Assembly: GCA_938075305.1 (NCBI GenBank) | Contig: CALJGV010000008.1 | Coordinates: 178,850-242,849 of the forward strand | Length of the DNA stretch: 64,000 nt | Direction: 5' to 3' | DNA from: an uncultured bacterium | GTDB lineage: Bacteria > Planctomycetota > UBA1135 > GCA-002686595 | Part shown: positions 1 to 64,000 of the stretch, piece by piece | How positions within the stretch are numbered: position 1 is the first letter of the stretch | Layout of the letters: each line of letters opens with the position of its first letter | The notes under the pieces: generated by a model | Database searches by the model: none | Told to the model about the DNA's origin: nothing | The model's input: the letters and a program-made list of their open reading frames with translations, nothing else | Made by a program: the position numbers and the translations under genes

Positions 1-437
1 AGGGGGATGAGGCCCGAGGTCCAGTCCAGGCAGTGGATGACGTCGGGGGTGAACGCCAGGGGCCCGAAGCCCTCGAGCACGGCCCTCGCGAAGATGGAGT
101 AGCGACGCCAGTTGTCGAGGTAGGGCCCGTCCTCATCGCCGTACGGGTGCCTGTTCCGGTACAGGCTCTCGTGGTCGATCAGGTGGATCGTCAGGCCGTT
201 GATATAGCCGGTCCTGATCGTGATGGGGGTGCGCCCGGAGCCATCCCTGATCCGCAGGAGCGCGCTCTCCTCGAGCGGCCCCAGGGACTGGGTGTCGATG
301 TCCTTCGAGAAGGGGAGGAACACTCGCACCTCTGCTCCCAGACTCTGGAGCGTCCGGGGCAAGACTTCGGCGATCTCGGCGAGCTGGGTTCGCCGGACGA
401 GTGACTTGAGTTCGGGGGTCGCGAACGCGATCTTCAC
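1..437 (-). CDS. glgA: Glycogen/starch synthase-like GT5 protein, N-terminal part (3' end outside window)
   Basis: Not in the ORF track. Translated by hand from GTG at 437: VKIAFATPELKSLVRRTQLAEIAEVLPRTLQSLGAEVRVFLPFSK...HPYGDEDGPYLDNWRRYSIFARAVLEGFGPLAFTPDVIHCLDWTSGLIPL. Typical GT5 N-domain including the 'PDVIHCLDWTSGLIP' block. Confidence 0.82.
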   Translation of the reverse strand, partial: MKIAFATPELKSLVRRTQLAEIAEVLPRTLQSLGAEVRVFLPFSKDIDTQSLGPLEESALLRIRDGSGRTPITIRTGYINGLTIHLIDHESLYRNRHPYGDEDGPYLDNWRRYSIFARAVLEGFGPLAFTPDVIHCLDWTSGLIP

Positions 438-525
438 GTCCGGAGGGGGCGTGGGTCGTAGCGAGTGGGCGAGGGCGTAAAGCTGTTGCCTGACGGCCGT
501 TGCGTATGCCCCAACAGGGTAGTCC

Positions 526-563
526 GCAGGCCCCCTGAGGCCCTAGGCTCCCAGGGGGCCTGC
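526..563 (-). terminator. Hairpin downstream of the M48 peptidase gene
   Basis: Perfect 12-bp inverted repeat GCAGGCCCCCTG (526-537) / CAGGGGGCCTGC (552-563), about 33 nt after the stop of the minus-strand CDS ending at 596. Confidence 0.6.
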
Positions 564-595
564 TGCCGTAAGTCGCGTGCGCTTCGTCGCTTGGG

Positions 596-1393
596 TTATC
601 TTGATCCCAGCGATTGCTCGTAGGCTTCGATCGCAGCGGGCAGCGCCTCGCGGATCCGCTCGATGCGGCGCTCGTCGGAGGGGTGGGTCGAGAAGAGCTC
701 GAACGGGGCAGCGCCGGAGGCCGAGCTCATTCGCTCCCAGAATCCGACCGCGGCCCGAGGGTCGTAGCCAGCGTGCGCCATGTACATCAGGCCGCGGGTA
801 TCGGCCTCGATCTCGGCGTCGCGTCCGAAGGGGAGGCTCACCAGCAGGTGCGCGGCGTCCGACGCCAGGGCCTCGGTCTGCTGTCGCGTGTCGGCGTCCT
901 CGGTGTAGGCCTCGGCCCCGGCCTCGATGAGTTGGGTGAGGAGATCCTGCCGGGTCATCCGCTCCGTTCCGTGGCGGAGGGTGGCGTGGGCGATCTCATG
1001 GCTCATCACCACGGCGAGGCCCGTCTCGTCCCCGGCGATGGGGAGGATTCCGGTGAAGACGGCCATCTTGCCGCCGGGCAGGCACCACGCGTTGACCACC
1101 TCATCCTGTTCGACGAGGCGGACCTCCCAGTCGAACTGATTCGCCACCCCGGGGTCGAGCTCGCGAGCGGCCGCCACAAGGCGCTGCGTCAATCGATTCA
1201 CCATGCGGTGGTCCGCGCCAGTCTGGACCACGGTCTCGCCCGCCAGGAGCTCGGGGTAGGCCTCGGCCCCCAGGGCAGCGTCATCGCTGACCTGATAGTG
1301 GTTCAGGTTGCCCAGGATGCCGCAGGCCGGCACGAGGGTGAGGGCGAGGGCCGCGGCGGAGGTCTTGACGGCGAGGCGGGCGAGCGGATTCAT
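596..1393 (-). CDS. M48 family metallopeptidase, lipoprotein
   Basis: Start reassigned inside ORF 596..2173: MNPLARLAVKTSAAALALTLVPACG lipobox, HEIAH zinc motif, downstream EADTRG, STHPSDERRI C-terminus. Confidence 0.93.
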   Translation of the reverse strand: MNPLARLAVKTSAAALALTLVPACGILGNLNHYQVSDDAALGAEAYPELLAGETVVQTGADHRMVNRLTQRLVAAARELDPGVANQFDWEVRLVEQDEVVNAWCLPGGKMAVFTGILPIAGDETGLAVVMSHEIAHATLRHGTERMTRQDLLTQLIEAGAEAYTEDADTRQQTEALASDAAHLLVSLPFGRDAEIEADTRGLMYMAHAGYDPRAAVGFWERMSSASGAAPFELFSTHPSDERRIERIREALPAAIEAYEQSLGSR

Positions 1394-1507
1394 GGGCCTG
1401 AGTCGAGGGCGCGGATGACGGGAGCCTTTGAGGACGCCAATATAGCAGGCTCCAGGGCGCCCACCGTAGGGCGCCCCGTACCCGGCCCCCCACATCGACC
1501 ACGCCCA

Positions 1508-3046
1508 ATGACCCGCAAGCCGATCGTCCTCCTCGTCCTCGATGGTTGGGGGCAGCGCAAGGAGACAGAGTCCAACGCGATCGCGGAGGGTGCTCCCTAC
1601 TTCCAGCAGCTCCTGGCGGAGCACCCGAACACCCTGTTGACCGCCTGCGGATCCGAGGTCGGCCTGCCGCTCGGGGTGATGGGGAACAGCGAAGTTGGAC
1701 ACACCAACCTCGGCGCAGGGCGGGTCGTTTACCAGGACGTCAGCCGCATCGACAAGTCGATCGAAGCGGGCGAGTTCGCGCGCAACGCGACATTCTGTGA
1801 GCTCATGGACGAGGTCCGGTCGACGGGGAAGAAGCTCCACCTCGTGGGGCTGGTGAGCGACGGCAAGGTCCACTCCAGCGATCATCACCTCCGGACGCTC
1901 CTCAACATGGCGGCCGCCCAGGGCCTCGGCGCCGACCAGGTCATGGTGCACGCCATCACAGACGGTCGTGACACGCCGCCGCGGTCGGGGGCGGGCTTCC
2001 TCGAGGCGCTCGAGTCGGCGTGCGAGTCGGCGGGCGTCGGTCGTATCGCGACGGTCATCGGCCGCTACCACGCGATGGACAGGGACAAGCGGTGGGAGCG
2101 GGTCGAGCGCGCGTACCGGCTCCTGGTGGGCGGAGAGGGGGAGCGCTTCGACTCGGCCCTCGCGGCGATCCATGCCTCGTACGAGGCTGGTGTCACCGAC
2201 GAGTTCGTGGAGCCTTGCGTCATCGGTGCGGAGGGTTCAGGGCGTATCGAGGACGGGGACGGCGTGCTGCTCTTCAACTACCGGGCAGATCGGATGCGAG
2301 AGATCACGGACGCGCTGGTGCAGGAGGGGTTCAGCGGCTTCGAGCGCAGGCCCGGAGCGCCCGCTGTCCGCGCGGCGTCGATGACTCAGTACCGAGACGA
2401 CATCGACATCCCCATCGCGTTCCCTCCGATCGATTTGAGCGGGATCTTCCCCGAGCTGGTGAGCGCCGCGGGGCTCCGTCAGGAGCGCATCGCCGAGACG
2501 GAGAAGTACGCGCACGTGACCTACTTCTTCTCGGGAGGCCGGGAGGCGCCGTACGAGGGGGAGACGCGGACGCTCGTCCAGAGCCCGAAGGTCGCGACCT
2601 ATGACCTCGCCCCTCAGATGAGCGCGCGGGAGGTCACGGATGCCATCCTCGCGAGCCTCTCGAAGGGGGAGACGGACGTGTACATCGTCAACTTCGCCAA
2701 CGCCGACATGGTGGGGCACACGGGGATCTACGAGGCGGCGCTGAAGGCGGTGGAGACCGTGGACGGCTGCCTGAAGCAGATCGTGCCGGCGGTCCTCGCG
2801 AAGGGGGGGAGCGTCGCGATCACCGCGGACCACGGGAACTCCGAGCAGCTGTGGGACCCCGCTTCGGATCAACCCCACACGGCGCACACCCTGAACAAGG
2901 TTCCGTTCGTGGTCATTGGAGACGGGCTCAAGGGAGCGAGGATGAGGGAGCACGGGGTGCTCGCAGACGTGGCGCCGACGCTGCTCGAGATCATGGGAGT
3001 GGAGAAGCACGCCCAGATGGACGGCACGTCGTTGGTCCTGGGTTAG
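1508..3046 (+). CDS. gpmI: 2,3-bisphosphoglycerate-independent phosphoglycerate mutase
   Basis: MTRKPIVLLVLDGWGQRKETESNAI..., VMGNSEVGHTNLGAGRVVYQD, ITADHGNSEQLWD, PHTAHTLNKVPFV. Confidence 0.97.
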   Translation: MTRKPIVLLVLDGWGQRKETESNAIAEGAPYFQQLLAEHPNTLLTACGSEVGLPLGVMGNSEVGHTNLGAGRVVYQDVSRIDKSIEAGEFARNATFCELMDEVRSTGKKLHLVGLVSDGKVHSSDHHLRTLLNMAAAQGLGADQVMVHAITDGRDTPPRSGAGFLEALESACESAGVGRIATVIGRYHAMDRDKRWERVERAYRLLVGGEGERFDSALAAIHASYEAGVTDEFVEPCVIGAEGSGRIEDGDGVLLFNYRADRMREITDALVQEGFSGFERRPGAPAVRAASMTQYRDDIDIPIAFPPIDLSGIFPELVSAAGLRQERIAETEKYAHVTYFFSGGREAPYEGETRTLVQSPKVATYDLAPQMSAREVTDAILASLSKGETDVYIVNFANADMVGHTGIYEAALKAVETVDGCLKQIVPAVLAKGGSVAITADHGNSEQLWDPASDQPHTAHTLNKVPFVVIGDGLKGARMREHGVLADVAPTLLEIMGVEKHAQMDGTSLVLG

Positions 3047-3245
3047 CGTCGCCGCGGGTAGGGGGATCCCTAGGGTGTCTCGCTTTGGGTGTCACTGAAA
3101 GGGGCTTGAGCGCGCCCAAAGGCGGGTTCTCCGGGCGTCTTCCAGGAGGTTGGTATCCTCTCCCAGCTTCTCGACCTCCTCTCCCGCGGCCGCCGCGGGT
3201 GCGTTCCGGTCAGTTTTTGCCAACCCGGAACCGAGCACCTTTCGA

Positions 3246-4718
3246 ATGTCTCTTATTCCTCTCCTCCGAGCAACTCGCTTCGCGTTGCCGCTCGGCCTGG
3301 TGATGATGGCCTCGCAGAGCGCCGTCCACGCCTCGCCACAGGCGCTCTCACGGCTGTTCGTGCCGCCGACGCCCGATGAGATCCAGGACGTCCGTGACGA
3401 CTGGGCGAGCCGTTCGATCGATATCGACGGCTTCCAGCTGGAAGCGACCGGCCTCGGTCCGTCGAACGCCGAGGTGCACATCATCAGCCACTTGTCGGAG
3501 GGCGAGAGGCACTACGCCGCGGTTCGCTTCCCGCAGGACTACCAGCCGGGTCAGCCGCACGCCGCGCTGATCCTCTGCCATGGCGGCCTCGTTGGCGTCT
3601 CGGTGGAAGAAGCATCGAACCTCCTCTCGACCTTCCCGGGTCAGTGCGTGGACGACGACTACTTCATCCTGATGCCGTCGTTCCGCGGAGAGATCCTCGC
3701 GAGCTCCTTCGCGGGCACCTTCATCTCCGGCGGGCAACCGAGCTACGCGGACCGGGACGTGGACGATGTGCGCTCCATGCTCTCGACGCTCCTCGTCGAG
3801 TACCCCGACATTGACGACGCGCGAGTCGCGGCGTGGGGGATCAGCCGCGGCGCGGCCACGGCGATGCTCCTCAAGGTGAGGGACCCGAGGATCCGCCGGG
3901 TCGTGAACATGTTCGGCTTCACCGACCTGAGCCTTCCGAGCGTTCAGACCGAGGCGGCCAACATCGTCAACAACGGTGCGCCGCCCGAGGGAATCGGGCG
4001 CGTCATCTACGAGACCGCGATCGAGCCGTGGCTCAACGGCACCCTCACGCTCGAGGAGGCGCGCCTCTCGTGGCTCCGCCGCTCGCCCGCCTGGTTCCCC
4101 GACGGCCTCGGACCGATTCAAGTGCACCACGGCCTGCAGGACCTCTCGGTGGAGCCGGCCCACTCGGTCCTCCTGCTCGACCGGCTTTCTGCGCTCGGGC
4201 TGCCGGCGGGAGAGGTGGAGGCCTACCTCTATCCGAATGGCTCGCACGGGCTGAACTCGCTGGTCGGGCAAGGGCCGCGCGTCGAGGGCTTCCTCTGCGA
4301 CCTGCAGCTAGGACCGAGCGGCTACTGCGGCCCCATGACCTCCAGCGTGGCCGGCAGCATCGCGTCGGCGGACTATCGCGGCTCAGCGTCGATGACCCAG
4401 AACAACCTGTCGTTCGTGGTGAACAACGCCCCGGCGGGTTCCGCCGGGATGGTGTTCCTGGCCTCTTCGAGCGCGTACTTCCCGAGCGGAGGCGGCTTCG
4501 TCTGCGTTGGTAACGGAGCGCTCAGGGTCGGATTTGGCGCGGTCGACGCCGCGGGTATGTTCGAGCTTCCGATCGACCTCCGGCCCCAGAACCCGGCCTT
4601 CGCGAGCATCCTGAGGCCGGGGGTGAGTGCTCACCTCCAGCTGGTCTACCGAGACATCGGGAACGGCAGTGGGAACTGGAACTTCTCCAACGGGTTGGTC
4701 GTTCCGCTCCTTCCCTGA
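3246..4718 (+). CDS. Secreted alpha/beta hydrolase (prolyl-oligopeptidase/esterase-like) with C-terminal extension
   Basis: Signal-peptide-like N-terminus; nucleophile elbow AAWGISRGAAT (GxSxG); NGSHGLN near the C-terminal part of the hydrolase domain. Confidence 0.72.
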   Translation: MSLIPLLRATRFALPLGLVMMASQSAVHASPQALSRLFVPPTPDEIQDVRDDWASRSIDIDGFQLEATGLGPSNAEVHIISHLSEGERHYAAVRFPQDYQPGQPHAALILCHGGLVGVSVEEASNLLSTFPGQCVDDDYFILMPSFRGEILASSFAGTFISGGQPSYADRDVDDVRSMLSTLLVEYPDIDDARVAAWGISRGAATAMLLKVRDPRIRRVVNMFGFTDLSLPSVQTEAANIVNNGAPPEGIGRVIYETAIEPWLNGTLTLEEARLSWLRRSPAWFPDGLGPIQVHHGLQDLSVEPAHSVLLLDRLSALGLPAGEVEAYLYPNGSHGLNSLVGQGPRVEGFLCDLQLGPSGYCGPMTSSVAGSIASADYRGSASMTQNNLSFVVNNAPAGSAGMVFLASSSAYFPSGGGFVCVGNGALRVGFGAVDAAGMFELPIDLRPQNPAFASILRPGVSAHLQLVYRDIGNGSGNWNFSNGLVVPLLP

Positions 4719-4739
4719 GCCCGCGTGCCGCGCTCAGGG
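4713..4739. terminator. Putative bidirectional hairpin between convergent genes
   Basis: CCCTGAGC (4713-4720) / GCTCAGGG (4732-4739) spanning the stop of the plus-strand gene, facing the minus-strand gene ending at 4750. Confidence 0.4.
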
Positions 4740-4749
4740 CGCAGAGAGA

Positions 4750-5505
4750 TCACCGGGAGAGCCGGTACCAGATCATGCCGGCGTACTCGTGGAGCGCCCA
4801 GCATGAGTCCCGCATGGTCTTGCCCCGCGGGATCAGCCCCTCGATGGTCCGGCTCGGGGCCGTGTGAGCTCCCGTGGGCGCGGCTAGCACGTTGACGCCC
4901 TCCTGCTCGAAGGCCTGTACCGCCCTCGGCATGTGCCAGGCGTTGGTCACGAGCGCGGCCTTCGCGTAGCCGCGCCGATCCATCAGCCGAGCCACTCCGA
5001 GTGCATTGCCCCGGGTGGTCTTCGCGGCGTCCTCGGTCCAGGTGACGTCGACGCCGAGTTCGCCCTCGACGTAGTCGCGGAGGACGTGGCTCACCGGTCG
5101 GCGGTCGGGCCGCAGCACGCCGCCTGTCACGACCAACGGGAGCCCGGTGCGCCGGGCTAGGTTCGCTCCGTAGCGGCAACGGATCTGGCTCAGGGCGCCG
5201 GGCTGATCCGGTCCGTACTCGGGAGGGTCGCAGTCCACGTCGCCCGCGAGCACCACGATCACATCCGCGTCGATCCTCTCCGCTGAAGGGTCGATGTTCG
5301 GGTAGGTCTGAAGGCCGTCCAGCAGCCAGAACGAGACGATGGGGAGCGTGAGCGCGACGGTCAGCAGCGCCCCGGTTGCGGCGAGGCCGGTCGCCAGCCG
5401 TCGGAGGAGGGGACGCCGCGCCCGCCAGCGGATCGCCAACCCGACGAGCACCGCCAGGTAGAGCCCGGAGGGCGGCATGAGCATGTTCTCCAACAACCAC
5501 TTCAC
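4750..5505 (-). CDS. YdcF/SanA/ElyC family (DUF218) membrane protein
   Basis: DADVIVVLAGD..., RCRYGANLARRTGLPLVVTGG, TRGNALGVARLM, ALVTNAWHMPRAVQAFE. Confidence 0.87.
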   Translation of the reverse strand: MKWLLENMLMPPSGLYLAVLVGLAIRWRARRPLLRRLATGLAATGALLTVALTLPIVSFWLLDGLQTYPNIDPSAERIDADVIVVLAGDVDCDPPEYGPDQPGALSQIRCRYGANLARRTGLPLVVTGGVLRPDRRPVSHVLRDYVEGELGVDVTWTEDAAKTTRGNALGVARLMDRRGYAKAALVTNAWHMPRAVQAFEQEGVNVLAAPTGAHTAPSRTIEGLIPRGKTMRDSCWALHEYAGMIWYRLSR

Positions 5506-5586
5506 ACCACCGAGGATCGGATGTCCGGCGGGCGTACGCCCTCCCTGATCGGAGGAAAATCCTCTGAGCCGCCGGAGCGGGACAGA

Positions 5587-5862
5587 TCAGAAGAAGGTGG
5601 CGCGCTGTTCCCTGCGGAGCCCGTCACGCTCCTCCGGGCTCGCCACGAGCGAGACCGCGGCCTGGTCGCTGGCGCCGAGGCGCTCGAAGTTACTCCGGGC
5701 GGCGCGCAGGGTGATGTGGTTCAGGGGCGAGACCTCGTCCAGGGCCTCGAGCCCCTTGCCGTCATCCTCCCAGTAACAGACGGGGCAGACCTCGTGGCTC
5801 CCGCGGCCACTGAGGGTGAAGTAGTCGCAGCAGGGGCACTGCGCCGACCCCTCCGGAATCAC
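5587..5862 (-). CDS. CPCC family cysteine-rich protein
   Basis: AQCPCCDYFTLSGRGSHEVCPVCYWEDDGKG; start overlaps the stop of the upstream gene (ATGA-type). Confidence 0.87.
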   Translation of the reverse strand: MIPEGSAQCPCCDYFTLSGRGSHEVCPVCYWEDDGKGLEALDEVSPLNHITLRAARSNFERLGASDQAAVSLVASPEERDGLRREQRATFF

Positions 5863-7289
5863 TGTTCGCCCCCTTCCGCGACCTTGATCCCGTTCGCCTC
5901 GAAGGCGCGGATGAGTGGCTGGAGGTGGGGCTCGTAGGGCCTCCAGCGCTCGACCGAGGTGGCGTAGATGGGCTGCCGTACCTGGGTCGCGCTCGCCGTC
6001 TGGACGGCCCGCTCGGTCTCGTGGAACGAGAGGCAGGCGTCGTCCCAGGGGAGGCCCACGAACTCCACGATCTTCCGCGCCGTCCCTTCGAGGTCATGGA
6101 CGAGGTCCTCGTAGTCGATCTGGAGGATCGACCCGGGCATGACGGACTCCCAGTGGTCACAGAGCCTGCGGGTGAGGGCGTAGGCCGAGGCGATCTCGTT
6201 GAAGTCGTAGGCGTAGGGAATCGTGGAGGTGAAGAGCGTGCGGAAGATGCCGAACCCGTTGTCCATCGGGGCGCGGCGCACGTGGATGAACCGCGCGCCG
6301 GGCAGGGCGCGGCGCACGAGGCCCACCTGCAGGAAGTTCGTCAGGAACTTGTCGACGACCACCTCGGCGTCCGGGGCGAGCCGCTTCAGCTCTGCCGCGT
6401 ACCGCTCCCCGATGGCCGCGAGCTCGGCGTCAGGGAGGGCCGCGGCCGTCGCGACGCGCTGGCTCGGCTCGCCCGTGATCCGACCGATCGCCATGGGGAG
6501 CGCTGGCGTCTCGCCGACGCCCTCGGCGTCGGGGTGGCTGGCGAGGATCTGCTCCACGAGGGTGGAGCCGGAGCGCGGCATCCCGCAGACGAGGACCGGG
6601 CGCATGGCCGGGGCACCGGCGGCGGGGGCGAGGCTGGCGTGGGCCGCGTCGTAGCATCGAATGGACTCGTCGACGAGGACCTCCAGCTCCCTCGGCTGGT
6701 ACTTCATCAGGGACCGACGCAGGCGATTGCCGCGCTCGAAGCAGACGAAGGCCCGCTCGTGCTCGTCGACCTCATCGAGCGCCCGCCCGAGGGCGAAGTA
6801 CAGCCCCACCCGCGTCTGGTCGCCCGGCGGGAGCCGGTCGAGGAGGGCCTCGGCCGCCGCCAGGTCGGGGTCGTTGGGGTCGTCATAGGACTTGAGCCCC
6901 ATCAGGTTCCGCATGGCGTCCCCGCTGTTGGGGTTGAGCTCGGCAGCCCTCCGGAACTCCGACGCGGCCTCCTCCATCTGCCCCTGGAACTTCAGCACGG
7001 TCCCGAGGTTGTTGGCGGTGGCGGCGTGCTCGGGGTTGGCGGCCTTCGAGGCCCGGGCGGCCTTCTCGGCGTCGTCGAGGCGCCCCTGGCGCTGAATCGC
7101 GGCCACGAGATTCGCCATCAGCCGCGGCTCCCTGCCGTGGGTGGAGACCGCCTTGCGGAGGAGCTGCTCGGCCTTGGCCAGATGCCCTTGCTGCAGCTTC
7201 TCGTGCGCGGCCTTGAGGTCGGCTTCCAGCTTCGAAGCCGCTCCCGCGCGGCCGGTCGGACTCGTCTTCCTGGCGTTCTTCTTGCTCAT
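5859..7289 (-). CDS. TPR-repeat sulfotransferase family protein
   Basis: N-terminal TPRs (AKAEQLLRKAVSTHG..., AATANNLGTVLKFQGQMEEAASEFRRAAELNPNSGDA) and PAPS-binding CGMPRSGSTLVEQILASHP. Confidence 0.92.
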   Translation of the reverse strand: MSKKNARKTSPTGRAGAASKLEADLKAAHEKLQQGHLAKAEQLLRKAVSTHGREPRLMANLVAAIQRQGRLDDAEKAARASKAANPEHAATANNLGTVLKFQGQMEEAASEFRRAAELNPNSGDAMRNLMGLKSYDDPNDPDLAAAEALLDRLPPGDQTRVGLYFALGRALDEVDEHERAFVCFERGNRLRRSLMKYQPRELEVLVDESIRCYDAAHASLAPAAGAPAMRPVLVCGMPRSGSTLVEQILASHPDAEGVGETPALPMAIGRITGEPSQRVATAAALPDAELAAIGERYAAELKRLAPDAEVVVDKFLTNFLQVGLVRRALPGARFIHVRRAPMDNGFGIFRTLFTSTIPYAYDFNEIASAYALTRRLCDHWESVMPGSILQIDYEDLVHDLEGTARKIVEFVGLPWDDACLSFHETERAVQTASATQVRQPIYATSVERWRPYEPHLQPLIRAFEANGIKVAEGGEQ

Positions 7290-7352
7290 CGCGAGCAGAC
7301 CCTATCACGGCGGGGTGGGGTGACCCAGGGAGCGCTCGCGCCCGTGAAGCGG

Positions 7353-7865
7353 TCAGCGTGGGACGCCGAGGTCCTCGACGGGGCTGGCGTGGGTCACCTG
7401 GACGAGGGCGCCCGGCCGCAGCTCCAGCTGCAACCCGCGCTGTCCGGCGCTGACCAGGATGGTCTCGAGGCCCATGGCCGATCGGTCCAGGAAGGTCGGG
7501 AGCGCCCGGAGCTGCCCGAAGGGGCTGATCCCGCCGGTCACGTATCCGGAGATTCGCTCCGCATCGGCGGGCTCCATCATCCGTGCGCGCTTTCCTCCTG
7601 CTGCCGCGGCGAGCCGCTTCAGGGAGAGGCTCCCTGCCGTGGGGACCACCGCGCAGTAGGGCGCCCCGTCCACCTCGGCGAGGAGGGTCTTGAAGACGAC
7701 GGTGGGAGCCAGGCCGAGCTGGGCGGCGACAGCCTCCCCGACGGATCCCTCGGTGGGGCCGTGACCAAGGTCATAGGCGTGGAGCTGGAACGCGATCCCC
7801 GCGCGCTCCAGGGCCACCGTGGCGCGCGTTCCGCCGCCCCGTTCCTGCTTCCTCTTCCTTGCCAC
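7353..7865 (-). CDS. ybaK: Cys-tRNA(Pro)/Cys-tRNA(Cys) deacylase, YbaK/EbsC family
   Basis: VFKTLLAEVDGAPYCAVVPTAGSLSLKRLA, GYVTGGISPFGQ. Confidence 0.93.
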   Translation of the reverse strand: MARKRKQERGGGTRATVALERAGIAFQLHAYDLGHGPTEGSVGEAVAAQLGLAPTVVFKTLLAEVDGAPYCAVVPTAGSLSLKRLAAAAGGKRARMMEPADAERISGYVTGGISPFGQLRALPTFLDRSAMGLETILVSAGQRGLQLELRPGALVQVTHASPVEDLGVPR

Positions 7866-7902
7866 CTCGTCCGTATCTCCAGGCGCAGGGTACCCTCTCG
7901 TG

Positions 7903-9327
7903 ATGCTCGCGATGCTCCTGGCCTTGGCCCTCGCTCTCCCGGCTGCGACCTCCCCGGACGACGGGGTCGTGGAGACCTTCTGGCCCGGCGGCGGACCCCG
8001 TGAGCGCTACGAGGTCGACGAGGCGGGGGTGAAGCACGGTGAGTTCATCCAGTACCGCGAGGATGGGAGCACCGCGGTGACCGCCCGCTATCGCGACGGT
8101 GAGCTCGAGGGGCGCTACGCCGAGCTGGACGAGGAGGGAGAGTTGCTCGTGGAGGGGATGTACGAGGGCGGGGAGCGCTCTGGCTACTGGCGGACGTACG
8201 AGGACGGCGTCCGGACCCTCAGCGCCACCTACCGGAAGGGGGTGCTTGATGGGCGCTGGGAGAGCGAGGAGCCGGATCGCAGCCACAAGATCAAGGCGAC
8301 CTACCGGCGCGGAGTGCTCGACGGCAGATACAGCGAGTCCCGGCCAGAGGAGCGCTGGGAGCGCTCCGCCACGTACAAGAAGGGGGTCCTCGACGGGGCA
8401 GCCAAGATCAAGGTGGGGAACAAGATCGTGAGCCGGCGGAAGTGGGAGCGTGGCTTCCTCGCGCAGCTCGACGGGCGCGTGCCCTATCCACGCCGCCTCC
8501 CCGAGCTGACGGAGGAGCTCGGCCTGGCTCGGGTGGTGGCGAGCGGGGATCCTGGGGATCCGATCTCGGCGGACCGTCAGTACGCGCTCATGCGGCTGAA
8601 GACGTATCGCGCCCTCTGCGGCCTGCCCTGGCGCACCATCACCCTCGACGAGAAGTGGAACGACCTGTGCGACGCGGCCAGCGAGGTTTGTCAGGCCAAC
8701 GGCGAGCTCGATCACACGCCGGACCAGCCCGACGGCTTCGACGACGACCGGTACCGGCAGGGGTACGAGGGGGCCAGCCACAGCAACCTGGCCAACGGGG
8801 GGCTCGCCCGGTCCGTGGACATGTACATGGACGACTCTGACCCCAGCAACATCGACCGGGTGGGGCACCGCCGGTGGTGCCTGAACCCGAGCATGGGCAA
8901 GACGGGCTTCGGCGCCGCGGGGAGCTGGGCCGCCATGTGGTCGATGGACGGGAGCGGACCGAGCGCCAAGGGCGTGGAAGCCGTGCTGTACCCGCCCCCC
9001 GGCTACGTCCCCCTCGACCTCTTCGGCCCGCGCCACGCCTGGAGCATCCAGCTCGTGAAGGGGAAGACCCCTGCGAGCAAGGAGGACATCGAGGTCGAGG
9101 TCGTGCGTCTCGATGAGGTCCACCAGCCGCGCGGCGAGCCGCTGGAGTTGGACTGGAAGGACATCAACCGTGGCGGCTACGGGGGCGGCCCTTGCGTCAT
9201 CTTCCGCCCCGTGGACCTCCAGTGCCGCGCCGGAGTGCGGTACGGCGTGAAGATCAGCTTCGACGGCGGCAAGTCCCTCGCGTTCGACTACCTCGTTGAG
9301 TTCGTCGAGGCCCCCGAGGGGGACTGA
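7903..9327 (+). CDS. Secreted MORN/YwqK-like repeat protein with C-terminal CAP (SCP/PR-1)-like domain
   Basis: Signal peptide MLAMLLALALALPAATS; repeats TYRKGVLDGRW, TYRRGVLDGRY, TYKKGVLDGAA; CAP-like LDEKWNDLCDAASEVCQANGELDHTPD...GHRRWCLNPSMGKTGFG. Confidence 0.78.
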   Translation: MLAMLLALALALPAATSPDDGVVETFWPGGGPRERYEVDEAGVKHGEFIQYREDGSTAVTARYRDGELEGRYAELDEEGELLVEGMYEGGERSGYWRTYEDGVRTLSATYRKGVLDGRWESEEPDRSHKIKATYRRGVLDGRYSESRPEERWERSATYKKGVLDGAAKIKVGNKIVSRRKWERGFLAQLDGRVPYPRRLPELTEELGLARVVASGDPGDPISADRQYALMRLKTYRALCGLPWRTITLDEKWNDLCDAASEVCQANGELDHTPDQPDGFDDDRYRQGYEGASHSNLANGGLARSVDMYMDDSDPSNIDRVGHRRWCLNPSMGKTGFGAAGSWAAMWSMDGSGPSAKGVEAVLYPPPGYVPLDLFGPRHAWSIQLVKGKTPASKEDIEVEVVRLDEVHQPRGEPLELDWKDINRGGYGGGPCVIFRPVDLQCRAGVRYGVKISFDGGKSLAFDYLVEFVEAPEGD

Positions 9328-9336
9328 GACTGACCG

Positions 9337-9558
9337 TCAGTCTTCGCGCTCGTCCACCCAGGCCATCTGGATGGCCTCGAGGATGCCCTCGTTCGACGCG
9401 GAGGGTTCTCCGACGAAGCCCTCGAGCTCGATGACCCAGCGGTGGAGGTCGGTGAACCGGACCGACAGGGGGTCGAGGTCAGGGAAGCGCTCGGCGAGCC
9501 GGTAGCCGATCTCGAAGGGGTCGGACCAGTCGATGTTGGTGGCGGGATCCACGGTCAC
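9337..9558 (-). CDS. iscX: Fe-S cluster assembly protein IscX
   Basis: [38 protein letters not shown]...[15 protein letters not shown]. Confidence 0.93.
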
Positions 9559-11426
9559 AGGTCCCCGAGCTTCTTGCCGGAGACCGCCTCCTTGACGACG
9601 CTGTCCATCAGGACCGTCGCCAGGGGCATGGTGGCGCGGTCCAGCGTGTCACGCGCCGTCTGAACCAGGTCCAACTCGTTCGACGATTGGGCTTCCTTGG
9701 CAGAGGCGATCGCCTCCCGCAGATCCTCCATGGACTCGCGGTCCAGCCGCTCCTCGGCCACGGCGAGGTTGGCGGTGGCGTGGCGCAGCATGATCCCGAT
9801 CTCGGCGATCAGGTCGACCCGGCGGCGCTCCTCGAAGTCCTTCTTCGCGTTCTCGAAGGAGGCCTCGAGCATGGCGGTGACCTCGTCCTCGGTCAGCCCA
9901 TGGGACGGTTTGACCTCGATGGACGCGCTCGCGCCCGTGCTCTCCTCCTTGGCGGAGACCGTCAGGATCCCGTCGGCGTCCAGGTGGAACTTCACCCCTA
10001 CGCGGGGCAGCCCCGCGGGCATGGGGGGGATCCCTGTGAGCTTGAAGCGCCCGAGGGAGCGGCAGTCGGCCGCGAGCTCCCGTTCGCCCTGGAGCACGTG
10101 GAAGTCGATGGCGCTCTGGTTGTCGGCGTAGGTGGTGAAGCCCTCCTTCACCGAGCAGGGGATGCGGCTGTTGCGTTGGATGAGCTTCTCTGCGGCGCCG
10201 CCCATGGTCTCGAGGCCCAGGGAGAGCGGGGTGACGTCCATGAGGAGGATGTCCCGGCTGCCCCCCATGAGCACCTCGGCCTGGGCGGCGGCGCCGAGCG
10301 CGACGACCTGGTCCGGGTCGAGCTCGGTGTGCGGCGCGCGGCCGAAGAACCGCTCGACCTCGGCGCGCACCAGGGGGACGCGCGTGGAGCCGCCAACCAG
10401 GACCACCTCGTCCACGTCGCCGGGCTCGAGCTCAGCATCCTTCAGGGCCCGATCGCAGCAGCGGAGGCTGCGCTCGATGAGCGGGGCCGCGAGGAGGTCG
10501 AATTCCTCGCGCGTGACGGTCCTGCGGACGTTGACGCCGAGCTCAGGCAGGGAGATCGCGAGGTCCGCAGCAGGGTCCTTGGAGAGAGCGATCTTGGCCT
10601 TCTCCGCGGCCAGGCGCGAGGCCTGGCGGAAGGCGGGCTCCTCGAACACCGACCCGTCGACGGTGCCCTCCAGCTCGCCGCGCAGGAGGTCGACCAAGGC
10701 AGCGTCCAGGTCATCGCCACCGAGGCTCGTGTCGCCGTTGGTCGAGAGCACCTGGAACACTCCGTCCTCGATGCTGAGGATGGAGACGTCGAAGGTCCCG
10801 CCCCCTAGGTCGTAGACCGCGACGGTGCCCTCCTCCTTCTGGTCCAAACCGTAGGCCAGCGAGGCGGCGGTGGGCTCGTTCACAATGCGCAGAACCTCGA
10901 GGCCTGCGAGGCGCGCCGCGTCCCGCGTGGCCTGCCGCTGGGCGTCGTCGAAGTACGCGGGGACGGTGATGACCGCGCTGAGGACCTCGGCGCCGCCCAT
11001 GGCGACGCTGGCCTGCGCGGCCACCTCGCGGAGGATCAGAGCGGAGATCTCCTGGGGGGTGAACCGCTTGCCGGCCACCTCGACCTGGACCAGCCCGCGC
11101 TCCGTCTGGCTGACCTGATACGGCAGGCGCCTGAGGACGGCCTCATCCAGCTCGTCCAGGGAGCGCCCCATGAAGCGCTTGATGCTGTGGATGGTGTGAG
11201 CGGGGTCGTCCATGGACCGCGCCCGTGCCGACCTGCCGACGACCGCGGTGCCCTCGCCCGAGACGTGGACCACAGAGGGGATGAGCGCGGGCTCTCCCTC
11301 TACCTCCAGGACCTCAGGGCGGCCGTCCTTCCAGATCGCCGGGAGCGAATTGGTCGTGCCGAGGTCGATGCCGATGACGACGCGCTTGGGCTGGTCATCC
11401 AGCACCTCGAGTTCGATGTATCCCAC
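9555..11426 (-). CDS. hscA: Fe-S assembly Hsp70 chaperone HscA
   Basis: [55 protein letters not shown]; located between iscX and hscB. Confidence 0.96.
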
Positions 11427-11446
11427 GGTTGGATGGAACGGAGCGT

Positions 11447-12073
11447 TCAGGAAGGGGCGGAGCCCGCCGAGATACGCCCGAGGGCGCGATCGACGTAGCG
11501 GCGGGCGTTCAGGCTCTGGCGGATCCCCGCGAGGGACTCTCCGCCAGGCTGGGGGAGGGGGGTCAGGGCCGCGCCGACCTCTGCGGCGAGGCGGTCGCGC
11601 TGTTCGGTCAGCTCGCGCTCGAGTTCAAGGAGCTCGGGCGAGCCGGGGTCGGCGTCCTCGAGGACCTCGTTCCACTCCATGACCTCCATCAGGAAGGCCT
11701 GGGGCATGGAGCCAAGGTCCTTCTCGCTGGGGCCGCCGAGCTCCTCCAGGAGTTGATTCGCCCGCCGGACCTCGTCGGAGAGGACCCCGTAGGCCTCGTT
11801 CAGGAGCGCATTGTTTTGCTCTGCCATCGCGAGCGTCTCCTCGCCTTCGAGGGCGAAGAAGTCAGGGTGCACCAGCCGCGTGAAGCGGCGGAGACGGGAC
11901 TTCAGTTCCTTCCCGTCCATCTCGAACCCCGGCGCCAGGCCGAAGACCGCAAACGGGCAGACGGGTTCCTCCGGGAGCATCAAGACCCCGCAGGCACCAC
12001 AGGCGAGCGGGGTCTCGAGCCCGGCGCCGCAGCTCGGGCAGGCGGCGTCCATCTCAGACGCTGAAGGACTCAC
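11447..12073 (-). CDS. hscB: Fe-S assembly co-chaperone HscB with N-terminal Cys4 motif (true start may be ATG at 12052)
   Basis: J-domain HPD in [14 protein letters not shown]-terminal HscB-like domain; N-terminal [17 protein letters not shown]. Confidence 0.92.
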
Positions 12074-12383
12074 CGCAGCCGCAGCTCTTCGAGGCGTTCG
12101 GGTTGGTGAACTTGAAGCCGCGGCCCATCAGGCTCTCCTCGAAGTCCACGACCGTGCCGTTGAGGTAGAGGAAGCTCTTGGGGTCACACACCACCTTGAT
12201 GCCGTCCTCCTCCTTGATCTGGTCGGTAGCCCGGATCTCGTCGTCGAAGCCGAGCGTGTAGGAGAACCCCGAGCAGCCCCCGCCCTTCACGCCGACGCGC
12301 AGCGCCGTGCCGTCGGGCATGTTCTGGTCCTCGAGGATTCGGGTGACCTCGCTCTTCGCTCGTTCGGTGATTCCGATAGCCAT
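12054..12383 (-). CDS. iscA: Iron-sulfur cluster assembly protein IscA/ErpA
   Basis: LRVGVKGGGCSGFSYTLGF ... [11 protein letters not shown]. Confidence 0.96.
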   Translation of the reverse strand: MAIGITERAKSEVTRILEDQNMPDGTALRVGVKGGGCSGFSYTLGFDDEIRATDQIKEEDGIKVVCDPKSFLYLNGTVVDFEESLMGRGFKFTNPNASKSCGCGESFSV

Positions 12384-12407
12384 GGGATGATCTCCGGAAA
12401 GGGGCGC

Positions 12408-12800
12408 TCAGGCGCCCTCTTGGCCGGCCTGCTTCTGCTTGAAGTCCGCGACAGCTGCCTTGATCGCATCCTCGGCGAGGACCGAGCAGTGGATCTTCAC
12501 GGGGGGGAGGGAGAGCTCCTCGACGATCTCCGTGTTCGAGATCGCCATGGCCTCGTCGACCTTCTTGCCCTTGATCCACTCGGTGGCGAGGGAGGACGAG
12601 GCGATCGCGGAGCCGCACCCGAAGGTCTTGAACTTGGCGTCGACGATGGTGTCGCCTTCCACCTGGATCTGCAGCTTCATCACGTCGCCGCACTCGGGGG
12701 CGCCGACGATGCCGGTGCCGACCTCGGAGGAGGTCTTGTCCAGGGAGCCGACGTTCCTGGGGTTGTCGTAATGGTCGAGGACCTTGTCGCTGTATGCCAT
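12408..12800 (-). CDS. iscU: Fe-S scaffold protein IscU
   Basis: Start reassigned inside ORF 12408..13775: MAYSDKVLDHYDNPRNVGSLDK..., KTFGCGSAIASSS, LSLPPVKIHCSVLAEDAIKAA (LPPVK HscA-recognition motif present). Confidence 0.97.
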   Translation of the reverse strand: MAYSDKVLDHYDNPRNVGSLDKTSSEVGTGIVGAPECGDVMKLQIQVEGDTIVDAKFKTFGCGSAIASSSLATEWIKGKKVDEAMAISNTEIVEELSLPPVKIHCSVLAEDAIKAAVADFKQKQAGQEGA

Positions 12801-12850
12801 CTGACTGAGTGGGTAGTGGTGTGCGTTGGTGTGTTCGAGAGGGAGGCGGC

Positions 12851-14065
12851 CTAGTGGCCGGTCCAGGCGATGGTGGAGAGGTCGATCCCCTCCTGCACCA
12901 TCTCGTAGAGGGGCGAGAGCTCGCGGAGCTTCTTCACCGCGGTGATGACCTGCTCGGCGGCGAAGTCGATCTCCTCGGGGGTCGTGAGCCTTCCGAAGCC
13001 GAAGCGGATGGAGCTGTGAGCCAGCTCGTCGCCGACGCCCATGGACTGGAGGACGTGGCTCGGCTCGAGGCTCGCCGAGGTGCAGGCGGAGCCCGAGGAG
13101 ACCGCAAGGTCCTTGAAGCCCATGATCAGCGACTCTCCCTCGACGTAGGCGAAGGAGAGGTTGGAGCAGCCAGGGAGCCGCGAGTGTTCGTCGCCGTTGA
13201 TCGCGACGTGGTCCAGGGCCTCGAAGATCCTCTTCTCGAAGCGCTCTCGCATGGCGATGGAGTGGGCCATGTCCTTCTCGAGGTCCTGCTCCGCCACGGC
13301 GCAGGCCGCGCCGAGGCCGACGATGCCGGGGACATTGAGGGTGCCCGACCGCATGCCGCGCTCGTGGCCCCCGCCGTCCATCTGCGCCACGAGACGCACC
13401 CGCGGCTTGCGGCGGCGGACGTAGAGGGCCCCGACGCCCTTGGGTCCGTAGAGCTTGTGCCCGGAGAAGCAGAGCAGGTCGATGTTGTCGGCCTCCACGT
13501 CCACCGGGATCTTCCCGACGGCCTGGGTCCCGTCCGTGAAGAACAGCACGCCACGCTCGCGGCAGACGGCGCCGATCTCGCGGATCGGGTTGACGGTCCC
13601 GACCTCGTTGTTGGCCCACATGATCGACACCAGGATCGTGTCCTCGCGGATCGCGTCGGCGATCTGCTGGGCCGTCACGGCTCCGTTGGCGTCCGGCACG
13701 AGGTAGGTCACCTCGAAGCCAGCCTTCTCCATGTGCTTCGCCGTGTCGAGGACCGCCTTGTGCTCGGAGAGGCAAGTGATGATGTGCTTCCCCTTGGCGC
13801 CGTACATCTCCCCGACGCCTTTCATGGCGAGGTTGATGGCCTCTGTGGAGCCGGAGGTGAAGACGACCTCCTTGGAGGACGCGTTCAGGATCGAGGCGAT
13901 CTGCTCACGCGAGGTGTCGACCGCCTCCTCGGCCTTCCACCCGAACGCGTGGCTGCGGCTCGCCGCGTTGCCGTAGGCGCTCGTGAAGTAGGGGAGCATC
14001 ACGTCGAGGACGCGCTGGTCTACCGGGGTGGTCGCCTGGTAGTCGAAGTAGATGGGAAGGTTCAT
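12851..14065 (-). CDS. iscS: Cysteine desulfurase IscS
   Basis: [63 protein letters not shown]. Confidence 0.97.
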
Positions 14066-14133
14066 CGTTCTTTGTTCGTCGCCGCCCAGGGGTCACTCGA
14101 CCCGGTCACGGCGCTGTGCGTTCGCGTGGCGCG

Positions 14134-14610
14134 TCAGCCGGTTGCGGAAAACAGGCCGGCGGGATCGGCCGATCGGTCGGCCAGGGCTTGCAAGGTCACG
14201 CCCTCGAAGAGCGTCCAGATCCCCGTGCGCAGGCGGGCGAGGGGGGAGCGGATGGGGCAGACCGGCTCGACGTCGCAGCCTCCGTCGCTGCTGGCCGCGC
14301 CCATGCCTGCGCAGCTGGTGAGGGTCGGCGGCCCCTCGAGCGTCGAGACGATCTCGCCCAACGAGATCTGGTCGGCGGGCCTCGAGAGGCGGTAGCCGCC
14401 GCGCACGCCCCGCGTCGACTCGAGGATGCCCCCTTGCTGGAGGTGCTTGAGCGCCTCCGCGAGCATTCGCTTGGGCACCGGGAAGATGTCCCCGATGGCC
14501 CGCGCGCTGATCACCTCGTCCTCCGCGCCAGCGGGGCGTGCCTCCGCCAGCTCGGCCATGTGGACGAGGGCGATCAGGCCGTATTCGGTTCTCTTGGTGA
14601 GGCGCAGCAT
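14134..14610 (-). CDS. iscR: Rrf2 family transcriptional regulator, IscR-like
   Basis: MLRLTKRTEYGLIALVHMA, STRGVRGGYRLSRPADQISLGEIV, three Cys (C-X11-C-X5-C); first gene of the ISC operon. Confidence 0.91.
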   Translation of the reverse strand: MLRLTKRTEYGLIALVHMAELAEARPAGAEDEVISARAIGDIFPVPKRMLAEALKHLQQGGILESTRGVRGGYRLSRPADQISLGEIVSTLEGPPTLTSCAGMGAASSDGGCDVEPVCPIRSPLARLRTGIWTLFEGVTLQALADRSADPAGLFSATG

Positions 14611-14631
14611 TTGCTCGGGAGCGTTTAATCG

Positions 14632-14646
14632 GCACTACTTTAGTGC
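14632..14646. promoter_or_regulatory. Candidate Rrf2/IscR operator upstream of iscR
   Basis: Perfect dyad GCACTA-CTT-TAGTGC, 22 nt upstream of the iscR ATG (14610), in the divergent intergenic region. Confidence 0.5.
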
Positions 14647-14790
14647 TCTTTCGGAGCGGCGCAACCGGTCGTCGAGAGAAATAGCACCAAAACGGGGCCA
14701 GAATGCGACGGGTTGTCCATGGAGCGCTCCAGTTCGAGGCGCGGCAGCGTGGACTCGCCTGGGGGCTCAAGCCTTCTGCGGGGAGACTCG

Positions 14791-15087
14791 ATGAGTGCTG
14801 TTGCCATGGAGAATCCGGAGACACGGTGTATCGAGTGCGGGGGAGCGGTCCACTCGCTGAACGAAGACGAGGCGGGCGAGCCCTGCGTCGCGTGCGCCGA
14901 GCGGCTCCTGGAGACGCTTCCCGGCATCTTCCACAGTCCCTGGACCACGTCCCGGGACGTGGTTCATGAGCAGGAGGCCGAGGCGGATCGCGGGGAGTCG
15001 GACGCGGGTGGGGCCGGGGAGCGCCCCGCCTCCGAGTGGTGGCGGGTCGAGGACGACATCGTCATCGGTCCCGACCAACCGGCCTGA
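14791..15087 (+). CDS. Small hypothetical protein with CxxC...CxxC (zinc-ribbon-like), divergent from iscR
   Basis: MSAVAMENPETRCIECGGAVHSLNEDEAGEPCVACAERLLETLPG...; in-frame earlier ATG at 14713 is possible. Confidence 0.55.
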   Translation: MSAVAMENPETRCIECGGAVHSLNEDEAGEPCVACAERLLETLPGIFHSPWTTSRDVVHEQEAEADRGESDAGGAGERPASEWWRVEDDIVIGPDQPA

Positions 15088-15228
15088 CGGGCGCCAGCCA
15101 GCGCGCCAGTCCGGCGCCTCTCTCCGGCGGGCCGGACCGCGGACGGCTCTGGTGACGATGGTCTGTGAGAGCGCCGCTGCAGGGTGAATGCGTCATGGGC
15201 GATCCAGTAGGGTGAACGTGGACCGACC

Positions 15229-15744
15229 ATGTCGCTGACGCTCCTCTGCCAGATCTTCCTCCCGATCATCGGGCTCGCGGGCCCGCTCTTGATCCTGCTC
15301 GGCCTTCCCGGGACGTGGCTGCTCCTCTCACTCGTGGGGCTGGCGGAGTGGGTCACCGAGCCGCGCCTCTTCGGGACCCCCGTGCTCGTGACCGCGGTGG
15401 TCCTCGCGGTCGCCGGCGAGGTCTGGGAGGCGCTCTCCTCATCCGTTCGCGCAAGGAAGGCGGGCGCTGGCCGCCGCGGATCGATCGGCGCGCTGGCCGG
15501 GGGAATCGGTGGGGCGCTGCTGGGGACGATGCTGATTCCGATCCCTGTCGTCGGGACGCTGATCGGCGGCGGGCTCGGGGCCTTCGCGCTCTCGTCCGGC
15601 CTGGAGCGCAGCGGCGGGAAGTCCGCGGACAGCGCCTTCCGGATCGGGCGGGCCGCCGCCACGGGCCACATGATCGGGCTGGCGGGGAAGCTGGTGGCGG
15701 GCCTCGTGGTCTACGTGATGCTCGTCACGGCGCTCTACGTGTGA
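15229..15744 (+). CDS. DUF456 family membrane protein
   Basis: GLPGTWLLLSLVGLAEW..., IGALAGGIGGALLGTMLIPIPVVGTLIGGGLGAFALS... Confidence 0.85.
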   Translation: MSLTLLCQIFLPIIGLAGPLLILLGLPGTWLLLSLVGLAEWVTEPRLFGTPVLVTAVVLAVAGEVWEALSSSVRARKAGAGRRGSIGALAGGIGGALLGTMLIPIPVVGTLIGGGLGAFALSSGLERSGGKSADSAFRIGRAAATGHMIGLAGKLVAGLVVYVMLVTALYV

Positions 15745-15772
15745 GTGCGGAGCGAGGTGCTACCTTGGCACC

Positions 15773-17929
15773 ATGCGTCACCCCCTCCTGCTGCTCGGGC
15801 TCCTCTCCCTCTCCGCCGCCGCCGCGATCCAGGGGGACGAGTACCGAACCGATCCGGTCGAGACCCTCATCGAGACGACTCTTGCGGACTCTGAAGAGGA
15901 TGGGGACCGGACGAGGGCGGCTCTCGGGCCGGGTGGAGCCGTGCTGGTGGAGTCCGGGAAGGACGGCGATCACCTTGTCCTGACGGTCTCTTCGGTTCCT
16001 GAGCTCGACTTCGAGGTGCGCGGGCCCGCGGACCATATCGGTGCGGTGGTCGCTGCTCGTGGGGGAGACGGCCGGTGGCTGGTGGCGTGGGACGAGTACC
16101 GCGGCGCGGTGGAGGACGGGGCCTCCTTCGATGTGCTGGCCTGCTGGGTCGAGACCAAGCCAGAGCCTGGGCCTCGGGGAGCGCCCTTCGTCATCGCCGG
16201 AGGGCCCAGCTTTCAGGCTCGCCCGTCGCTCGCGACGGACAGCGATGGGACCATCTGGATCGCGTGGGAGGAGGGGCCTCGTCACTGGGGCGGCGAGTAC
16301 CGCTCGGTTGACACGCTCTGGAACAACGTCACGGATGACGTGGGGCCGCTCCACACCTGGCGGACGAGTCATCTCGCCAAGGTGCTGAAGGACGGGAGTG
16401 TCGCCGAGGTGAAGGGGGGCGTTCCCATGCCCTCGTTCGACGCGGCCCTCGCGGCGCCGGAACGCAGGGACGGTGCCCGCCGGATCGGCGTCTTCTACGA
16501 GCGCCCTGAGATCGGCGTGGACCACCGCGGCGGGCTCTGGCTCGCGTATCGCCACGTGCATCAGGTCCAGCTCTCCGAGAAGGGCAAGACGCGCTCCCAC
16601 GTCGAATACGGCTTCTCCGTCGACCTCCTGCGGCTGACGGGGCGGGGCTGGTCCGATCCCGTCCGGCTCGATCAGCGTCAGCGGGACGGCGATCAGCCGG
16701 TTCGATTCAAGGCCGATGGCCAGCGGACGCTGGTGGAGTACACGATCGGGCGCAGCGACCGCCGGCGCGACCCCCAGGCCAAGGGAAGCGTGCGGGCGGT
16801 GCTCCCGGTGCCCGAGGAGGAGCCCGTCTCCCTGGCGGAGGTCCCGGTCTTGGTCGCGCCGCCGGCTCCTGCCGCCGCGCTCGAGCCGCGCGAGGTGGTC
16901 CGCGAACGCCCGACGACGGTCGTGGGAGAGCAGGCCTTTGCGCTCTTCGGAGGGGACCTGCACCGCCACACGGATCTGTCCCTCTGCTTTCCTTTCTATG
17001 ACGGGTCCCTCGATGACGCGTACCGCTACGCCCGCGGCCCAGGAGCCCTGGACTTCGTGGCGATCACGGATCACGCGCGGGACCTCGACCAGGGGAACGT
17101 CGACGGCCTCCCCTGGAAGCGCAGCGTCGCCGAGGTGGACCGCCACCACCTCCCTGGCCGGTTCGTGGCCTTCCACGCGTACGAACGGAGCCAGGGGGAC
17201 ACCGATCACAACGTGATCTCGCTCCGGCCAGACGTCCTGCGACCCCACCGCCCGCCCCTGCGGGAGTTCTGGGCGGAGTTCGACCCCTCCGAGGTGATCA
17301 CCATCCCCCACGCGACAGCCCCGGTCGAGGGGCGGCGGTTCTGCGGCAACGTCTGGACGAAGCGCGACGACGAGCGCCGACCCCTGGCAGAGGTCTATCA
17401 GGCGTTCCGAGACGTGGACTCCCTGAAGGAGCTTCAGCTCAGGGCGCTTCCCGGCGGGCAACGCTTCGGCTTCATCGCGAGCTCGGATCACCTCTCGACG
17501 TCGGGCGCCTACGCCTTCGTCTGGGTCCCCACGGAGGGTGCCGCGGAGTCCTCCCTCGACCGGGCGCCCATCTTCGAGGCGTTTCGAGCGAGGCGGACCT
17601 ACGGGGCCACGGCTCGGATCGAGCTGGAGGTCCGCTCCGGGGACCAGTGGATGGGGGAGGACCTGGAGGGGGACGGGCCGTTCCCGATCCAGGTCCGGGC
17701 CCGTGGTGCCGCCGGCATCTCCAAGGTGGAATTCTGGGACTCCGGCTCCTTGGCCCATGTGATCGAGGCCGGAGGGGCGAGCTCCGTCGACCGATCCTGG
17801 ACCTGGGAGGGAGCGCCCGCCGGTGAGCACGGGTGGCTCATCGTCCGGCTGATCCAGGAGGACGGGCACACCGCGTGGGCCTCCCCGTTCTTCGCCCGAT
17901 GGGAGCGTGCCGACGGCCTCGACGACTGA
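15773..17929 (+). CDS. DUF3604 / PHP-like family protein
   Basis: FGGDLHRHTDLSLCFPFYDGSLDDAYRYARGPGALDFVAITDHA, EVITIPHATA, FGFIASSDHLSTSGAYAFVW. Confidence 0.85.
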   Translation: MRHPLLLLGLLSLSAAAAIQGDEYRTDPVETLIETTLADSEEDGDRTRAALGPGGAVLVESGKDGDHLVLTVSSVPELDFEVRGPADHIGAVVAARGGDGRWLVAWDEYRGAVEDGASFDVLACWVETKPEPGPRGAPFVIAGGPSFQARPSLATDSDGTIWIAWEEGPRHWGGEYRSVDTLWNNVTDDVGPLHTWRTSHLAKVLKDGSVAEVKGGVPMPSFDAALAAPERRDGARRIGVFYERPEIGVDHRGGLWLAYRHVHQVQLSEKGKTRSHVEYGFSVDLLRLTGRGWSDPVRLDQRQRDGDQPVRFKADGQRTLVEYTIGRSDRRRDPQAKGSVRAVLPVPEEEPVSLAEVPVLVAPPAPAAALEPREVVRERPTTVVGEQAFALFGGDLHRHTDLSLCFPFYDGSLDDAYRYARGPGALDFVAITDHARDLDQGNVDGLPWKRSVAEVDRHHLPGRFVAFHAYERSQGDTDHNVISLRPDVLRPHRPPLREFWAEFDPSEVITIPHATAPVEGRRFCGNVWTKRDDERRPLAEVYQAFRDVDSLKELQLRALPGGQRFGFIASSDHLSTSGAYAFVWVPTEGAAESSLDRAPIFEAFRARRTYGATARIELEVRSGDQWMGEDLEGDGPFPIQVRARGAAGISKVEFWDSGSLAHVIEAGGASSVDRSWTWEGAPAGEHGWLIVRLIQEDGHTAWASPFFARWERADGLDD

Positions 17930-17951
17930 GTCGGGGCGGCCTCGAGGGGGC

Positions 17952-18491
17952 TCAGCGCAGGCGCGCCGCGAAGGCCTGGTGCAGCCCCTCGGGCATCACG
18001 CGCGGGCGCTTCGTGTTGAGGTCCACGCAGGCGAGCTCGACCTGGGAGGAGAGCAGGTGGGTTTGGCCGCCGTCTCCCTCGGCGCGGTAGACCTCGTAGC
18101 TGAAGGTCACGGACGCCGAGCGAAGGGCCGAGACCCAGCAGACGACCTGCACCCGGTCCTCGTAGAACGCGGGCGCCCTGTACTTGAGCGTGATGTTCCG
18201 CACCGGAAGACCGATGCCCGATCGCTCGACCTCGCCGTACGGCGTGCCGTGGGCGCGCATCAGCCCCGTCCTCGCCTCCTCCAGATAGATGAGGTAGCTC
18301 CCGTGGTGCGCGACCCCCATCTGGTCGGTCTCACCGTAGCGAACCTCGACCTCGTGCACGTATCCCTCGGGCGCGCCGTGCACGGGCGCTTGCCGCTGCG
18401 GCGAGTCGGCCGGGCGGTCAGGTTCGGGTGAGGTGCCGAGGGGGGGCGGAGGCATACCCTTGAGCGTGACCCAAATCCCGCCGGGCCACAA
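17952..18491 (-). CDS. Acyl-CoA thioesterase, YbgC/FadM hot-dog family
   Basis: VHEVEVRYGETDQMGVAHHGSYLIYLEEARTGLMRAHG; start codon uncertain. Confidence 0.9.
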   Translation of the reverse strand: MWPGGIWVTLKGMPPPPLGTSPEPDRPADSPQRQAPVHGAPEGYVHEVEVRYGETDQMGVAHHGSYLIYLEEARTGLMRAHGTPYGEVERSGIGLPVRNITLKYRAPAFYEDRVQVVCWVSALRSASVTFSYEVYRAEGDGGQTHLLSSQVELACVDLNTKRPRVMPEGLHQAFAARLR

Positions 18492-18571
18492 CGCCCGATG
18501 CCGGGGCGAGTGCCGTTACGCCCAAAAAAAGACGGCCCGGTCCCCCGCCTCCGGTTAGAACCCTCACGACG

Positions 18572-19417
18572 ATGACGAGTCTGGATGCCAGCGATCGATC
18601 TGCCGTGAACCCCAACGTCGCGGCCCTCCTCACGTGGCTGGTGCCCGGGGCGGGGCACTTCTTGCTGGGGCGAATGCGCCTGGCTCTGGCCGCGTTCATC
18701 CTGATCGAGGGACTCTATGTCGCAGGGTTGGCGCTGACCGGTGGGGCCTTCCTCGAGCTGCTCGCCCCCGAGATCCGGGGTCGGTTCGCGGGCGCGCTCA
18801 CCCCGGAGGTGGGCAACTTCGGGGCCTTCCTGCTCCACGTCCGAGACATCGACTTCAGCGACTTCACCCCCCCGCCCTTCGACGGGGCCCTCTTCATCGG
18901 CCTCGCCCTGACCTCGACCTCGGGGATCCTCAATCTGATCCTCGCCTCCCGGGCGCACTTCGATGCCCGTGCCCAATCGGGTGCCGTGATCGAAGGGGCT
19001 GCGGTTCACCCGGCGAAGGCCGTGCTGCTTGGCTGGCTCATCCCTGGCGCGGGCCACCTCGCCCAGGGCCGCGTAGCCCGCGGGGTGTTCTGCTTCGTGT
19101 TGATCGCCGGGATGTTCACGATCGGCTGCGTGCTGGCCGAGGGGACCAACCTCGACCGGACGCGGCACTTCTACTACTGGGCCGGCCAGACCCTCCTGGG
19201 CCCCACGGCCTTCGTGGCGGAGTACCTCTCCGGGCACCCCCTGATGGAGGTCCGACCCCGGTATTCCGACGCGGGAGTGATGCTCGCCTCGGTGGCCGGC
19301 GTCCTGAACGTCCTGCTGCTCCTCGACGTCTACGGATTCAGCGACGCGAAGCTCTTCGGCCGCCCCCTTGCGACCGAGCAGAAGGCCACCGGCGGGGCCG
19401 CGCAGGAGGCCGCCTGA
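18572..19417 (+). CDS. Membrane protein with two WLxPGAGH modules (DUF6677-like)
   Basis: TWLVPGAGHFLLGRMRLALAAFILIEG and GWLIPGAGHLAQGRVARGVFCFVLIAG; multiple hydrophobic segments. Confidence 0.78.
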   Translation: MTSLDASDRSAVNPNVAALLTWLVPGAGHFLLGRMRLALAAFILIEGLYVAGLALTGGAFLELLAPEIRGRFAGALTPEVGNFGAFLLHVRDIDFSDFTPPPFDGALFIGLALTSTSGILNLILASRAHFDARAQSGAVIEGAAVHPAKAVLLGWLIPGAGHLAQGRVARGVFCFVLIAGMFTIGCVLAEGTNLDRTRHFYYWAGQTLLGPTAFVAEYLSGHPLMEVRPRYSDAGVMLASVAGVLNVLLLLDVYGFSDAKLFGRPLATEQKATGGAAQEAA

Positions 19418-19420
19418 ACC

Positions 19421-19621
19421 ATGAACGACCTCGGACTGCACATCGCGCTCTTCCTGCTCTCGGCGGGCGTCATCGTCGCCGTGACGTGCATGTACACGGA
19501 GGCGGAGGATGGGAAGGCGTTGCGGCTCTTTCCCCGTCGCTACGGGACCTTTGTGTTGGTGTCAGGGGTCATCGTCGCGGCGATGATCGTGATCCAGAAC
19601 ACGCTGGCCTCGGTGCACTGA
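19421..19621 (+). CDS. Small two-TM hypothetical protein
   Basis: 66 aa, two hydrophobic segments, 4 nt after the preceding gene. Confidence 0.65.
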   Translation: MNDLGLHIALFLLSAGVIVAVTCMYTEAEDGKALRLFPRRYGTFVLVSGVIVAAMIVIQNTLASVH

Positions 19622-19665
19622 GCCTCCGCTGTACTGAGCCCCCGCTGTACTGAGCCCCCGCTGTA
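19618..19665 (+). repeat. Three tandem copies of a 16-bp unit
   Basis: ctgagcctccgctgta / ctgagcccccgctgta / ctgagcccccgctgta. Confidence 0.9.
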
Positions 19666-19694
19666 CGGGCCTGGACCTGTCGGACCGCTGAGGC

Positions 19695-20609
19695 TCAGAC
19701 GCGGCCGTGGAGGCCGCCCGGTCCCCGGCGGACGGATCCGTCCAGCTCCAGGGTGGTGAGCGCAGCCAGGGTCACGCCAAGCCCGAGGCCCGTCCGATCG
19801 GCGACCTCCTCGGCGGTGAGGGTCTCACCCTCGAGGGCATCCAGGACGGTGCGTTGATCTGTCGAGACCGGCGAGGGCTGTGGGCCTCGTGGTGATGGGG
19901 CAGGGCCGATCCCGTGGGGGGGAGGAGCGCCGAGGGGGGCAGCGTCGCCGAAGACGTCCTCGAGCACCATGGCTGGAGACTCCACCGGCGTCGCACCCTC
20001 ACGGAGGAGGCGGGTCACCCCCCGGGCCATGGGGTGGTCCACTCGCCCTGGTACGGCGAGCACGTGCTGCCCCTGGTCGGCGGCCCATCGCGCGGTGATC
20101 AGTGAGCCCGAGCGGTGGGCCGCCTCGACCACGAGGACGGCGTCCGCGAGGGCGGCGAGGATCCTGTTGCGCAGGGGGAAGTGGTGCCGCCGCGGGGGCG
20201 TCCCCGGCGGGTGTTCGGATACCAGCAGCCCGTCCCGGGCGACCCTCTCCGTCGCTGGCCCGGAGGGCCATGGCCGATCCACGCCGCAGCCGAGCACGGC
20301 GAGGGTCGCGCCACCAGCGTCGAGGGCTGCTGCGTGCGCGGCCGCGTCCACGCCCCGGGCGAGGCCGCTGACGATGCAGACGCCGGCCTCGGCCAGCTCG
20401 CGGCTGAACCGTGCAGCCTGGGCGAGGCCGTAGGGGGTGGGCGAGCGGCTCCCCACGATGGCCACCCGCGGGGCCGGAGCGATCAGGTCCGCGCGGCCCC
20501 GGAGCCAGAGTGCCTTGGGCGGCGACGCTACGGCCTCGAGCTCCTCGGGCCAGAGCCGATCACCCGCCCGCACGCACTCGATCCCCGGCTCACCTCCTCG
20601 GTCTCCCAT
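19695..20609 (-). CDS. dprA: DNA-processing protein DprA
   Basis: RVAIVGSRSPTPYGLAQAARFSRELAEAGVCIVSGLARGVDAAAHAAAL, LVVEAAHRSGSLITARWAADQGQHVLAVPG. Confidence 0.96.
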   Translation of the reverse strand: MGDRGGEPGIECVRAGDRLWPEELEAVASPPKALWLRGRADLIAPAPRVAIVGSRSPTPYGLAQAARFSRELAEAGVCIVSGLARGVDAAAHAAALDAGGATLAVLGCGVDRPWPSGPATERVARDGLLVSEHPPGTPPRRHHFPLRNRILAALADAVLVVEAAHRSGSLITARWAADQGQHVLAVPGRVDHPMARGVTRLLREGATPVESPAMVLEDVFGDAAPLGAPPPHGIGPAPSPRGPQPSPVSTDQRTVLDALEGETLTAEEVADRTGLGLGVTLAALTTLELDGSVRRGPGGLHGRV

Positions 20610-20645
20610 GCGGTGGTGACCGATGGGCGCGACCGCGGTGACGGC

Positions 20646-21482
20646 TCAGCCCCGATCGCTGCGCTTCTTCCGGCGCTCGTACGTCATCTCGTCGCCCCAG
20701 AACCGCGCCCATTGGTTGGCGTAGTCCCCCGAGAGCTTGGGGGGCTGTTCCGGGACCTCGAAGGTCTTCCGGTTCGACTCCCACCACTGGAGCCACCGAG
20801 CCGGGTCCTGACCGGCGTCCGTACCGGTGAGGTAGATGAGGGCGGGACGCACGTTAGCGAGGCGCCCGCGGAGCCGCTTGACGTCGGACTTCTTCATCTC
20901 GCTGAAGATGGCCTTGGCGGCGTCCGTGGTCCGCAGGTTCGCCACCGCGAAGACCCGGGCCCGGCGGATCTGTGAATTCTCCTCCTCGAAGGCCCCCTTG
21001 ATGAGGAGCGACGTCGACTTCGGGGAGCGGTGTCGGCCGATGGCACGCAGGACCTCCTCCTGGAGCCCGGGGTTCTTGGCCAACACTTTCTTGCGGCGGG
21101 TGGCGAACCGACGGAGCGTGTCCAGGGCCTGCTCCTCCTGCATGCGTCCGAGGAGCTCGGCGGCGATCATCGCCACGTCGTTCGAACCTTCGTCGAGCAC
21201 CTTGCCGAAGGTCTTGATGACCTCGGGATAGGGGGCCTCGGCCGCGTCAACGAGGGCGGCCTGTTGCACGTTCGCCTCCTTGGAGCGGAGCCCTTCGTTG
21301 AGCTTCTCCACGGCCGCCTTCTCCTTCGCGGCTCGCTGCTTTGGGGTCTCCTTGCCGTCGTCCCTGGGTTCCTGGGGACGAACGACGGCTCCCGAGGCCT
21401 CGGCAGGCGCCGGGCACGAGCTGCCCGTGGGGGCGAGGGCGGCCCCTGCGGAGAGGAGTGCGAGGAGCAGTTGGATGCGCAT
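20646..21482 (-). CDS. Secreted HEAT-repeat-like protein
   Basis: Signal-peptide-like N-terminus; HEAT-like helices EVIKTFGKVLDEGSNDVAMIAAELLGRMQEEQALDTLRRFA. Confidence 0.65.
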   Translation of the reverse strand: MRIQLLLALLSAGAALAPTGSSCPAPAEASGAVVRPQEPRDDGKETPKQRAAKEKAAVEKLNEGLRSKEANVQQAALVDAAEAPYPEVIKTFGKVLDEGSNDVAMIAAELLGRMQEEQALDTLRRFATRRKKVLAKNPGLQEEVLRAIGRHRSPKSTSLLIKGAFEEENSQIRRARVFAVANLRTTDAAKAIFSEMKKSDVKRLRGRLANVRPALIYLTGTDAGQDPARWLQWWESNRKTFEVPEQPPKLSGDYANQWARFWGDEMTYERRKKRSDRG

Positions 21483-21485
21483 GGG

Positions 21486-22121
21486 TCAGGAGAGGGGGGC
21501 GGTCGGGGGCTGGTTCCAGGAGGCCACACGCCAACCCGCCGGCTCCTCCCACACCATCCTACCCACATGGCCGGTCTTGACCTTGAAAGAGCCCTTCTCG
21601 ATGGCGTCCTCGAGGGCGCCGGGTACGAGCCCCAGGAACCACCGCAGCAGCCCGTTGCTGCTGCAGACCAGCACGCGGCTCCCATGGGCCCCTGAAGCCA
21701 CCTCGGCGGCGAAGCGGTCCACGCGGCCACGGACCTCCGGGAGGGACTCCGGCCAGCCTGCGTCCAGGGGCCACTGGCTCTGCTCGTTCCAGGCGCGGAC
21801 GGCGGCGTCCCCGTGCTCGGCGACGATCTCCTCCGTGGTCCGTCCACCCCAGCTGCCGTAGTCCACTTCGTCGAGGGCGGGGTGTGTACTCGGTGCGGGG
21901 AGGTCGGCGGTGGCGATCTGAAGGTGCTCGGCCTGCCGCTTCAGTCCGCCTGAGAGGGCCGCCGTCGGCCGCCAGTCTGCGGCCTCCAGGGTCGCGGCGA
22001 ACGCGCGGGCCTGGGCCCGACCGGACTCCACGAGGGGGAGGTCCTGCCCGCTGCCCACCCAGACGATCCGGTCGCCGGGCGCGAAGGTGTTCCCGTGGCG
22101 GACGAGCAGGAGCTCGATCAT
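21486..22121 (-). CDS. Histidine phosphatase (phosphoglycerate mutase-like) family protein
   Basis: MIELLLVRHGNTFAPGDRIVWVGSGQDLPLVESGRAQA; VDYGSWGGRTTEEI; VLVCSSNGLLRWFL. Confidence 0.92.
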   Translation of the reverse strand: MIELLLVRHGNTFAPGDRIVWVGSGQDLPLVESGRAQARAFAATLEAADWRPTAALSGGLKRQAEHLQIATADLPAPSTHPALDEVDYGSWGGRTTEEIVAEHGDAAVRAWNEQSQWPLDAGWPESLPEVRGRVDRFAAEVASGAHGSRVLVCSSNGLLRWFLGLVPGALEDAIEKGSFKVKTGHVGRMVWEEPAGWRVASWNQPPTAPLS

Positions 22122-22918
22122 CGGCCGCGCCCCTGCTCGTCCACCAGCTCCCCGTCTTCTGCGAGGAGCTGCTCCACACGCCGCAGGTCTTCAGGGCTGT
22201 CGATGGCCAGGTGCCGCCGTCCCCGGTAGTCGACCTCGACCACCCGGATCCCCATGCCGTTCTCCAGGGCTCGCAGCTGCTCCAATCCCTCGGTCAACTC
22301 GAGGGGGCTCGGCCCCATGGCGATGAAGCGCTCCAGGGCCTCGCGTCGGTAGCCATAGAGGCCGATGTGACGGAAGGTGGGGGCGCCGCCCGCGGCGTCC
22401 CGGATGAAGGGGATCATCGCCTTGGAGAAATAAAGGGCGTTCCCCTCGCGGTCGAAGGTGACGGTCGTGCCGCCCACCTCCCCGGCCGCCTTCGCCTCCC
22501 GCAGGAGCTGGAGCGAGCCCTCGTCCAGGCGGGCGGCGGGCGTGACGATCGCGGCTTCGGGCGCACGCTCCATCTCTCGGACCACCGCCTCGATCACCCA
22601 GGGCGGGGTCAGGACAGCGTCGCCCTGGAGATTGATGATGGCGTCCGGGGCCTCGTCGAGGCTCTCAGCTGCGGCGTGGACGCGCTCGGTGCCGTTCCTG
22701 CACGACTCCGGCGTCATGACGGCCTCGCCGCCGAAGCCCAGCACATGGTCGAGGATCCGCTCGTCATCGGTGGCGACCAAGACCCGGTCCACGCCGTCCG
22801 CCGCCGCGGCGATCTCGTGGACGCGGCGGATCAACGAGCGCCCAGCGACATCGGCCAGGGGCTTGCCCGGAAAGCGCGTCGACCCGTACCGCGCGGGGAT
22901 CACGACCGCGGTCCTCAT
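22118..22918 (-). CDS. kdsB: 3-deoxy-manno-octulosonate cytidylyltransferase
   Basis: MRTAVVIPARYGSTRFPGKPLADVAGRSLI, VATDDERI, ESCRNGTERVHAAAE, NLQGDAVLTPP, GLYGYRREALERF; ATGA overlap with the upstream gene. Confidence 0.95.
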   Translation of the reverse strand: MRTAVVIPARYGSTRFPGKPLADVAGRSLIRRVHEIAAAADGVDRVLVATDDERILDHVLGFGGEAVMTPESCRNGTERVHAAAESLDEAPDAIINLQGDAVLTPPWVIEAVVREMERAPEAAIVTPAARLDEGSLQLLREAKAAGEVGGTTVTFDREGNALYFSKAMIPFIRDAAGGAPTFRHIGLYGYRREALERFIAMGPSPLELTEGLEQLRALENGMGIRVVEVDYRGRRHLAIDSPEDLRRVEQLLAEDGELVDEQGRGR

Positions 22919-23409
22919 GCGTTCTTCCCGTGGCACTTCTTGAACTTCTTGCCGCTCCCGCAGGAGCAAGGGTCGTTCCGGCCGAGCTTCGCCGCCCCGT
23001 GCTGGAAGGGCTCCTTGGGCGGCGCGTGTCCGTGCCCGTGGGGGTTGGTCCCGGTGCGCACGGTCTGGAGGAACTCGTCGATGGTGGCCTCGAAGCTCTT
23101 CTTCATCTCGAACGCGTTGACCACCACCTCCGTGGCCTCGAGGTGCTCGAGGTAGGCACGCAGGACGTCAGGGGCGCGCTCGGCCAGCTCCTCTCCTCGT
23201 CGGAACCTCCCCGGCAGGACGTGCCCGAGGGCCCCGTGCATGGCCTGGCCGTCCATCGTCCTGGGGGCGCTGCCCATGTCGTCGTAGCAGACGGAGAGGA
23301 AGCGCTCGACGATGGTCCGGACCTGGTCATCGGGGGCGCCCAGGCCCGCGGCCTGGGGAGAGTCCATGAAGCTCGCCAGGGCGAGGGTGATGGGTTTGCT
23401 GGTGGCCAT
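22915..23409 (-). CDS. SEC-C metal-binding domain protein
   Basis: C-terminal LGRNDPCSCGSGKKFKKCHGKNA; start reassigned to MATSKPITLALASFM. Confidence 0.87.
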   Translation of the reverse strand: MATSKPITLALASFMDSPQAAGLGAPDDQVRTIVERFLSVCYDDMGSAPRTMDGQAMHGALGHVLPGRFRRGEELAERAPDVLRAYLEHLEATEVVVNAFEMKKSFEATIDEFLQTVRTGTNPHGHGHAPPKEPFQHGAAKLGRNDPCSCGSGKKFKKCHGKNA

Positions 23410-23497
23410 GGGGGGAAGGTAGCACCGCGGGACGCCGCGGAGGGAACTCACGCTTCGCACTTGGGCTCGGGGAGGGTTTCGGTGCATCGTCGAGGGC

Positions 23498-24772
23498 ATG
23501 GCAGCCTCCCCTGACTCCCCAGGCAGCTTCGACGACCTCGACCTCTCCCCTGCGCTCCGGCAGGGAGTCCGGGACGTCGGGTTCGTGGAGCTGCGCCCGA
23601 TCCAGGCCGCCGCGCTACCGGTGGCGCTGGGCGGGCGGGACGTCCTGGGGCTCGCGAGGACGGGTACCGGGAAGACCGCCGCCTTCGCGCTGCCGATCCT
23701 CCAGCGCCTCCAGGGGCGGCCGGCCGCGGCGGGCCGCCCTCGGGCGCTCATCCTGGCGCCGACCCGCGAGCTGGCGCGTCAGATCGAGGGCGACCTCGTG
23801 GACCTCGGGCGGCACCTCACGGTGCGGATGGCGGCGGCCTATGGGGGCGTCAAGATCGATCGGCAGCGCGAGGCCCTCGAGTCGGGGTGCGACGTGCTCG
23901 TCGCCTGCACAGGTCGGCTCCTCGACCTCGCGCGGGAGGGGTCCTGCGAGCTCGGTGAGGTCGAGGTGCTGGTCCTGGACGAGGCCGACCGGCTCCTGGA
24001 CATGGGGTTCCTCCCGGACGTTCGGCGCATCCTCGAGCGCGTGCCCGACGAGCGCCAGACGATGTTCTTCTCGGCGACCATGCCGGAGGCCGTCCAGGCC
24101 CTGGCCCAGGGTGTGCTCAAGGAGCCGGAGATCATCGACCTCGGGCACACGCGGCCCGCCGAGACCATCGAGCACTCGCTCCACCCTGTTCGGTCCACGG
24201 CGAGGTCCAAGCTACTCCGGACCATCGTCGAGGCGGACGAGGCGGGGAGCGCGATCATCTTCACGCGTACGAAGCAGCGGGCGAAGCAGGTCGCGCGGCA
24301 GCTGGAGAAGCGCGGCCACGCGGTGTCGCTGCTGCACGGGGACAAGAAGCAGGGGGCGCGCGATCGGGCGCTCCAGGGGTTCCGTGACGGGGAGGTGCGC
24401 TTCCTCGTGGCGACGGACCTCGCCGCGCGCGGCCTCGACGTGGAGGGGGTGGCGCGGGTGGTCAACTTCGACGTGCCCCTCGATCCGGACACCTACGTCC
24501 ACCGGATCGGGCGGACCGGCCGGGCGGACCGGTCCGGCGAGGCGATCACCATCGCCTCGGTGGACGAGTTGGACCAGGTGCGGGCCATCGAGGCTCGGAT
24601 CGGCGCCCGGATCCCGCGCAAGTTCATGCCGACCTTCGCGCCCATGGACCTCCACGAGCTGCTCGACGAGGCGGCCAGTCGCAAGCCGCCGCGCCGAGGC
24701 GGCGGAGCCCGCCGGAGCTCGGGTCCCCGGGGTGGCGGCGGTGGGCGCAGGGGCTCACGCCGCAGGCGCTAA
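23498..24772 (+). CDS. DEAD-box ATP-dependent RNA helicase (RhlE-like)
   Basis: LARTGTGKTAAFALPIL, LILAPTRELARQI, VLDEADRLLDMGF, FFSATMP, HRIGRTGRADRSG, basic C-terminal tail. Confidence 0.97.
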   Translation: MAASPDSPGSFDDLDLSPALRQGVRDVGFVELRPIQAAALPVALGGRDVLGLARTGTGKTAAFALPILQRLQGRPAAAGRPRALILAPTRELARQIEGDLVDLGRHLTVRMAAAYGGVKIDRQREALESGCDVLVACTGRLLDLAREGSCELGEVEVLVLDEADRLLDMGFLPDVRRILERVPDERQTMFFSATMPEAVQALAQGVLKEPEIIDLGHTRPAETIEHSLHPVRSTARSKLLRTIVEADEAGSAIIFTRTKQRAKQVARQLEKRGHAVSLLHGDKKQGARDRALQGFRDGEVRFLVATDLAARGLDVEGVARVVNFDVPLDPDTYVHRIGRTGRADRSGEAITIASVDELDQVRAIEARIGARIPRKFMPTFAPMDLHELLDEAASRKPPRRGGGARRSSGPRGGGGGRRGSRRRR

Positions 24773-24797
24773 GTTGATACGTTGCCGGCCCGATCCC

Positions 24798-26207
24798 GTG
24801 CATCAACCGCTCACCAGACCCCTCAGCGCCGCGCTGCTGACGTCCTCGCTGCTGGTCTTTCCGGCGTGCTCGGGCGGAGCTGCCCCCGCCGTTGAAGTCC
24901 CTTGGCCGCACTCCATGGCCGGCTACGACGCGGCGCTGGTGGAGGCACTAGAGGAGGCGCGCGGCGTGGTCCTCGCGAGCCCCGGGGACGCGGCGAGCTG
25001 GGTTGACCTCGGGATGCTCTTCGAGGCGCACCTGCAGCTGGAGCTGGCCGAGAGCTGCTACGGCGAGGCGGTGAGGCTCGACGGGTCCGCCCCTCGATCC
25101 TGGTACCGGCTCGCGGCCATGCGGGGCAAGAACGGGCGGGTCGCCGAGGCGTTGGACGCCCTGGCGCGCGTGGAGGCGCTCGAACCGGGCTACGCCCCCG
25201 CCTGGCGCCGCAAGGGGTGGCTCCTGCTCGCCGACGGGCGACCGGACGAGGCGGGGGCAGCCTTCGAGCGCGCAGCGTCGATCGACCCGACGGACTCCGT
25301 CGCGCAGCTCGGGCGGGTCGAGTCGGAGCTCGAGGCCGGCGACGCCGTGGCGGCCCTGGCGCGGCTGGATCGCCTCGAGGGCATCGCGCCCTCGAGCCAG
25401 GCGTTCTACCACCGGCTGCGGGGGCGGGCCCTCTCCGGGCTCGGCCGCTTCGAAGAGGCGGAGCTCGAGCTGGCGCGCGGCCGCGGCGCCAGGGTCGGAG
25501 GCGCGGACCCCTGGATGCGTGAGGTGAACGCGCTCAAGGTCGGGGAGTCGGCCATCCTCCTCCGCGCCGAGCGCATGATCGAGGGCGGTCAGGCCGCCGC
25601 CGCCGTGGAGCTGCTCCGCGGGCTCGAGGCTCGCGACCCCGACGACCCGCGGGTCTTCAAGCGCAAGGGGCGCGCGCTCGCGCGGATCGGGGACTGGCCC
25701 GGGGCCGCTGCGGCGTTGAGCCGGGCGTCCGAGCTGGACCCCGCCGATCGCGGGCTCGCCCTGGCCTCGGCCTCGGCGATGGTCAACGCGGGCGACGGAG
25801 AGGGGGCGCTCCTGGCGGCCAACCGTCTGCTGGAGATCGACCCCGGCTTCGCCGATGCCCATGAACTGCGCGCCGAGATGCTGCTCGTCCTCGGCCAACC
25901 GGCTGAGGTGGGCGGCGCGATCGAGGCGGCTGGGGCACAGGGCATCGAGACGGTGGGGCTGGCCGTCACCGCCGGTAAGGCTGCGCTCGAGCTCGAGGAC
26001 TTCGAAGGCGCGCGCGCGGCCTTCGAGCGAGCGCTCGACCTCGACGAGGGCAGCGCGGAGGCGCTGGTGGGCAGGGCGCTCTCCTGCCTCGAGCTCGGAG
26101 CGCGGGAGGCCGCGGCGTCGTCCGTGGCCTCGCTCCGGTCCGTCGACCCCGATCACCCGCTGCTCGGGGTCCTCGAGGAGGCGCTCGCCGCCGGAGGGGA
26201 CCGATGA
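24798..26207 (+). CDS. TPR-repeat lipoprotein (GTG start)
   Basis: Start inferred at GTG: VHQPLTRPLSAALLTSSLLVFPAC lipobox; many TPR units. Confidence 0.75.
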   Translation: MHQPLTRPLSAALLTSSLLVFPACSGGAAPAVEVPWPHSMAGYDAALVEALEEARGVVLASPGDAASWVDLGMLFEAHLQLELAESCYGEAVRLDGSAPRSWYRLAAMRGKNGRVAEALDALARVEALEPGYAPAWRRKGWLLLADGRPDEAGAAFERAASIDPTDSVAQLGRVESELEAGDAVAALARLDRLEGIAPSSQAFYHRLRGRALSGLGRFEEAELELARGRGARVGGADPWMREVNALKVGESAILLRAERMIEGGQAAAAVELLRGLEARDPDDPRVFKRKGRALARIGDWPGAAAALSRASELDPADRGLALASASAMVNAGDGEGALLAANRLLEIDPGFADAHELRAEMLLVLGQPAEVGGAIEAAGAQGIETVGLAVTAGKAALELEDFEGARAAFERALDLDEGSAEALVGRALSCLELGAREAAASSVASLRSVDPDHPLLGVLEEALAAGGDR

Positions 26208-27865
26208 GAGGGCAAGGGCTCCTGGTGGCGTTCGCGCTGGCGGCGTGCTCGGGTGACGCGGGGGAGACCCCCAGGAGCGACACCGAGGCGGGCGCCGAGG
26301 CCTGGTTTGTGGACGAGACCGCCGCGCGGGGGGTCGACTTCGTGCACCGCTCCGGGCACGGGGAGCGCTTCTTCTTCCCCGAGCTCATGGGGGGCGGCGT
26401 CGCGCTGTTCGACAAGGAGGGAGACGGCGACCTTGACCTCCTGATGGTGCAGAGCGGAGCGCTCACGGACCCCGGTCAAGGGGAGCACCGGCTGTATGAG
26501 AACGACGGCAGCGGGAACTTCGAGGATGTCACCGCGGCTGCTGGGATCGCCCCCGGCGGCTACGGGATGGGAGCCGCGGCCGCGGACTACGACGGCGACG
26601 GGGACGTGGACCTCTATATCACCTGCGTCGGGCCCAACCGGCTCCTGCAGAACGATGGGGGGGGACGCTTCACCGACATCACGGCGCAGGCCGGCGTGGG
26701 TGACCCCAGCTGGGGAACGAGCGCGACGTTCCTTGACCTGGACCAGGATGGCCACCTGGACCTGTTCATCACGAACTACGTGGACTGGAGCGTCGAGACC
26801 GAGAAGGACTGCTTCGATCCGACGGGGCTCGCGGACTACTGCAGCCCCCTCGCCTACGGCGCGCCCTCCGTGGACACCCTCTACCGCAACAACGGCGACG
26901 GGACCTTCTCGGACGTGAGTGCCGCGATGGGGCTCGATGCCACGCCGGGCAACGGGCTGGGCGCGGTCGCCGGAGACTTCGACGGCGACGGGCAGGTGGA
27001 CCTGTTCGTGGCCAACGATCAGATGCCGGACAGCCTCTGGCTGCGCGGGGAAGACGGTCGCCTGGTGGACCGGGCCGAGCGCTTCGGATGTGCGCGTGAC
27101 CCGCACGGCAACCCGCGGGCGGGGATGGGCGTGGACGCGGTGGACGTGGAGGGAGACGGTGACTTGGACCTGCTCGTCGTGCACATGGCGCGGGAGCAGG
27201 ACGGGTTCTTCCGCAACCGCGGCGATGGCTTCATCGAGGAGACCCGGCTCTCTGGCATCGGCATGGGGACCTTCCGGCGCACACGCTTCGGGGTGGGGTT
27301 CCACGACTTCGACAGCGACGGTTGGCTCGACCTCTACGTCGCCAACGGCCGGGTGAATCAGATGATGGCACCCATCTCATCCGACGACATCTATGCGGAG
27401 CCGAACAGCCTGCTCCAGGGGCTGCCCAACGGGCGCTGGAAGCCGGTCGATCCGCCTGGCGGGACCTCCTCGGAGGTCTTGCTCACCAGCCGGGGCGCCG
27501 CCTTCGGCGACCTCGACGGCGACGGGGCCGTGGACATCGTGGTCGGTAGTCGGGACGGACGCGCGCAGGTCCTGATGAACGTGGCGGCGGGTGACCGCCG
27601 GCAGCTCACCGTCCGGCTCCTGGACGGCTCCCGGGATGCCCTCGGCGCCACCGCGTCCGTCGAGGTCGGGGGGCGGACCCTGCGGCGGACCGTGAAGCCG
27701 GGATACAGCTACTGCAGCTCGAGCGCCCCCTCGCTCCACTTCGGGCTGGGCGATCACCGGGGGCCTCTCGAGGTCGACGTGCGTTGGCCGGACGGGGCGA
27801 CGGAGGGGTACTCCGTCGAGGGGGACGCCGCCTCCGTGAGCCTCGTTCGGGGACAGGGCCGCTGA
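26204..27865 (+). CDS. FG-GAP/VCBS repeat and ASPIC/UnbV domain lipoprotein (CRTAC1-like)
   Basis: Repeated D-x-D-G-D units (DKEGDGDLDLLMV, DYDGDGDVDLYI, DFDGDGQVDLFVAND, DLDGDGAVDIVV); C-terminal ASPIC/UnbV (LRRTVKPGYSYCSSSAPSLHFGLG); ATGA overlap with the TPR gene. Confidence 0.93.
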   Translation: MRGQGLLVAFALAACSGDAGETPRSDTEAGAEAWFVDETAARGVDFVHRSGHGERFFFPELMGGGVALFDKEGDGDLDLLMVQSGALTDPGQGEHRLYENDGSGNFEDVTAAAGIAPGGYGMGAAAADYDGDGDVDLYITCVGPNRLLQNDGGGRFTDITAQAGVGDPSWGTSATFLDLDQDGHLDLFITNYVDWSVETEKDCFDPTGLADYCSPLAYGAPSVDTLYRNNGDGTFSDVSAAMGLDATPGNGLGAVAGDFDGDGQVDLFVANDQMPDSLWLRGEDGRLVDRAERFGCARDPHGNPRAGMGVDAVDVEGDGDLDLLVVHMAREQDGFFRNRGDGFIEETRLSGIGMGTFRRTRFGVGFHDFDSDGWLDLYVANGRVNQMMAPISSDDIYAEPNSLLQGLPNGRWKPVDPPGGTSSEVLLTSRGAAFGDLDGDGAVDIVVGSRDGRAQVLMNVAAGDRRQLTVRLLDGSRDALGATASVEVGGRTLRRTVKPGYSYCSSSAPSLHFGLGDHRGPLEVDVRWPDGATEGYSVEGDAASVSLVRGQGR

Positions 27866-27987
27866 GTCCAGGGTTCGCGACCCAGGACATGGGGTAATTC
27901 CCGCCTGAGAGTCCGTGCGGTGTCGCGCCGGATCGGGCTCCTCCATCGCGGCGACGGATGGGTCGCTCGTTCTCTTGGGAGGAGACG

Positions 27988-28440
27988 ATGGACACGATCG
28001 AGAAGCAGATCGACGAGTTCCGCTATGAAGCGGCGGACGGCGCCAAGGTGCGCATCGTGGAGGACATGGCCGTCAACGATGACGAGCGGGTCATCCCCTT
28101 CCTGCTCGAGGTCCTCTCGGATGCAGATGAGTTCGAGCTCGCCCGCGTCGAGGCGGCGAAGCTCATCGGGTCCGGCTTCGAGATCCAGCGGGATCGGATC
28201 TGTGAGGTGCTCGCCCAGGTCCTCGATCGGACCCATGCGTCCGAGGCCGTGTTCAGCTCGGTGATGGACGCGGCCAGCGCCTACGACCACCACTCTCCCG
28301 AGCTCCGCGCTGCGTTGCGCGAGGCCGAGGCGAGGCTCCTCGATGTGGACCCGCAGGTGGCCCTACGTCGGGAGAGTTCATCGAGGGATGCTGAGCTGGC
28401 GCTCGGCTTCCTGGAGGAACTCGGCGGGCTCGATCTGTGA
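27988..28440 (+). CDS. Small HEAT-like helical hypothetical protein
   Basis: MDTIEKQIDEFRYEAADGAKVRIVEDMAVNDDERVIPFLLEVLSDADEFELARVEAAKLIG; GGGAGGA Shine-Dalgarno upstream of ATG 27988. Confidence 0.65.
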   Translation: MDTIEKQIDEFRYEAADGAKVRIVEDMAVNDDERVIPFLLEVLSDADEFELARVEAAKLIGSGFEIQRDRICEVLAQVLDRTHASEAVFSSVMDAASAYDHHSPELRAALREAEARLLDVDPQVALRRESSSRDAELALGFLEELGGLDL

Positions 28441-28455
28441 CCTGAACTGGCGGCT

Positions 28456-29184
28456 CTAGCCGTCGATGCGGGCGGGGAGAGGCTCGCCATCGGGGATGAA
28501 GCTCATGGAGACGGAGTTCACGCAGTGGCGCGTGTTCTTATCCGTGAAGCGTTCACCGATGAAGACGTGCCCGAGGTGTCCGCTGCAGTGCTCGCAGAGG
28601 ATCTCGGTTCGCCGACCGTCCGAGTCGGTCTCCCGGCGGACCGCGCCAGCGATCTCATCGTCGAAGCTCGGCCACCCGCAGTGGCTCTCGAACTTGTCCT
28701 CGGAGAGGTAGAGGGCCGCGTTGCACCGCCGGCAGATGTAGGTGCCCTTCGCCTTGTTGCTGAGGAGGGCTCCGGTGCCGGGGCGCTCGGTGCCCTTCCG
28801 GAGGATCACGTACTCCTCGGAGCTGCTCAGTTCGTTGAACTCGCCTTGGACGGACTCTTGCATGGGGGATCGGGGGTCGGTGCTGGGGGCGGCCTCCTCG
28901 CTGGCCTCCATCGGGGGCGCAGGGGGGGCCTCGGTGTCCGGTGTCAGCGCAGAGACGACGCCGATGCTCCCCGCGTCCTTCGGCTTCGCGGCCGGCGTGG
29001 CGAGGACCGTGGGGGGCGCGGCGTCGGCTCCATCTCCAGTTGCCGGGGTAGAGGTCCTCGGGGCGGGGTCACCGCCTGGGTCCTGGGGCGCCGGCGTGCA
29101 GCACGCGACGAGGGAGGCGATGGTGAGGCTGGCGAGGGTCTTGAGAGGGCTCATGGGATAGGGCTCCGTATCGAGCGGCATCAT
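28456..29184 (-). CDS. msrB: Peptide-methionine (R)-S-oxide reductase MsrB, lipoprotein form
   Basis: [68 protein letters not shown]; lipobox-like N-terminus (start may be 29154). Confidence 0.93.
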
Positions 29185-29297
29185 GGGCGACGATTCAGGT
29201 CATTGGTAGCGGGCCGTCGGGTGGATGAGTGAGCTTCTACAGGGACGGAACCTGGGGCACGATCCTGCGGGGTCTGGGGGCGCCGTCGCCAGGGGGG

Positions 29298-32249
29298 TTA
29301 CCGGGGCAACTCCACCTCGACCTCGGACTCCTCGCCCGGGCGGACCTCGAACTCGACGGGCTCCCCTGCGCGCGTCTGCGTGCCGTCCTCGGGCGCGGAG
29401 GCCTCCACGGTGACCGTCCACTTTCCCGCTGCCAGGCCGCCCACTCTGGCTCGGCCGGCTCGGAGGAGCTCGATCTTCGACTGATCCCTGGACTCCTGTT
29501 CGACGGGCTTGAGCGTGACCCACGTGACGCCCTCGGAGTCACCGCCATCCGCGAGCACGATGAGGGCGGAGCCGCCCTCGGTGAGCTCCACCGCGCCGAC
29601 GTCCAGCGTCCGGCCCGGTTCCACCGAGAGGTCCTTGAGGACCCTGTCGGTGAACCCCTTGGCCTTCAAGACCAGCTGAAGCTCGGACTCCGGCTTGATG
29701 CCCTTGATCCGGAACGAGCCGTCCTTGGCGGTCCGCTGGTTGGTCTCGGTCATGCCAAGGAACTGGCGCGAGATCCGAGCCGACTCGTCTCCGACCGAAC
29801 GGCGGATCTCGACCGAGGCGCCAGCAACCGCGTCGCCCTTGGAGTCGACCGCGCGGCCTTCGATGCAGCTGATGGCGAGGTTGAAGGTCACGGTGTTGAC
29901 CCCCGGCTCGATCTCAAGGTCCACCCTGGCGGGCATGGTCAGGTCCTCGTGGCGGATGAGGGCCGCCGCCGGCCCCGTGCCGAGGTCGGCCACCTCGAAC
30001 CGACCCTCGCCGTCGGAGGTGTCCGTCGAGGGCTGATTGCCGAACCCGGCGAACTGGTCCTGGATGTTGATGAACTGCTCCTGCCGATCCGCCTGGTCGG
30101 CTGGGACGACGGAGAGGCGAGCGCCCATGGCGGGCTCCCCGTCGATGAGGACGACCCCGGAGAGCGTGGCCGAGGTGGGGAGCAGGTAGTCGATGCGGAC
30201 CTTCGTGTTCGCCGCGAGGTCCACGCTCTGCCACTCGCTCTGGTCGTCTCCCAGGGACGCCTGCCTCCCGAAGGGCTGTCCGGCGCTTCGCATGGCGCGC
30301 ACCTCGTAGGTGCCCGCTGGGAGGCCATCGAAGACCGCGAGGCCGTCCTTGCCCGAGGCCTTTCCGGCCTTCCACGGGCGGTCCTCATCCAGGTTCCTGC
30401 ACTCCACCCTAGCGCCCGGGAGGAGGAGGTCCTCGTCACCGACCACCGCGACGGTCAGCTCGGCCCCGCGGGAGAGCACGATCCGAATGGCCTCATTCCC
30501 CGGCCGGGGGGCGATTGGCTCCTCGAGGTAGGTGCCGTAGCCCCTGGCCTTCACCTCTAGCCTCGCCTCGGGATCCCCGAGGTCGGAGAGTTGGCAGCGA
30601 CCGTCACGGTCGGTCTTCGTCCAGACCTCCTGGCCGTTGCTCCCCAGCATCATGTCGCGGCGGGTCGCCTGCTGCCTCGTGGAGAGGGTCACGCGCGCCT
30701 TTCGCACGGGCTTCCCCGTGACGGCCTCGACCACCTCGAACCGGAGGGTGCGGGCGCGCTCCATCTCCAGGGTGCCGCCGGAGGCGAGCGCGCCCTCCGC
30801 GATCGTGATGGGGGCGGTCACGGCTCGCTTGTAGCCCGGCGCGTCCACGGTCACCGTGAGGTCCCCACGGTCCCCGTCCGGCCGCAGCTCGTAGAGGGTC
30901 AGCCTCCCGTTCTTGATGCGTTTGGGCGGGCGGCCGCCCTTCGGCGTGAGCATGACCTTGGCCGATCGTTCGCCCCACCGCGCGAGCACGGTCACCTCCT
31001 CCACGGGCTCGCGGCTCAACCGGTCGATCACCTTCAACTCGAGCGTCGCGCCGGGGTCGAAGTTCAGGGAGTGGAAGGAGCCGTCTGCGGTGGCATCCAA
31101 TGAGTTCGAGAGGATGACGGTCTCGACGAACTGTCGCCTCTCCATGGCCTGGATCCGATAGCGGGCGCCAGGCTCGAGGCCGCCGATCTCAAAGCTCCCG
31201 TCACCCTTGATCTCGGCGGTCTCCTCACCCGCCGGGGAGAGGCGCGCCGCCATGAGGGTCTGGAACCGTGACTTCCCGTCGGACTCCTGGGGGTCGAGGG
31301 CGCTCGCGGCCACCTTGCCGTACTCGCGGCCCGGGGGGTATCCGGAGATCACCCCGCGGATCACTCCTGCGCGCTCAGCGGTGATCTCGATGTTGACCAG
31401 CACATCCCCCGCGCGCTTCGCGGCGCCCTCGAACCGCGCGGGCATGATCGAGTCGTGTTCGGCCAGCAGGACGATCTCCCCTTCCGGCTCGTGCTCGAGT
31501 TTGAAGCGCCCCTCTGCGTCCGTGGTCTCGAGCCCCAGCATGCTGGAGAAGCCGATCTGGTCCATGGTCGCGATCATCTGGTCGCCCTCGCGCTCGATGC
31601 GCCGGACCCGGGCGCCTTCGATCGGACGACCGAGGTCGTCCCGGACCCAGCCCTCGATGACCACGGCTCCATCGAGGATGATGTCGCCGAGGTTCGTGGT
31701 GCTGTCGCCCTGGAAGATGTGCTTGATGGGGGCGGCGAGGTACCCGCGGGCGTCGGCCTTGATCCCGATCGTGAGGCCGAGCGGCTCGGAGTCCTCGGCG
31801 GCGAAGCGGCCCTCGTCGTCGGTGGTGGCCTCAAGCCTGAGTTGCCGTGGGGTGCCGAAGGACCGAACGGCGATGGTGTTGGCCTGCTCCCAGGGCATCA
31901 GTTCCACCTCGACCCCGGAGAGGGGGCGCCCCAACGAGTCGAGCAGGCGACCGCGGTAGGGGCCATCCAGTGCAACCGCTCCGCGACGCTGCCGGACCCG
32001 GTTACGGACCCCAGCTTCCTCCCGGGCGGGGCGCGCCAGGGCCGCCTCGCGGGTTCCCTCCGCGGGCCTTGCCCGCAGGTCGGAGAGCTCGGCCTCGACC
32101 TCCGGCTCGGCCGCGCGCGTCACCTCGCCGGCTCCCCCTGCGATGAGGTCGGCGTCCTCGGGCCGGCCGTCTCCGGTGATGAGGAATAGGCCTGCCAGCC
32201 CGCCGATGGCGGCGGCGATGAGGAGGAGGGCGATGGGTTGGCGGGTCAT
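29298..32249 (-). CDS. Large carboxypeptidase-regulatory-like (CarboxypepD_reg) repeat protein, membrane-anchored
   Basis: N-terminal TM anchor MTRQPIALLLIAAAIGGLAGLFLITG; repeated beta-sandwich units such as GRLLDSLGRPLSGVEVEL, GWVRDDLGRPIEGARVRR, GRAVDSKGDAVAGASVEI. Confidence 0.82.
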   Translation of the reverse strand: MTRQPIALLLIAAAIGGLAGLFLITGDGRPEDADLIAGGAGEVTRAAEPEVEAELSDLRARPAEGTREAALARPAREEAGVRNRVRQRRGAVALDGPYRGRLLDSLGRPLSGVEVELMPWEQANTIAVRSFGTPRQLRLEATTDDEGRFAAEDSEPLGLTIGIKADARGYLAAPIKHIFQGDSTTNLGDIILDGAVVIEGWVRDDLGRPIEGARVRRIEREGDQMIATMDQIGFSSMLGLETTDAEGRFKLEHEPEGEIVLLAEHDSIMPARFEGAAKRAGDVLVNIEITAERAGVIRGVISGYPPGREYGKVAASALDPQESDGKSRFQTLMAARLSPAGEETAEIKGDGSFEIGGLEPGARYRIQAMERRQFVETVILSNSLDATADGSFHSLNFDPGATLELKVIDRLSREPVEEVTVLARWGERSAKVMLTPKGGRPPKRIKNGRLTLYELRPDGDRGDLTVTVDAPGYKRAVTAPITIAEGALASGGTLEMERARTLRFEVVEAVTGKPVRKARVTLSTRQQATRRDMMLGSNGQEVWTKTDRDGRCQLSDLGDPEARLEVKARGYGTYLEEPIAPRPGNEAIRIVLSRGAELTVAVVGDEDLLLPGARVECRNLDEDRPWKAGKASGKDGLAVFDGLPAGTYEVRAMRSAGQPFGRQASLGDDQSEWQSVDLAANTKVRIDYLLPTSATLSGVVLIDGEPAMGARLSVVPADQADRQEQFINIQDQFAGFGNQPSTDTSDGEGRFEVADLGTGPAAALIRHEDLTMPARVDLEIEPGVNTVTFNLAISCIEGRAVDSKGDAVAGASVEIRRSVGDESARISRQFLGMTETNQRTAKDGSFRIKGIKPESELQLVLKAKGFTDRVLKDLSVEPGRTLDVGAVELTEGGSALIVLADGGDSEGVTWVTLKPVEQESRDQSKIELLRAGRARVGGLAAGKWTVTVEASAPEDGTQTRAGEPVEFEVRPGEESEVEVELPR

Positions 32250-32483
32250 GGTGGGTACCGGAGCGCTTCCAGGGTGGTATGCGACCGGGACGTCCAGATC
32301 GTCGCACGACTACGAGTTTTTCGTCTCAACGCTTCCCGCGGGGCCGCGGCCCCGGGCGCCGGCCCCCCGGCCAAGGCGACCGAGGCCAGCATCGCGGCGG
32401 CGGGCGTGGTCGCAGTGGGGGGGCCGACCCGGCCCGGGGTTCGGACCGTCGGTCGGCCGGGGGTCCGCGGGTATGCTCTGACC

Positions 32484-33842
32484 GTGGGCTCCGGGATCAG
32501 ATTCGAATCAGCCAGAGGGCAGCGGGGGGCGTTCGCTCTGTTGCTCTGCTGCGTGGCGTGTGGACCGGGTGGCGGGCCCCCGGAGCCGCCGCCGGTCAAC
32601 GTCGTCCTCATCGTCATCGACACCCTCCGCAGGGACCATCTCTCTGCCTACGGGTACGAACGGGAGACCAGCCCGGCGCTGGATCGGCTGGCGGCGGAGG
32701 CCGTGCGCTATGACGCTGCCATCAGTCAGGCACCCTGGACGACGCCGTCCATCGGGGCGCTGATGACCTCCCGATACCCGACTGCGCTCGGGATTCGCGG
32801 CGAGCGGAACGCGCTCAGCGACGAACTCGAGCTCCTGCCCGAGGCGCTGGCTGGCGCGGGCTACCACACGGCGGGGGTCATCAGTCACTCGTTCCTCGGG
32901 TCGGACTGGAACTTCGATCAGGGGTTCGAGGTCTTCGACGAGGAGCACGTTCTGGGCCACGCGGCGGTCACCTCGGAGGGGGTGACTGAGGTCGCGACGC
33001 GGCTCGCGGGTCAGCTCGCGGCCGAGGCCGAGCCCTTCTTCCTCTTCGTCCACTACTTCGATCCCCACGCGGCCTATGTCGAGCACGAGGCCAGCGCCTT
33101 CGGCGGCGCCGGGGATTATGCGGGAGAAGTGAAGAGCGGGCTCCTGTTCAAGGAACTGCGGGGGATGACGGAGCGGGTCGACGGGGAGGACCTCCGGGAG
33201 ATTCGCCGTCTCTACGACTCGGAGATCCGCTTCACCGATGGGCACATCGGTCGCCTGCTCGAGCAGTTGAGGGAGGGCGGAGCCTGGGACGACACGCTGG
33301 TCATCGTGACCGCAGATCACGGGGAAGAATTCCTCGACCACGGTCAGTTCGGCCACGCGAAGTCGCTCTACGAGGAGCTCGTGGGGGTGCCGCTGCTGAT
33401 CAAGGCGCCGGCTCGACTCGGCGTCACGCCCGGCGTGGTCACGGAGCCGGTGGCGCTGGTGGACCTCTACCCGACGATCCTGGAGGTCACCGGCGTCTCT
33501 GGACCCGACGACCTCGAGGGTGAGCCCCTGCTGCCCGTCGCGCCCTCGGGCCGCCCGATCTTCACGGAGACAGGCCGGGGAGGCCGGGGTTTCGCGGTGG
33601 TCGACGGGGGGCTCAAGTTGATCGTTCAGCGGGACGGAAGCTGCGAGCTCTACGACCTCCGGGCAGACCACGCGGAGCAGACCGACCTGGCCGAGTCCCG
33701 CCCCGACGACGTACAGAGGCTGGGGGCGCTGGTCGAGGAGTGGCGCGAGATCCAGCGCGGCAAGGTGAAGGGTGGCGCGAAGGTGGAGCTCGACAGGGAA
33801 CGCAGCAAGAGGATCGAGAACCTCGGATATGGCGGCGACTGA
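32484..33842 (+). CDS. Sulfatase-fold lipoprotein (non-canonical nucleophile region)
   Basis: Likely GTG start, FALLLCCVAC lipobox; NVVLIVIDTLRRDHLSAYGYERETSPALDRLAAEA, APWTTPSIGALMTSRYP, VIVTADHGEEFLDHGQFGHAKSLYEELVGVPLLIKAP. Confidence 0.88.
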   Translation: MGSGIRFESARGQRGAFALLLCCVACGPGGGPPEPPPVNVVLIVIDTLRRDHLSAYGYERETSPALDRLAAEAVRYDAAISQAPWTTPSIGALMTSRYPTALGIRGERNALSDELELLPEALAGAGYHTAGVISHSFLGSDWNFDQGFEVFDEEHVLGHAAVTSEGVTEVATRLAGQLAAEAEPFFLFVHYFDPHAAYVEHEASAFGGAGDYAGEVKSGLLFKELRGMTERVDGEDLREIRRLYDSEIRFTDGHIGRLLEQLREGGAWDDTLVIVTADHGEEFLDHGQFGHAKSLYEELVGVPLLIKAPARLGVTPGVVTEPVALVDLYPTILEVTGVSGPDDLEGEPLLPVAPSGRPIFTETGRGGRGFAVVDGGLKLIVQRDGSCELYDLRADHAEQTDLAESRPDDVQRLGALVEEWREIQRGKVKGGAKVELDRERSKRIENLGYGGD

Positions 33843-35514
33843 AGGGACCGCGGGAGGCCGCCGCTCAAGGCTCGCTGGCTGGATCCTTGTCGTGCTCTTG
33901 CTGACCCTCGGCGCGTGGCCCTTCCTGCCGTACCTGACCAGTGTCCCGCTCCAGCCGGACTCGCTGACCTGGATCGAGCGGAGCCAGCCGGGCGCTGAGG
34001 GCTGGAGCGAGTGGGTCTTCCAGTCGAGTCACTTCGTCGGGTACCGCCCGCTCACCGCCCTGAGCTTCGCCGCGGACGTTGAGCTCTTTGGCCTCTCAAG
34101 CCTCGCACTGCGCCTCACCGATCTCGCGCTTCATCTGGGGGCAGGGTGCGCCGTGTTCCTCTTGGCGCGGCGGCTCGCGGGCCTTTGGCCAGCCTGCCTG
34201 GCGCTCGCCGTCTTCCTCGCCCACCCTGGCGCCGACGAGGTCGTGCCCTTCCTCGCCCGCCGGAGCTACTCCATCGCCACGCTCGGGGGCATGCTCGGGC
34301 TCTTGCTCGCCAGCTGCGCCGTCAGCACCAGGGAGCCACACGGCCGCCGGCCGGAGGATGGGCCGGCGGCGGGGAGCTCCGTGGCGCTCGCGCTCAGCGG
34401 CCCGGCGCTGCTACTGGGGATGTTTGGCAACGAGCTTGGCGCGCTCCTCGCCCTGTCCCTCCCGGTGATCGCCTTCGGCTCGGCGGGGCGAGCAGCCCGC
34501 CGCCGGGCGGCCCTGGTCTTGGCCTGGGGGTGGCTCTGGATCGCGGCAGGGGTGTGGGTCCGGCATCAGGTCATGGACGGGGTCGGCGGCTACGAGCACG
34601 AGGGGTCCATCGCAGATCGCGGGGCTGCCGTTCTCGCCCTCTACGGGGCCGCGCTTCCCGGTCGATTGCAGGGCACCGAGGGGGGCTGGGGGCTCGCTGC
34701 GGTGGCCATCGGCCTCTACGCCCTCGTGGCGGCGACGCTCCTCCTGCGCGGTCAGCGGCGGACCCTCATTCCCATGGGGCTCCTGTGCGCCCTGGCGGCC
34801 TTCGGCGCCACCGTCGCGAGCCAGGGCGTCTGGTTCCCGCGGCAGGTCTACCCGGCCGTTGCGCTCGTCGCGCTCTTTGTGGCGGTCGTGGCATCCCGGA
34901 CGGTCCTCGACGACGGCACCCCGCGCGGTCTCCGGTGGACCCACGGCGCGGGGCTCGGGCTGCTCCTCCTGACCTTGCTACATGACTCCCCGCTGGTGGT
35001 CGGTCCGTCGCCTGGGCGCGTGCGCATGGCGGAGGTCGCGACGAGGTTCGTTGACGACGTGCAGGCCTCGGCCATGGGCCTCGAACCGCCCGCCCGGGTC
35101 TTCATGGTCGCGCCGACGGTGGCTGAGCCAGAGCTCGACCGTGCCTTCCTACGCGCGGACTGGGGGCCCAGGGGATCACGGGCGCTCGAGCGCAGGATCC
35201 GGGTCCCCGCCCGCTGGCTCACCGCGGTCTCCGGGGACCGTGATGTTCGCTTCCGGGAGCTGGCCTACGTGGTGGACGCCGACGGAGTCGCGGCCCCTTC
35301 CGTGGAGACCGAGCCCGCGCTCGAGGTGCGCCTCCCAGAGGGCGCGACCTGCTACGACGCCAGCGGCCGCGGGATGACCGAGATGCCCCCGGGGCAGCGC
35401 GTGATCCGCGGGCAGGCGATCAAGCGCCGGGGGACACCCGCCTTGGTCTGGACCTATAGTGCGGACGGGGGAGCGTTGACTCCCGTCGCCGCCCCCGCAG
35501 GCCGTGCCCGTTGA
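33829..35514 (+). CDS. Polytopic membrane protein (O-mannosyltransferase/TMTC-like glycosyltransferase candidate)
   Basis: Many TM segments; VGYRPLTALSFAADVELFGLSSLALRLTDLALHLGAGCAVFLLARRLAG; overlaps the sulfatase stop by 14 nt. Confidence 0.7.
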   Translation: MAATEGTAGGRRSRLAGWILVVLLLTLGAWPFLPYLTSVPLQPDSLTWIERSQPGAEGWSEWVFQSSHFVGYRPLTALSFAADVELFGLSSLALRLTDLALHLGAGCAVFLLARRLAGLWPACLALAVFLAHPGADEVVPFLARRSYSIATLGGMLGLLLASCAVSTREPHGRRPEDGPAAGSSVALALSGPALLLGMFGNELGALLALSLPVIAFGSAGRAARRRAALVLAWGWLWIAAGVWVRHQVMDGVGGYEHEGSIADRGAAVLALYGAALPGRLQGTEGGWGLAAVAIGLYALVAATLLLRGQRRTLIPMGLLCALAAFGATVASQGVWFPRQVYPAVALVALFVAVVASRTVLDDGTPRGLRWTHGAGLGLLLLTLLHDSPLVVGPSPGRVRMAEVATRFVDDVQASAMGLEPPARVFMVAPTVAEPELDRAFLRADWGPRGSRALERRIRVPARWLTAVSGDRDVRFRELAYVVDADGVAAPSVETEPALEVRLPEGATCYDASGRGMTEMPPGQRVIRGQAIKRRGTPALVWTYSADGGALTPVAAPAGRAR

Positions 35515-35520
35515 ACGCCG

Positions 35521-36993
35521 ATGACCTCGACCTACTCGCCCAGTCCCCCGACGCGCTCCTGGTGCATCACCGCCATGGGCGTCGGCTTTCTCGTGGCGGG
35601 ATGCCACGGGGCGGCGTCCCGGGTGGCTAGCGGCCCGTATGGGTCGGAGGCGCCGGCGTTGGTCTCGCCGGGGGACGGGGCCGTACAGGACACATGGGAG
35701 CGACCGAACGTCCTGGTCCTGCTGGCCGATGACCTGCGCTACGACGGCCTCTCGGGCCTCGGGAACCGGTGGATCGATACCCCGCACCTGGATCGGATCG
35801 CCAGCGAGGGCGTGGTCTTCGAGCGGGCCTACGTCACGACATCTCGCTGCTGCCCGTCCCGGGCGAGCTTCCTGACCGGGCGCTACGCCCACGTGCACGG
35901 GGTGGAGGACAACGTGACGCCCGTCGACTTCCAGGCCGAGCACGCGACCTACCCCGAGGTGCTCCAGGCCGCGGGCTATCGCACCGGCTACATCGGGAAG
36001 TGGCACATCCCCTCGCTCGGGATCGGCCCGGGCCCCCGGCCGGGCTTCGACAGGTGGATCAGCTACGAGGGTGGAGGCCACCACTTCGACGAGGTCTTCA
36101 ACGTGGATGGCGAGACCGTTGCGAGCACGGGCTACCAGGCCGATGTGCTGACGGAACGGGCGATCGAGTTCGTCCAGGAGGAGGGGACCGACGAGCCGTT
36201 CCTGCTGGTAGTGGGCTTCAAGAACCCCCACGGCCCCCTGGAGCCGGCGCCGCGCCACCTCGGGGCGCTGGAGGGGGCGGCGCTCTCGCTCCCGGAGAGC
36301 GCCGAGGACCCGCTGGAGACGCTCTTGCCGCTCTACCGCCGGCTCCGGCAGCAGCGGAGCAGCCAGCACACCATCGGCGACCCCGCGACCTTCCTCGAGG
36401 ACTGTCGCCGGTACTGGGAGCTCGTCCTCTCCATCGACGACAACGTCGGGCGCCTCCTCGCCGCCCTTGAGGATGCTGGCGAGCTGGACCGGACCGTTGT
36501 GGTCTTCACCTCGGATAACGGCCAGATGCTCGGGGAGCACGGCTTGCGTCAGAAGGGCGTCGCCTACGAGCCGTCGATCCGGATCCCCCTCGCCGTCCGC
36601 TTTCCTCCCGTGGCCCGGGGCGGGGGGCGCGTCCAGTCCGCGGCGCTCAACGTGGACCTCTTCCCGACCCTCATGGAGCTCTGCGGCGTCGAGCCCGGCC
36701 TCCCCGTGGATGGCGTGAGCCTCGTCCCGCAGCTCGAAGATCCCAGGGCGCCGGGGCGTGAGGCGTTCCTCTATGCCGGCCCGAACTTCAGCGCCGCGAG
36801 CGAGCGCGCCGTGGTGGGGGAGCGCTGGAAGTACGTCAGGATCGACTCCAAGCGGGGCCCCCAGGAGGCCCTGTTCGACCTCGCCAATGACCCCGACGAA
36901 CGGATCAACGTGATCGGCGAGGCCTCCAACGCGGCCGTCGTCGAGCGGCTCGGCCTCTTCATGGACGCCGAATCCGAGCGGCTCGGCCTGTAG
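35521..36993 (+). CDS. Sulfatase (canonical formylglycine motif)
   Basis: RPNVLVLLADDLRYDGLSGLGNRWIDTPHLDRIASEGVVFERAYVTTSRCCPSRASFLTGRY; TSDNGQMLGEHGLRQKGVAYEPSIRIPLAVRFP. Confidence 0.96.
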   Translation: MTSTYSPSPPTRSWCITAMGVGFLVAGCHGAASRVASGPYGSEAPALVSPGDGAVQDTWERPNVLVLLADDLRYDGLSGLGNRWIDTPHLDRIASEGVVFERAYVTTSRCCPSRASFLTGRYAHVHGVEDNVTPVDFQAEHATYPEVLQAAGYRTGYIGKWHIPSLGIGPGPRPGFDRWISYEGGGHHFDEVFNVDGETVASTGYQADVLTERAIEFVQEEGTDEPFLLVVGFKNPHGPLEPAPRHLGALEGAALSLPESAEDPLETLLPLYRRLRQQRSSQHTIGDPATFLEDCRRYWELVLSIDDNVGRLLAALEDAGELDRTVVVFTSDNGQMLGEHGLRQKGVAYEPSIRIPLAVRFPPVARGGGRVQSAALNVDLFPTLMELCGVEPGLPVDGVSLVPQLEDPRAPGREAFLYAGPNFSAASERAVVGERWKYVRIDSKRGPQEALFDLANDPDERINVIGEASNAAVVERLGLFMDAESERLGL

Positions 36994-37030
36994 CCAACGA
37001 CGGCCGCGCGCGCCGCAGGAGAACAGGAAG

Positions 37031-37063
37031 ACGGGGCCCCGTGCGATCCGCACGGGGCCCCGT
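37031..37063. terminator. Strong bidirectional hairpin between convergent sulfatase and clpC
   Basis: Perfect 14-bp stem ACGGGGCCCCGTGC (37031-37044), GATCC loop, GCACGGGGCCCCGT (37050-37063). Confidence 0.8.
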
Positions 37064-37130
37064 CTGCTTGTCGGCCGGTCACTGAATCCCCTCAGCTGGA
37101 GGGGGCCCGAGGGCGCTCCGCCGGCTCAGC

Positions 37131-39665
37131 TCACTCGTTGGCGGCCTTCATGGCCTCGCGAATGATGGGCGCCTCGTCGAGGAACTCGAGCCCGGCGTCC
37201 TCGTCCGCGTCCGGAGCGCGGTCGATCCAGACCTTGGACTGGTCCTCGAACTTACCGCGCAGCAGGTGCTCGGCGAGGGGGTCCTCGATGTGGCGCTCGA
37301 TGGCCCGGCGGAGCGGACGCGCGCCGTAGTCCTCGTGGAACCCCTTCTGGATGAGGAAGTCGATCGCGCTCTTGGTGAGCTCGACCTCGATGTCGTGCTC
37401 GGCCAGGCGCGCCCGGACCTCGTCCAGCTGCAGGTGCACGATTCGCGAGAGGTCCTCGTTCGTCAGCGGGTTGAAGACGATGGCCTCGTCCACACGGTTG
37501 AGGAACTCGGGGCGGAAGTGACGCTCGACCTCGACCATGACGTCGGAGCGCATCTTCTTCTTTCGGTCGCCGGCGTCCGCGGACGCCTGGTCGAACCGGC
37601 CGAAGCCGAGCTGGGCGCCGGCCTTCATCGTGTGCGAGCCGAGGTTGCTCGTCATGATCAGGATGACGTTCTTGAAGTCCACGTGGCGTCCGAACGAGTC
37701 GGTCAGGCGCCCCTCCTCCATGATCTGGAGGAGCATGTTGAAGACGTCAGGGTGCGCCTTCTCGATCTCGTCGAGGAGCACGACCGAGTAGGGGCGACGG
37801 CGCACCTTCTCGGTGAGCTGGCCGCCCTCCTCGTAGCCGACGTAGCCCGGAGGCGCGCCGACGAGGCGAGACGCGTTGTGCTTCTCCATGTACTCGCTCA
37901 TGTCCATGGTGATGACGTTGTCCTCGTCACCGAACATGAACTTGGCGAGCTGCTTGCAGAGGTAGGTCTTGCCGACGCCGGACGGGCCGAGGAACAGGAA
38001 CGTGCCCATGGGGCGGCGCGGGTCCTTGAGGCCGGAGCGGGAGCGGCGGACCGAGCGGGCGATGGCCGCGATGGCGTCGTCCTGGTTGATGACGATCGAG
38101 CTGAGCTCGGCCTCCATCTGGAGCAGGCGCTCGGCCTCGGCCTTCTCGAGTCGGGTGAGGGGGATGCCCGTCATCTTGGAGACCGTCTCCTGGATGACGT
38201 CCACGTCGACCTCGCCGACGGACTCCTTCTCTTGCTGCTCCTCGCGCCACTGGTCCTGGATCTGCTCCTTCTTCTTCTTGAGCTGATACGCCTGGTCACG
38301 CAGCTGGGCGGCACGTTCGAAGTCCTGGGACGCGACGGCCTCGTCCTTGTCGAGGTCGAGCTGCTCGATCTCCTTGGTGATCTCGCGCAGGTCGGGCGGC
38401 GGGACCATGGACTTGATCCGCACCCGGGCGCCGGCCTCGTCCATCACGTCGATGGCCTTGTCCGGGAGGAAGCGGTTGTTGATATAGCGCGTCGAGAGCT
38501 CGACGGCGTTCTCGAGGGCTTCGTCCGTGTAGTTGACCCGGTGGTGGGCCTCGTATCGGTCGCGCAGACCCTTGAGGATCGCCACGGCCTGCTCAGGGCT
38601 CGGGGGCTCGACGTTCACCGACTGGAAGCGACGCTCGAGGGCGCCGTCCTTCTCGATGTGCTTGCGGTACTCGTCCAGGGTAGTGGCGCCGATGCACTGG
38701 ATCTCGCCGCGGCTGAGCGCGGGCTTCAGGACGTTGGAGGCGTCGATCGCGCCCTCGGCGCCGCCAGCGCCCACGAGGGTGTGGAGCTCGTCGATGAAGA
38801 GCACCACGTCCTTCACGCGGCGGACCTCTGTCATGACGGCCTTGATGCGCTCCTCGAACTGGCCGCGGTACTTCGTGCCGGCGACCATCAGGGCGAGGTC
38901 GAGGACGACCATGCGCTTTCCGCGCAGGATCTCGGGGACGGTGCCGTCGACAATCTGCTGGGCGAGGCCCTCGACGATGGCCGTCTTGCCGACCCCGGGC
39001 TCGCCGAGGAGCACCGGGTTGTTCTTCGTACGCCGGGAGAGGATCTGCACCACGCGCTCGATCTCAAGCTCGCGGCCGATCACGACGTCAAGCTTGCCCT
39101 CGCCGGCGAGCTCGGTGAGGTCGCGGCCGAAGCTGTCCAGGGCTGGGGTCTTCGACTTGGAGCTCCCGGACTGACCGCTGGGGCCGTCCTCGCCGATGCC
39201 CGTCTCGTCGTCCTCCTCGTCGGCGGTGTCAGCGCCGAGGAAGTCGAGCACCTCCTCACGCACGTCCTCCAGCTTGACGCCGAGGTTGAGCAGCACCTGC
39301 GCGGCGATGCCCTCGTTCTCCTTGATCAGGCCCAGGAGCAGGTGCTCGGTCCCGATGTAGTTGTGCCCCAGGTTCCCCGCCTCCTCCATGGAGAGCTCGA
39401 GGACCTTCTTGGCGCGAGGGGTGAAGGGCAGCTGGCCCATGGTCACCATGGAGGGACCGGTCTTGACGATCTTCTCCACCTCCATGCGGATCTTGTTCAG
39501 GTCGATCCCCATGTTCTTGAGGACGTTGGCGGCGACGCCGCTGCCCTCCTGAACGAGGCCGAGGAGGATGTGCTCCGTGCCGAGGTACTCGTGGTTGAAC
39601 CGCTGCGCCTCCTGGCGAGCGAGGTTCATGACCTTCTTGGCGCGGTCCGTGAAACGATCGAACAT
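37131..39665 (-). CDS. clpC: ATP-dependent Clp protease ATPase subunit ClpC
   Basis: [36 protein letters not shown]; two Walker A sites ([30 protein letters not shown]); central UVR motif. Confidence 0.97.
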
Positions 39666-40112
39666 GCTTTCTTGGTGGTGGCTCCAGGGGCCGGTCGGTG
39701 ACCGGCACCCCCGTGGGGCGGCCTCCTGAGGACCCGGGAGCGGAAGTTGTGTGCCCACGCTGGCGGAGCGTTCGGGCGGGTGCGGGAGAGGGCAGAACCT
39801 CTTGGGTTCTATTCTTCGGCCTTCAAGGCCCAGGAGTTGACGGTCCGTCCGCCAGACTGGCCTCGACGGCTCCTGGGAGCCCTGGGACCGGGGCTGCGGT
39901 GGAGGCCGGGCGCCTCAAAAAACAGGTGGGGAGGACGGCTGACCCTGCGGATCCCCGGCCCTGGGGGATGATGCCATTCCCTCCTCGCAGGACCAAGGGT
40001 CGCCGCCGGCCTCATCCCGCCGGCCGCCCATGGGGCCACGGGGTGTCCGCAGGGGGCTTCCCGGGACTCTTGGCCTCTCGAGCGCTCCCCCGGCCGCAGC
40101 CGGGGCGTCAGG

Positions 40113-40673
40113 TCACGAGGGGGAGGCGGAGCCCTCGTCCGCGGCGGCGTCGAGCTCCTGGGTGAGGCGCTGGACCTCGTCCCTGAGCTCCGCAGCTCGC
40201 TCGAAGTCCTCGTCCTTCACCGCCCGGTCCAGTTCGCTCTGGGCCTGCTCGATCCGGCGCTGCCGCTTCGTCGCCTCGGGGCACTGACCGGGGACGCGGC
40301 CGGAGTGGGTGGAGGCCCCGTGCATCCGCTCGAGCAACCCCTCAAGGTAGTCGGAGAAGACCTCGTAGCACTCGCTACAGCCCAGTCGACCCTTCCGTCG
40401 CAGGCTGTCTTCGGTCGTCCCACAGCTCGGGCAGCGACGGACACTCTTGGGGGCCTGCTTCTTGCCCTTCAGAGCGGACATCTGGAGGAGCTTCCAGACC
40501 TCGTCCATCGGCTTCTGCTGGACCCCGCCGCCCGGGAGTTCCATGGCCTGGGCGCAGGTCTCACAGAGATGATGCTGCTCCACCTGGTTCCCGGTTTCGC
40601 CGGGGCCCAGGAAGGTGTGGACCTCATCGATGTGAACGGTCGCGTTCGACTTTTGGCACTGCTGACAGAGCAT
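40113..40673 (-). CDS. mcsA: McsA-like UvrB/UvrC-motif protein
   Basis: MLCQQCQKSNATVHIDEV, LCETCAQ, CPSCGTT, LGCSECYEVF; C-terminal UVR AVKDEDFERAAELRDEVQRL; upstream of clpC. Confidence 0.9.
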   Translation of the reverse strand: MLCQQCQKSNATVHIDEVHTFLGPGETGNQVEQHHLCETCAQAMELPGGGVQQKPMDEVWKLLQMSALKGKKQAPKSVRRCPSCGTTEDSLRRKGRLGCSECYEVFSDYLEGLLERMHGASTHSGRVPGQCPEATKRQRRIEQAQSELDRAVKDEDFERAAELRDEVQRLTQELDAAADEGSASPS

Positions 40674-40801
40674 TCGATCGCGGGGTCTGACCCCGCCCAG
40701 CACCCGTCTTAGGCGTGGGGAACAGCGTGGTCAATAGATGGAGTCAGATCGTTGGAGCTGGGTCCTGCATCCGTCCAGGGATGGACCGACTCGGGGTCGT
40801 C

Positions 40802-42253
40802 TCAGGCCCGCCCGCGCCCCTCGCCTGGGAGGACTCCCCGGAACGCGAGCGCCCGCTCCTGGAAGTTGGCGTAGCGGTCGAAGGAGGCACAGGCGGGGGA
40901 GAAGAGCACCGTCCGCACGCCGTCGCGCTCGGCGATGGACATGGCCCGCAGGGCGGCATCCTCGGCCGACGCGCACATCGGGCCGTCGTCCACGGCGGCC
41001 CCCGCCTCGCGGGCGGCGCTGGTGAGCTCCTCGGCGGCGGCGCCGAACGGCACCATGATCCAGCCTCCGCGGGAGGCGAGACCCTCGGCGAGGGGGCCGA
41101 GGCTGACGCCTCGCTTCGCTTGGCCCCCCGCGATCAGGATGGCCCGCCCCGGACCCTGCACGCTCTCCATGGCCGACAGCGTCGATTCAGGCGTGGTCGA
41201 GACGCCGTTGTCGATGACCCTCACGGAGACCCCTCCGGCCATGAACTCGCCCAGGGACTCCATGCGATGGCGGAGCCCCGACAGCAGGGGGACGGCCCGG
41301 CGGAGGTCGGCGGGGTCGACCCCGAGCTGCAGGGCCGCGGCCAGGGCGACCAGCAGGTTGGCGCGCTGGAACTTCCCTGGGACGGTCAGCGTCGACGTAT
41401 CGGCCACCTTCACCCCTTCCCCGTTGATCATGGCCTGGGCCCACGTGCCCGACAGCCGGAAGTCCCCCCCGTCGCCGTGGGTGAGCACTCGCTCACCCGT
41501 CCGGGCCCGGGCGAGCTCGGCGAGCTGGCCTTCGGGCACGAGCGCGGCTCCACCCTCGCGGACCAGGGCCATCAGCCTGAGCTTCGCGTCGCGATAGCGG
41601 TCCACGGTCCCGTGACGTTCGATGTGATCGACGCCGATGTTCGTGATTGCCGCGACGTCGACGTCGCGCGAGGCGTCGGCGGGCAGGTGCTCGAGCTGGT
41701 AGGAGGAGAGCTCGAGCACGACGACGTCCTGCTCGGTGACCCCGTCGACCTGGTCCAGGAGGGAGCCACCGATGTTGCCGCCGAGCATGCAGCGCCCGGA
41801 GGTTCCCAAGGACGCCTCGAGCAGCTGATGGGTGAACGACGCGGTGGAGGACTTCCCCTGGGTGCCCGTGATCGCGACGACCCGCGCCCGGGTGAGCTCC
41901 AGGAGCAGGGCGGTCGCGGTGGTGACCCACGCGCCCGCTGCCCTCGCGCGCTCGATCCAGGGCGAGCTCGGGGGGACCGCCGGGTTGACGATCAGCACGT
42001 CGGCCTCCTCGAAGTCCACCGGGCGGTGTCCGCCGAGCGCGAAGCGCACGGGGTGCCTGGCCGTGAGGCCCTCAAGGTCGCGTACGACCTCGCCGAGCGC
42101 CTCGCGGGTCTTCTGGTCGGTCACGGTCACCCGTGCCCCCTGCTCCAGGGCCCAACGCGCGGCGCCTGCGCCTCCGCCGAACAGGCCCAGCCCCATCACA
42201 GTGACGCGCTTGCCCGACAGCCCCCGGGCCCTGACCGGGCCGTCGCCGCTCAT
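40802..42253 (-). CDS. murD: UDP-N-acetylmuramoyl-L-alanine--D-glutamate ligase
   Basis: KRVTVMGLGLFGGGAGAARW, VVAITGTQGKSSTASFTHQLL, LSSYQLEHLP, ITNIGVDHIERHGTVDRYRDAKL, SGLRHRMESLG. Confidence 0.95.
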   Translation of the reverse strand: MSGDGPVRARGLSGKRVTVMGLGLFGGGAGAARWALEQGARVTVTDQKTREALGEVVRDLEGLTARHPVRFALGGHRPVDFEEADVLIVNPAVPPSSPWIERARAAGAWVTTATALLLELTRARVVAITGTQGKSSTASFTHQLLEASLGTSGRCMLGGNIGGSLLDQVDGVTEQDVVVLELSSYQLEHLPADASRDVDVAAITNIGVDHIERHGTVDRYRDAKLRLMALVREGGAALVPEGQLAELARARTGERVLTHGDGGDFRLSGTWAQAMINGEGVKVADTSTLTVPGKFQRANLLVALAAALQLGVDPADLRRAVPLLSGLRHRMESLGEFMAGGVSVRVIDNGVSTTPESTLSAMESVQGPGRAILIAGGQAKRGVSLGPLAEGLASRGGWIMVPFGAAAEELTSAAREAGAAVDDGPMCASAEDAALRAMSIAERDGVRTVLFSPACASFDRYANFQERALAFRGVLPGEGRGRA

Positions 42254-42774
42254 CCGTTCCCTTCGCCGGCGGCCGCTGGAGCGGAGGCTTCGGAGGCGGC
42301 CTGCTCCTCCTCATCGGCGGCCTGCGCCGCCGCGCGCGCTTCGCTGCGTACGCGGATGGCCTCCTCGATGAAGGAGGCCGTCACGGGGTCCGCCTCTTCA
42401 CCGGTGGCGGGGAGGAGGTCCACGTGGAACGCCTGGCGATCATGGATCCGGACGGGGTTGAGGATCTCCGTGAAGATGTCGACCGGGAAGTAGGTCCACC
42501 ACGGTGCGTCCAGATCGAGCGGCTCGCTGTAGAGCCGTGAGCCGGCCCGATACATGGTCAGTCGCCGGGTGCCGTAGTGGTCGATGGGGACCACCACCGG
42601 GGTCACGCCCATGAGCTGGTCGTCCAGCCGTACCTCGGCGCCCACCGGCGTGGAGGTGAGCGAGAGAGTGCGTTCCCCGCGGCACCCCGCGATGGCCGCG
42701 GCGGCGAGCAGGGTGGCGATGGCTCTCGTGCCGACCTGGAGGCACGGCGAACGCTGGGGCGAGGCCTGGCTCAT
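42250..42774 (-). CDS. PEGA domain lipoprotein
   Basis: ATLLAAAAIAGCRGERTLSLTSTPVGAEVRLDDQLMGVTPVVVPIDHYGTRRLTMYRAG; overlaps murD start. Confidence 0.87.
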   Translation of the reverse strand: MSQASPQRSPCLQVGTRAIATLLAAAAIAGCRGERTLSLTSTPVGAEVRLDDQLMGVTPVVVPIDHYGTRRLTMYRAGSRLYSEPLDLDAPWWTYFPVDIFTEILNPVRIHDRQAFHVDLLPATGEEADPVTASFIEEAIRVRSEARAAAQAADEEEQAASEASAPAAAGEGNG

Positions 42775-42928
42775 GGCGCCGAGAATGCGGATCGGCGGCG
42801 CGGCGGTCCCGAGGTTTCTGCGGAATCAGGAGGCCGTGCCGATGCCCCGGTTCAATGCGCCATCCACGTCCGCGGGGGAGCTATCATCCCGCGCCTCCAG
42901 ACCGTCCGCCTCAGCGACTTTGACCCCG

Positions 42929-44068
42929 ATGACACGCCACCTCCTGTTCGCCAGCCTCGCACTCGCCGTGTCGCCCTCGTGCCGGGGGATCGCCAGCTTC
43001 ATGGAGGACCAGGTCCCTGTGGACGGCATGGCCAGCACCCCGGCCGCGGACGACCCGGCGCCTCCGGCCGAGGTCACCCTGCGTATTGACGACGGTGCGG
43101 ACTGGATCCAGATCGTCTCCGGGGAGTGGCTCAGGGGCGAGATCCTCCGTGTGCGAGACGACAGCCTGGACTTCGACAGCGATGAGCTGGACGACCAGAC
43201 CTTCGACTTCGCCGACGTTCTGAGGATCATCAGCCCGAACCACCAGGTGGTGCTGACGGAAGACGGCCGGATCTTCGAGGGGCAGCTCGCGGCCGACGAG
43301 TCCTCGATCTGGATCGAGGGCGAGAAGACGGTCAAGATCCCCCGGGCTCAGGTGCTCTCCGTCCTGGCCGTGGAGGGAGGACGGGCCTCCACCTGGTCCG
43401 GCGAGGTCTCGGTGGGCGTCGCGGTTCGGACGGGTAATACCAAGCAGACGGACTACTCTGCCGTGCTGGCAGCGACCAGGGAGACCGCTCGGACCCGGTG
43501 GGCGAACCGCTACAGCGGCGCGATCAGCGAGGTCAGCGGGGCCGAGACGGCCAACAACCACCGCATCGGTAGCTCCTACGACGTCTTCGTGACCAAGCGG
43601 ACGTTCGTGACGGTGCCGGGCATCGATGTATATCGGGATCCCTTTCAGAACGTGGGCCTTCGCGTGACGCCCTACGCGGCGATCGGCTACGAGATCGTCG
43701 ACACCGCGGACCACACTCTGTCCCTCAGCGCCGGTCCGGCGTTCCAGTATCAGCAGTACGACTCCGAGCTCGCCTCGGGGTCCTCCACGGACAACTCGTT
43801 CGCGGGGGTCTTCTCGACCTCTTACGACTGGGACATCACCAGCGATGTGGAGCTCACTGCCAACTACAACATCACGGTGCCGATGCCGGAGATCGACGAG
43901 TACAACCACAACGTGGTCGGCACGCTCTCCATCGATCTGGCCGGGGACCTGGACCTCGACCTCTCGGTGACCTGGGACCGCATCAACTCGCCCGAGGCGA
44001 ACGCCAGCGGGGTGATCCCGAGGAAGGACGACTTCCGGATGACGGTCGGGATCGGCTGGACGTTCTGA
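42929..44068 (+). CDS. DUF481 family outer-membrane beta-barrel-like protein
   Basis: Start reassigned to MTRHLLFASLALAVSPSC; WSGEVSVGVAVRTGNTKQTDYSAVLAATRETARTRWANRYSG ... DDFRMTVGIGWTF. Confidence 0.87.
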   Translation: MTRHLLFASLALAVSPSCRGIASFMEDQVPVDGMASTPAADDPAPPAEVTLRIDDGADWIQIVSGEWLRGEILRVRDDSLDFDSDELDDQTFDFADVLRIISPNHQVVLTEDGRIFEGQLAADESSIWIEGEKTVKIPRAQVLSVLAVEGGRASTWSGEVSVGVAVRTGNTKQTDYSAVLAATRETARTRWANRYSGAISEVSGAETANNHRIGSSYDVFVTKRTFVTVPGIDVYRDPFQNVGLRVTPYAAIGYEIVDTADHTLSLSAGPAFQYQQYDSELASGSSTDNSFAGVFSTSYDWDITSDVELTANYNITVPMPEIDEYNHNVVGTLSIDLAGDLDLDLSVTWDRINSPEANASGVIPRKDDFRMTVGIGWTF

Positions 44069-44195
44069 GGTCCCCAGGTCCTCGATGGGGGCGGCGTCTT
44101 CACCCGCCCTGGCCTGCGTTTGAGATCCCGCCGCCGCCTGAGTCCCAGCCTGCCCCCGGGCGTCCCCTGGGGAGACTGCGACCAGGGAGGGTGGG

Positions 44196-44285
44196 TGGCG
44201 GAGAGGGTGGGATTCGAACCCACGGAACCCGCGAGGGCTCACCGCCTTAGCAAGGCGGCGCATTCGGCCACTCTGCCACCTCTCC
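44196..44285 (-). tRNA. tRNA-Ser (anticodon GCU)
   Basis: GGAGAGGTGGCAGAGTGGCCGAATGCGCCGCCTTGCTAAGGCGG...GGTTCGAATCCCACCCTCTCCGCCA; long variable arm, 7-bp acceptor, encoded CCA. Confidence 0.97.
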
Positions 44286-44505
44286 GCTCGGGCGAAGAAG
44301 ATAGCGACCGTGGTCTCCTGTGGCTCAGATGAGTTTCTGGAAATCGCGGGGACGCAACCGGGAAGGAGGAATCGTGGGAAAAGCGTCAAGGGAAGATCCA
44401 GATCGCCACAATGTGGCCCGAGGTGCAGCGTAGGCCCTTCCCTGGCCCGGCTCCTCCCGCGTCGGTGCCCGTCAGACGGCCCGCGCCGGCCCCAGAACCG
44501 ACCCG

Positions 44506-46503
44506 ATGCCCGATCACTCCCACTCCACTGAAGCCGCCAGAGGCGACCTCGTGGGGGGGCCGTCCCCGCGACCGGCGCCCTCGCGGGGAGAGCTCGGTCA
44601 CGCCCTCTTCCGGCTCTGGCTCCTGAACGTCCTGGCGGGAACCCTCGTCGGGTCCCTGTGGTTCTTCGACGCCCCTGTGGATCGGGCTCCCTGGATCCGC
44701 GTCTACGTCTCCCTCGCCCTGGTGTCCTCGGTCGCGGTCCTCGCCCTGGTGCCCGGCGCGGCGTACCTGGTGATCTGGCGCTGGATCCGGAGTTGGCGCC
44801 TCGCCTGCCTGATGGCCGGCTTCGTGGGGGCGTGGTTCCTCGCGATCCTCTACACCGACACCATCGTCTATCGCCTGCTGCGCTATCACTTCTTCGATAG
44901 CGCCGTGCTCAACGTCGTCCTCACCAAGGGGAGCGGCGACTCCATCATCCTCGGCGCCTACGTCTGGGAGACAGCGGGGCTGGTCATCGGCGGGCTGACG
45001 CTGATCCAGTGTCTCTGCTCCGCCTGGTTCGCCCGCCGGATTCAGCGCCTCAACGGCGAGGGCGTCCGCGGCAACCTGTTCCTCCAGCCGAAGACGGTGG
45101 TGGTCCTTGGGTTCCTGCCGACCCTGTTGTTCAGCCAGTCGGTCAGCGCCGCGGCGGACGTGGCGCAGCACCGGGAGGCCCTGCGCGCGATCCAGCCGAT
45201 CCCGGTCGTCCCCCGGGTCCGCCTCGGGCAGATCATCGAGCCGCTCCTCGACCCGGACGCGGCCCGACCGCCGGAGATGGACCTGCTGCCGGTGAACGCC
45301 ACCCTGGACTGGCCCCACCAGCGACCCGAGATCCCCGCGGACGCGGCGAAGAAGAACGTCTTTGTGTGCGTGCTGGACTCCTGGCGGCGGGACATGTTCG
45401 ACCCCGAGCTGACGCCGAACATCAGCGCCTTCGCGGAGGGCGCCCGGGTCTTCGAGGACCACCTCTCGGGGGGGAACGGGACCAGGTACGGGCTGTTCAC
45501 CATGCTCTACGGGCTGCACGGCTCGTACTGGTTCCCTGTGCTCGCCCAGCGCCGGGCTCCGGTGCTGGTGGAGGCAATGCAGGCGGCGGGGTACGACGTC
45601 CGGATCTTCTCGAGCGCCTCCATGAGCTTCCCTGAGTTCAGGGAGACCGCCTGGGTCGGGGTGGACGACCAGTCGATCCTCGATTCATTCCCCCCGGGGC
45701 TCGTGTCGTACGAGAAGGACGAGCTCCTCGCCGAGGCATTCGATGCGTGGATGGAGCGCCGCCGCGTCACGCGCGACGAGCGGCCCTTCTTCGCCTTCGT
45801 GCTGATCGACGCGCCCCACCAGCCCTACGAGAACCCCGGCGGACCGTACTCCCCGGCGGTGGAGTCCCTCGACTACATCGAGCTCGGCCGCACGACCGAG
45901 GGGCCGGAGCTCGTCGGCCTTCAGGAGCGGGTACGGAACGCGTACAAGAACTCCGTCGTCCACGCAGATCGTACCGCGGGGCGCCTGCTCGACACCCTCG
46001 AGCGAGCCGGCGAGTCCGAGGACACCTTCACCATCGTCACGGGTGATCACGGGGAGGAATTCTTCGAGTGCGGCTTCTGGGGGCACACCTCGAACTTCTC
46101 GCCGCCGCAGGTGCAGGTCCCGTTCATCTTCCGGGGCCCTGGGATCGAGCCGGGAAGCGAGCCGCGCCCGACCTCCCACCTGGACTTCTCGAGCACCCTG
46201 CTGGAACTGCTCGGGGCCGACCCTGAGTTGCGAGGGGGATACAGCCTCGGCGCAGATCTGCTCTCGCCCCCCGAGACCCGCGATCGGGTCGTCGCGGGGT
46301 GGAGCGACATCGGTTTGTGGACCGCGTCTGGGATCTTCGACATCCCGCTCACCGCGCCCGGGTTGGGCGGCTGGGTCCAGGAGCTCGAGTGCTACGACCT
46401 CCCCTGGGATCCCGTCGCGGACGTTGCCCTCCGGTGCCGCAAGGAACGCTCGGCGCTTGAGACGATGGCGCGCGAATGCGCGCTGTTCCTGAAGGTCCCC
46501 TAG
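44506..46503 (+). CDS. PbgA/LapC (YejM)-like membrane protein with C-terminal sulfatase-fold domain
   Basis: N-terminal TM helices then AKKNVFVCVLDSWRRDMFDPELTPNISAFAEGARVFEDHLSGGNGTRYGLFTMLYGLHGSYWFPVL; VTGDHGEEFFECGFWGHTSNFSPPQVQVPFIFRGPG. Confidence 0.83.
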   Translation: MPDHSHSTEAARGDLVGGPSPRPAPSRGELGHALFRLWLLNVLAGTLVGSLWFFDAPVDRAPWIRVYVSLALVSSVAVLALVPGAAYLVIWRWIRSWRLACLMAGFVGAWFLAILYTDTIVYRLLRYHFFDSAVLNVVLTKGSGDSIILGAYVWETAGLVIGGLTLIQCLCSAWFARRIQRLNGEGVRGNLFLQPKTVVVLGFLPTLLFSQSVSAAADVAQHREALRAIQPIPVVPRVRLGQIIEPLLDPDAARPPEMDLLPVNATLDWPHQRPEIPADAAKKNVFVCVLDSWRRDMFDPELTPNISAFAEGARVFEDHLSGGNGTRYGLFTMLYGLHGSYWFPVLAQRRAPVLVEAMQAAGYDVRIFSSASMSFPEFRETAWVGVDDQSILDSFPPGLVSYEKDELLAEAFDAWMERRRVTRDERPFFAFVLIDAPHQPYENPGGPYSPAVESLDYIELGRTTEGPELVGLQERVRNAYKNSVVHADRTAGRLLDTLERAGESEDTFTIVTGDHGEEFFECGFWGHTSNFSPPQVQVPFIFRGPGIEPGSEPRPTSHLDFSSTLLELLGADPELRGGYSLGADLLSPPETRDRVVAGWSDIGLWTASGIFDIPLTAPGLGGWVQELECYDLPWDPVADVALRCRKERSALETMARECALFLKVP

Positions 46504-46520
46504 GCCGCCCCTCTCCGACC

Positions 46521-48908
46521 ATGCCGCTGCCTGTCCGCGCTGCGATCCTGGCGTTCGCGTGCTTGACCGCCTTCGTCTCCCTGTTAGTCCGGCAGGAGAA
46601 CGCCATCGGCGTGGCGCTGGAGGGGGCCTCTTTCCCCGTCGGCCAGGCACCCGCTGAGGCGCTGACGTGGGGATCCTACGACCCGGACACGCTCTATCAC
46701 GCGCGTCGCGTGGCGCGCGCCGTGGAGGACGCCGGGTGGGTGTCCTCCTTCGATCCCCTCCTCGCTTACCCCGAGGGCGCGGGCCCGGACAGTCCGGGGA
46801 CGGCGATCCCCTGGCCGCCGACCTATGACCTCCTCCTCGCGGCGATGGCCCGGGGGCGTGCCCCCTCGATCGATGCGCTGCTCCCTTCTGCTGCAGGGGA
46901 TCCCGCAGGGCAGCCGCAGGGGGCGTCGGAACCCCTCTTGCCAGCGACCCGGCGGCGCATCGAGCAGCTGGTGGCCTCCGTCCCCATGTGGTGCGGGGCG
47001 CTGACGGCGCTGATCGCGGCGCTGGCGTCTGCCGGATTGGCATGGACCCTCGCGCCCGCTCCGAGGGCAGCGACCACGGCCGTCGCCGCGGCGCTGATCG
47101 CGGGGCTCACGGTCGCCTTCACCTTCGGGCACGTTCGATATTCCCACCTGGGGAACGGCGACCACCATGCGTTCATCTCCTTGATGCACGTGGCCATGCT
47201 CGCCGTGGTGGGGGCGAGCCTCCGACCCGATCGGATCGCGAAGCCCGTGGGCAGCGCGGCCCGGGGCGGCGCGGCCGGGCTCCTCGCGGGGGTGATGATC
47301 ACGAGCTGGACGGCGTCGATCCTCTGGGTCGCATTGGTGCAGCTCGCCCTTGTCCTCCGGCTGGCGCTGCCGTTCAGGGGGGAGCAAGGGAGGCAGAGCG
47401 CGAGGGGGCTCCCCATCCTCGCGACCACGTTCCACAAGGCCGCGCTGCTCGTGGTGATGCCCGCCGCGATCGAGAGCCCCTTCAGCTCCACGGACCCCTT
47501 CAGCTTGATCGAGCTATCCTGGTTCCACATGGCGTGGCTCGCGATCGGGTGGCTGATCTTCGCGCCCTACGCCCTCCTCCCCAGGTTCGCCGCCAAGCGT
47601 CGCGTCGCCGCCACGTTCCCCGCCCTCGCCCTCGGGCTGGCGCTGCTCGTGGGGACCGACACTGGGGCCCGGCTGCTCGAGGCTCTCTCCTGGGCCGGGG
47701 CCGAGAACCCGTTCATGGGGGGGATCAACGAGTCGCAGCCGCTGGCGGAGTCATTGCCCAAGCTGCTCAGGTACGCCGGCGCCGGGGTCGTCCTCGCTCC
47801 GGTGGTGTGGGTCCTGGCGCTCAGGCGCGTGGGCGCCGCGCCGCAGTGCCTGCCCTGGGTCTCCACGCTCCCGGTCCTCCTCCTCTTCGCGCTGCTCCAG
47901 CGGCGCTTCGCAGAGGGCCTCGTGCCTCCGATGGCGGTGCTCCTGGGTTCGTTCTTGGCCGTCGAGGCCCTGAAACGGATCGGTCGACCCCAGCTCCGCA
48001 CGGCCGCCACCGTGGCCCTGGCGCTCCTCGCGATCGCGGCGAACCCGGGCACCCTCGACAGCACGCTCGCCCGCGCGCGAATAGAGGACCCCGCGCTGGC
48101 GCCGTTCGTGACGTCCACGGACATGGCCCGTCGCCAGCGGGCCCAGGCTGCCCTGCTCGAGACGCTGCGCGGCGCCCCTGAGGATCCCGGCCAGCCGCTC
48201 GGTGACCGGCCCCGGGCGGTGTTGGCGGAGTGGGACCTTGGCCACGCCATCGAGTGGCGGGCCGAGCGCCCGACCACGGCCACCAACTTCGGCCTCTATC
48301 TCGGCGAGGAGTCCTTCCTGGCGCCGTGGCGCTTCTTCGCGGAAACGGGCGACGTCGCGGCCGAGCAGATGCTCATCGACCTCGAGGTGGGCACGGTGAT
48401 CATTGACGGCCGGACGGCTGCCCGCCGGGCCGAGATCGCGGCAGCCCTGGAACTCGGGACGCCTGATGAGGCCTTCTGGTCGCGGACCATGGGCGCCCGC
48501 CTCGCCGAAGGGGGCGGAGCCTCGGCCGCCAGCCACCCCGGCTTCCTTCAGCTGATCCGTCAGATCGATCCCGGCGAGGCGCCGGGCGGGATGAGGGCCT
48601 ACGCCGTCGTGCCCGGGGCCCGCCTCAGGGCCGAGGGCCGACAGCTTCAGGTGGTGGCGACCCTGGCCGGCAACCGGGGGTCGTCCTTCACCTGGCGAGC
48701 GACGGCTCGTGCAGGGGACGAGGGGGGGCCGCTGGAGATCAGGGTGCCCTACGGCTTCAACTTCGAAGTCGGAGCCGCGGCCCCTCGCGTGGAGGGATCG
48801 CAGATGAGGCTCTCGGGGCTGACCGTCTTCGTGGACGGTGAGCAGATGCCCGTCCTGGTCACGGACGTGGACGTGGCGAACGGCCTTGTGGTGGACGCGA
48901 ATAAGTGA
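46521..48908 (+). CDS. Multi-pass membrane protein resembling STT3/AglB-type oligosaccharyltransferases
   Basis: YDPDTLYHARRV after the first TM, IPWPPTYDLLLAAM, HLGNGDHHAFISLMH, and a WWDYG-like VLAEWDLGHAIEWRAERPTTATNFG in the C-terminal region. Confidence 0.65.
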   Translation: MPLPVRAAILAFACLTAFVSLLVRQENAIGVALEGASFPVGQAPAEALTWGSYDPDTLYHARRVARAVEDAGWVSSFDPLLAYPEGAGPDSPGTAIPWPPTYDLLLAAMARGRAPSIDALLPSAAGDPAGQPQGASEPLLPATRRRIEQLVASVPMWCGALTALIAALASAGLAWTLAPAPRAATTAVAAALIAGLTVAFTFGHVRYSHLGNGDHHAFISLMHVAMLAVVGASLRPDRIAKPVGSAARGGAAGLLAGVMITSWTASILWVALVQLALVLRLALPFRGEQGRQSARGLPILATTFHKAALLVVMPAAIESPFSSTDPFSLIELSWFHMAWLAIGWLIFAPYALLPRFAAKRRVAATFPALALGLALLVGTDTGARLLEALSWAGAENPFMGGINESQPLAESLPKLLRYAGAGVVLAPVVWVLALRRVGAAPQCLPWVSTLPVLLLFALLQRRFAEGLVPPMAVLLGSFLAVEALKRIGRPQLRTAATVALALLAIAANPGTLDSTLARARIEDPALAPFVTSTDMARRQRAQAALLETLRGAPEDPGQPLGDRPRAVLAEWDLGHAIEWRAERPTTATNFGLYLGEESFLAPWRFFAETGDVAAEQMLIDLEVGTVIIDGRTAARRAEIAAALELGTPDEAFWSRTMGARLAEGGGASAASHPGFLQLIRQIDPGEAPGGMRAYAVVPGARLRAEGRQLQVVATLAGNRGSSFTWRATARAGDEGGPLEIRVPYGFNFEVGAAAPRVEGSQMRLSGLTVFVDGEQMPVLVTDVDVANGLVVDANK

Positions 48909-49020
48909 CCGTTTGCGACGTACACACGTCCCCCTGCCACGCTTTGCCCGCTCGTTACACGCCCGGGCCGCTCTTCTGCCTACAGAGCGTTCTTGGCCGC
49001 GTACCCTCCCTGCCATTCCC

Positions 49021-50517
49021 ATGCTCTACCCGACTCGCACGACCCTCGCCTCCTGCTTCCTCGCCGCAGGGGCCCTTTTCAGCTCGTTGAACACGGCTGC
49101 GGCGCAGTCCATCGGCTCCCCGCAGGTCAACATCAACCATCAGGCGCTCGCCGCCGACTTCCTCAACCGGTCGGGGTTTGACCCTGAGGGCGCGAGCCAG
49201 GTCTCGGTGGAGCAACTGCTGGAGCGCTCGTTCTTCACGATGCGCGTCGGGGTCTTCGATCTCGGGCTGAGCTCCTACGCTGCCCTGAGCCGGACCAACG
49301 GCGACAACTTCGCGCTCCTCGCCGGTGCCCTGCTCGAGGTCCAGGCACAGTTCCTCGAGTGGCTCGGGCCCAAGGCTCCAGGCATCAAGGAGGCCGAGAA
49401 GGACCTGAAGACGCTGCGGAGCTACTTCAAGAAGCTCCGCGGGAACGCCATCAACAAGCTGGACCCCAAGCAGACCGGGGATGTGATGACGTTGCTCGGG
49501 GCGAGCAAGAAGGCCCTCGAGGCCCAGGAGCGGTTCGGCCGGTACATGGCCCGGGGGACCGCCCTCGGGCTCGACCGAGAGGACGAGTACGTGGATACGT
49601 TCCTGGTGGCCCCGGGCCGGAGGGACTTCCTCGAGCTCCTGAGCACCTTCGGCGCGATCAGCCCGCCCAACCAGGGCGTCTACTGGACCAACGACGTCGC
49701 GACCTGGACGAACACCTACTTCAACGACATCTCCGTCGTGGCCCTGGAGTTCGCGAGCCTTGGGAGCACCACCGGCGGCGCCTTCGCGGGGATCAGCATG
49801 AACTCCCGGACGCCGACCGGGATGCAGCAGCAGATCTCCCAGCTCGCCGGCAACGCGATGATCGACAACCTGTTCGGCGACAAGATCCCGCCGTCCCTTG
49901 CGGGGGCCCTGTCGGTCAACCTCGTCGTCGAGATCTATGGGGAGTGCAACACGCGAGTGGATGGCGACCTGCGCGCGCGGCGGACCCAGGCCCGGGAGAT
50001 CTTCGTCCCTGGCGGACTCTCGGAGGGAGGCATCTTGCCCCCGAACCTCGCCGACAGCCGCTGGCGGTCGGAGCACGGCAAGGACCACTTCCTCGTGGCG
50101 CTCCAGTCCTCCCAGGCCGCCGGCGCGAGCGAGGCCAGGAAGAAGCACGAGAAGAACGGGTCCTTCGAGTTGATGGATGACCGCGAGGCCAAGCGCATGG
50201 TCGTCAAGGCGCCGTTCCTCGGGACCCCCGCGGCCGATGCCCCGCCGGTGCCGGACGACTTCTGGGGCGACAGCCTCGAGTTCTACCGCTCGTACCGGAC
50301 CGGGTTCATCTATTGGCTGCGCACCAAGGGACAGCGCTCGAAGAAGAGCTCCGAGGCGGCCTTCGCCGCCTACCTCACGCAGCTGGCCCAGGCGGTGAAC
50401 GGGGCCGACTCCTTGGAGGCCACCTTCGAGGAGCAGTACGGCAAGCCGCTGAGCGCGAAGGAGCCCTCCAAGCAGGACCTCGAGGGGCAGTTCCTGGACT
50501 GGCTCTCGAAGCTCTGA
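49021..50517 (+). CDS. Secreted hypothetical protein
   Basis: Signal peptide MLYPTRTTLASCFLAAGALFSSLNTAAAQS; no family recognised. Confidence 0.68.
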   Translation: MLYPTRTTLASCFLAAGALFSSLNTAAAQSIGSPQVNINHQALAADFLNRSGFDPEGASQVSVEQLLERSFFTMRVGVFDLGLSSYAALSRTNGDNFALLAGALLEVQAQFLEWLGPKAPGIKEAEKDLKTLRSYFKKLRGNAINKLDPKQTGDVMTLLGASKKALEAQERFGRYMARGTALGLDREDEYVDTFLVAPGRRDFLELLSTFGAISPPNQGVYWTNDVATWTNTYFNDISVVALEFASLGSTTGGAFAGISMNSRTPTGMQQQISQLAGNAMIDNLFGDKIPPSLAGALSVNLVVEIYGECNTRVDGDLRARRTQAREIFVPGGLSEGGILPPNLADSRWRSEHGKDHFLVALQSSQAAGASEARKKHEKNGSFELMDDREAKRMVVKAPFLGTPAADAPPVPDDFWGDSLEFYRSYRTGFIYWLRTKGQRSKKSSEAAFAAYLTQLAQAVNGADSLEATFEEQYGKPLSAKEPSKQDLEGQFLDWLSKL

Positions 50518-50543
50518 GTCGGACTCGGTAGCCTCGGCGGATC

Positions 50544-53441
50544 ATGCCGCCGAAACCCCAAGGTCACCCCGCAGCCAGCGCCTCCCCCGAGTTCCTGGGG
50601 TACGACGGACCGCTCCTGGCGCGGGCCGCGGAGCGGATCGTCGACGGGGTGGCGGGGCCGGAGGACCTGGGCGAGCTACTGATCGCGGTCCCCGGTGCCC
50701 GCGCAGGGCGTCGGCTGGCCAAGGAGCTACGGGCATGCGCCTCCAACCGGGGCTGGGCCGGTTACTTCGCGCCAACGATCACCACGCCGGGGGCGCTGGC
50801 GGACACGCTCCTTCCGCTGGAGCACGCGACGGCCGACCGTACGACGCGGACCCTTGCTTGGGAGGGCGCGCTCGTGGGCGTTCGGCCCGAGATGCTCCTG
50901 CGGATCCTCTCCCGCCCACCTGCACGGAGCGACCGCGCAGCGTGGTGGCGGGTGGCTGAGGAGCTCCGTGTGCTCCACGGGGAGCTCGCCCAGTGGGGCC
51001 ATGACTTCGCGTCCGTCCGGAAGCGGCTTGAGACCCACTCGGGATGCCCTGTGGGCGAGCTCCGGCGCTGGGAGGCGCTGGCGGAGATCCAGGGCGCCTG
51101 GCGCGCGAAGATGAGCAAGCTCAAGCTCTCCGATCCCCACGAGGGGCGCCTCCAGGCCCTCGAGTCGGGGCGCGTGGAGCGCGGGGCTCGGGTGGTCCTC
51201 GTGGGCGTCCTCGAGATGAACCTGCTGCTCCGCGACGCGCTCCGCGCCCTTGACGAGGCGCCCCGTGTCCTCGTCTTCGCGCCGGCGGTCGCCGCTGAGG
51301 GCTTCGATGACCTGGGGGCGCTCGTGACGTCGAGGTGGGAGGAGGCGGAGGTGGACCTTCCGCTTGACCAATGGCACGTGGTCGGCACCCCCGATGAGCA
51401 GGCACGCCTCGCCCTGTCCCTGGCTGCCGAGGCTGCGCCGGGCCACGCCGGTGAGCTGACGGTCGGGGTCCCGGACGGGGAGGTGGCGCCCTTGCTCGTG
51501 AGGCGGTTCGGCGCCGCGGACATCCACGCCAGGAGCGCCGCGGGGACGCCCCTCGGGCTCACCGCCCCGATGCGCCTGGTCGCCGCGCTGGAGGCCTTCG
51601 CGCGGGCGCGCACGGCGGAGAACGCCGCGTCTCTCGTCCGCCACGCCGACCTCGCCCGCTGGCTCTCGGGGCGCCTGGGGCACGACCCGGTCGCGCTCCT
51701 GGACAGGTACCGCCCGGAACACCTGCCCCGGACGCTGGATCCCAGCCCGGAGGGGGGCGTCCTGGATCTCCCCGGACAGTTGAGGGGGAGGGAGGACATC
51801 CGGCCCTTGCTCAGCGCGGTCGAGGTGCTGGGCGGGACGCTCTTCACGGACGCCGCGGCCTCGCTCGTCGATCACGTGGTCCGGCTCCGTGAGCTCCTGA
51901 TGCTCGTCTACGGAGACCACCCGATGCTCGAACCGCCCCGGTCCAGCGAGCCGGCCCGTCATGTGGAGGTCTCGCTGCGACGCCTCGGGGCGGTCATGGA
52001 TCAGCTCGAGCGGATGCCCGCGGCGGTGGCCGGACGGATGACGCCAGCCGACGCGCTGCGCCTGGTCCACTGGACCGCCGGAGGGGCTGCGGTCCCTGAC
52101 CCGGTGGGGGAGGAGGGTCAGCCCGTGGTCGAGCTGCTCGGCTGGCTCGAGCTGCTCCTCGACGGGGCGCCGCACCTCGTGGTGACGGGCTTCAACGAGA
52201 CCAAGGTCCCAGAGCCCTCCACCCGAGATCCCTTCCTCCCGGATTCGATCCGCACGCTCCTCGGGCTCGAGGACGACGCGCGGCGCACCGCGCGGGATGT
52301 CTACACCATGATCGCGCTCCTCCACTCCAAGCGATCCCTGCACTTCATCAGCGGCAGGGCCACGCGGGACGGGGACCCGCTGTTCCCGAGCCGGCTGGCC
52401 TTCAGGGCGGGGAGCGGGGACGTGGTCGCGAGGGTGGATCACGCCCTCGAGCCCGTGGGGTTCGCGCCGGTGGAGGCGAGCGACCGGGACGTGTCCGCAG
52501 AGCTCCCTCCGGTGGTCGCGGACCCGCGGCCCCAGGACCGCTTCGCGGTGACCTCCTTCAAGAGCTTCCTCGACTCGCCGCTCCTCTACTACGTTCAGCG
52601 CGTCCTTCGCCTGGAGGCGGTGGACGACCGCGCGGGTGAGCTCGACGCGCTGCGGTTCGGCACCCTCGCCCACGACGTGCTCGAGGACCTCGGCACCAAC
52701 GAGGAGCTGCGGGAGTCCACCAGCGTCGAGGACGTGGAGGGGTACCTCCTCGATCGCCTCGATCGGCGGGCGGCCATGAGGTTCCCGAGGGCCGTCATGC
52801 CGGCGGTGCAGATCCAGCTCGGCCAGCTGCGGCTCCGCCTCAAGAGCTTCGCCCTCTGGCACGTGGGCGAGGTGCGCGACGGGTGGCGGATCCGTCACGC
52901 GGAGTGGAGCCCGGAGGGCGACGCCTCCATCGGTCGGGAGGGGTGCGCCCGGCTCGACATGGGGGCCGGTGAGGCGCCGGCGTGGATCCGCGGCAAGATC
53001 GACCGCATCGAGCAGCACTCGAAGACCGGGTTCTGGCGCGTGCTGGACTACAAGACCAGCCACAAGAGCAACGACCCGGCCAAGGTGCACCGCAAGAAGA
53101 ACGGGGACTGGAAGGACCTCCAGCTCCCGCTCTACGCCCACATGGTGGAGCCCCTGGTCGGCAAGGGCGTCGTGCCGGGGCTCGGCTACGTCAACCTGCC
53201 GGGCGACGGGACGCGCGTGGAGCTCAAGCTCGTGGCTGGGAAGGTCACCTGGGGACCCGAGGACATCCAGGACGCGCTGGAGTGCGCGCGCGGCGTGGTC
53301 CGGCGGGTCCGGGCGGGCGAGGTGGAGGACCTCGGCCGCGCGAAGACGGAGTTCATGCTCCCGATCGAGCGCGAGCTCCTCGGGGTCGGCCTGGTGCGTG
53401 AGCCCGATCCGGTCGCAGACGACGAGGAGGAGCGGTCATGA
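50544..53441 (+). CDS. addB: AddB-like PD-(D/E)XK nuclease/helicase-fold protein
   Basis: C-terminal RGKIDRIEQHSKTGFWRVLDYKTSHKS...LQLPLYAHMV; located directly upstream of the AddA-like gene. Confidence 0.83.
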   Translation: MPPKPQGHPAASASPEFLGYDGPLLARAAERIVDGVAGPEDLGELLIAVPGARAGRRLAKELRACASNRGWAGYFAPTITTPGALADTLLPLEHATADRTTRTLAWEGALVGVRPEMLLRILSRPPARSDRAAWWRVAEELRVLHGELAQWGHDFASVRKRLETHSGCPVGELRRWEALAEIQGAWRAKMSKLKLSDPHEGRLQALESGRVERGARVVLVGVLEMNLLLRDALRALDEAPRVLVFAPAVAAEGFDDLGALVTSRWEEAEVDLPLDQWHVVGTPDEQARLALSLAAEAAPGHAGELTVGVPDGEVAPLLVRRFGAADIHARSAAGTPLGLTAPMRLVAALEAFARARTAENAASLVRHADLARWLSGRLGHDPVALLDRYRPEHLPRTLDPSPEGGVLDLPGQLRGREDIRPLLSAVEVLGGTLFTDAAASLVDHVVRLRELLMLVYGDHPMLEPPRSSEPARHVEVSLRRLGAVMDQLERMPAAVAGRMTPADALRLVHWTAGGAAVPDPVGEEGQPVVELLGWLELLLDGAPHLVVTGFNETKVPEPSTRDPFLPDSIRTLLGLEDDARRTARDVYTMIALLHSKRSLHFISGRATRDGDPLFPSRLAFRAGSGDVVARVDHALEPVGFAPVEASDRDVSAELPPVVADPRPQDRFAVTSFKSFLDSPLLYYVQRVLRLEAVDDRAGELDALRFGTLAHDVLEDLGTNEELRESTSVEDVEGYLLDRLDRRAAMRFPRAVMPAVQIQLGQLRLRLKSFALWHVGEVRDGWRIRHAEWSPEGDASIGREGCARLDMGAGEAPAWIRGKIDRIEQHSKTGFWRVLDYKTSHKSNDPAKVHRKKNGDWKDLQLPLYAHMVEPLVGKGVVPGLGYVNLPGDGTRVELKLVAGKVTWGPEDIQDALECARGVVRRVRAGEVEDLGRAKTEFMLPIERELLGVGLVREPDPVADDEEERS

Positions 53442-56400
53442 GCCAGACCGAGCTGTTCGGAGAAGACGACTCCATCAAGAAGCGGCGCCAGCTGCTGCTG
53501 GCGTCGGCGGGGACGGGCAAGACCTTCCGGCTGGCCAACCACTTCGCCGGGCTCCTGGTGGCGGGCGTGGAGCCCAAGCAGGTGCTCGCGGCGACCTTCA
53601 CGCGGAAGGCCGCGGGGGAGATCCTCGACCGGGTGCTCAAGCGTCTCCGCGAGGGGGCGGAGGACGACGCGGCCGGCGAGGAGGCGCGCGGCTACCTCCT
53701 GGAGGCCGCCCAGGCCGTGGAGCCCTATCGGGACAGCCTCTCCGCCGGGGAGTGCGCAGAGACCCTCGCGCGGCTGGTCCGCCGCATCGAGCGCTTCCGG
53801 GTCCAGACCCTCGACGCCTTCTTCATCAGCCTCTCCCAGCTCTTCGCCATGGAGCTCGAGCTGTCGCCCGACTTCGCCATCGGGACGGCGGTGCAGGAGG
53901 TTGGCCTCGCCGCCGAGACGGTGGCGCGTGTGTTGGACGGGCTCGAGGACGGTGAACGCCTCGAGCTCCTGCGGGCGCTGGTGCGCGGCGGGGCGTCCCG
54001 CAAGGCGCAGTCGGTCCTGCTCGAGGCGGTGTCCGAGGCCGAGAACGCGGCCGCCCAGGTGGGCCCTGACGCGTGGGGGAACCTGAAACCCCTCGATGGG
54101 GTGGACCCAGCCGAGGTGGAGGCCCAGGTCCGCTGTCTGCATCAATGTGATGTGCCCGTCACCGCCAAGGGGGAGCCGAACAAGCTCTTCGCCAACGCGA
54201 TCGACGCTCTGCGGGCGCTCGTCGGAGACGGCAGTGATCCGATCGACTCCTCCTTCTTCGGCATCGGTCTGGTGGAGAAGGTGATCGCAGGAGAGGAGAA
54301 GTTCGCGCGCGTTCCGATCCCCGAAGACATCGCGGGAGCGATTCAAGTCCTCGCGCAGCGGGCCGGGGAGGACGCGGTCAAGGAGCTCCTCACGCGGAAC
54401 GAGGCCATGGGGTCCTTCCTGACCAAGTACGCCAGGGCCGAGGACAATCTCAGGGCCGAGTGGGGCATCTACCGCTTCCAGGACTTCTCGCGCGCTCTCG
54501 AACGCGGCCCCGCGCGGGAGCAGCCCGAGGCCTGGCGGCAGGCGCTGGGCTTCCGCATGGACGCCAAGCTCTCGCACCTCCTCCTGGACGAGTTCCAGGA
54601 CACGTCGGCCCAGCAGTGGCGCCTCCTCTTGCCCCTCGCAGAGGAGGTCCTCGCGGACGGCAGCGAGGAGTCGAGCTTCTTCTGTGTGGGCGACGTCAAG
54701 CAGTCCATCTACGGGTGGCGTGGGGGAGAGCCGCGCCTCCTCTCGAGGATGCACGAGCGGCACCCCGGCCTCGAGAAGGAGGAGATGGTGAAGAACTACC
54801 GCTCCTCGAGGGTGATCCTCGACGTGGTCAACCAGGTCTTCGAGGGTCTGGCGGACCGCATGGCACTGGCGGGTGAGAAGCGCTCGGCGGTCCGGCAGGC
54901 GGCCAGGCGCTGGAGCGAGAACTTCGGGCCCCACGAGGCGAAGAAGGACCTCCCGGGTGAGGCCCACGTCTGGCAGGTGCGCGCCCACGAGAAGGAGCGA
55001 GGGGAGGTGAAGATGGACCCTGCGGTGGACCTCGCGGTCGAGCGAGTCCGCGTGCTGCATGAGCGCCACCCCGACGCCTCCATCGCGATCCTGGTGCGGA
55101 CCGCGAAGCTCGTCCCGACCCTGCGCTACCGGCTCGGCAAGGTTGGCATCGAGGCGAGCGACGAGGGCGGGAACCCCCTCACGGACTCTCTGCTGGTGAC
55201 CTGGCTGCTCGGGCTCCTCCAGCTGGCAGACCACCCCGGTGACGGGATCGCGGCGCTCCAGGTGGCGCGCTCCCCCTTCGGCCCGGAGCTTGGACTGCTC
55301 CCGGGGGAGGCGGGGAGCACCGAGGCCAAGCAGCGTGCCTCGGAGGTCTCCGCGGAGCTCCGGGGGGAGCTCCTTCACGGGGGTTACGGGCCGTTCCTCC
55401 AACGCCGCATGGACAGGCTCACCAAGGAGGCCTCCGCTTGGGATTTGCGCCGCCTCGAGCAACTCGTGGACCTCGCCGAGGTCCACGACGCGAAGCCCGG
55501 GCTGCGTCCGGCGGACTTCGCCGACGAGGTCCGCGCGAAGAAGGTCTCCGACCCCTCCCAGGCGCGCGTCAAGGTCATGACCATCCACGCCTCCAAGGGC
55601 CTCGAGTTCGACGCGGTCGTGCTCCCCGAGCTGGGAAGGCTCTGGCAGCTCACGCCCAAGGGCGTCCTCCTCGAGGCCGAGTCCGAGGTGGCGCCTCCGC
55701 GGGTGGCGACCATGGCGCCCCGGGCGGACGTGGCCGCGCAGCACCCTGAGCTGGAGGCCATGTACGAGGGCGAGAAGGAACGCCAGATGGTGGACGAGCT
55801 CTCCGGGCTCTATGTGGCGCTGACCAGGGCGGTGCACTCCATCGATCTCATCGTCTCCGCGCCGGGCAAGAAGTCGCCCAGCCAGAGCCACGGGGCCCTC
55901 GTCGCGGAGGCCTTCGGCGGTCAGATCGTCGGTGAGCTCACCCTCGACGGCGACCACGAGGAGGTTTGGTCCCACGCCGATTCCACGGAGGCGTGGGCGC
56001 CCGTGCACGAGGGGGGCGGCAAGGGGCCCGTCAAGGAGCACCGGCTGCGGCTGGATCCTGCGCCCGGGGAGACCGCCGTCCGCGCCCCGAGCTCCGCGGG
56101 GCACTCGCCGGAGTCCGTGGGCTCTCTGCTCTCGGGGTCCAGCGGCCGCGGCGCGCGCTTTGGAACGCTCGTGCACGCCCTCTTCGAGGAGGTCGAGTGG
56201 CTGGAAGGGGCGGCCATCGACGACGCGAGCCTTCGGGCCACCCTGGTCCGCGTGGGTGACGAGGCCGCAGACCTCGTGGACGGTGCCCTCGTGAGGTTCC
56301 ACGAGGCCATGGAGTCGGAGTCGCTGGTCCAGCTGCTCACCTGCCCGCCTGGCGAGGTCACGGTCCACAACGAGCGCTCCTTCGAGGTTCAGGTGGAGGG

Positions 56401-56677
56401 TGAGGATGGAGCCCCGCTCCGCTGGCGCGGATTCATCGACCGGCTCGTGCTGCACCGGGACGGGGGACGGGTACGGAGCGCGCAGGTGATCGACTACAAG
56501 ACCGACGCGGTCGCCTCGTCGGACGAGGTCCGCGCGGCCCACCGCGAGCAGATGGAGGCGTACCGTTCGGCGGTCGCCGCGCTCTTCGGTCTGCCGTCCT
56601 CGGACGTCTCGTGCGCGCTCGTCTGGCTGAAGGACCCTTCAGTCGCAGGCGTCGGCGCTGAGGTCCTCGAGGTCTGA
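53438..56677 (+). CDS. addA: AddA-like UvrD-family helicase with C-terminal nuclease domain
   Basis: LLLASAGTGKTFRLANHF, LLLDEFQDTSAQQWRLLLPL, VGDVKQSIYGWRGGEP, MTIHASKGLEFDAVVLPELG, LYVALTRAVHSIDL, GFIDRLVLHRDGGRVRSAQVIDYKTD; ATGA overlap with addB. Confidence 0.93.
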   Translation: MSQTELFGEDDSIKKRRQLLLASAGTGKTFRLANHFAGLLVAGVEPKQVLAATFTRKAAGEILDRVLKRLREGAEDDAAGEEARGYLLEAAQAVEPYRDSLSAGECAETLARLVRRIERFRVQTLDAFFISLSQLFAMELELSPDFAIGTAVQEVGLAAETVARVLDGLEDGERLELLRALVRGGASRKAQSVLLEAVSEAENAAAQVGPDAWGNLKPLDGVDPAEVEAQVRCLHQCDVPVTAKGEPNKLFANAIDALRALVGDGSDPIDSSFFGIGLVEKVIAGEEKFARVPIPEDIAGAIQVLAQRAGEDAVKELLTRNEAMGSFLTKYARAEDNLRAEWGIYRFQDFSRALERGPAREQPEAWRQALGFRMDAKLSHLLLDEFQDTSAQQWRLLLPLAEEVLADGSEESSFFCVGDVKQSIYGWRGGEPRLLSRMHERHPGLEKEEMVKNYRSSRVILDVVNQVFEGLADRMALAGEKRSAVRQAARRWSENFGPHEAKKDLPGEAHVWQVRAHEKERGEVKMDPAVDLAVERVRVLHERHPDASIAILVRTAKLVPTLRYRLGKVGIEASDEGGNPLTDSLLVTWLLGLLQLADHPGDGIAALQVARSPFGPELGLLPGEAGSTEAKQRASEVSAELRGELLHGGYGPFLQRRMDRLTKEASAWDLRRLEQLVDLAEVHDAKPGLRPADFADEVRAKKVSDPSQARVKVMTIHASKGLEFDAVVLPELGRLWQLTPKGVLLEAESEVAPPRVATMAPRADVAAQHPELEAMYEGEKERQMVDELSGLYVALTRAVHSIDLIVSAPGKKSPSQSHGALVAEAFGGQIVGELTLDGDHEEVWSHADSTEAWAPVHEGGGKGPVKEHRLRLDPAPGETAVRAPSSAGHSPESVGSLLSGSSGRGARFGTLVHALFEEVEWLEGAAIDDASLRATLVRVGDEAADLVDGALVRFHEAMESESLVQLLTCPPGEVTVHNERSFEVQVEGEDGAPLRWRGFIDRLVLHRDGGRVRSAQVIDYKTDAVASSDEVRAAHREQMEAYRSAVAALFGLPSSDVSCALVWLKDPSVAGVGAEVLEV

Positions 56678-56681
56678 GCTC

Positions 56682-57107
56682 TCAGAGGCCCGCGGCCGCC
56701 TTGGCGCGCAGGATCTCCTCGCGCGGCAGGTGCCAGTCCGTGGCGGAGTCGTCGCTCCGGATCAGGTCGATGCCCTCCAAGGAGACGTCACTGATGATCT
56801 GACTGCCGTGAGCGATCCGGACGTTGACCTCGCCGTCGAGGTGGGCCCGGGTGCTCTCGGGGAAGGTGAACGCGTCCGGAACGGCGAGGCCATCCGTGAA
56901 GAGGTTCTCCCCGGCCTCGTCCCAGATCGCCGCCGCCCCCTTGTCGTCCCTGACGTCGAAGGCGCTCACGTACACGACCTCCCCGCCTTTCCGAACCTCG
57001 AGCGAGAGGAGTCGCATGCCCCAGGGGTGGCATCCCGAAGCCGTGAGCGCGAGGACGAGAAGGGGCAGCGCCAGGGGGGTCTTGGCCAGGCGAGTGAGGA
57101 GCTTCAT
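56682..57107 (-). CDS. Hypothetical lipoprotein
   Basis: MKLLTRLAKTPLALPLLVLALTASGCHPWG lipobox; 141 aa. Confidence 0.68.
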   Translation of the reverse strand: MKLLTRLAKTPLALPLLVLALTASGCHPWGMRLLSLEVRKGGEVVYVSAFDVRDDKGAAAIWDEAGENLFTDGLAVPDAFTFPESTRAHLDGEVNVRIAHGSQIISDVSLEGIDLIRSDDSATDWHLPREEILRAKAAAGL

Positions 57108-57430
57108 GGTGATGGAGTGAGGAGCCCGCGAGTCCTGGGTGTACGGGGCCGCCGAGGCGTTGGTGGCCACATCTGCCTGGTTTTGTTGAGGGGCACCGGT
57201 GGCAGAGCCCGCCGGCGGCTGTTCGGGTCGAGGGACCAGCTGGCCCCTGCCAGGCGACAGGAATTCCGCGCGTCTGGGCGGGGGCATGGTCTCCGTTCGG
57301 AGACGGAACCCGACCCACCTCGGAAACCCGCCAAACTCTGGCGATGGAGCCCGTTGTTTCTGTTTCCATCGGGGCGCCGATTGCCTCCAGATCTGCCTCT
57401 CGCAGAGGTGCCCCCTACCCGGATCCGTCC

Positions 57431-57943
57431 ATGCTCCTGCGCCTGACCGCCGTCCTTGCCGCCTGCCTCGCTTCCTGTGCCTCCACGGAGGATGCGATCG
57501 CGCCGATCGACGGCGCATCCCACTTCGACCAGATGGCCACCATGGTTGGTGAGTGGTATCGAACCGACGGGGAGGCCGGGGATGGACCGGTCATGATCTA
57601 CGAGCTGGCCGCCAACGGGTCCGCCGTGGTCGAGCGCCTGTTCCCCGGCATGGAGAAGGAGATGGTCACGATGTACTACATGGACGGGGACCGGCTCATG
57701 CTCACGCACTACTGCGCCCTCGGGAACCAGCCCTCGATGGTGGCCACCGGCGGAACGGAGGCCTTGATCGAGTTCGACTTCGCAGGGGCCTCCAACCTGG
57801 GCTCGTCGGAGGAGACGCACATGCACCAGCACGTCGTGGAGTTCCTCGGCGAGGACCGGGTGGACGCCACCTGGGTCCTCTGGGACGGCGGTTTGGAGGC
57901 CGAGCGCCGGCTCTTCCCCGTGGAGCGGCGGACGGCCCAGTGA
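57431..57943 (+). CDS. Hypothetical lipoprotein (DUF1579-like beta-barrel candidate)
   Basis: MLLRLTAVLAACLASCASTED; MVGEWYRTDGEAGDGPVMIYELAANGSAVVERLFPGMEKEMVTMYYMDGDRLMLTHYC. Confidence 0.7.
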   Translation: MLLRLTAVLAACLASCASTEDAIAPIDGASHFDQMATMVGEWYRTDGEAGDGPVMIYELAANGSAVVERLFPGMEKEMVTMYYMDGDRLMLTHYCALGNQPSMVATGGTEALIEFDFAGASNLGSSEETHMHQHVVEFLGEDRVDATWVLWDGGLEAERRLFPVERRTAQ

Positions 57944-58272
57944 CCACGGAGGCGACGAGTTCCGGCCGCTCATGGCGGTGGGTCGCGCTCCTGGGGGCGC
58001 TCCACCTCCTCCTGTGGATGCTGCTCTTCTTCCTCTACCTCGACTTCTCGGCGGTGGACGACGAGCCCCGTGGGCTGGTGAGCCAGGTAGCCAGCCCGTT
58101 TTTCTGGGTCGTCGGCCTCCCGCTCTGGCCGGTCGGGCTCTGGCTCCAGGACGCGGTGTTCACCGGTCGGGGCATGCCGGACGCCCTCGAGTGGGGGCTG
58201 CTCCTCGTGAACAGCCTGCTCTGGGGCATCGCGCTGGAGGCGATCCTCCGGCGAGGTCGAGCGCGGGCGTGA
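57940..58272 (+). CDS. Small multi-TM hypothetical protein (GTG start)
   Basis: GTG at 57940 overlaps the TGA of the preceding gene; VTTEATSSGRSWRWVALLGALHLLLWMLLFFLYLDF..., hydrophobic segments. Confidence 0.62.
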   Translation: MTTEATSSGRSWRWVALLGALHLLLWMLLFFLYLDFSAVDDEPRGLVSQVASPFFWVVGLPLWPVGLWLQDAVFTGRGMPDALEWGLLLVNSLLWGIALEAILRRGRARA

Positions 58273-58314
58273 ACCGCGGCGGTATTCCCGAAAGGGCTCT
58301 CCGCGTTCGCGGCC

Positions 58315-59349
58315 TCAGCGCTTGAGCTTCAGGCGCGCGGCGTACGCGAACGTGGTGATGTAGAGGTACTCCTCGTCCTCGTCGAAGCAGCAGTTGGTGG
58401 CGGGATCAGGGATGGCGATCGTGGCGAGCTTCTCGCCCTCGGGCGAGATCACCAGAATGCCGCCGGGGCCCGTGGTGAAGATGTTCCCGCTGGAGTGCAC
58501 CTTCATGCCGTCGAACCAGCCGGCGGCGTCCTCGTCGAAGGGGCCCTTGTAGAACAGGCCGCCGGTACCGTCCGCGGTGGAGAAGCGCATCATCTCCGGG
58601 TCGGCCATGTTCGAGCTGTTCACGTACAGCCACCTGCCGTCCAAGGAGAGCCCGACCCCGTTCGGGAAGTCCATGCTGTCGTTGAGGAGCGTCGTCCAGC
58701 CCGTCTGCGCGTCGCGCCGGTAGATCCCGCAGAAGGGGAGCTCGCGCAGCTCCTCCTCGAACACCATCCGCGCCACGCTCGGGTCGCTCTCCGCCAGGTT
58801 GAGGAACCCGTAGGGGGGATCGGTGAAGTAGAGGTCCCCGTCCGGTGCGACGGTGAGGTCGTTGGGGCTGTTGAAGCGCTTGCCCTGGTGTCGGTCGACC
58901 ACCGTGGAGAAGGGGCCGGGCACCCCGTCGGTGCGGACGAGGCTCGCGACGCGGCGGTCGCCGTGCTGGCAGAGGATGAGCGCCCCATCGGGGGCCAGGG
59001 CGAGGCCGTTGGCGCCCAGGACGCCATCCTCGTAGACCGGCGCGTACCCCGTGGAGCCGCTCGGCTCGAGGTAGACGCCCGCCCCCTCCGCCTCGGTCCA
59101 CGAGAGCAGCTTGTTGCCGAGCACGTCCGCGAACACGAAGCGCTGCTCGTCCGCGAGCCAGATCGGCCCCTCACCGAGCTGGACGTCCTCCACGAGGATC
59201 TCCATCTGCACCCCGCTGTCGAGCAGCGCCTCCGCGGCGGGGGAGTGGAACTGGACGGGGCGCATCATCGAATCCCCCGTGCTGCAGCTCGCGGCGAGCA
59301 GGGAAAGGAGTGCGACGGGGGCGGCCCTGATGGTGGAGGGGTGGGGCAT
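58315..59349 (-). CDS. SMP-30/gluconolactonase/LRE family lipoprotein
   Basis: LGEGPIWLADEQRFVFADVLGNKLLSW, GANGLALAPDGALILCQHGDRRVASL, FNSPNDLTVAPDGDLYFTDPPYGF; lipobox LLAASC. Confidence 0.92.
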   Translation of the reverse strand: MPHPSTIRAAPVALLSLLAASCSTGDSMMRPVQFHSPAAEALLDSGVQMEILVEDVQLGEGPIWLADEQRFVFADVLGNKLLSWTEAEGAGVYLEPSGSTGYAPVYEDGVLGANGLALAPDGALILCQHGDRRVASLVRTDGVPGPFSTVVDRHQGKRFNSPNDLTVAPDGDLYFTDPPYGFLNLAESDPSVARMVFEEELRELPFCGIYRRDAQTGWTTLLNDSMDFPNGVGLSLDGRWLYVNSSNMADPEMMRFSTADGTGGLFYKGPFDEDAAGWFDGMKVHSSGNIFTTGPGGILVISPEGEKLATIAIPDPATNCCFDEDEEYLYITTFAYAARLKLKR

Positions 59350-59516
59350 GTTCACGGCGGTGGGGCTCTGACTCGCGGGCAAGCGTAGGCAGCGCGCCCG
59401 GGGAGGGCGAGTCGGGGATGACCCGCGGTGGAGTGGGGGCGGTTGGGGGTGGGGCGCACGCGCTGCTCCTGCGCCACGCTGCCCAGGACGGGGGCGCTCC
59501 CGTTACGGTGGCGCCC

Positions 59517-60869
59517 ATGACCGCACCGACCCGCCTCTCGGCCTTGCTCCCCCTGCTCCTCGCCTGCCAGGTGAGTCCTTCGGCGGGTTCTCTCTCTGCC
59601 CCGGGCTCGAACACCGGCCCGATCGCCGGCTCGGCCGCTTTGGTTCGGCCGTGGGTGACCCTCGAGGCGGATGCCGAGGGCGGCCTGTGCGAGCGTGGGG
59701 AGACCGTCCGGTTCACGGCCACGGTCGAGAACCGCGCGGACGCGGCGGTGCGGGTCACGGTCGGCTGGGAAGTAGAGTCGCTCTCCATCGCACCGGCGCT
59801 GCCGGGGCCGACGGTCCTGGAGGTCCCGGCCGGGGGAGCCGCGACCTCGGTCCTCCCCCTCACCATGACGGGGCCGGGCTTCGCCGACGTGGCCGTGAGC
59901 GTGCTCGAGGAGGGCGGCGAGTGGCCCAACGTCCGCCGACGGCGGGTGGGGTGCGAGCCCGCCGGGATCCGGTACGAGCTGAGCCGCGCGCCCGACTTCG
60001 ACGCCTTCTGGACGCGGACCCTGGAGGAGCTCGCCGCGGTGGCCCCCGAGGTTCAGGTGCGGCCCGTCCCTGGCGAGCCAGCGGACGACTTCGAGCTCAG
60101 CGAGGTCACGCTCCGGAGCCTGGGCGGCGTCCGGGTGCGTGGCTGGCTGCAGGTGCCTCGGTCGAAGGGACCCCACGCCGCGGTCCTGCGCGTCCCTGGC
60201 TACACGGAGTCCATGCAGCCCATCGACGCCGTGGGGGATCGCATCGTCTTCTCGTTCAACATCCGCGGCCATGGTGGCAGCGTCGAGGACGTCCCCGCGG
60301 AGCCCGTCGACTACTGGCTCCGCGGCCTCGAGGACAAGGACGACTACTTCTACCGCGGCGCCTACATGGACTGCGTGCGGGCCATGGACTACCTCTGCTC
60401 ACGCGACGACGTGGACCAGGATCGGTTGGCGGTCTGGGGCGCGAGCCAGGGGGGCGGCCTCGCCTTCGCCACCGCGGCGCTGGACCCGCGGGTGGACATC
60501 TGCCTCGCAGACATCCCGTGGCTGTGCCACTGGAGAGGCTTGATGACCCTCCTCATTGATCAGGATGTGGAGGACCTCGCGGCGTGGCTCGCGGCGGACC
60601 CAGGTCGCTCGAGGGCCGGGGCGCTCAAGACCCTGAACTACTTCGACACCATGAACCTCGCGGACCGGATCACGTGTCGGACCCTGATGGGAGTGGGCCT
60701 GCAGGACCGGGTCTGTGCGCCGGAGACGAGCTTCGGCACCTTCAACCGGGTGAAGGGAGAGCGAGACTTCCGCATCTACGAGGAGCAGGGGCACGGGCTC
60801 GCCGCCGAGCACTACGGCTGGGCGCTGGCGGAGCTCGCTGAGGTCCTCGGTTCGGCCGAAGGCGGCTGA
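59517..60869 (+). CDS. Acetylxylan esterase (AXE1)-like alpha/beta hydrolase lipoprotein
   Basis: YRGAYMDCVRAMDYLCSRDDVDQDRLAVWGASQGGGLAFATAALDPRVDICLADIPWLCHW; VGLQDRVCAPETSFGTFNRVKGERDFRIYEEQGHG. Confidence 0.9.
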   Translation: MTAPTRLSALLPLLLACQVSPSAGSLSAPGSNTGPIAGSAALVRPWVTLEADAEGGLCERGETVRFTATVENRADAAVRVTVGWEVESLSIAPALPGPTVLEVPAGGAATSVLPLTMTGPGFADVAVSVLEEGGEWPNVRRRRVGCEPAGIRYELSRAPDFDAFWTRTLEELAAVAPEVQVRPVPGEPADDFELSEVTLRSLGGVRVRGWLQVPRSKGPHAAVLRVPGYTESMQPIDAVGDRIVFSFNIRGHGGSVEDVPAEPVDYWLRGLEDKDDYFYRGAYMDCVRAMDYLCSRDDVDQDRLAVWGASQGGGLAFATAALDPRVDICLADIPWLCHWRGLMTLLIDQDVEDLAAWLAADPGRSRAGALKTLNYFDTMNLADRITCRTLMGVGLQDRVCAPETSFGTFNRVKGERDFRIYEEQGHGLAAEHYGWALAELAEVLGSAEGG

Positions 60870-61007
60870 AGGCGCTCGGAGAGGCGGGGTGGTGGGTCGC
60901 GGATGCGCTCGTGGGCTTAGTGGGTACTCTGGATGGCGGCCATCTCGCGCACGTACCCGGTGCGAGCGTGAGCGACCGAGCGGGGACTCTGCGAGAGGAG
61001 CATCACC

Positions 61008-62849
61008 ATGAGCAGCACCATCATTCGACTGGCGGCCACGCTGACCCTCGCTGGAGCCGCGATCTCCATCTGGGGGAGCCTCCCGTCCAGCACAGCCCAG
61101 GACGCGAGCGGGGTCCACTTGCTCAGTGAGTTCCGGGACAACGGGCGAGGCCGGTTGGACGAGGCGCTTCGGGTCCTCGGTCGTGAGACGCGCGCCGTGA
61201 TCCGAGTGGACATCGACGACGTGTTGCACGGGGCCCTGAAGGTCCCACCGAACATCGCGCTTGTGCACGAGGGCGCCTCCTTGATCGACCTCGCGGGGCA
61301 ACGCTTGGAGATTGCCGGGTCGTTCGATGCGACTCAGGCGCAGATCTTCCTCGGAGTGGGCAAGGTGTCCCTGGCGCCGGGGAGCACCCGCCAGGTCCTC
61401 CCGCAGTGGTGGGGGAGCAACGACTCCGACAGCGTGCAGGCGGCCATGGACGTCGCCCTCGAGTGCGGCGCGGAGGTCTTCATGCCCGCCGGGTCCTACT
61501 CGTTCGATTCAACGGTCGAGGCCTACTTCGAGGATCGGGGCTTCAATGCTCGGGCGCTCAAGGTACGCGGAGAAGGTCCGGGGCGAACGGTCATCGAGAA
61601 CCGGGTCGCGAGCGGAGCCGCGTTCTACTTCGGTACGCGGAGCCCGATCGCCGAGCAGGCGTGGTTCCTGACGGTCGAGGGGCTCGAGGTGACGAGCCGC
61701 TCCGGGCGTGGCCAGTGTGGCATCGAGGTCGAGGATGTCTGGAACGGTCGGATCTCGGACTGCTTGGTCAGCGATCAGGCCGGGGACGGCATCGTCATGC
61801 GGGCCGATCAGAATGACTTCGGGCTGCCCAAGACCTGGACGATCGAGCGCTCACTGATCGTTCGGAACGGCCGCTACGGCATCTACATGGGAGCTACCGG
61901 CGCTGGCTCGGTGGCCTACAACGTCACGTTAGATCAACTCGATATCGAGTTGAACGGACAGGGAGGCGTCTACGCGGCCGCCGAGCTGTCACGAATCACG
62001 AACTCGATCATCGCCAACAATGGAACGGGGCCGACTTCCCAAGGTGGCGTTCACTTGACGGGCGACACGGGCTATCGCGCCTACGCCAACGCCATCTCCG
62101 GGTGCGGCTTCGAGGCGAACGTCCCGTACGACATCTACGCCGACCGCGTCGCCAATCTGACGCTGGCGCGCAACGACCACAGCCGTATCCAGGCCGCCGT
62201 CGGCGCGAGCCAGGACGCCTTCGTTCGCCTCGACGGACCGGAGGGCGCGTTCAACGTGCTCGTCGCGCACAACCAGTTCTCCTCCGGGATCCAGACCCCG
62301 TTCACCGCCATCATGGGGGGCCCGGGGTTGGAGAGCATCGAGCTGGACAACAACCGCTTCAACCTCGCGCCAGGCAACGAGCCAACGGGCTTTGAGAGCA
62401 CGACGAAGTCGACCCACCGGACGCTCGGAGACGCGGTCTTGACCAATCAGTCGCTCACTTTTGCGGCAGCCCAGACCAGCGTAGGCGACGTGAAGCTGGC
62501 GCGTGGTGGTCCGGGCATCCTCTCCGTGGACGGGATCGCGACGAAGATGCAATCGGTCACGTCGAGCAACGGTGCGCTCGCGCTGGATTGCAGCCTCGGC
62601 CTGACGGTCCTGCACTCCCTCACCGAGAACACCATCGTGCAGGTCCCCGCGAACCCCGTCGCCGGGGCGATCCTGAACCTCTCGATCTTCCAGCCCCCCG
62701 GCGCGGCGCACAGCATTGGCTTCAAGCCCATCTTCAAGTTGGCCGACCCGCTCACGGCCAGCGGCGGGCACTTCTCCACGACTCGCTTCCTCTTCACGGG
62801 CCTCTACTGGGTCCAGCTCGGCGCCGCCGCGATCGACGCGCCGCTCTGA
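61008..62849 (+). CDS. Secreted right-handed beta-helix protein with phage-tail-fibre-like C-terminal domain
   Basis: VLPQWWGSNDSDSVQAAMDVALECGAEVFMPAGSYSF (pectate-lyase-3/tailspike-like entry), beta-helix rungs; C-terminal ALDCSLGLTVLHSLTENTIVQVPANPVAGAILNLSIFQPPGAAHSIGFKPIFK...FLFTGLYWVQLG. Confidence 0.8.
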   Translation: MSSTIIRLAATLTLAGAAISIWGSLPSSTAQDASGVHLLSEFRDNGRGRLDEALRVLGRETRAVIRVDIDDVLHGALKVPPNIALVHEGASLIDLAGQRLEIAGSFDATQAQIFLGVGKVSLAPGSTRQVLPQWWGSNDSDSVQAAMDVALECGAEVFMPAGSYSFDSTVEAYFEDRGFNARALKVRGEGPGRTVIENRVASGAAFYFGTRSPIAEQAWFLTVEGLEVTSRSGRGQCGIEVEDVWNGRISDCLVSDQAGDGIVMRADQNDFGLPKTWTIERSLIVRNGRYGIYMGATGAGSVAYNVTLDQLDIELNGQGGVYAAAELSRITNSIIANNGTGPTSQGGVHLTGDTGYRAYANAISGCGFEANVPYDIYADRVANLTLARNDHSRIQAAVGASQDAFVRLDGPEGAFNVLVAHNQFSSGIQTPFTAIMGGPGLESIELDNNRFNLAPGNEPTGFESTTKSTHRTLGDAVLTNQSLTFAAAQTSVGDVKLARGGPGILSVDGIATKMQSVTSSNGALALDCSLGLTVLHSLTENTIVQVPANPVAGAILNLSIFQPPGAAHSIGFKPIFKLADPLTASGGHFSTTRFLFTGLYWVQLGAAAIDAPL

Positions 62850-62913
62850 GCGCCGGGTCACGGGTGCGGCGGGGCGCCCGCTGCCGCTTGCCAGCGGACG
62901 CCTGGCGCCGGGC

Positions 62914-63117
62914 TCACAGCACCGCGCTCACGGGCGTCGGCGTGTGCCCCTCGAACACATGGCCGAGGTCGGTCCCCCCGAAGCCGGCCGTGAGAACCTC
63001 GGCCAGCACATCGCGGTAGTCCGTTTCCACCCGCAGGTCGCCTTCGTCCAGGGCCGTTGGCGCCAGCGTGGGCCAGGTGCCGTGGACCCGGCCGCCCTGG
63101 ACGCAGGTGAGCACGGA
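62914..63117 (-). pseudogene. C-terminal remnant of a DUF1501 family protein
   Basis: VLTCVQGGRVHGTWPTLAPTALDEGDLRVETDYRDVLAEVLTAGFGGTDLGHVFEGHTPTPVSAVL resembles the extreme C-terminus of DUF1501 proteins; the rest of the domain is absent upstream. Confidence 0.72.
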
Positions 63118-63202
63118 TGGCGGAGGCGGAGGGATTCGAACCCCCGGTGGGTTGCCCCACGTCGGTTTTCAAAACCGGTGCATTCAGCTCTGAACGAGCT
63201 CC
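63118..63202 (-). tRNA. tRNA-Ser (anticodon UGA), 5' portion degenerate or replaced; probable att-type boundary
   Basis: Minus strand ...TGAATGCACCGGTTTTGAAAACCGACGTGGGGCAACCCACCGGGGGTTCGAATCCCTCCGCCTCCGCCA: intact anticodon, variable and T arms, 3' acceptor and CCA. The 5' sequence GGAGCTCGTTCAGAGC only partly pairs with CGCCTCC, and the D-arm is shortened. Confidence 0.6.
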
Positions 63203-63257
63203 GAAGGTCTTGATGGGGGCGAGGTTGGAGCAGGAGCTTGGATCGGAAGCTTGGAGG

Positions 63258-63277
63258 TTTGCCTCAGCTTTGCCTCA
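63258..63277 (+). repeat. Two direct copies of TTTGCCTCA at 11-bp spacing
   Basis: TTTGCCTCA at 63258-63266 and 63269-63277, about 60 bp from the tRNA-Ser(UGA) boundary. Confidence 0.5.
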
Positions 63278-63685
63278 CAATCTGCTCTGAGGTCTTCTCA
63301 GGTGCTGCGGACTGGCGCGGACTTGGTTTGAGGCCCCATTGTACCCCACGTGCTTGGCTCACCCTCACCCGCTGCGGTTCGGGGGGGAAACTGGGAGCAA
63401 AGTGCGGCGGAAGTGGGGGAATCGGGGAGGCCGAGGCAGATCGACCTCAAGCCGATTAGGTGCTCCCTGTGGAACGAATCGTGGCATTCGTTCCGATTCA
63501 AAGGCGGGCGCAGGTCAACTCACGATTGGCGTGTCGTGGACCTCGACGATCGCTTGCCCCACACCTGATGGCGGCGAGAGGGGCGTCGTGGGTTCGCGCG
63601 CGCGAAGATCGTCTGCCACGATCTGAGCGGAGCTTCCGACCCTAAAATTCAAGAATCGAATTAGAGTTGTAGCCACACATCGCCA

Positions 63686-63985
63686 TCACTCTTTCTTTGC
63701 TACGGCACCGATAATCCAAAGAGTCATCAACACCAAGCCTGGTGCTGAGAAAGCCAGGGCTGCTGCCCAATGCCAGCCCCAAACATCCATTGCTCCGAAG
63801 AACGCTCCTATGGATATTGGCACTGTAAACCTTAGGAGCAATGCGGCCGCTATAGCGCCAGTCGCCCAGCCGCCGCCAAGGTGATACTCGACGCCAATAT
63901 AGCCCGCCCAGAATTGCAGGAGGCCGTATGCGAAGAGGGTGATTGTCAGAAGGCATGCGCCTGCATTTTCTTGTCTTTCGGTCAT
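63686..63985 (-). CDS. Small polytopic hypothetical membrane protein
   Basis: MTERQENAGACLLTITLFAYGLLQFWAGYIGVEYHLGGGWATGAIAAALLLRFTVPISIGAFFGAMDVWGWHWAAALAFSAPGLVLMTLWIIGAVAKKE; lower-GC segment than the rest of the window. Confidence 0.75.
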   Translation of the reverse strand: MTERQENAGACLLTITLFAYGLLQFWAGYIGVEYHLGGGWATGAIAAALLLRFTVPISIGAFFGAMDVWGWHWAAALAFSAPGLVLMTLWIIGAVAKKE

Positions 63986-64000
63986 GTACTCTCGCTTACT

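Follow-up and report, generated by a model that had tools for sequence, protein, structure and literature searches.

A tRNA-Ser(UGA) 3' fragment at a contig edge very probably marks one end of a tyrosine-integrase island in an uncultured planctomycete

A mobile element with a phage-type tyrosine integrase has, to judge from the sequence, very probably been inserted into the sole tRNA-Ser(UGA) gene found in this draft genome (G000; 55 contigs, 4.4 Mb, about 90% complete), and the tRNA-like fragment near the end of contig C8 would be the displaced 3' part of that gene. The window, i.e., the whole 64,000-nucleotide stretch analyzed (G000:C8:178850-242849), stops together with contig C8 at window position 64000, within the putative element. 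The island is of the ordinary tRNA-integrated kind, with unusually clear ends, and the following features were placed at the end seen in the window:

63117-63188, minus strand: tRNA-Ser(UGA) 3' fragment (attR core), a 72 bp exact match to the intact gene on contig C2, without a tRNA call
63167-63173, minus strand: anticodon loop TTTGAAA, where the 7-bp crossover (overlap) most likely lies, judging by the family copies, the spacing and the precedent in PMC8371274
63189-64000, no strand: element end, GC 0.58, running beyond the contig end
63258-63276, minus strand: GAGGCAAAGCTGAGGCAAA, a candidate pair of arm-type sites, on the side of attR that faces the element
63686-63985, minus strand: candidate ORF for a 99-aa predicted membrane protein with no family match, possibly a small element gene

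An earlier note on this DNA had described a tRNA-Ser(UGA)-like sequence with an encoded CCA on the minus strand, and such a sequence is indeed present (the CCA occupies 63120-63118), as are the unmatched 5' acceptor and the wrong D-arm pointed out there. ARAGORN calls no tRNA at 63117-63188, its calls in the window being confined to a tRNA-Glu(CUC) and a tRNA-Ser(GCU), and the 5' third of the fragment shows no tRNA fold. Rfam yielded zero matches at gathering thresholds over 61000-64000; below threshold, a tRNA-Sec match of 28 bits falls on the fragment, and the weak matches as a whole (tRNA-Sec, snoRNA, ZTP) were rejected as either chance or the tRNA itself. A decayed tRNA 5' half in the replacement sequence was rejected likewise, with 13% of shuffles scoring equally well. 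The C:A mismatch at the outer pair of the anticodon stem, previously read as degeneration, appears to be normal for the lineage and not decay, because the intact C2 gene and the relatives have it as well. The reported fall in GC to the right of the fragment holds (0.695 for 53001-63117 vs 0.578 for 63205-64000). The element end also contains an inverted repeat, GGAACGAATCGTGGCATTCGTTCC, at 63472-63502.

The intact tRNA-Ser(UGA) copy, the only one found in G000 (about 90% complete), is called by ARAGORN on contig C2 of the same draft (L021:9619-9708). The longest exact block which it has in common with the fragment (GCTGAATGCACC...CCGCCAT; 63188-63117 on the minus strand vs L021:9638-9709) spans the D-arm 3' side through to the CCA plus one T, which makes it far longer than expected by chance, and the 100% identity ends abruptly at the edge of this block. 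An integrase ORF of 361 aa (L021:9833-10918; gene complete) starts 124 bp downstream of the C2 tRNA and matches PF00589 with 98 bits and a PHROG integrase family with 217 bits (this being the only PHROG match for the three proteins tested), its motifs seeming, by eye, to fit an intact catalytic set R..HxxR..H..Y; the element may still be mobile. Both the intact tRNA-Ser(UGA) and the integrase had been predicted, along with a common block of 60-70 bp, which turned out to measure 72 bp.

Four PF00589 genes are present in G000, two of which score like the two in G002 (a genome of the same genus) and are probably XerC/XerD, the other two being the C2 integrase and a gene at the tmRNA gene, neither of which is, by its sequence, of the Xer kind. 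Integrases of the C2 type number one in G000; close relatives of it were found neither at E<=1e-40 in 81 family genomes nor in viral contigs, and the best match (31%) comes from Phycisphaerales MAGs. The tyrosine recombinase gene beside the tmRNA 3' end (G000:C23:3117-4540; L004, L064) and a tmRNA 3' fragment with a terminator-like flank (G000:C30:755-786; L003) were observed separately, and this pair is a probable second island in G000.

A second tRNA-Ser(UGA) gene that decayed to a pseudogene, with no insertion involved, would agree with the missing ARAGORN call and with a 5' third that does not fold as a tRNA. This alternative, which the earlier note had kept beside its main proposal, is nevertheless not favored, because all 72 bp agree and the match then breaks off at once; in addition, the closest relatives are without a second tRNA copy at this place, and an integrase and arm motifs are found at the two junctions, all of which leaves decay scarcely credible.

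The insertion reading is best seen against the corresponding locus of G002, for which the host features of the window are needed:

61008-62849, plus strand: host gene for a right-handed beta-helix protein of 613 aa, syntenic in G002
about 62914-63104, minus strand: 3' remnant of a DUF1501 gene (C-terminal ~62 residues), whole in G002, marking a putative ~7 kb host deletion at attR
63103-63116, no strand: native chromosomal DNA directly following the 3' end of the original tRNA, in agreement with the intact-gene flank in G002 and G008

A single G002 contig holds, in order, the window left flank (91% identity over 2.9 kb), ~7 kb, the intact tRNA (100%) and the C2 left flank (94% over 9.6 kb; L054), with no tRNA fragment at the locus and no C2-type integrase in the genome. 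The synteny check proposed in the earlier note has therefore turned up an uninterrupted locus in a close relative, which is, as far as can be read from the sequence, an unoccupied site; the DNA to the left of 63117 is that of the host and the DNA to the right that of the element (70% vs 58% GC). Together with the intact tRNA and the integrase on C2, this empty locus bears out the proposal made there of an att scar left by a tyrosine-recombinase element, with the island lying rightward.

The right side is, at the same time, not a simple insertion relative to G002, from which it differs by 7 kb. The tRNA 3' flanks agree for ~17 bases (G002 CCATTCGAGCTCACCTGCGGCC, G008 CCATCCACGCTTACCTGCGGCC, window CCATCCGTGCTCACCTGCG), beyond which the window sequence switches to that of the DUF1501 gene (GTCCAGGGCGGCC); a short microhomology, GCG, lies at this breakpoint. 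The ~7 kb present in G002 and missing here comprises DUF1501, DUF1800 and a pectate-lyase-like gene, and no other copy of it was found in G000, weak paralogous matches aside. As DUF1501 is cut short and the 7 kb occurs nowhere else in G000, host DNA appears to have been deleted beside attR relative to G002, in what would be a separate event, either earlier or later than the insertion. G003 and G005 differ in the tRNA-flanking interval too, so the interval seems to be generally unstable.

The criteria of Islander (PMC4383910) are an intact tDNA and a fragment in one replicon, an end fragment oriented correctly, an integrase that is neither Xer nor integron, and a length of 2-200 kb. Here, the intact tDNA and the fragment are identical over the 72 bp, their placement in one replicon resting on G002 synteny; the fragment has the element on its 5' side and the native flank on its 3' side, i.e., its configuration and orientation are right; and the integrase inside the interval, recognized by both PF00589 and PHROG, is separate from the two Xer-like proteins. 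The unoccupied site in G002 (L054) is further support, which Islander does not require. An intact tDNA, a same-orientation 3' fragment, an integrase by the intact copy and an anticodon-centered site are all had in common with islands of that class (PMC4383910), from which this one differs in the extra host deletion beside the fragment.

Past the common block, contigs C8 and C2 run 0.8 kb and 2.9 kb, respectively, into different lower-GC DNA, and both end inside the element; no overlap links the two, none was found that would extend C8, and the candidates for C2 were rejected as paralogous FG-GAP repeats only. In a draft of 55 contigs, such ends might also have come from a chimeric assembly, in which contigs were falsely ended at a common tRNA-like repeat and no true insertion exists. 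The differing lower-GC stretches beyond the block, however, each carry an arm motif at a conserved spacing, and the flanks on either side are syntenic in G002, both of which render an assembly artifact very improbable. The junctions being on two contigs that end within the element does count against the claim of a single element: two or more tandem or nested elements could occupy the one tRNA, with the scar and the C2 integrase belonging to different members of one family. Tandem tDNA islands are known (PMC4383910), and relatives have many closely spaced related att repeats, but the arm-pair pattern occurs just twice and the C2-type integrase just once in G000 (with the genome at ~90% completeness). 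Such an arrangement, which would refine the insertion reading and not exclude it, is rather unlikely, and the C2 and C8 ends, on sequence grounds, likely belong to one element.

The paired motif GAGGCAAANNTGAGGCAAA (<=1 mismatch) has two sites in the 4.4 Mb of G000, one at window 63276-63258 (minus strand) and one at C2:75764-75782, where it adjoins the integrase. It is present in 3/60 other relatives searched, and a reversed control pattern gave one match over all 61 genomes and 0 in G000. The two copies are oriented as expected for P and P' arms; the window copy precedes the anticodon loop by 103 bp, and the C2 copy follows it by 112 bp. Beside tRNA-Ser(UGA) fragments in other genera of the family, the spacing is 103 bp in G078, 102 bp in G079 and 110 bp in G030 (P' side). 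Where the neighboring anticodon arm resembles that of tRNA-Arg(UCU), the spacing is 103 bp in nearly every case; G070 has an intact tRNA-Arg(UCU) containing this arm. Across ~110 bp, the P' arms of G000 and G030 show homology (score 49, against a maximum of 12 among 1000 shuffles); the P-arm interval is unalignable with other genera, the motif and spacing alone being common.

As the spacing is fixed and the sequence free, the arm sites look like protein-binding sites. Integrases of the lambda type bind arm sites that flank the core, and the layout seen here resembles a lambda-type attP in having two paired direct motifs on either side of the core at fixed distances, the differences being that the arm sites are predicted ones and that their paired sequence is, to our knowledge, unlike any recognized motif. 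Since tRNA identity in G078 and G079 begins at the anticodon loop and stem edge, crossover would take place at the anticodon loop, which is typical (PMC8371274), anticodon-centered sites accounting for about half of tDNA islands (PMC4383910).

The events would have been as follows: an attP carrying a tRNA copy from the D-arm 3' strand to the CCA recombined with the host gene. The outcome would be a complete tRNA gene by the integrase at attL (contig C2), with the 3' part of the host's own gene displaced to the opposite end of the element as attR (window 63117-63188, minus strand). Strand exchange probably took place in the 7-bp anticodon loop, which the two strands of the anticodon stem flank as inverted repeats, with the integrase probably binding the paired GAGGCAAA arm sites at either side, lambda-like.

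More unusual than the scar are the repeat arrays of other genera: in G030, G078 and G079 (one genus) and in G013 and G070 (another), the same arms recur in numerous repeats, which reach ~280 bp in length and in some cases bound single, often small genes. The arrays were located at:

L176 (G030:C47), L175 (G030:C65) and L178 (G030:C21)
L171 (G070:C101)
L172 (G079:C107)
L173 (G078:C8)

Their repeats consist of a B block (AGCGGAGAACTTCGCGTTGATGGGACTCC), paired GAGGCAAA arms and a tRNA-Ser(UGA)- or tRNA-Arg(UCU)-like anticodon arm at 102-103 bp. Two small membrane-protein genes within such units show 73% identity between genera; the 99-aa ORF of the window, compared with the genes of repeat-bearing loci in other genera, gave nothing significant (best E 0.94). 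ARAGORN tRNA-Ser(UGA) calls whose 5' half overlaps a protein-gene start were noted at L093:1182-1267 (G030:C19) and L177:7890-7975 (G078:C5), and these are probably miscalled att fragments.

For the repeat units, movement in trans as cassettes is one possibility, with old debris and MITE-like insertions no less likely. It is conceivable, if doubtful, that the C8 island represents the autonomous form in a family, and that its short relatives have spread through other genera as single-gene cassettes with one att layout in common (a tRNA-Ser(UGA)/tRNA-Arg(UCU) anticodon-arm core with paired GAGGCAAA arms at a distance of 102-103 bp); these would be integron-like arrays of small genes, mobilized in trans by an integrase that targets tRNA genes. 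As with non-autonomous (hitcher) elements and integron-like cassette arrays, the arm-core layout is repeated in other genera as numerous short copies, part of them enclosing one small gene each, and no C2-like integrase was found in the repeat-bearing G030, G078 and G079; every PF00589 gene of these three genomes scores like the Xer-like genes found in G000 and G002. Unlike an integron attC, the sites here are ~280 bp, based on a tRNA anticodon and equipped with arms, and no integron integrase was identified by the general models applied.

One end of the island is hereby placed to the base, the window contig is set beside C2 in the chromosome, and the part of the window belonging to the host is defined. 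The conserved arm-to-anticodon spacing, occurring in several genera and with two tRNA cores, provides a signature for finding the rest of the family, and with it one may ask how an integrase switches its tRNA target yet keeps its arm sites.
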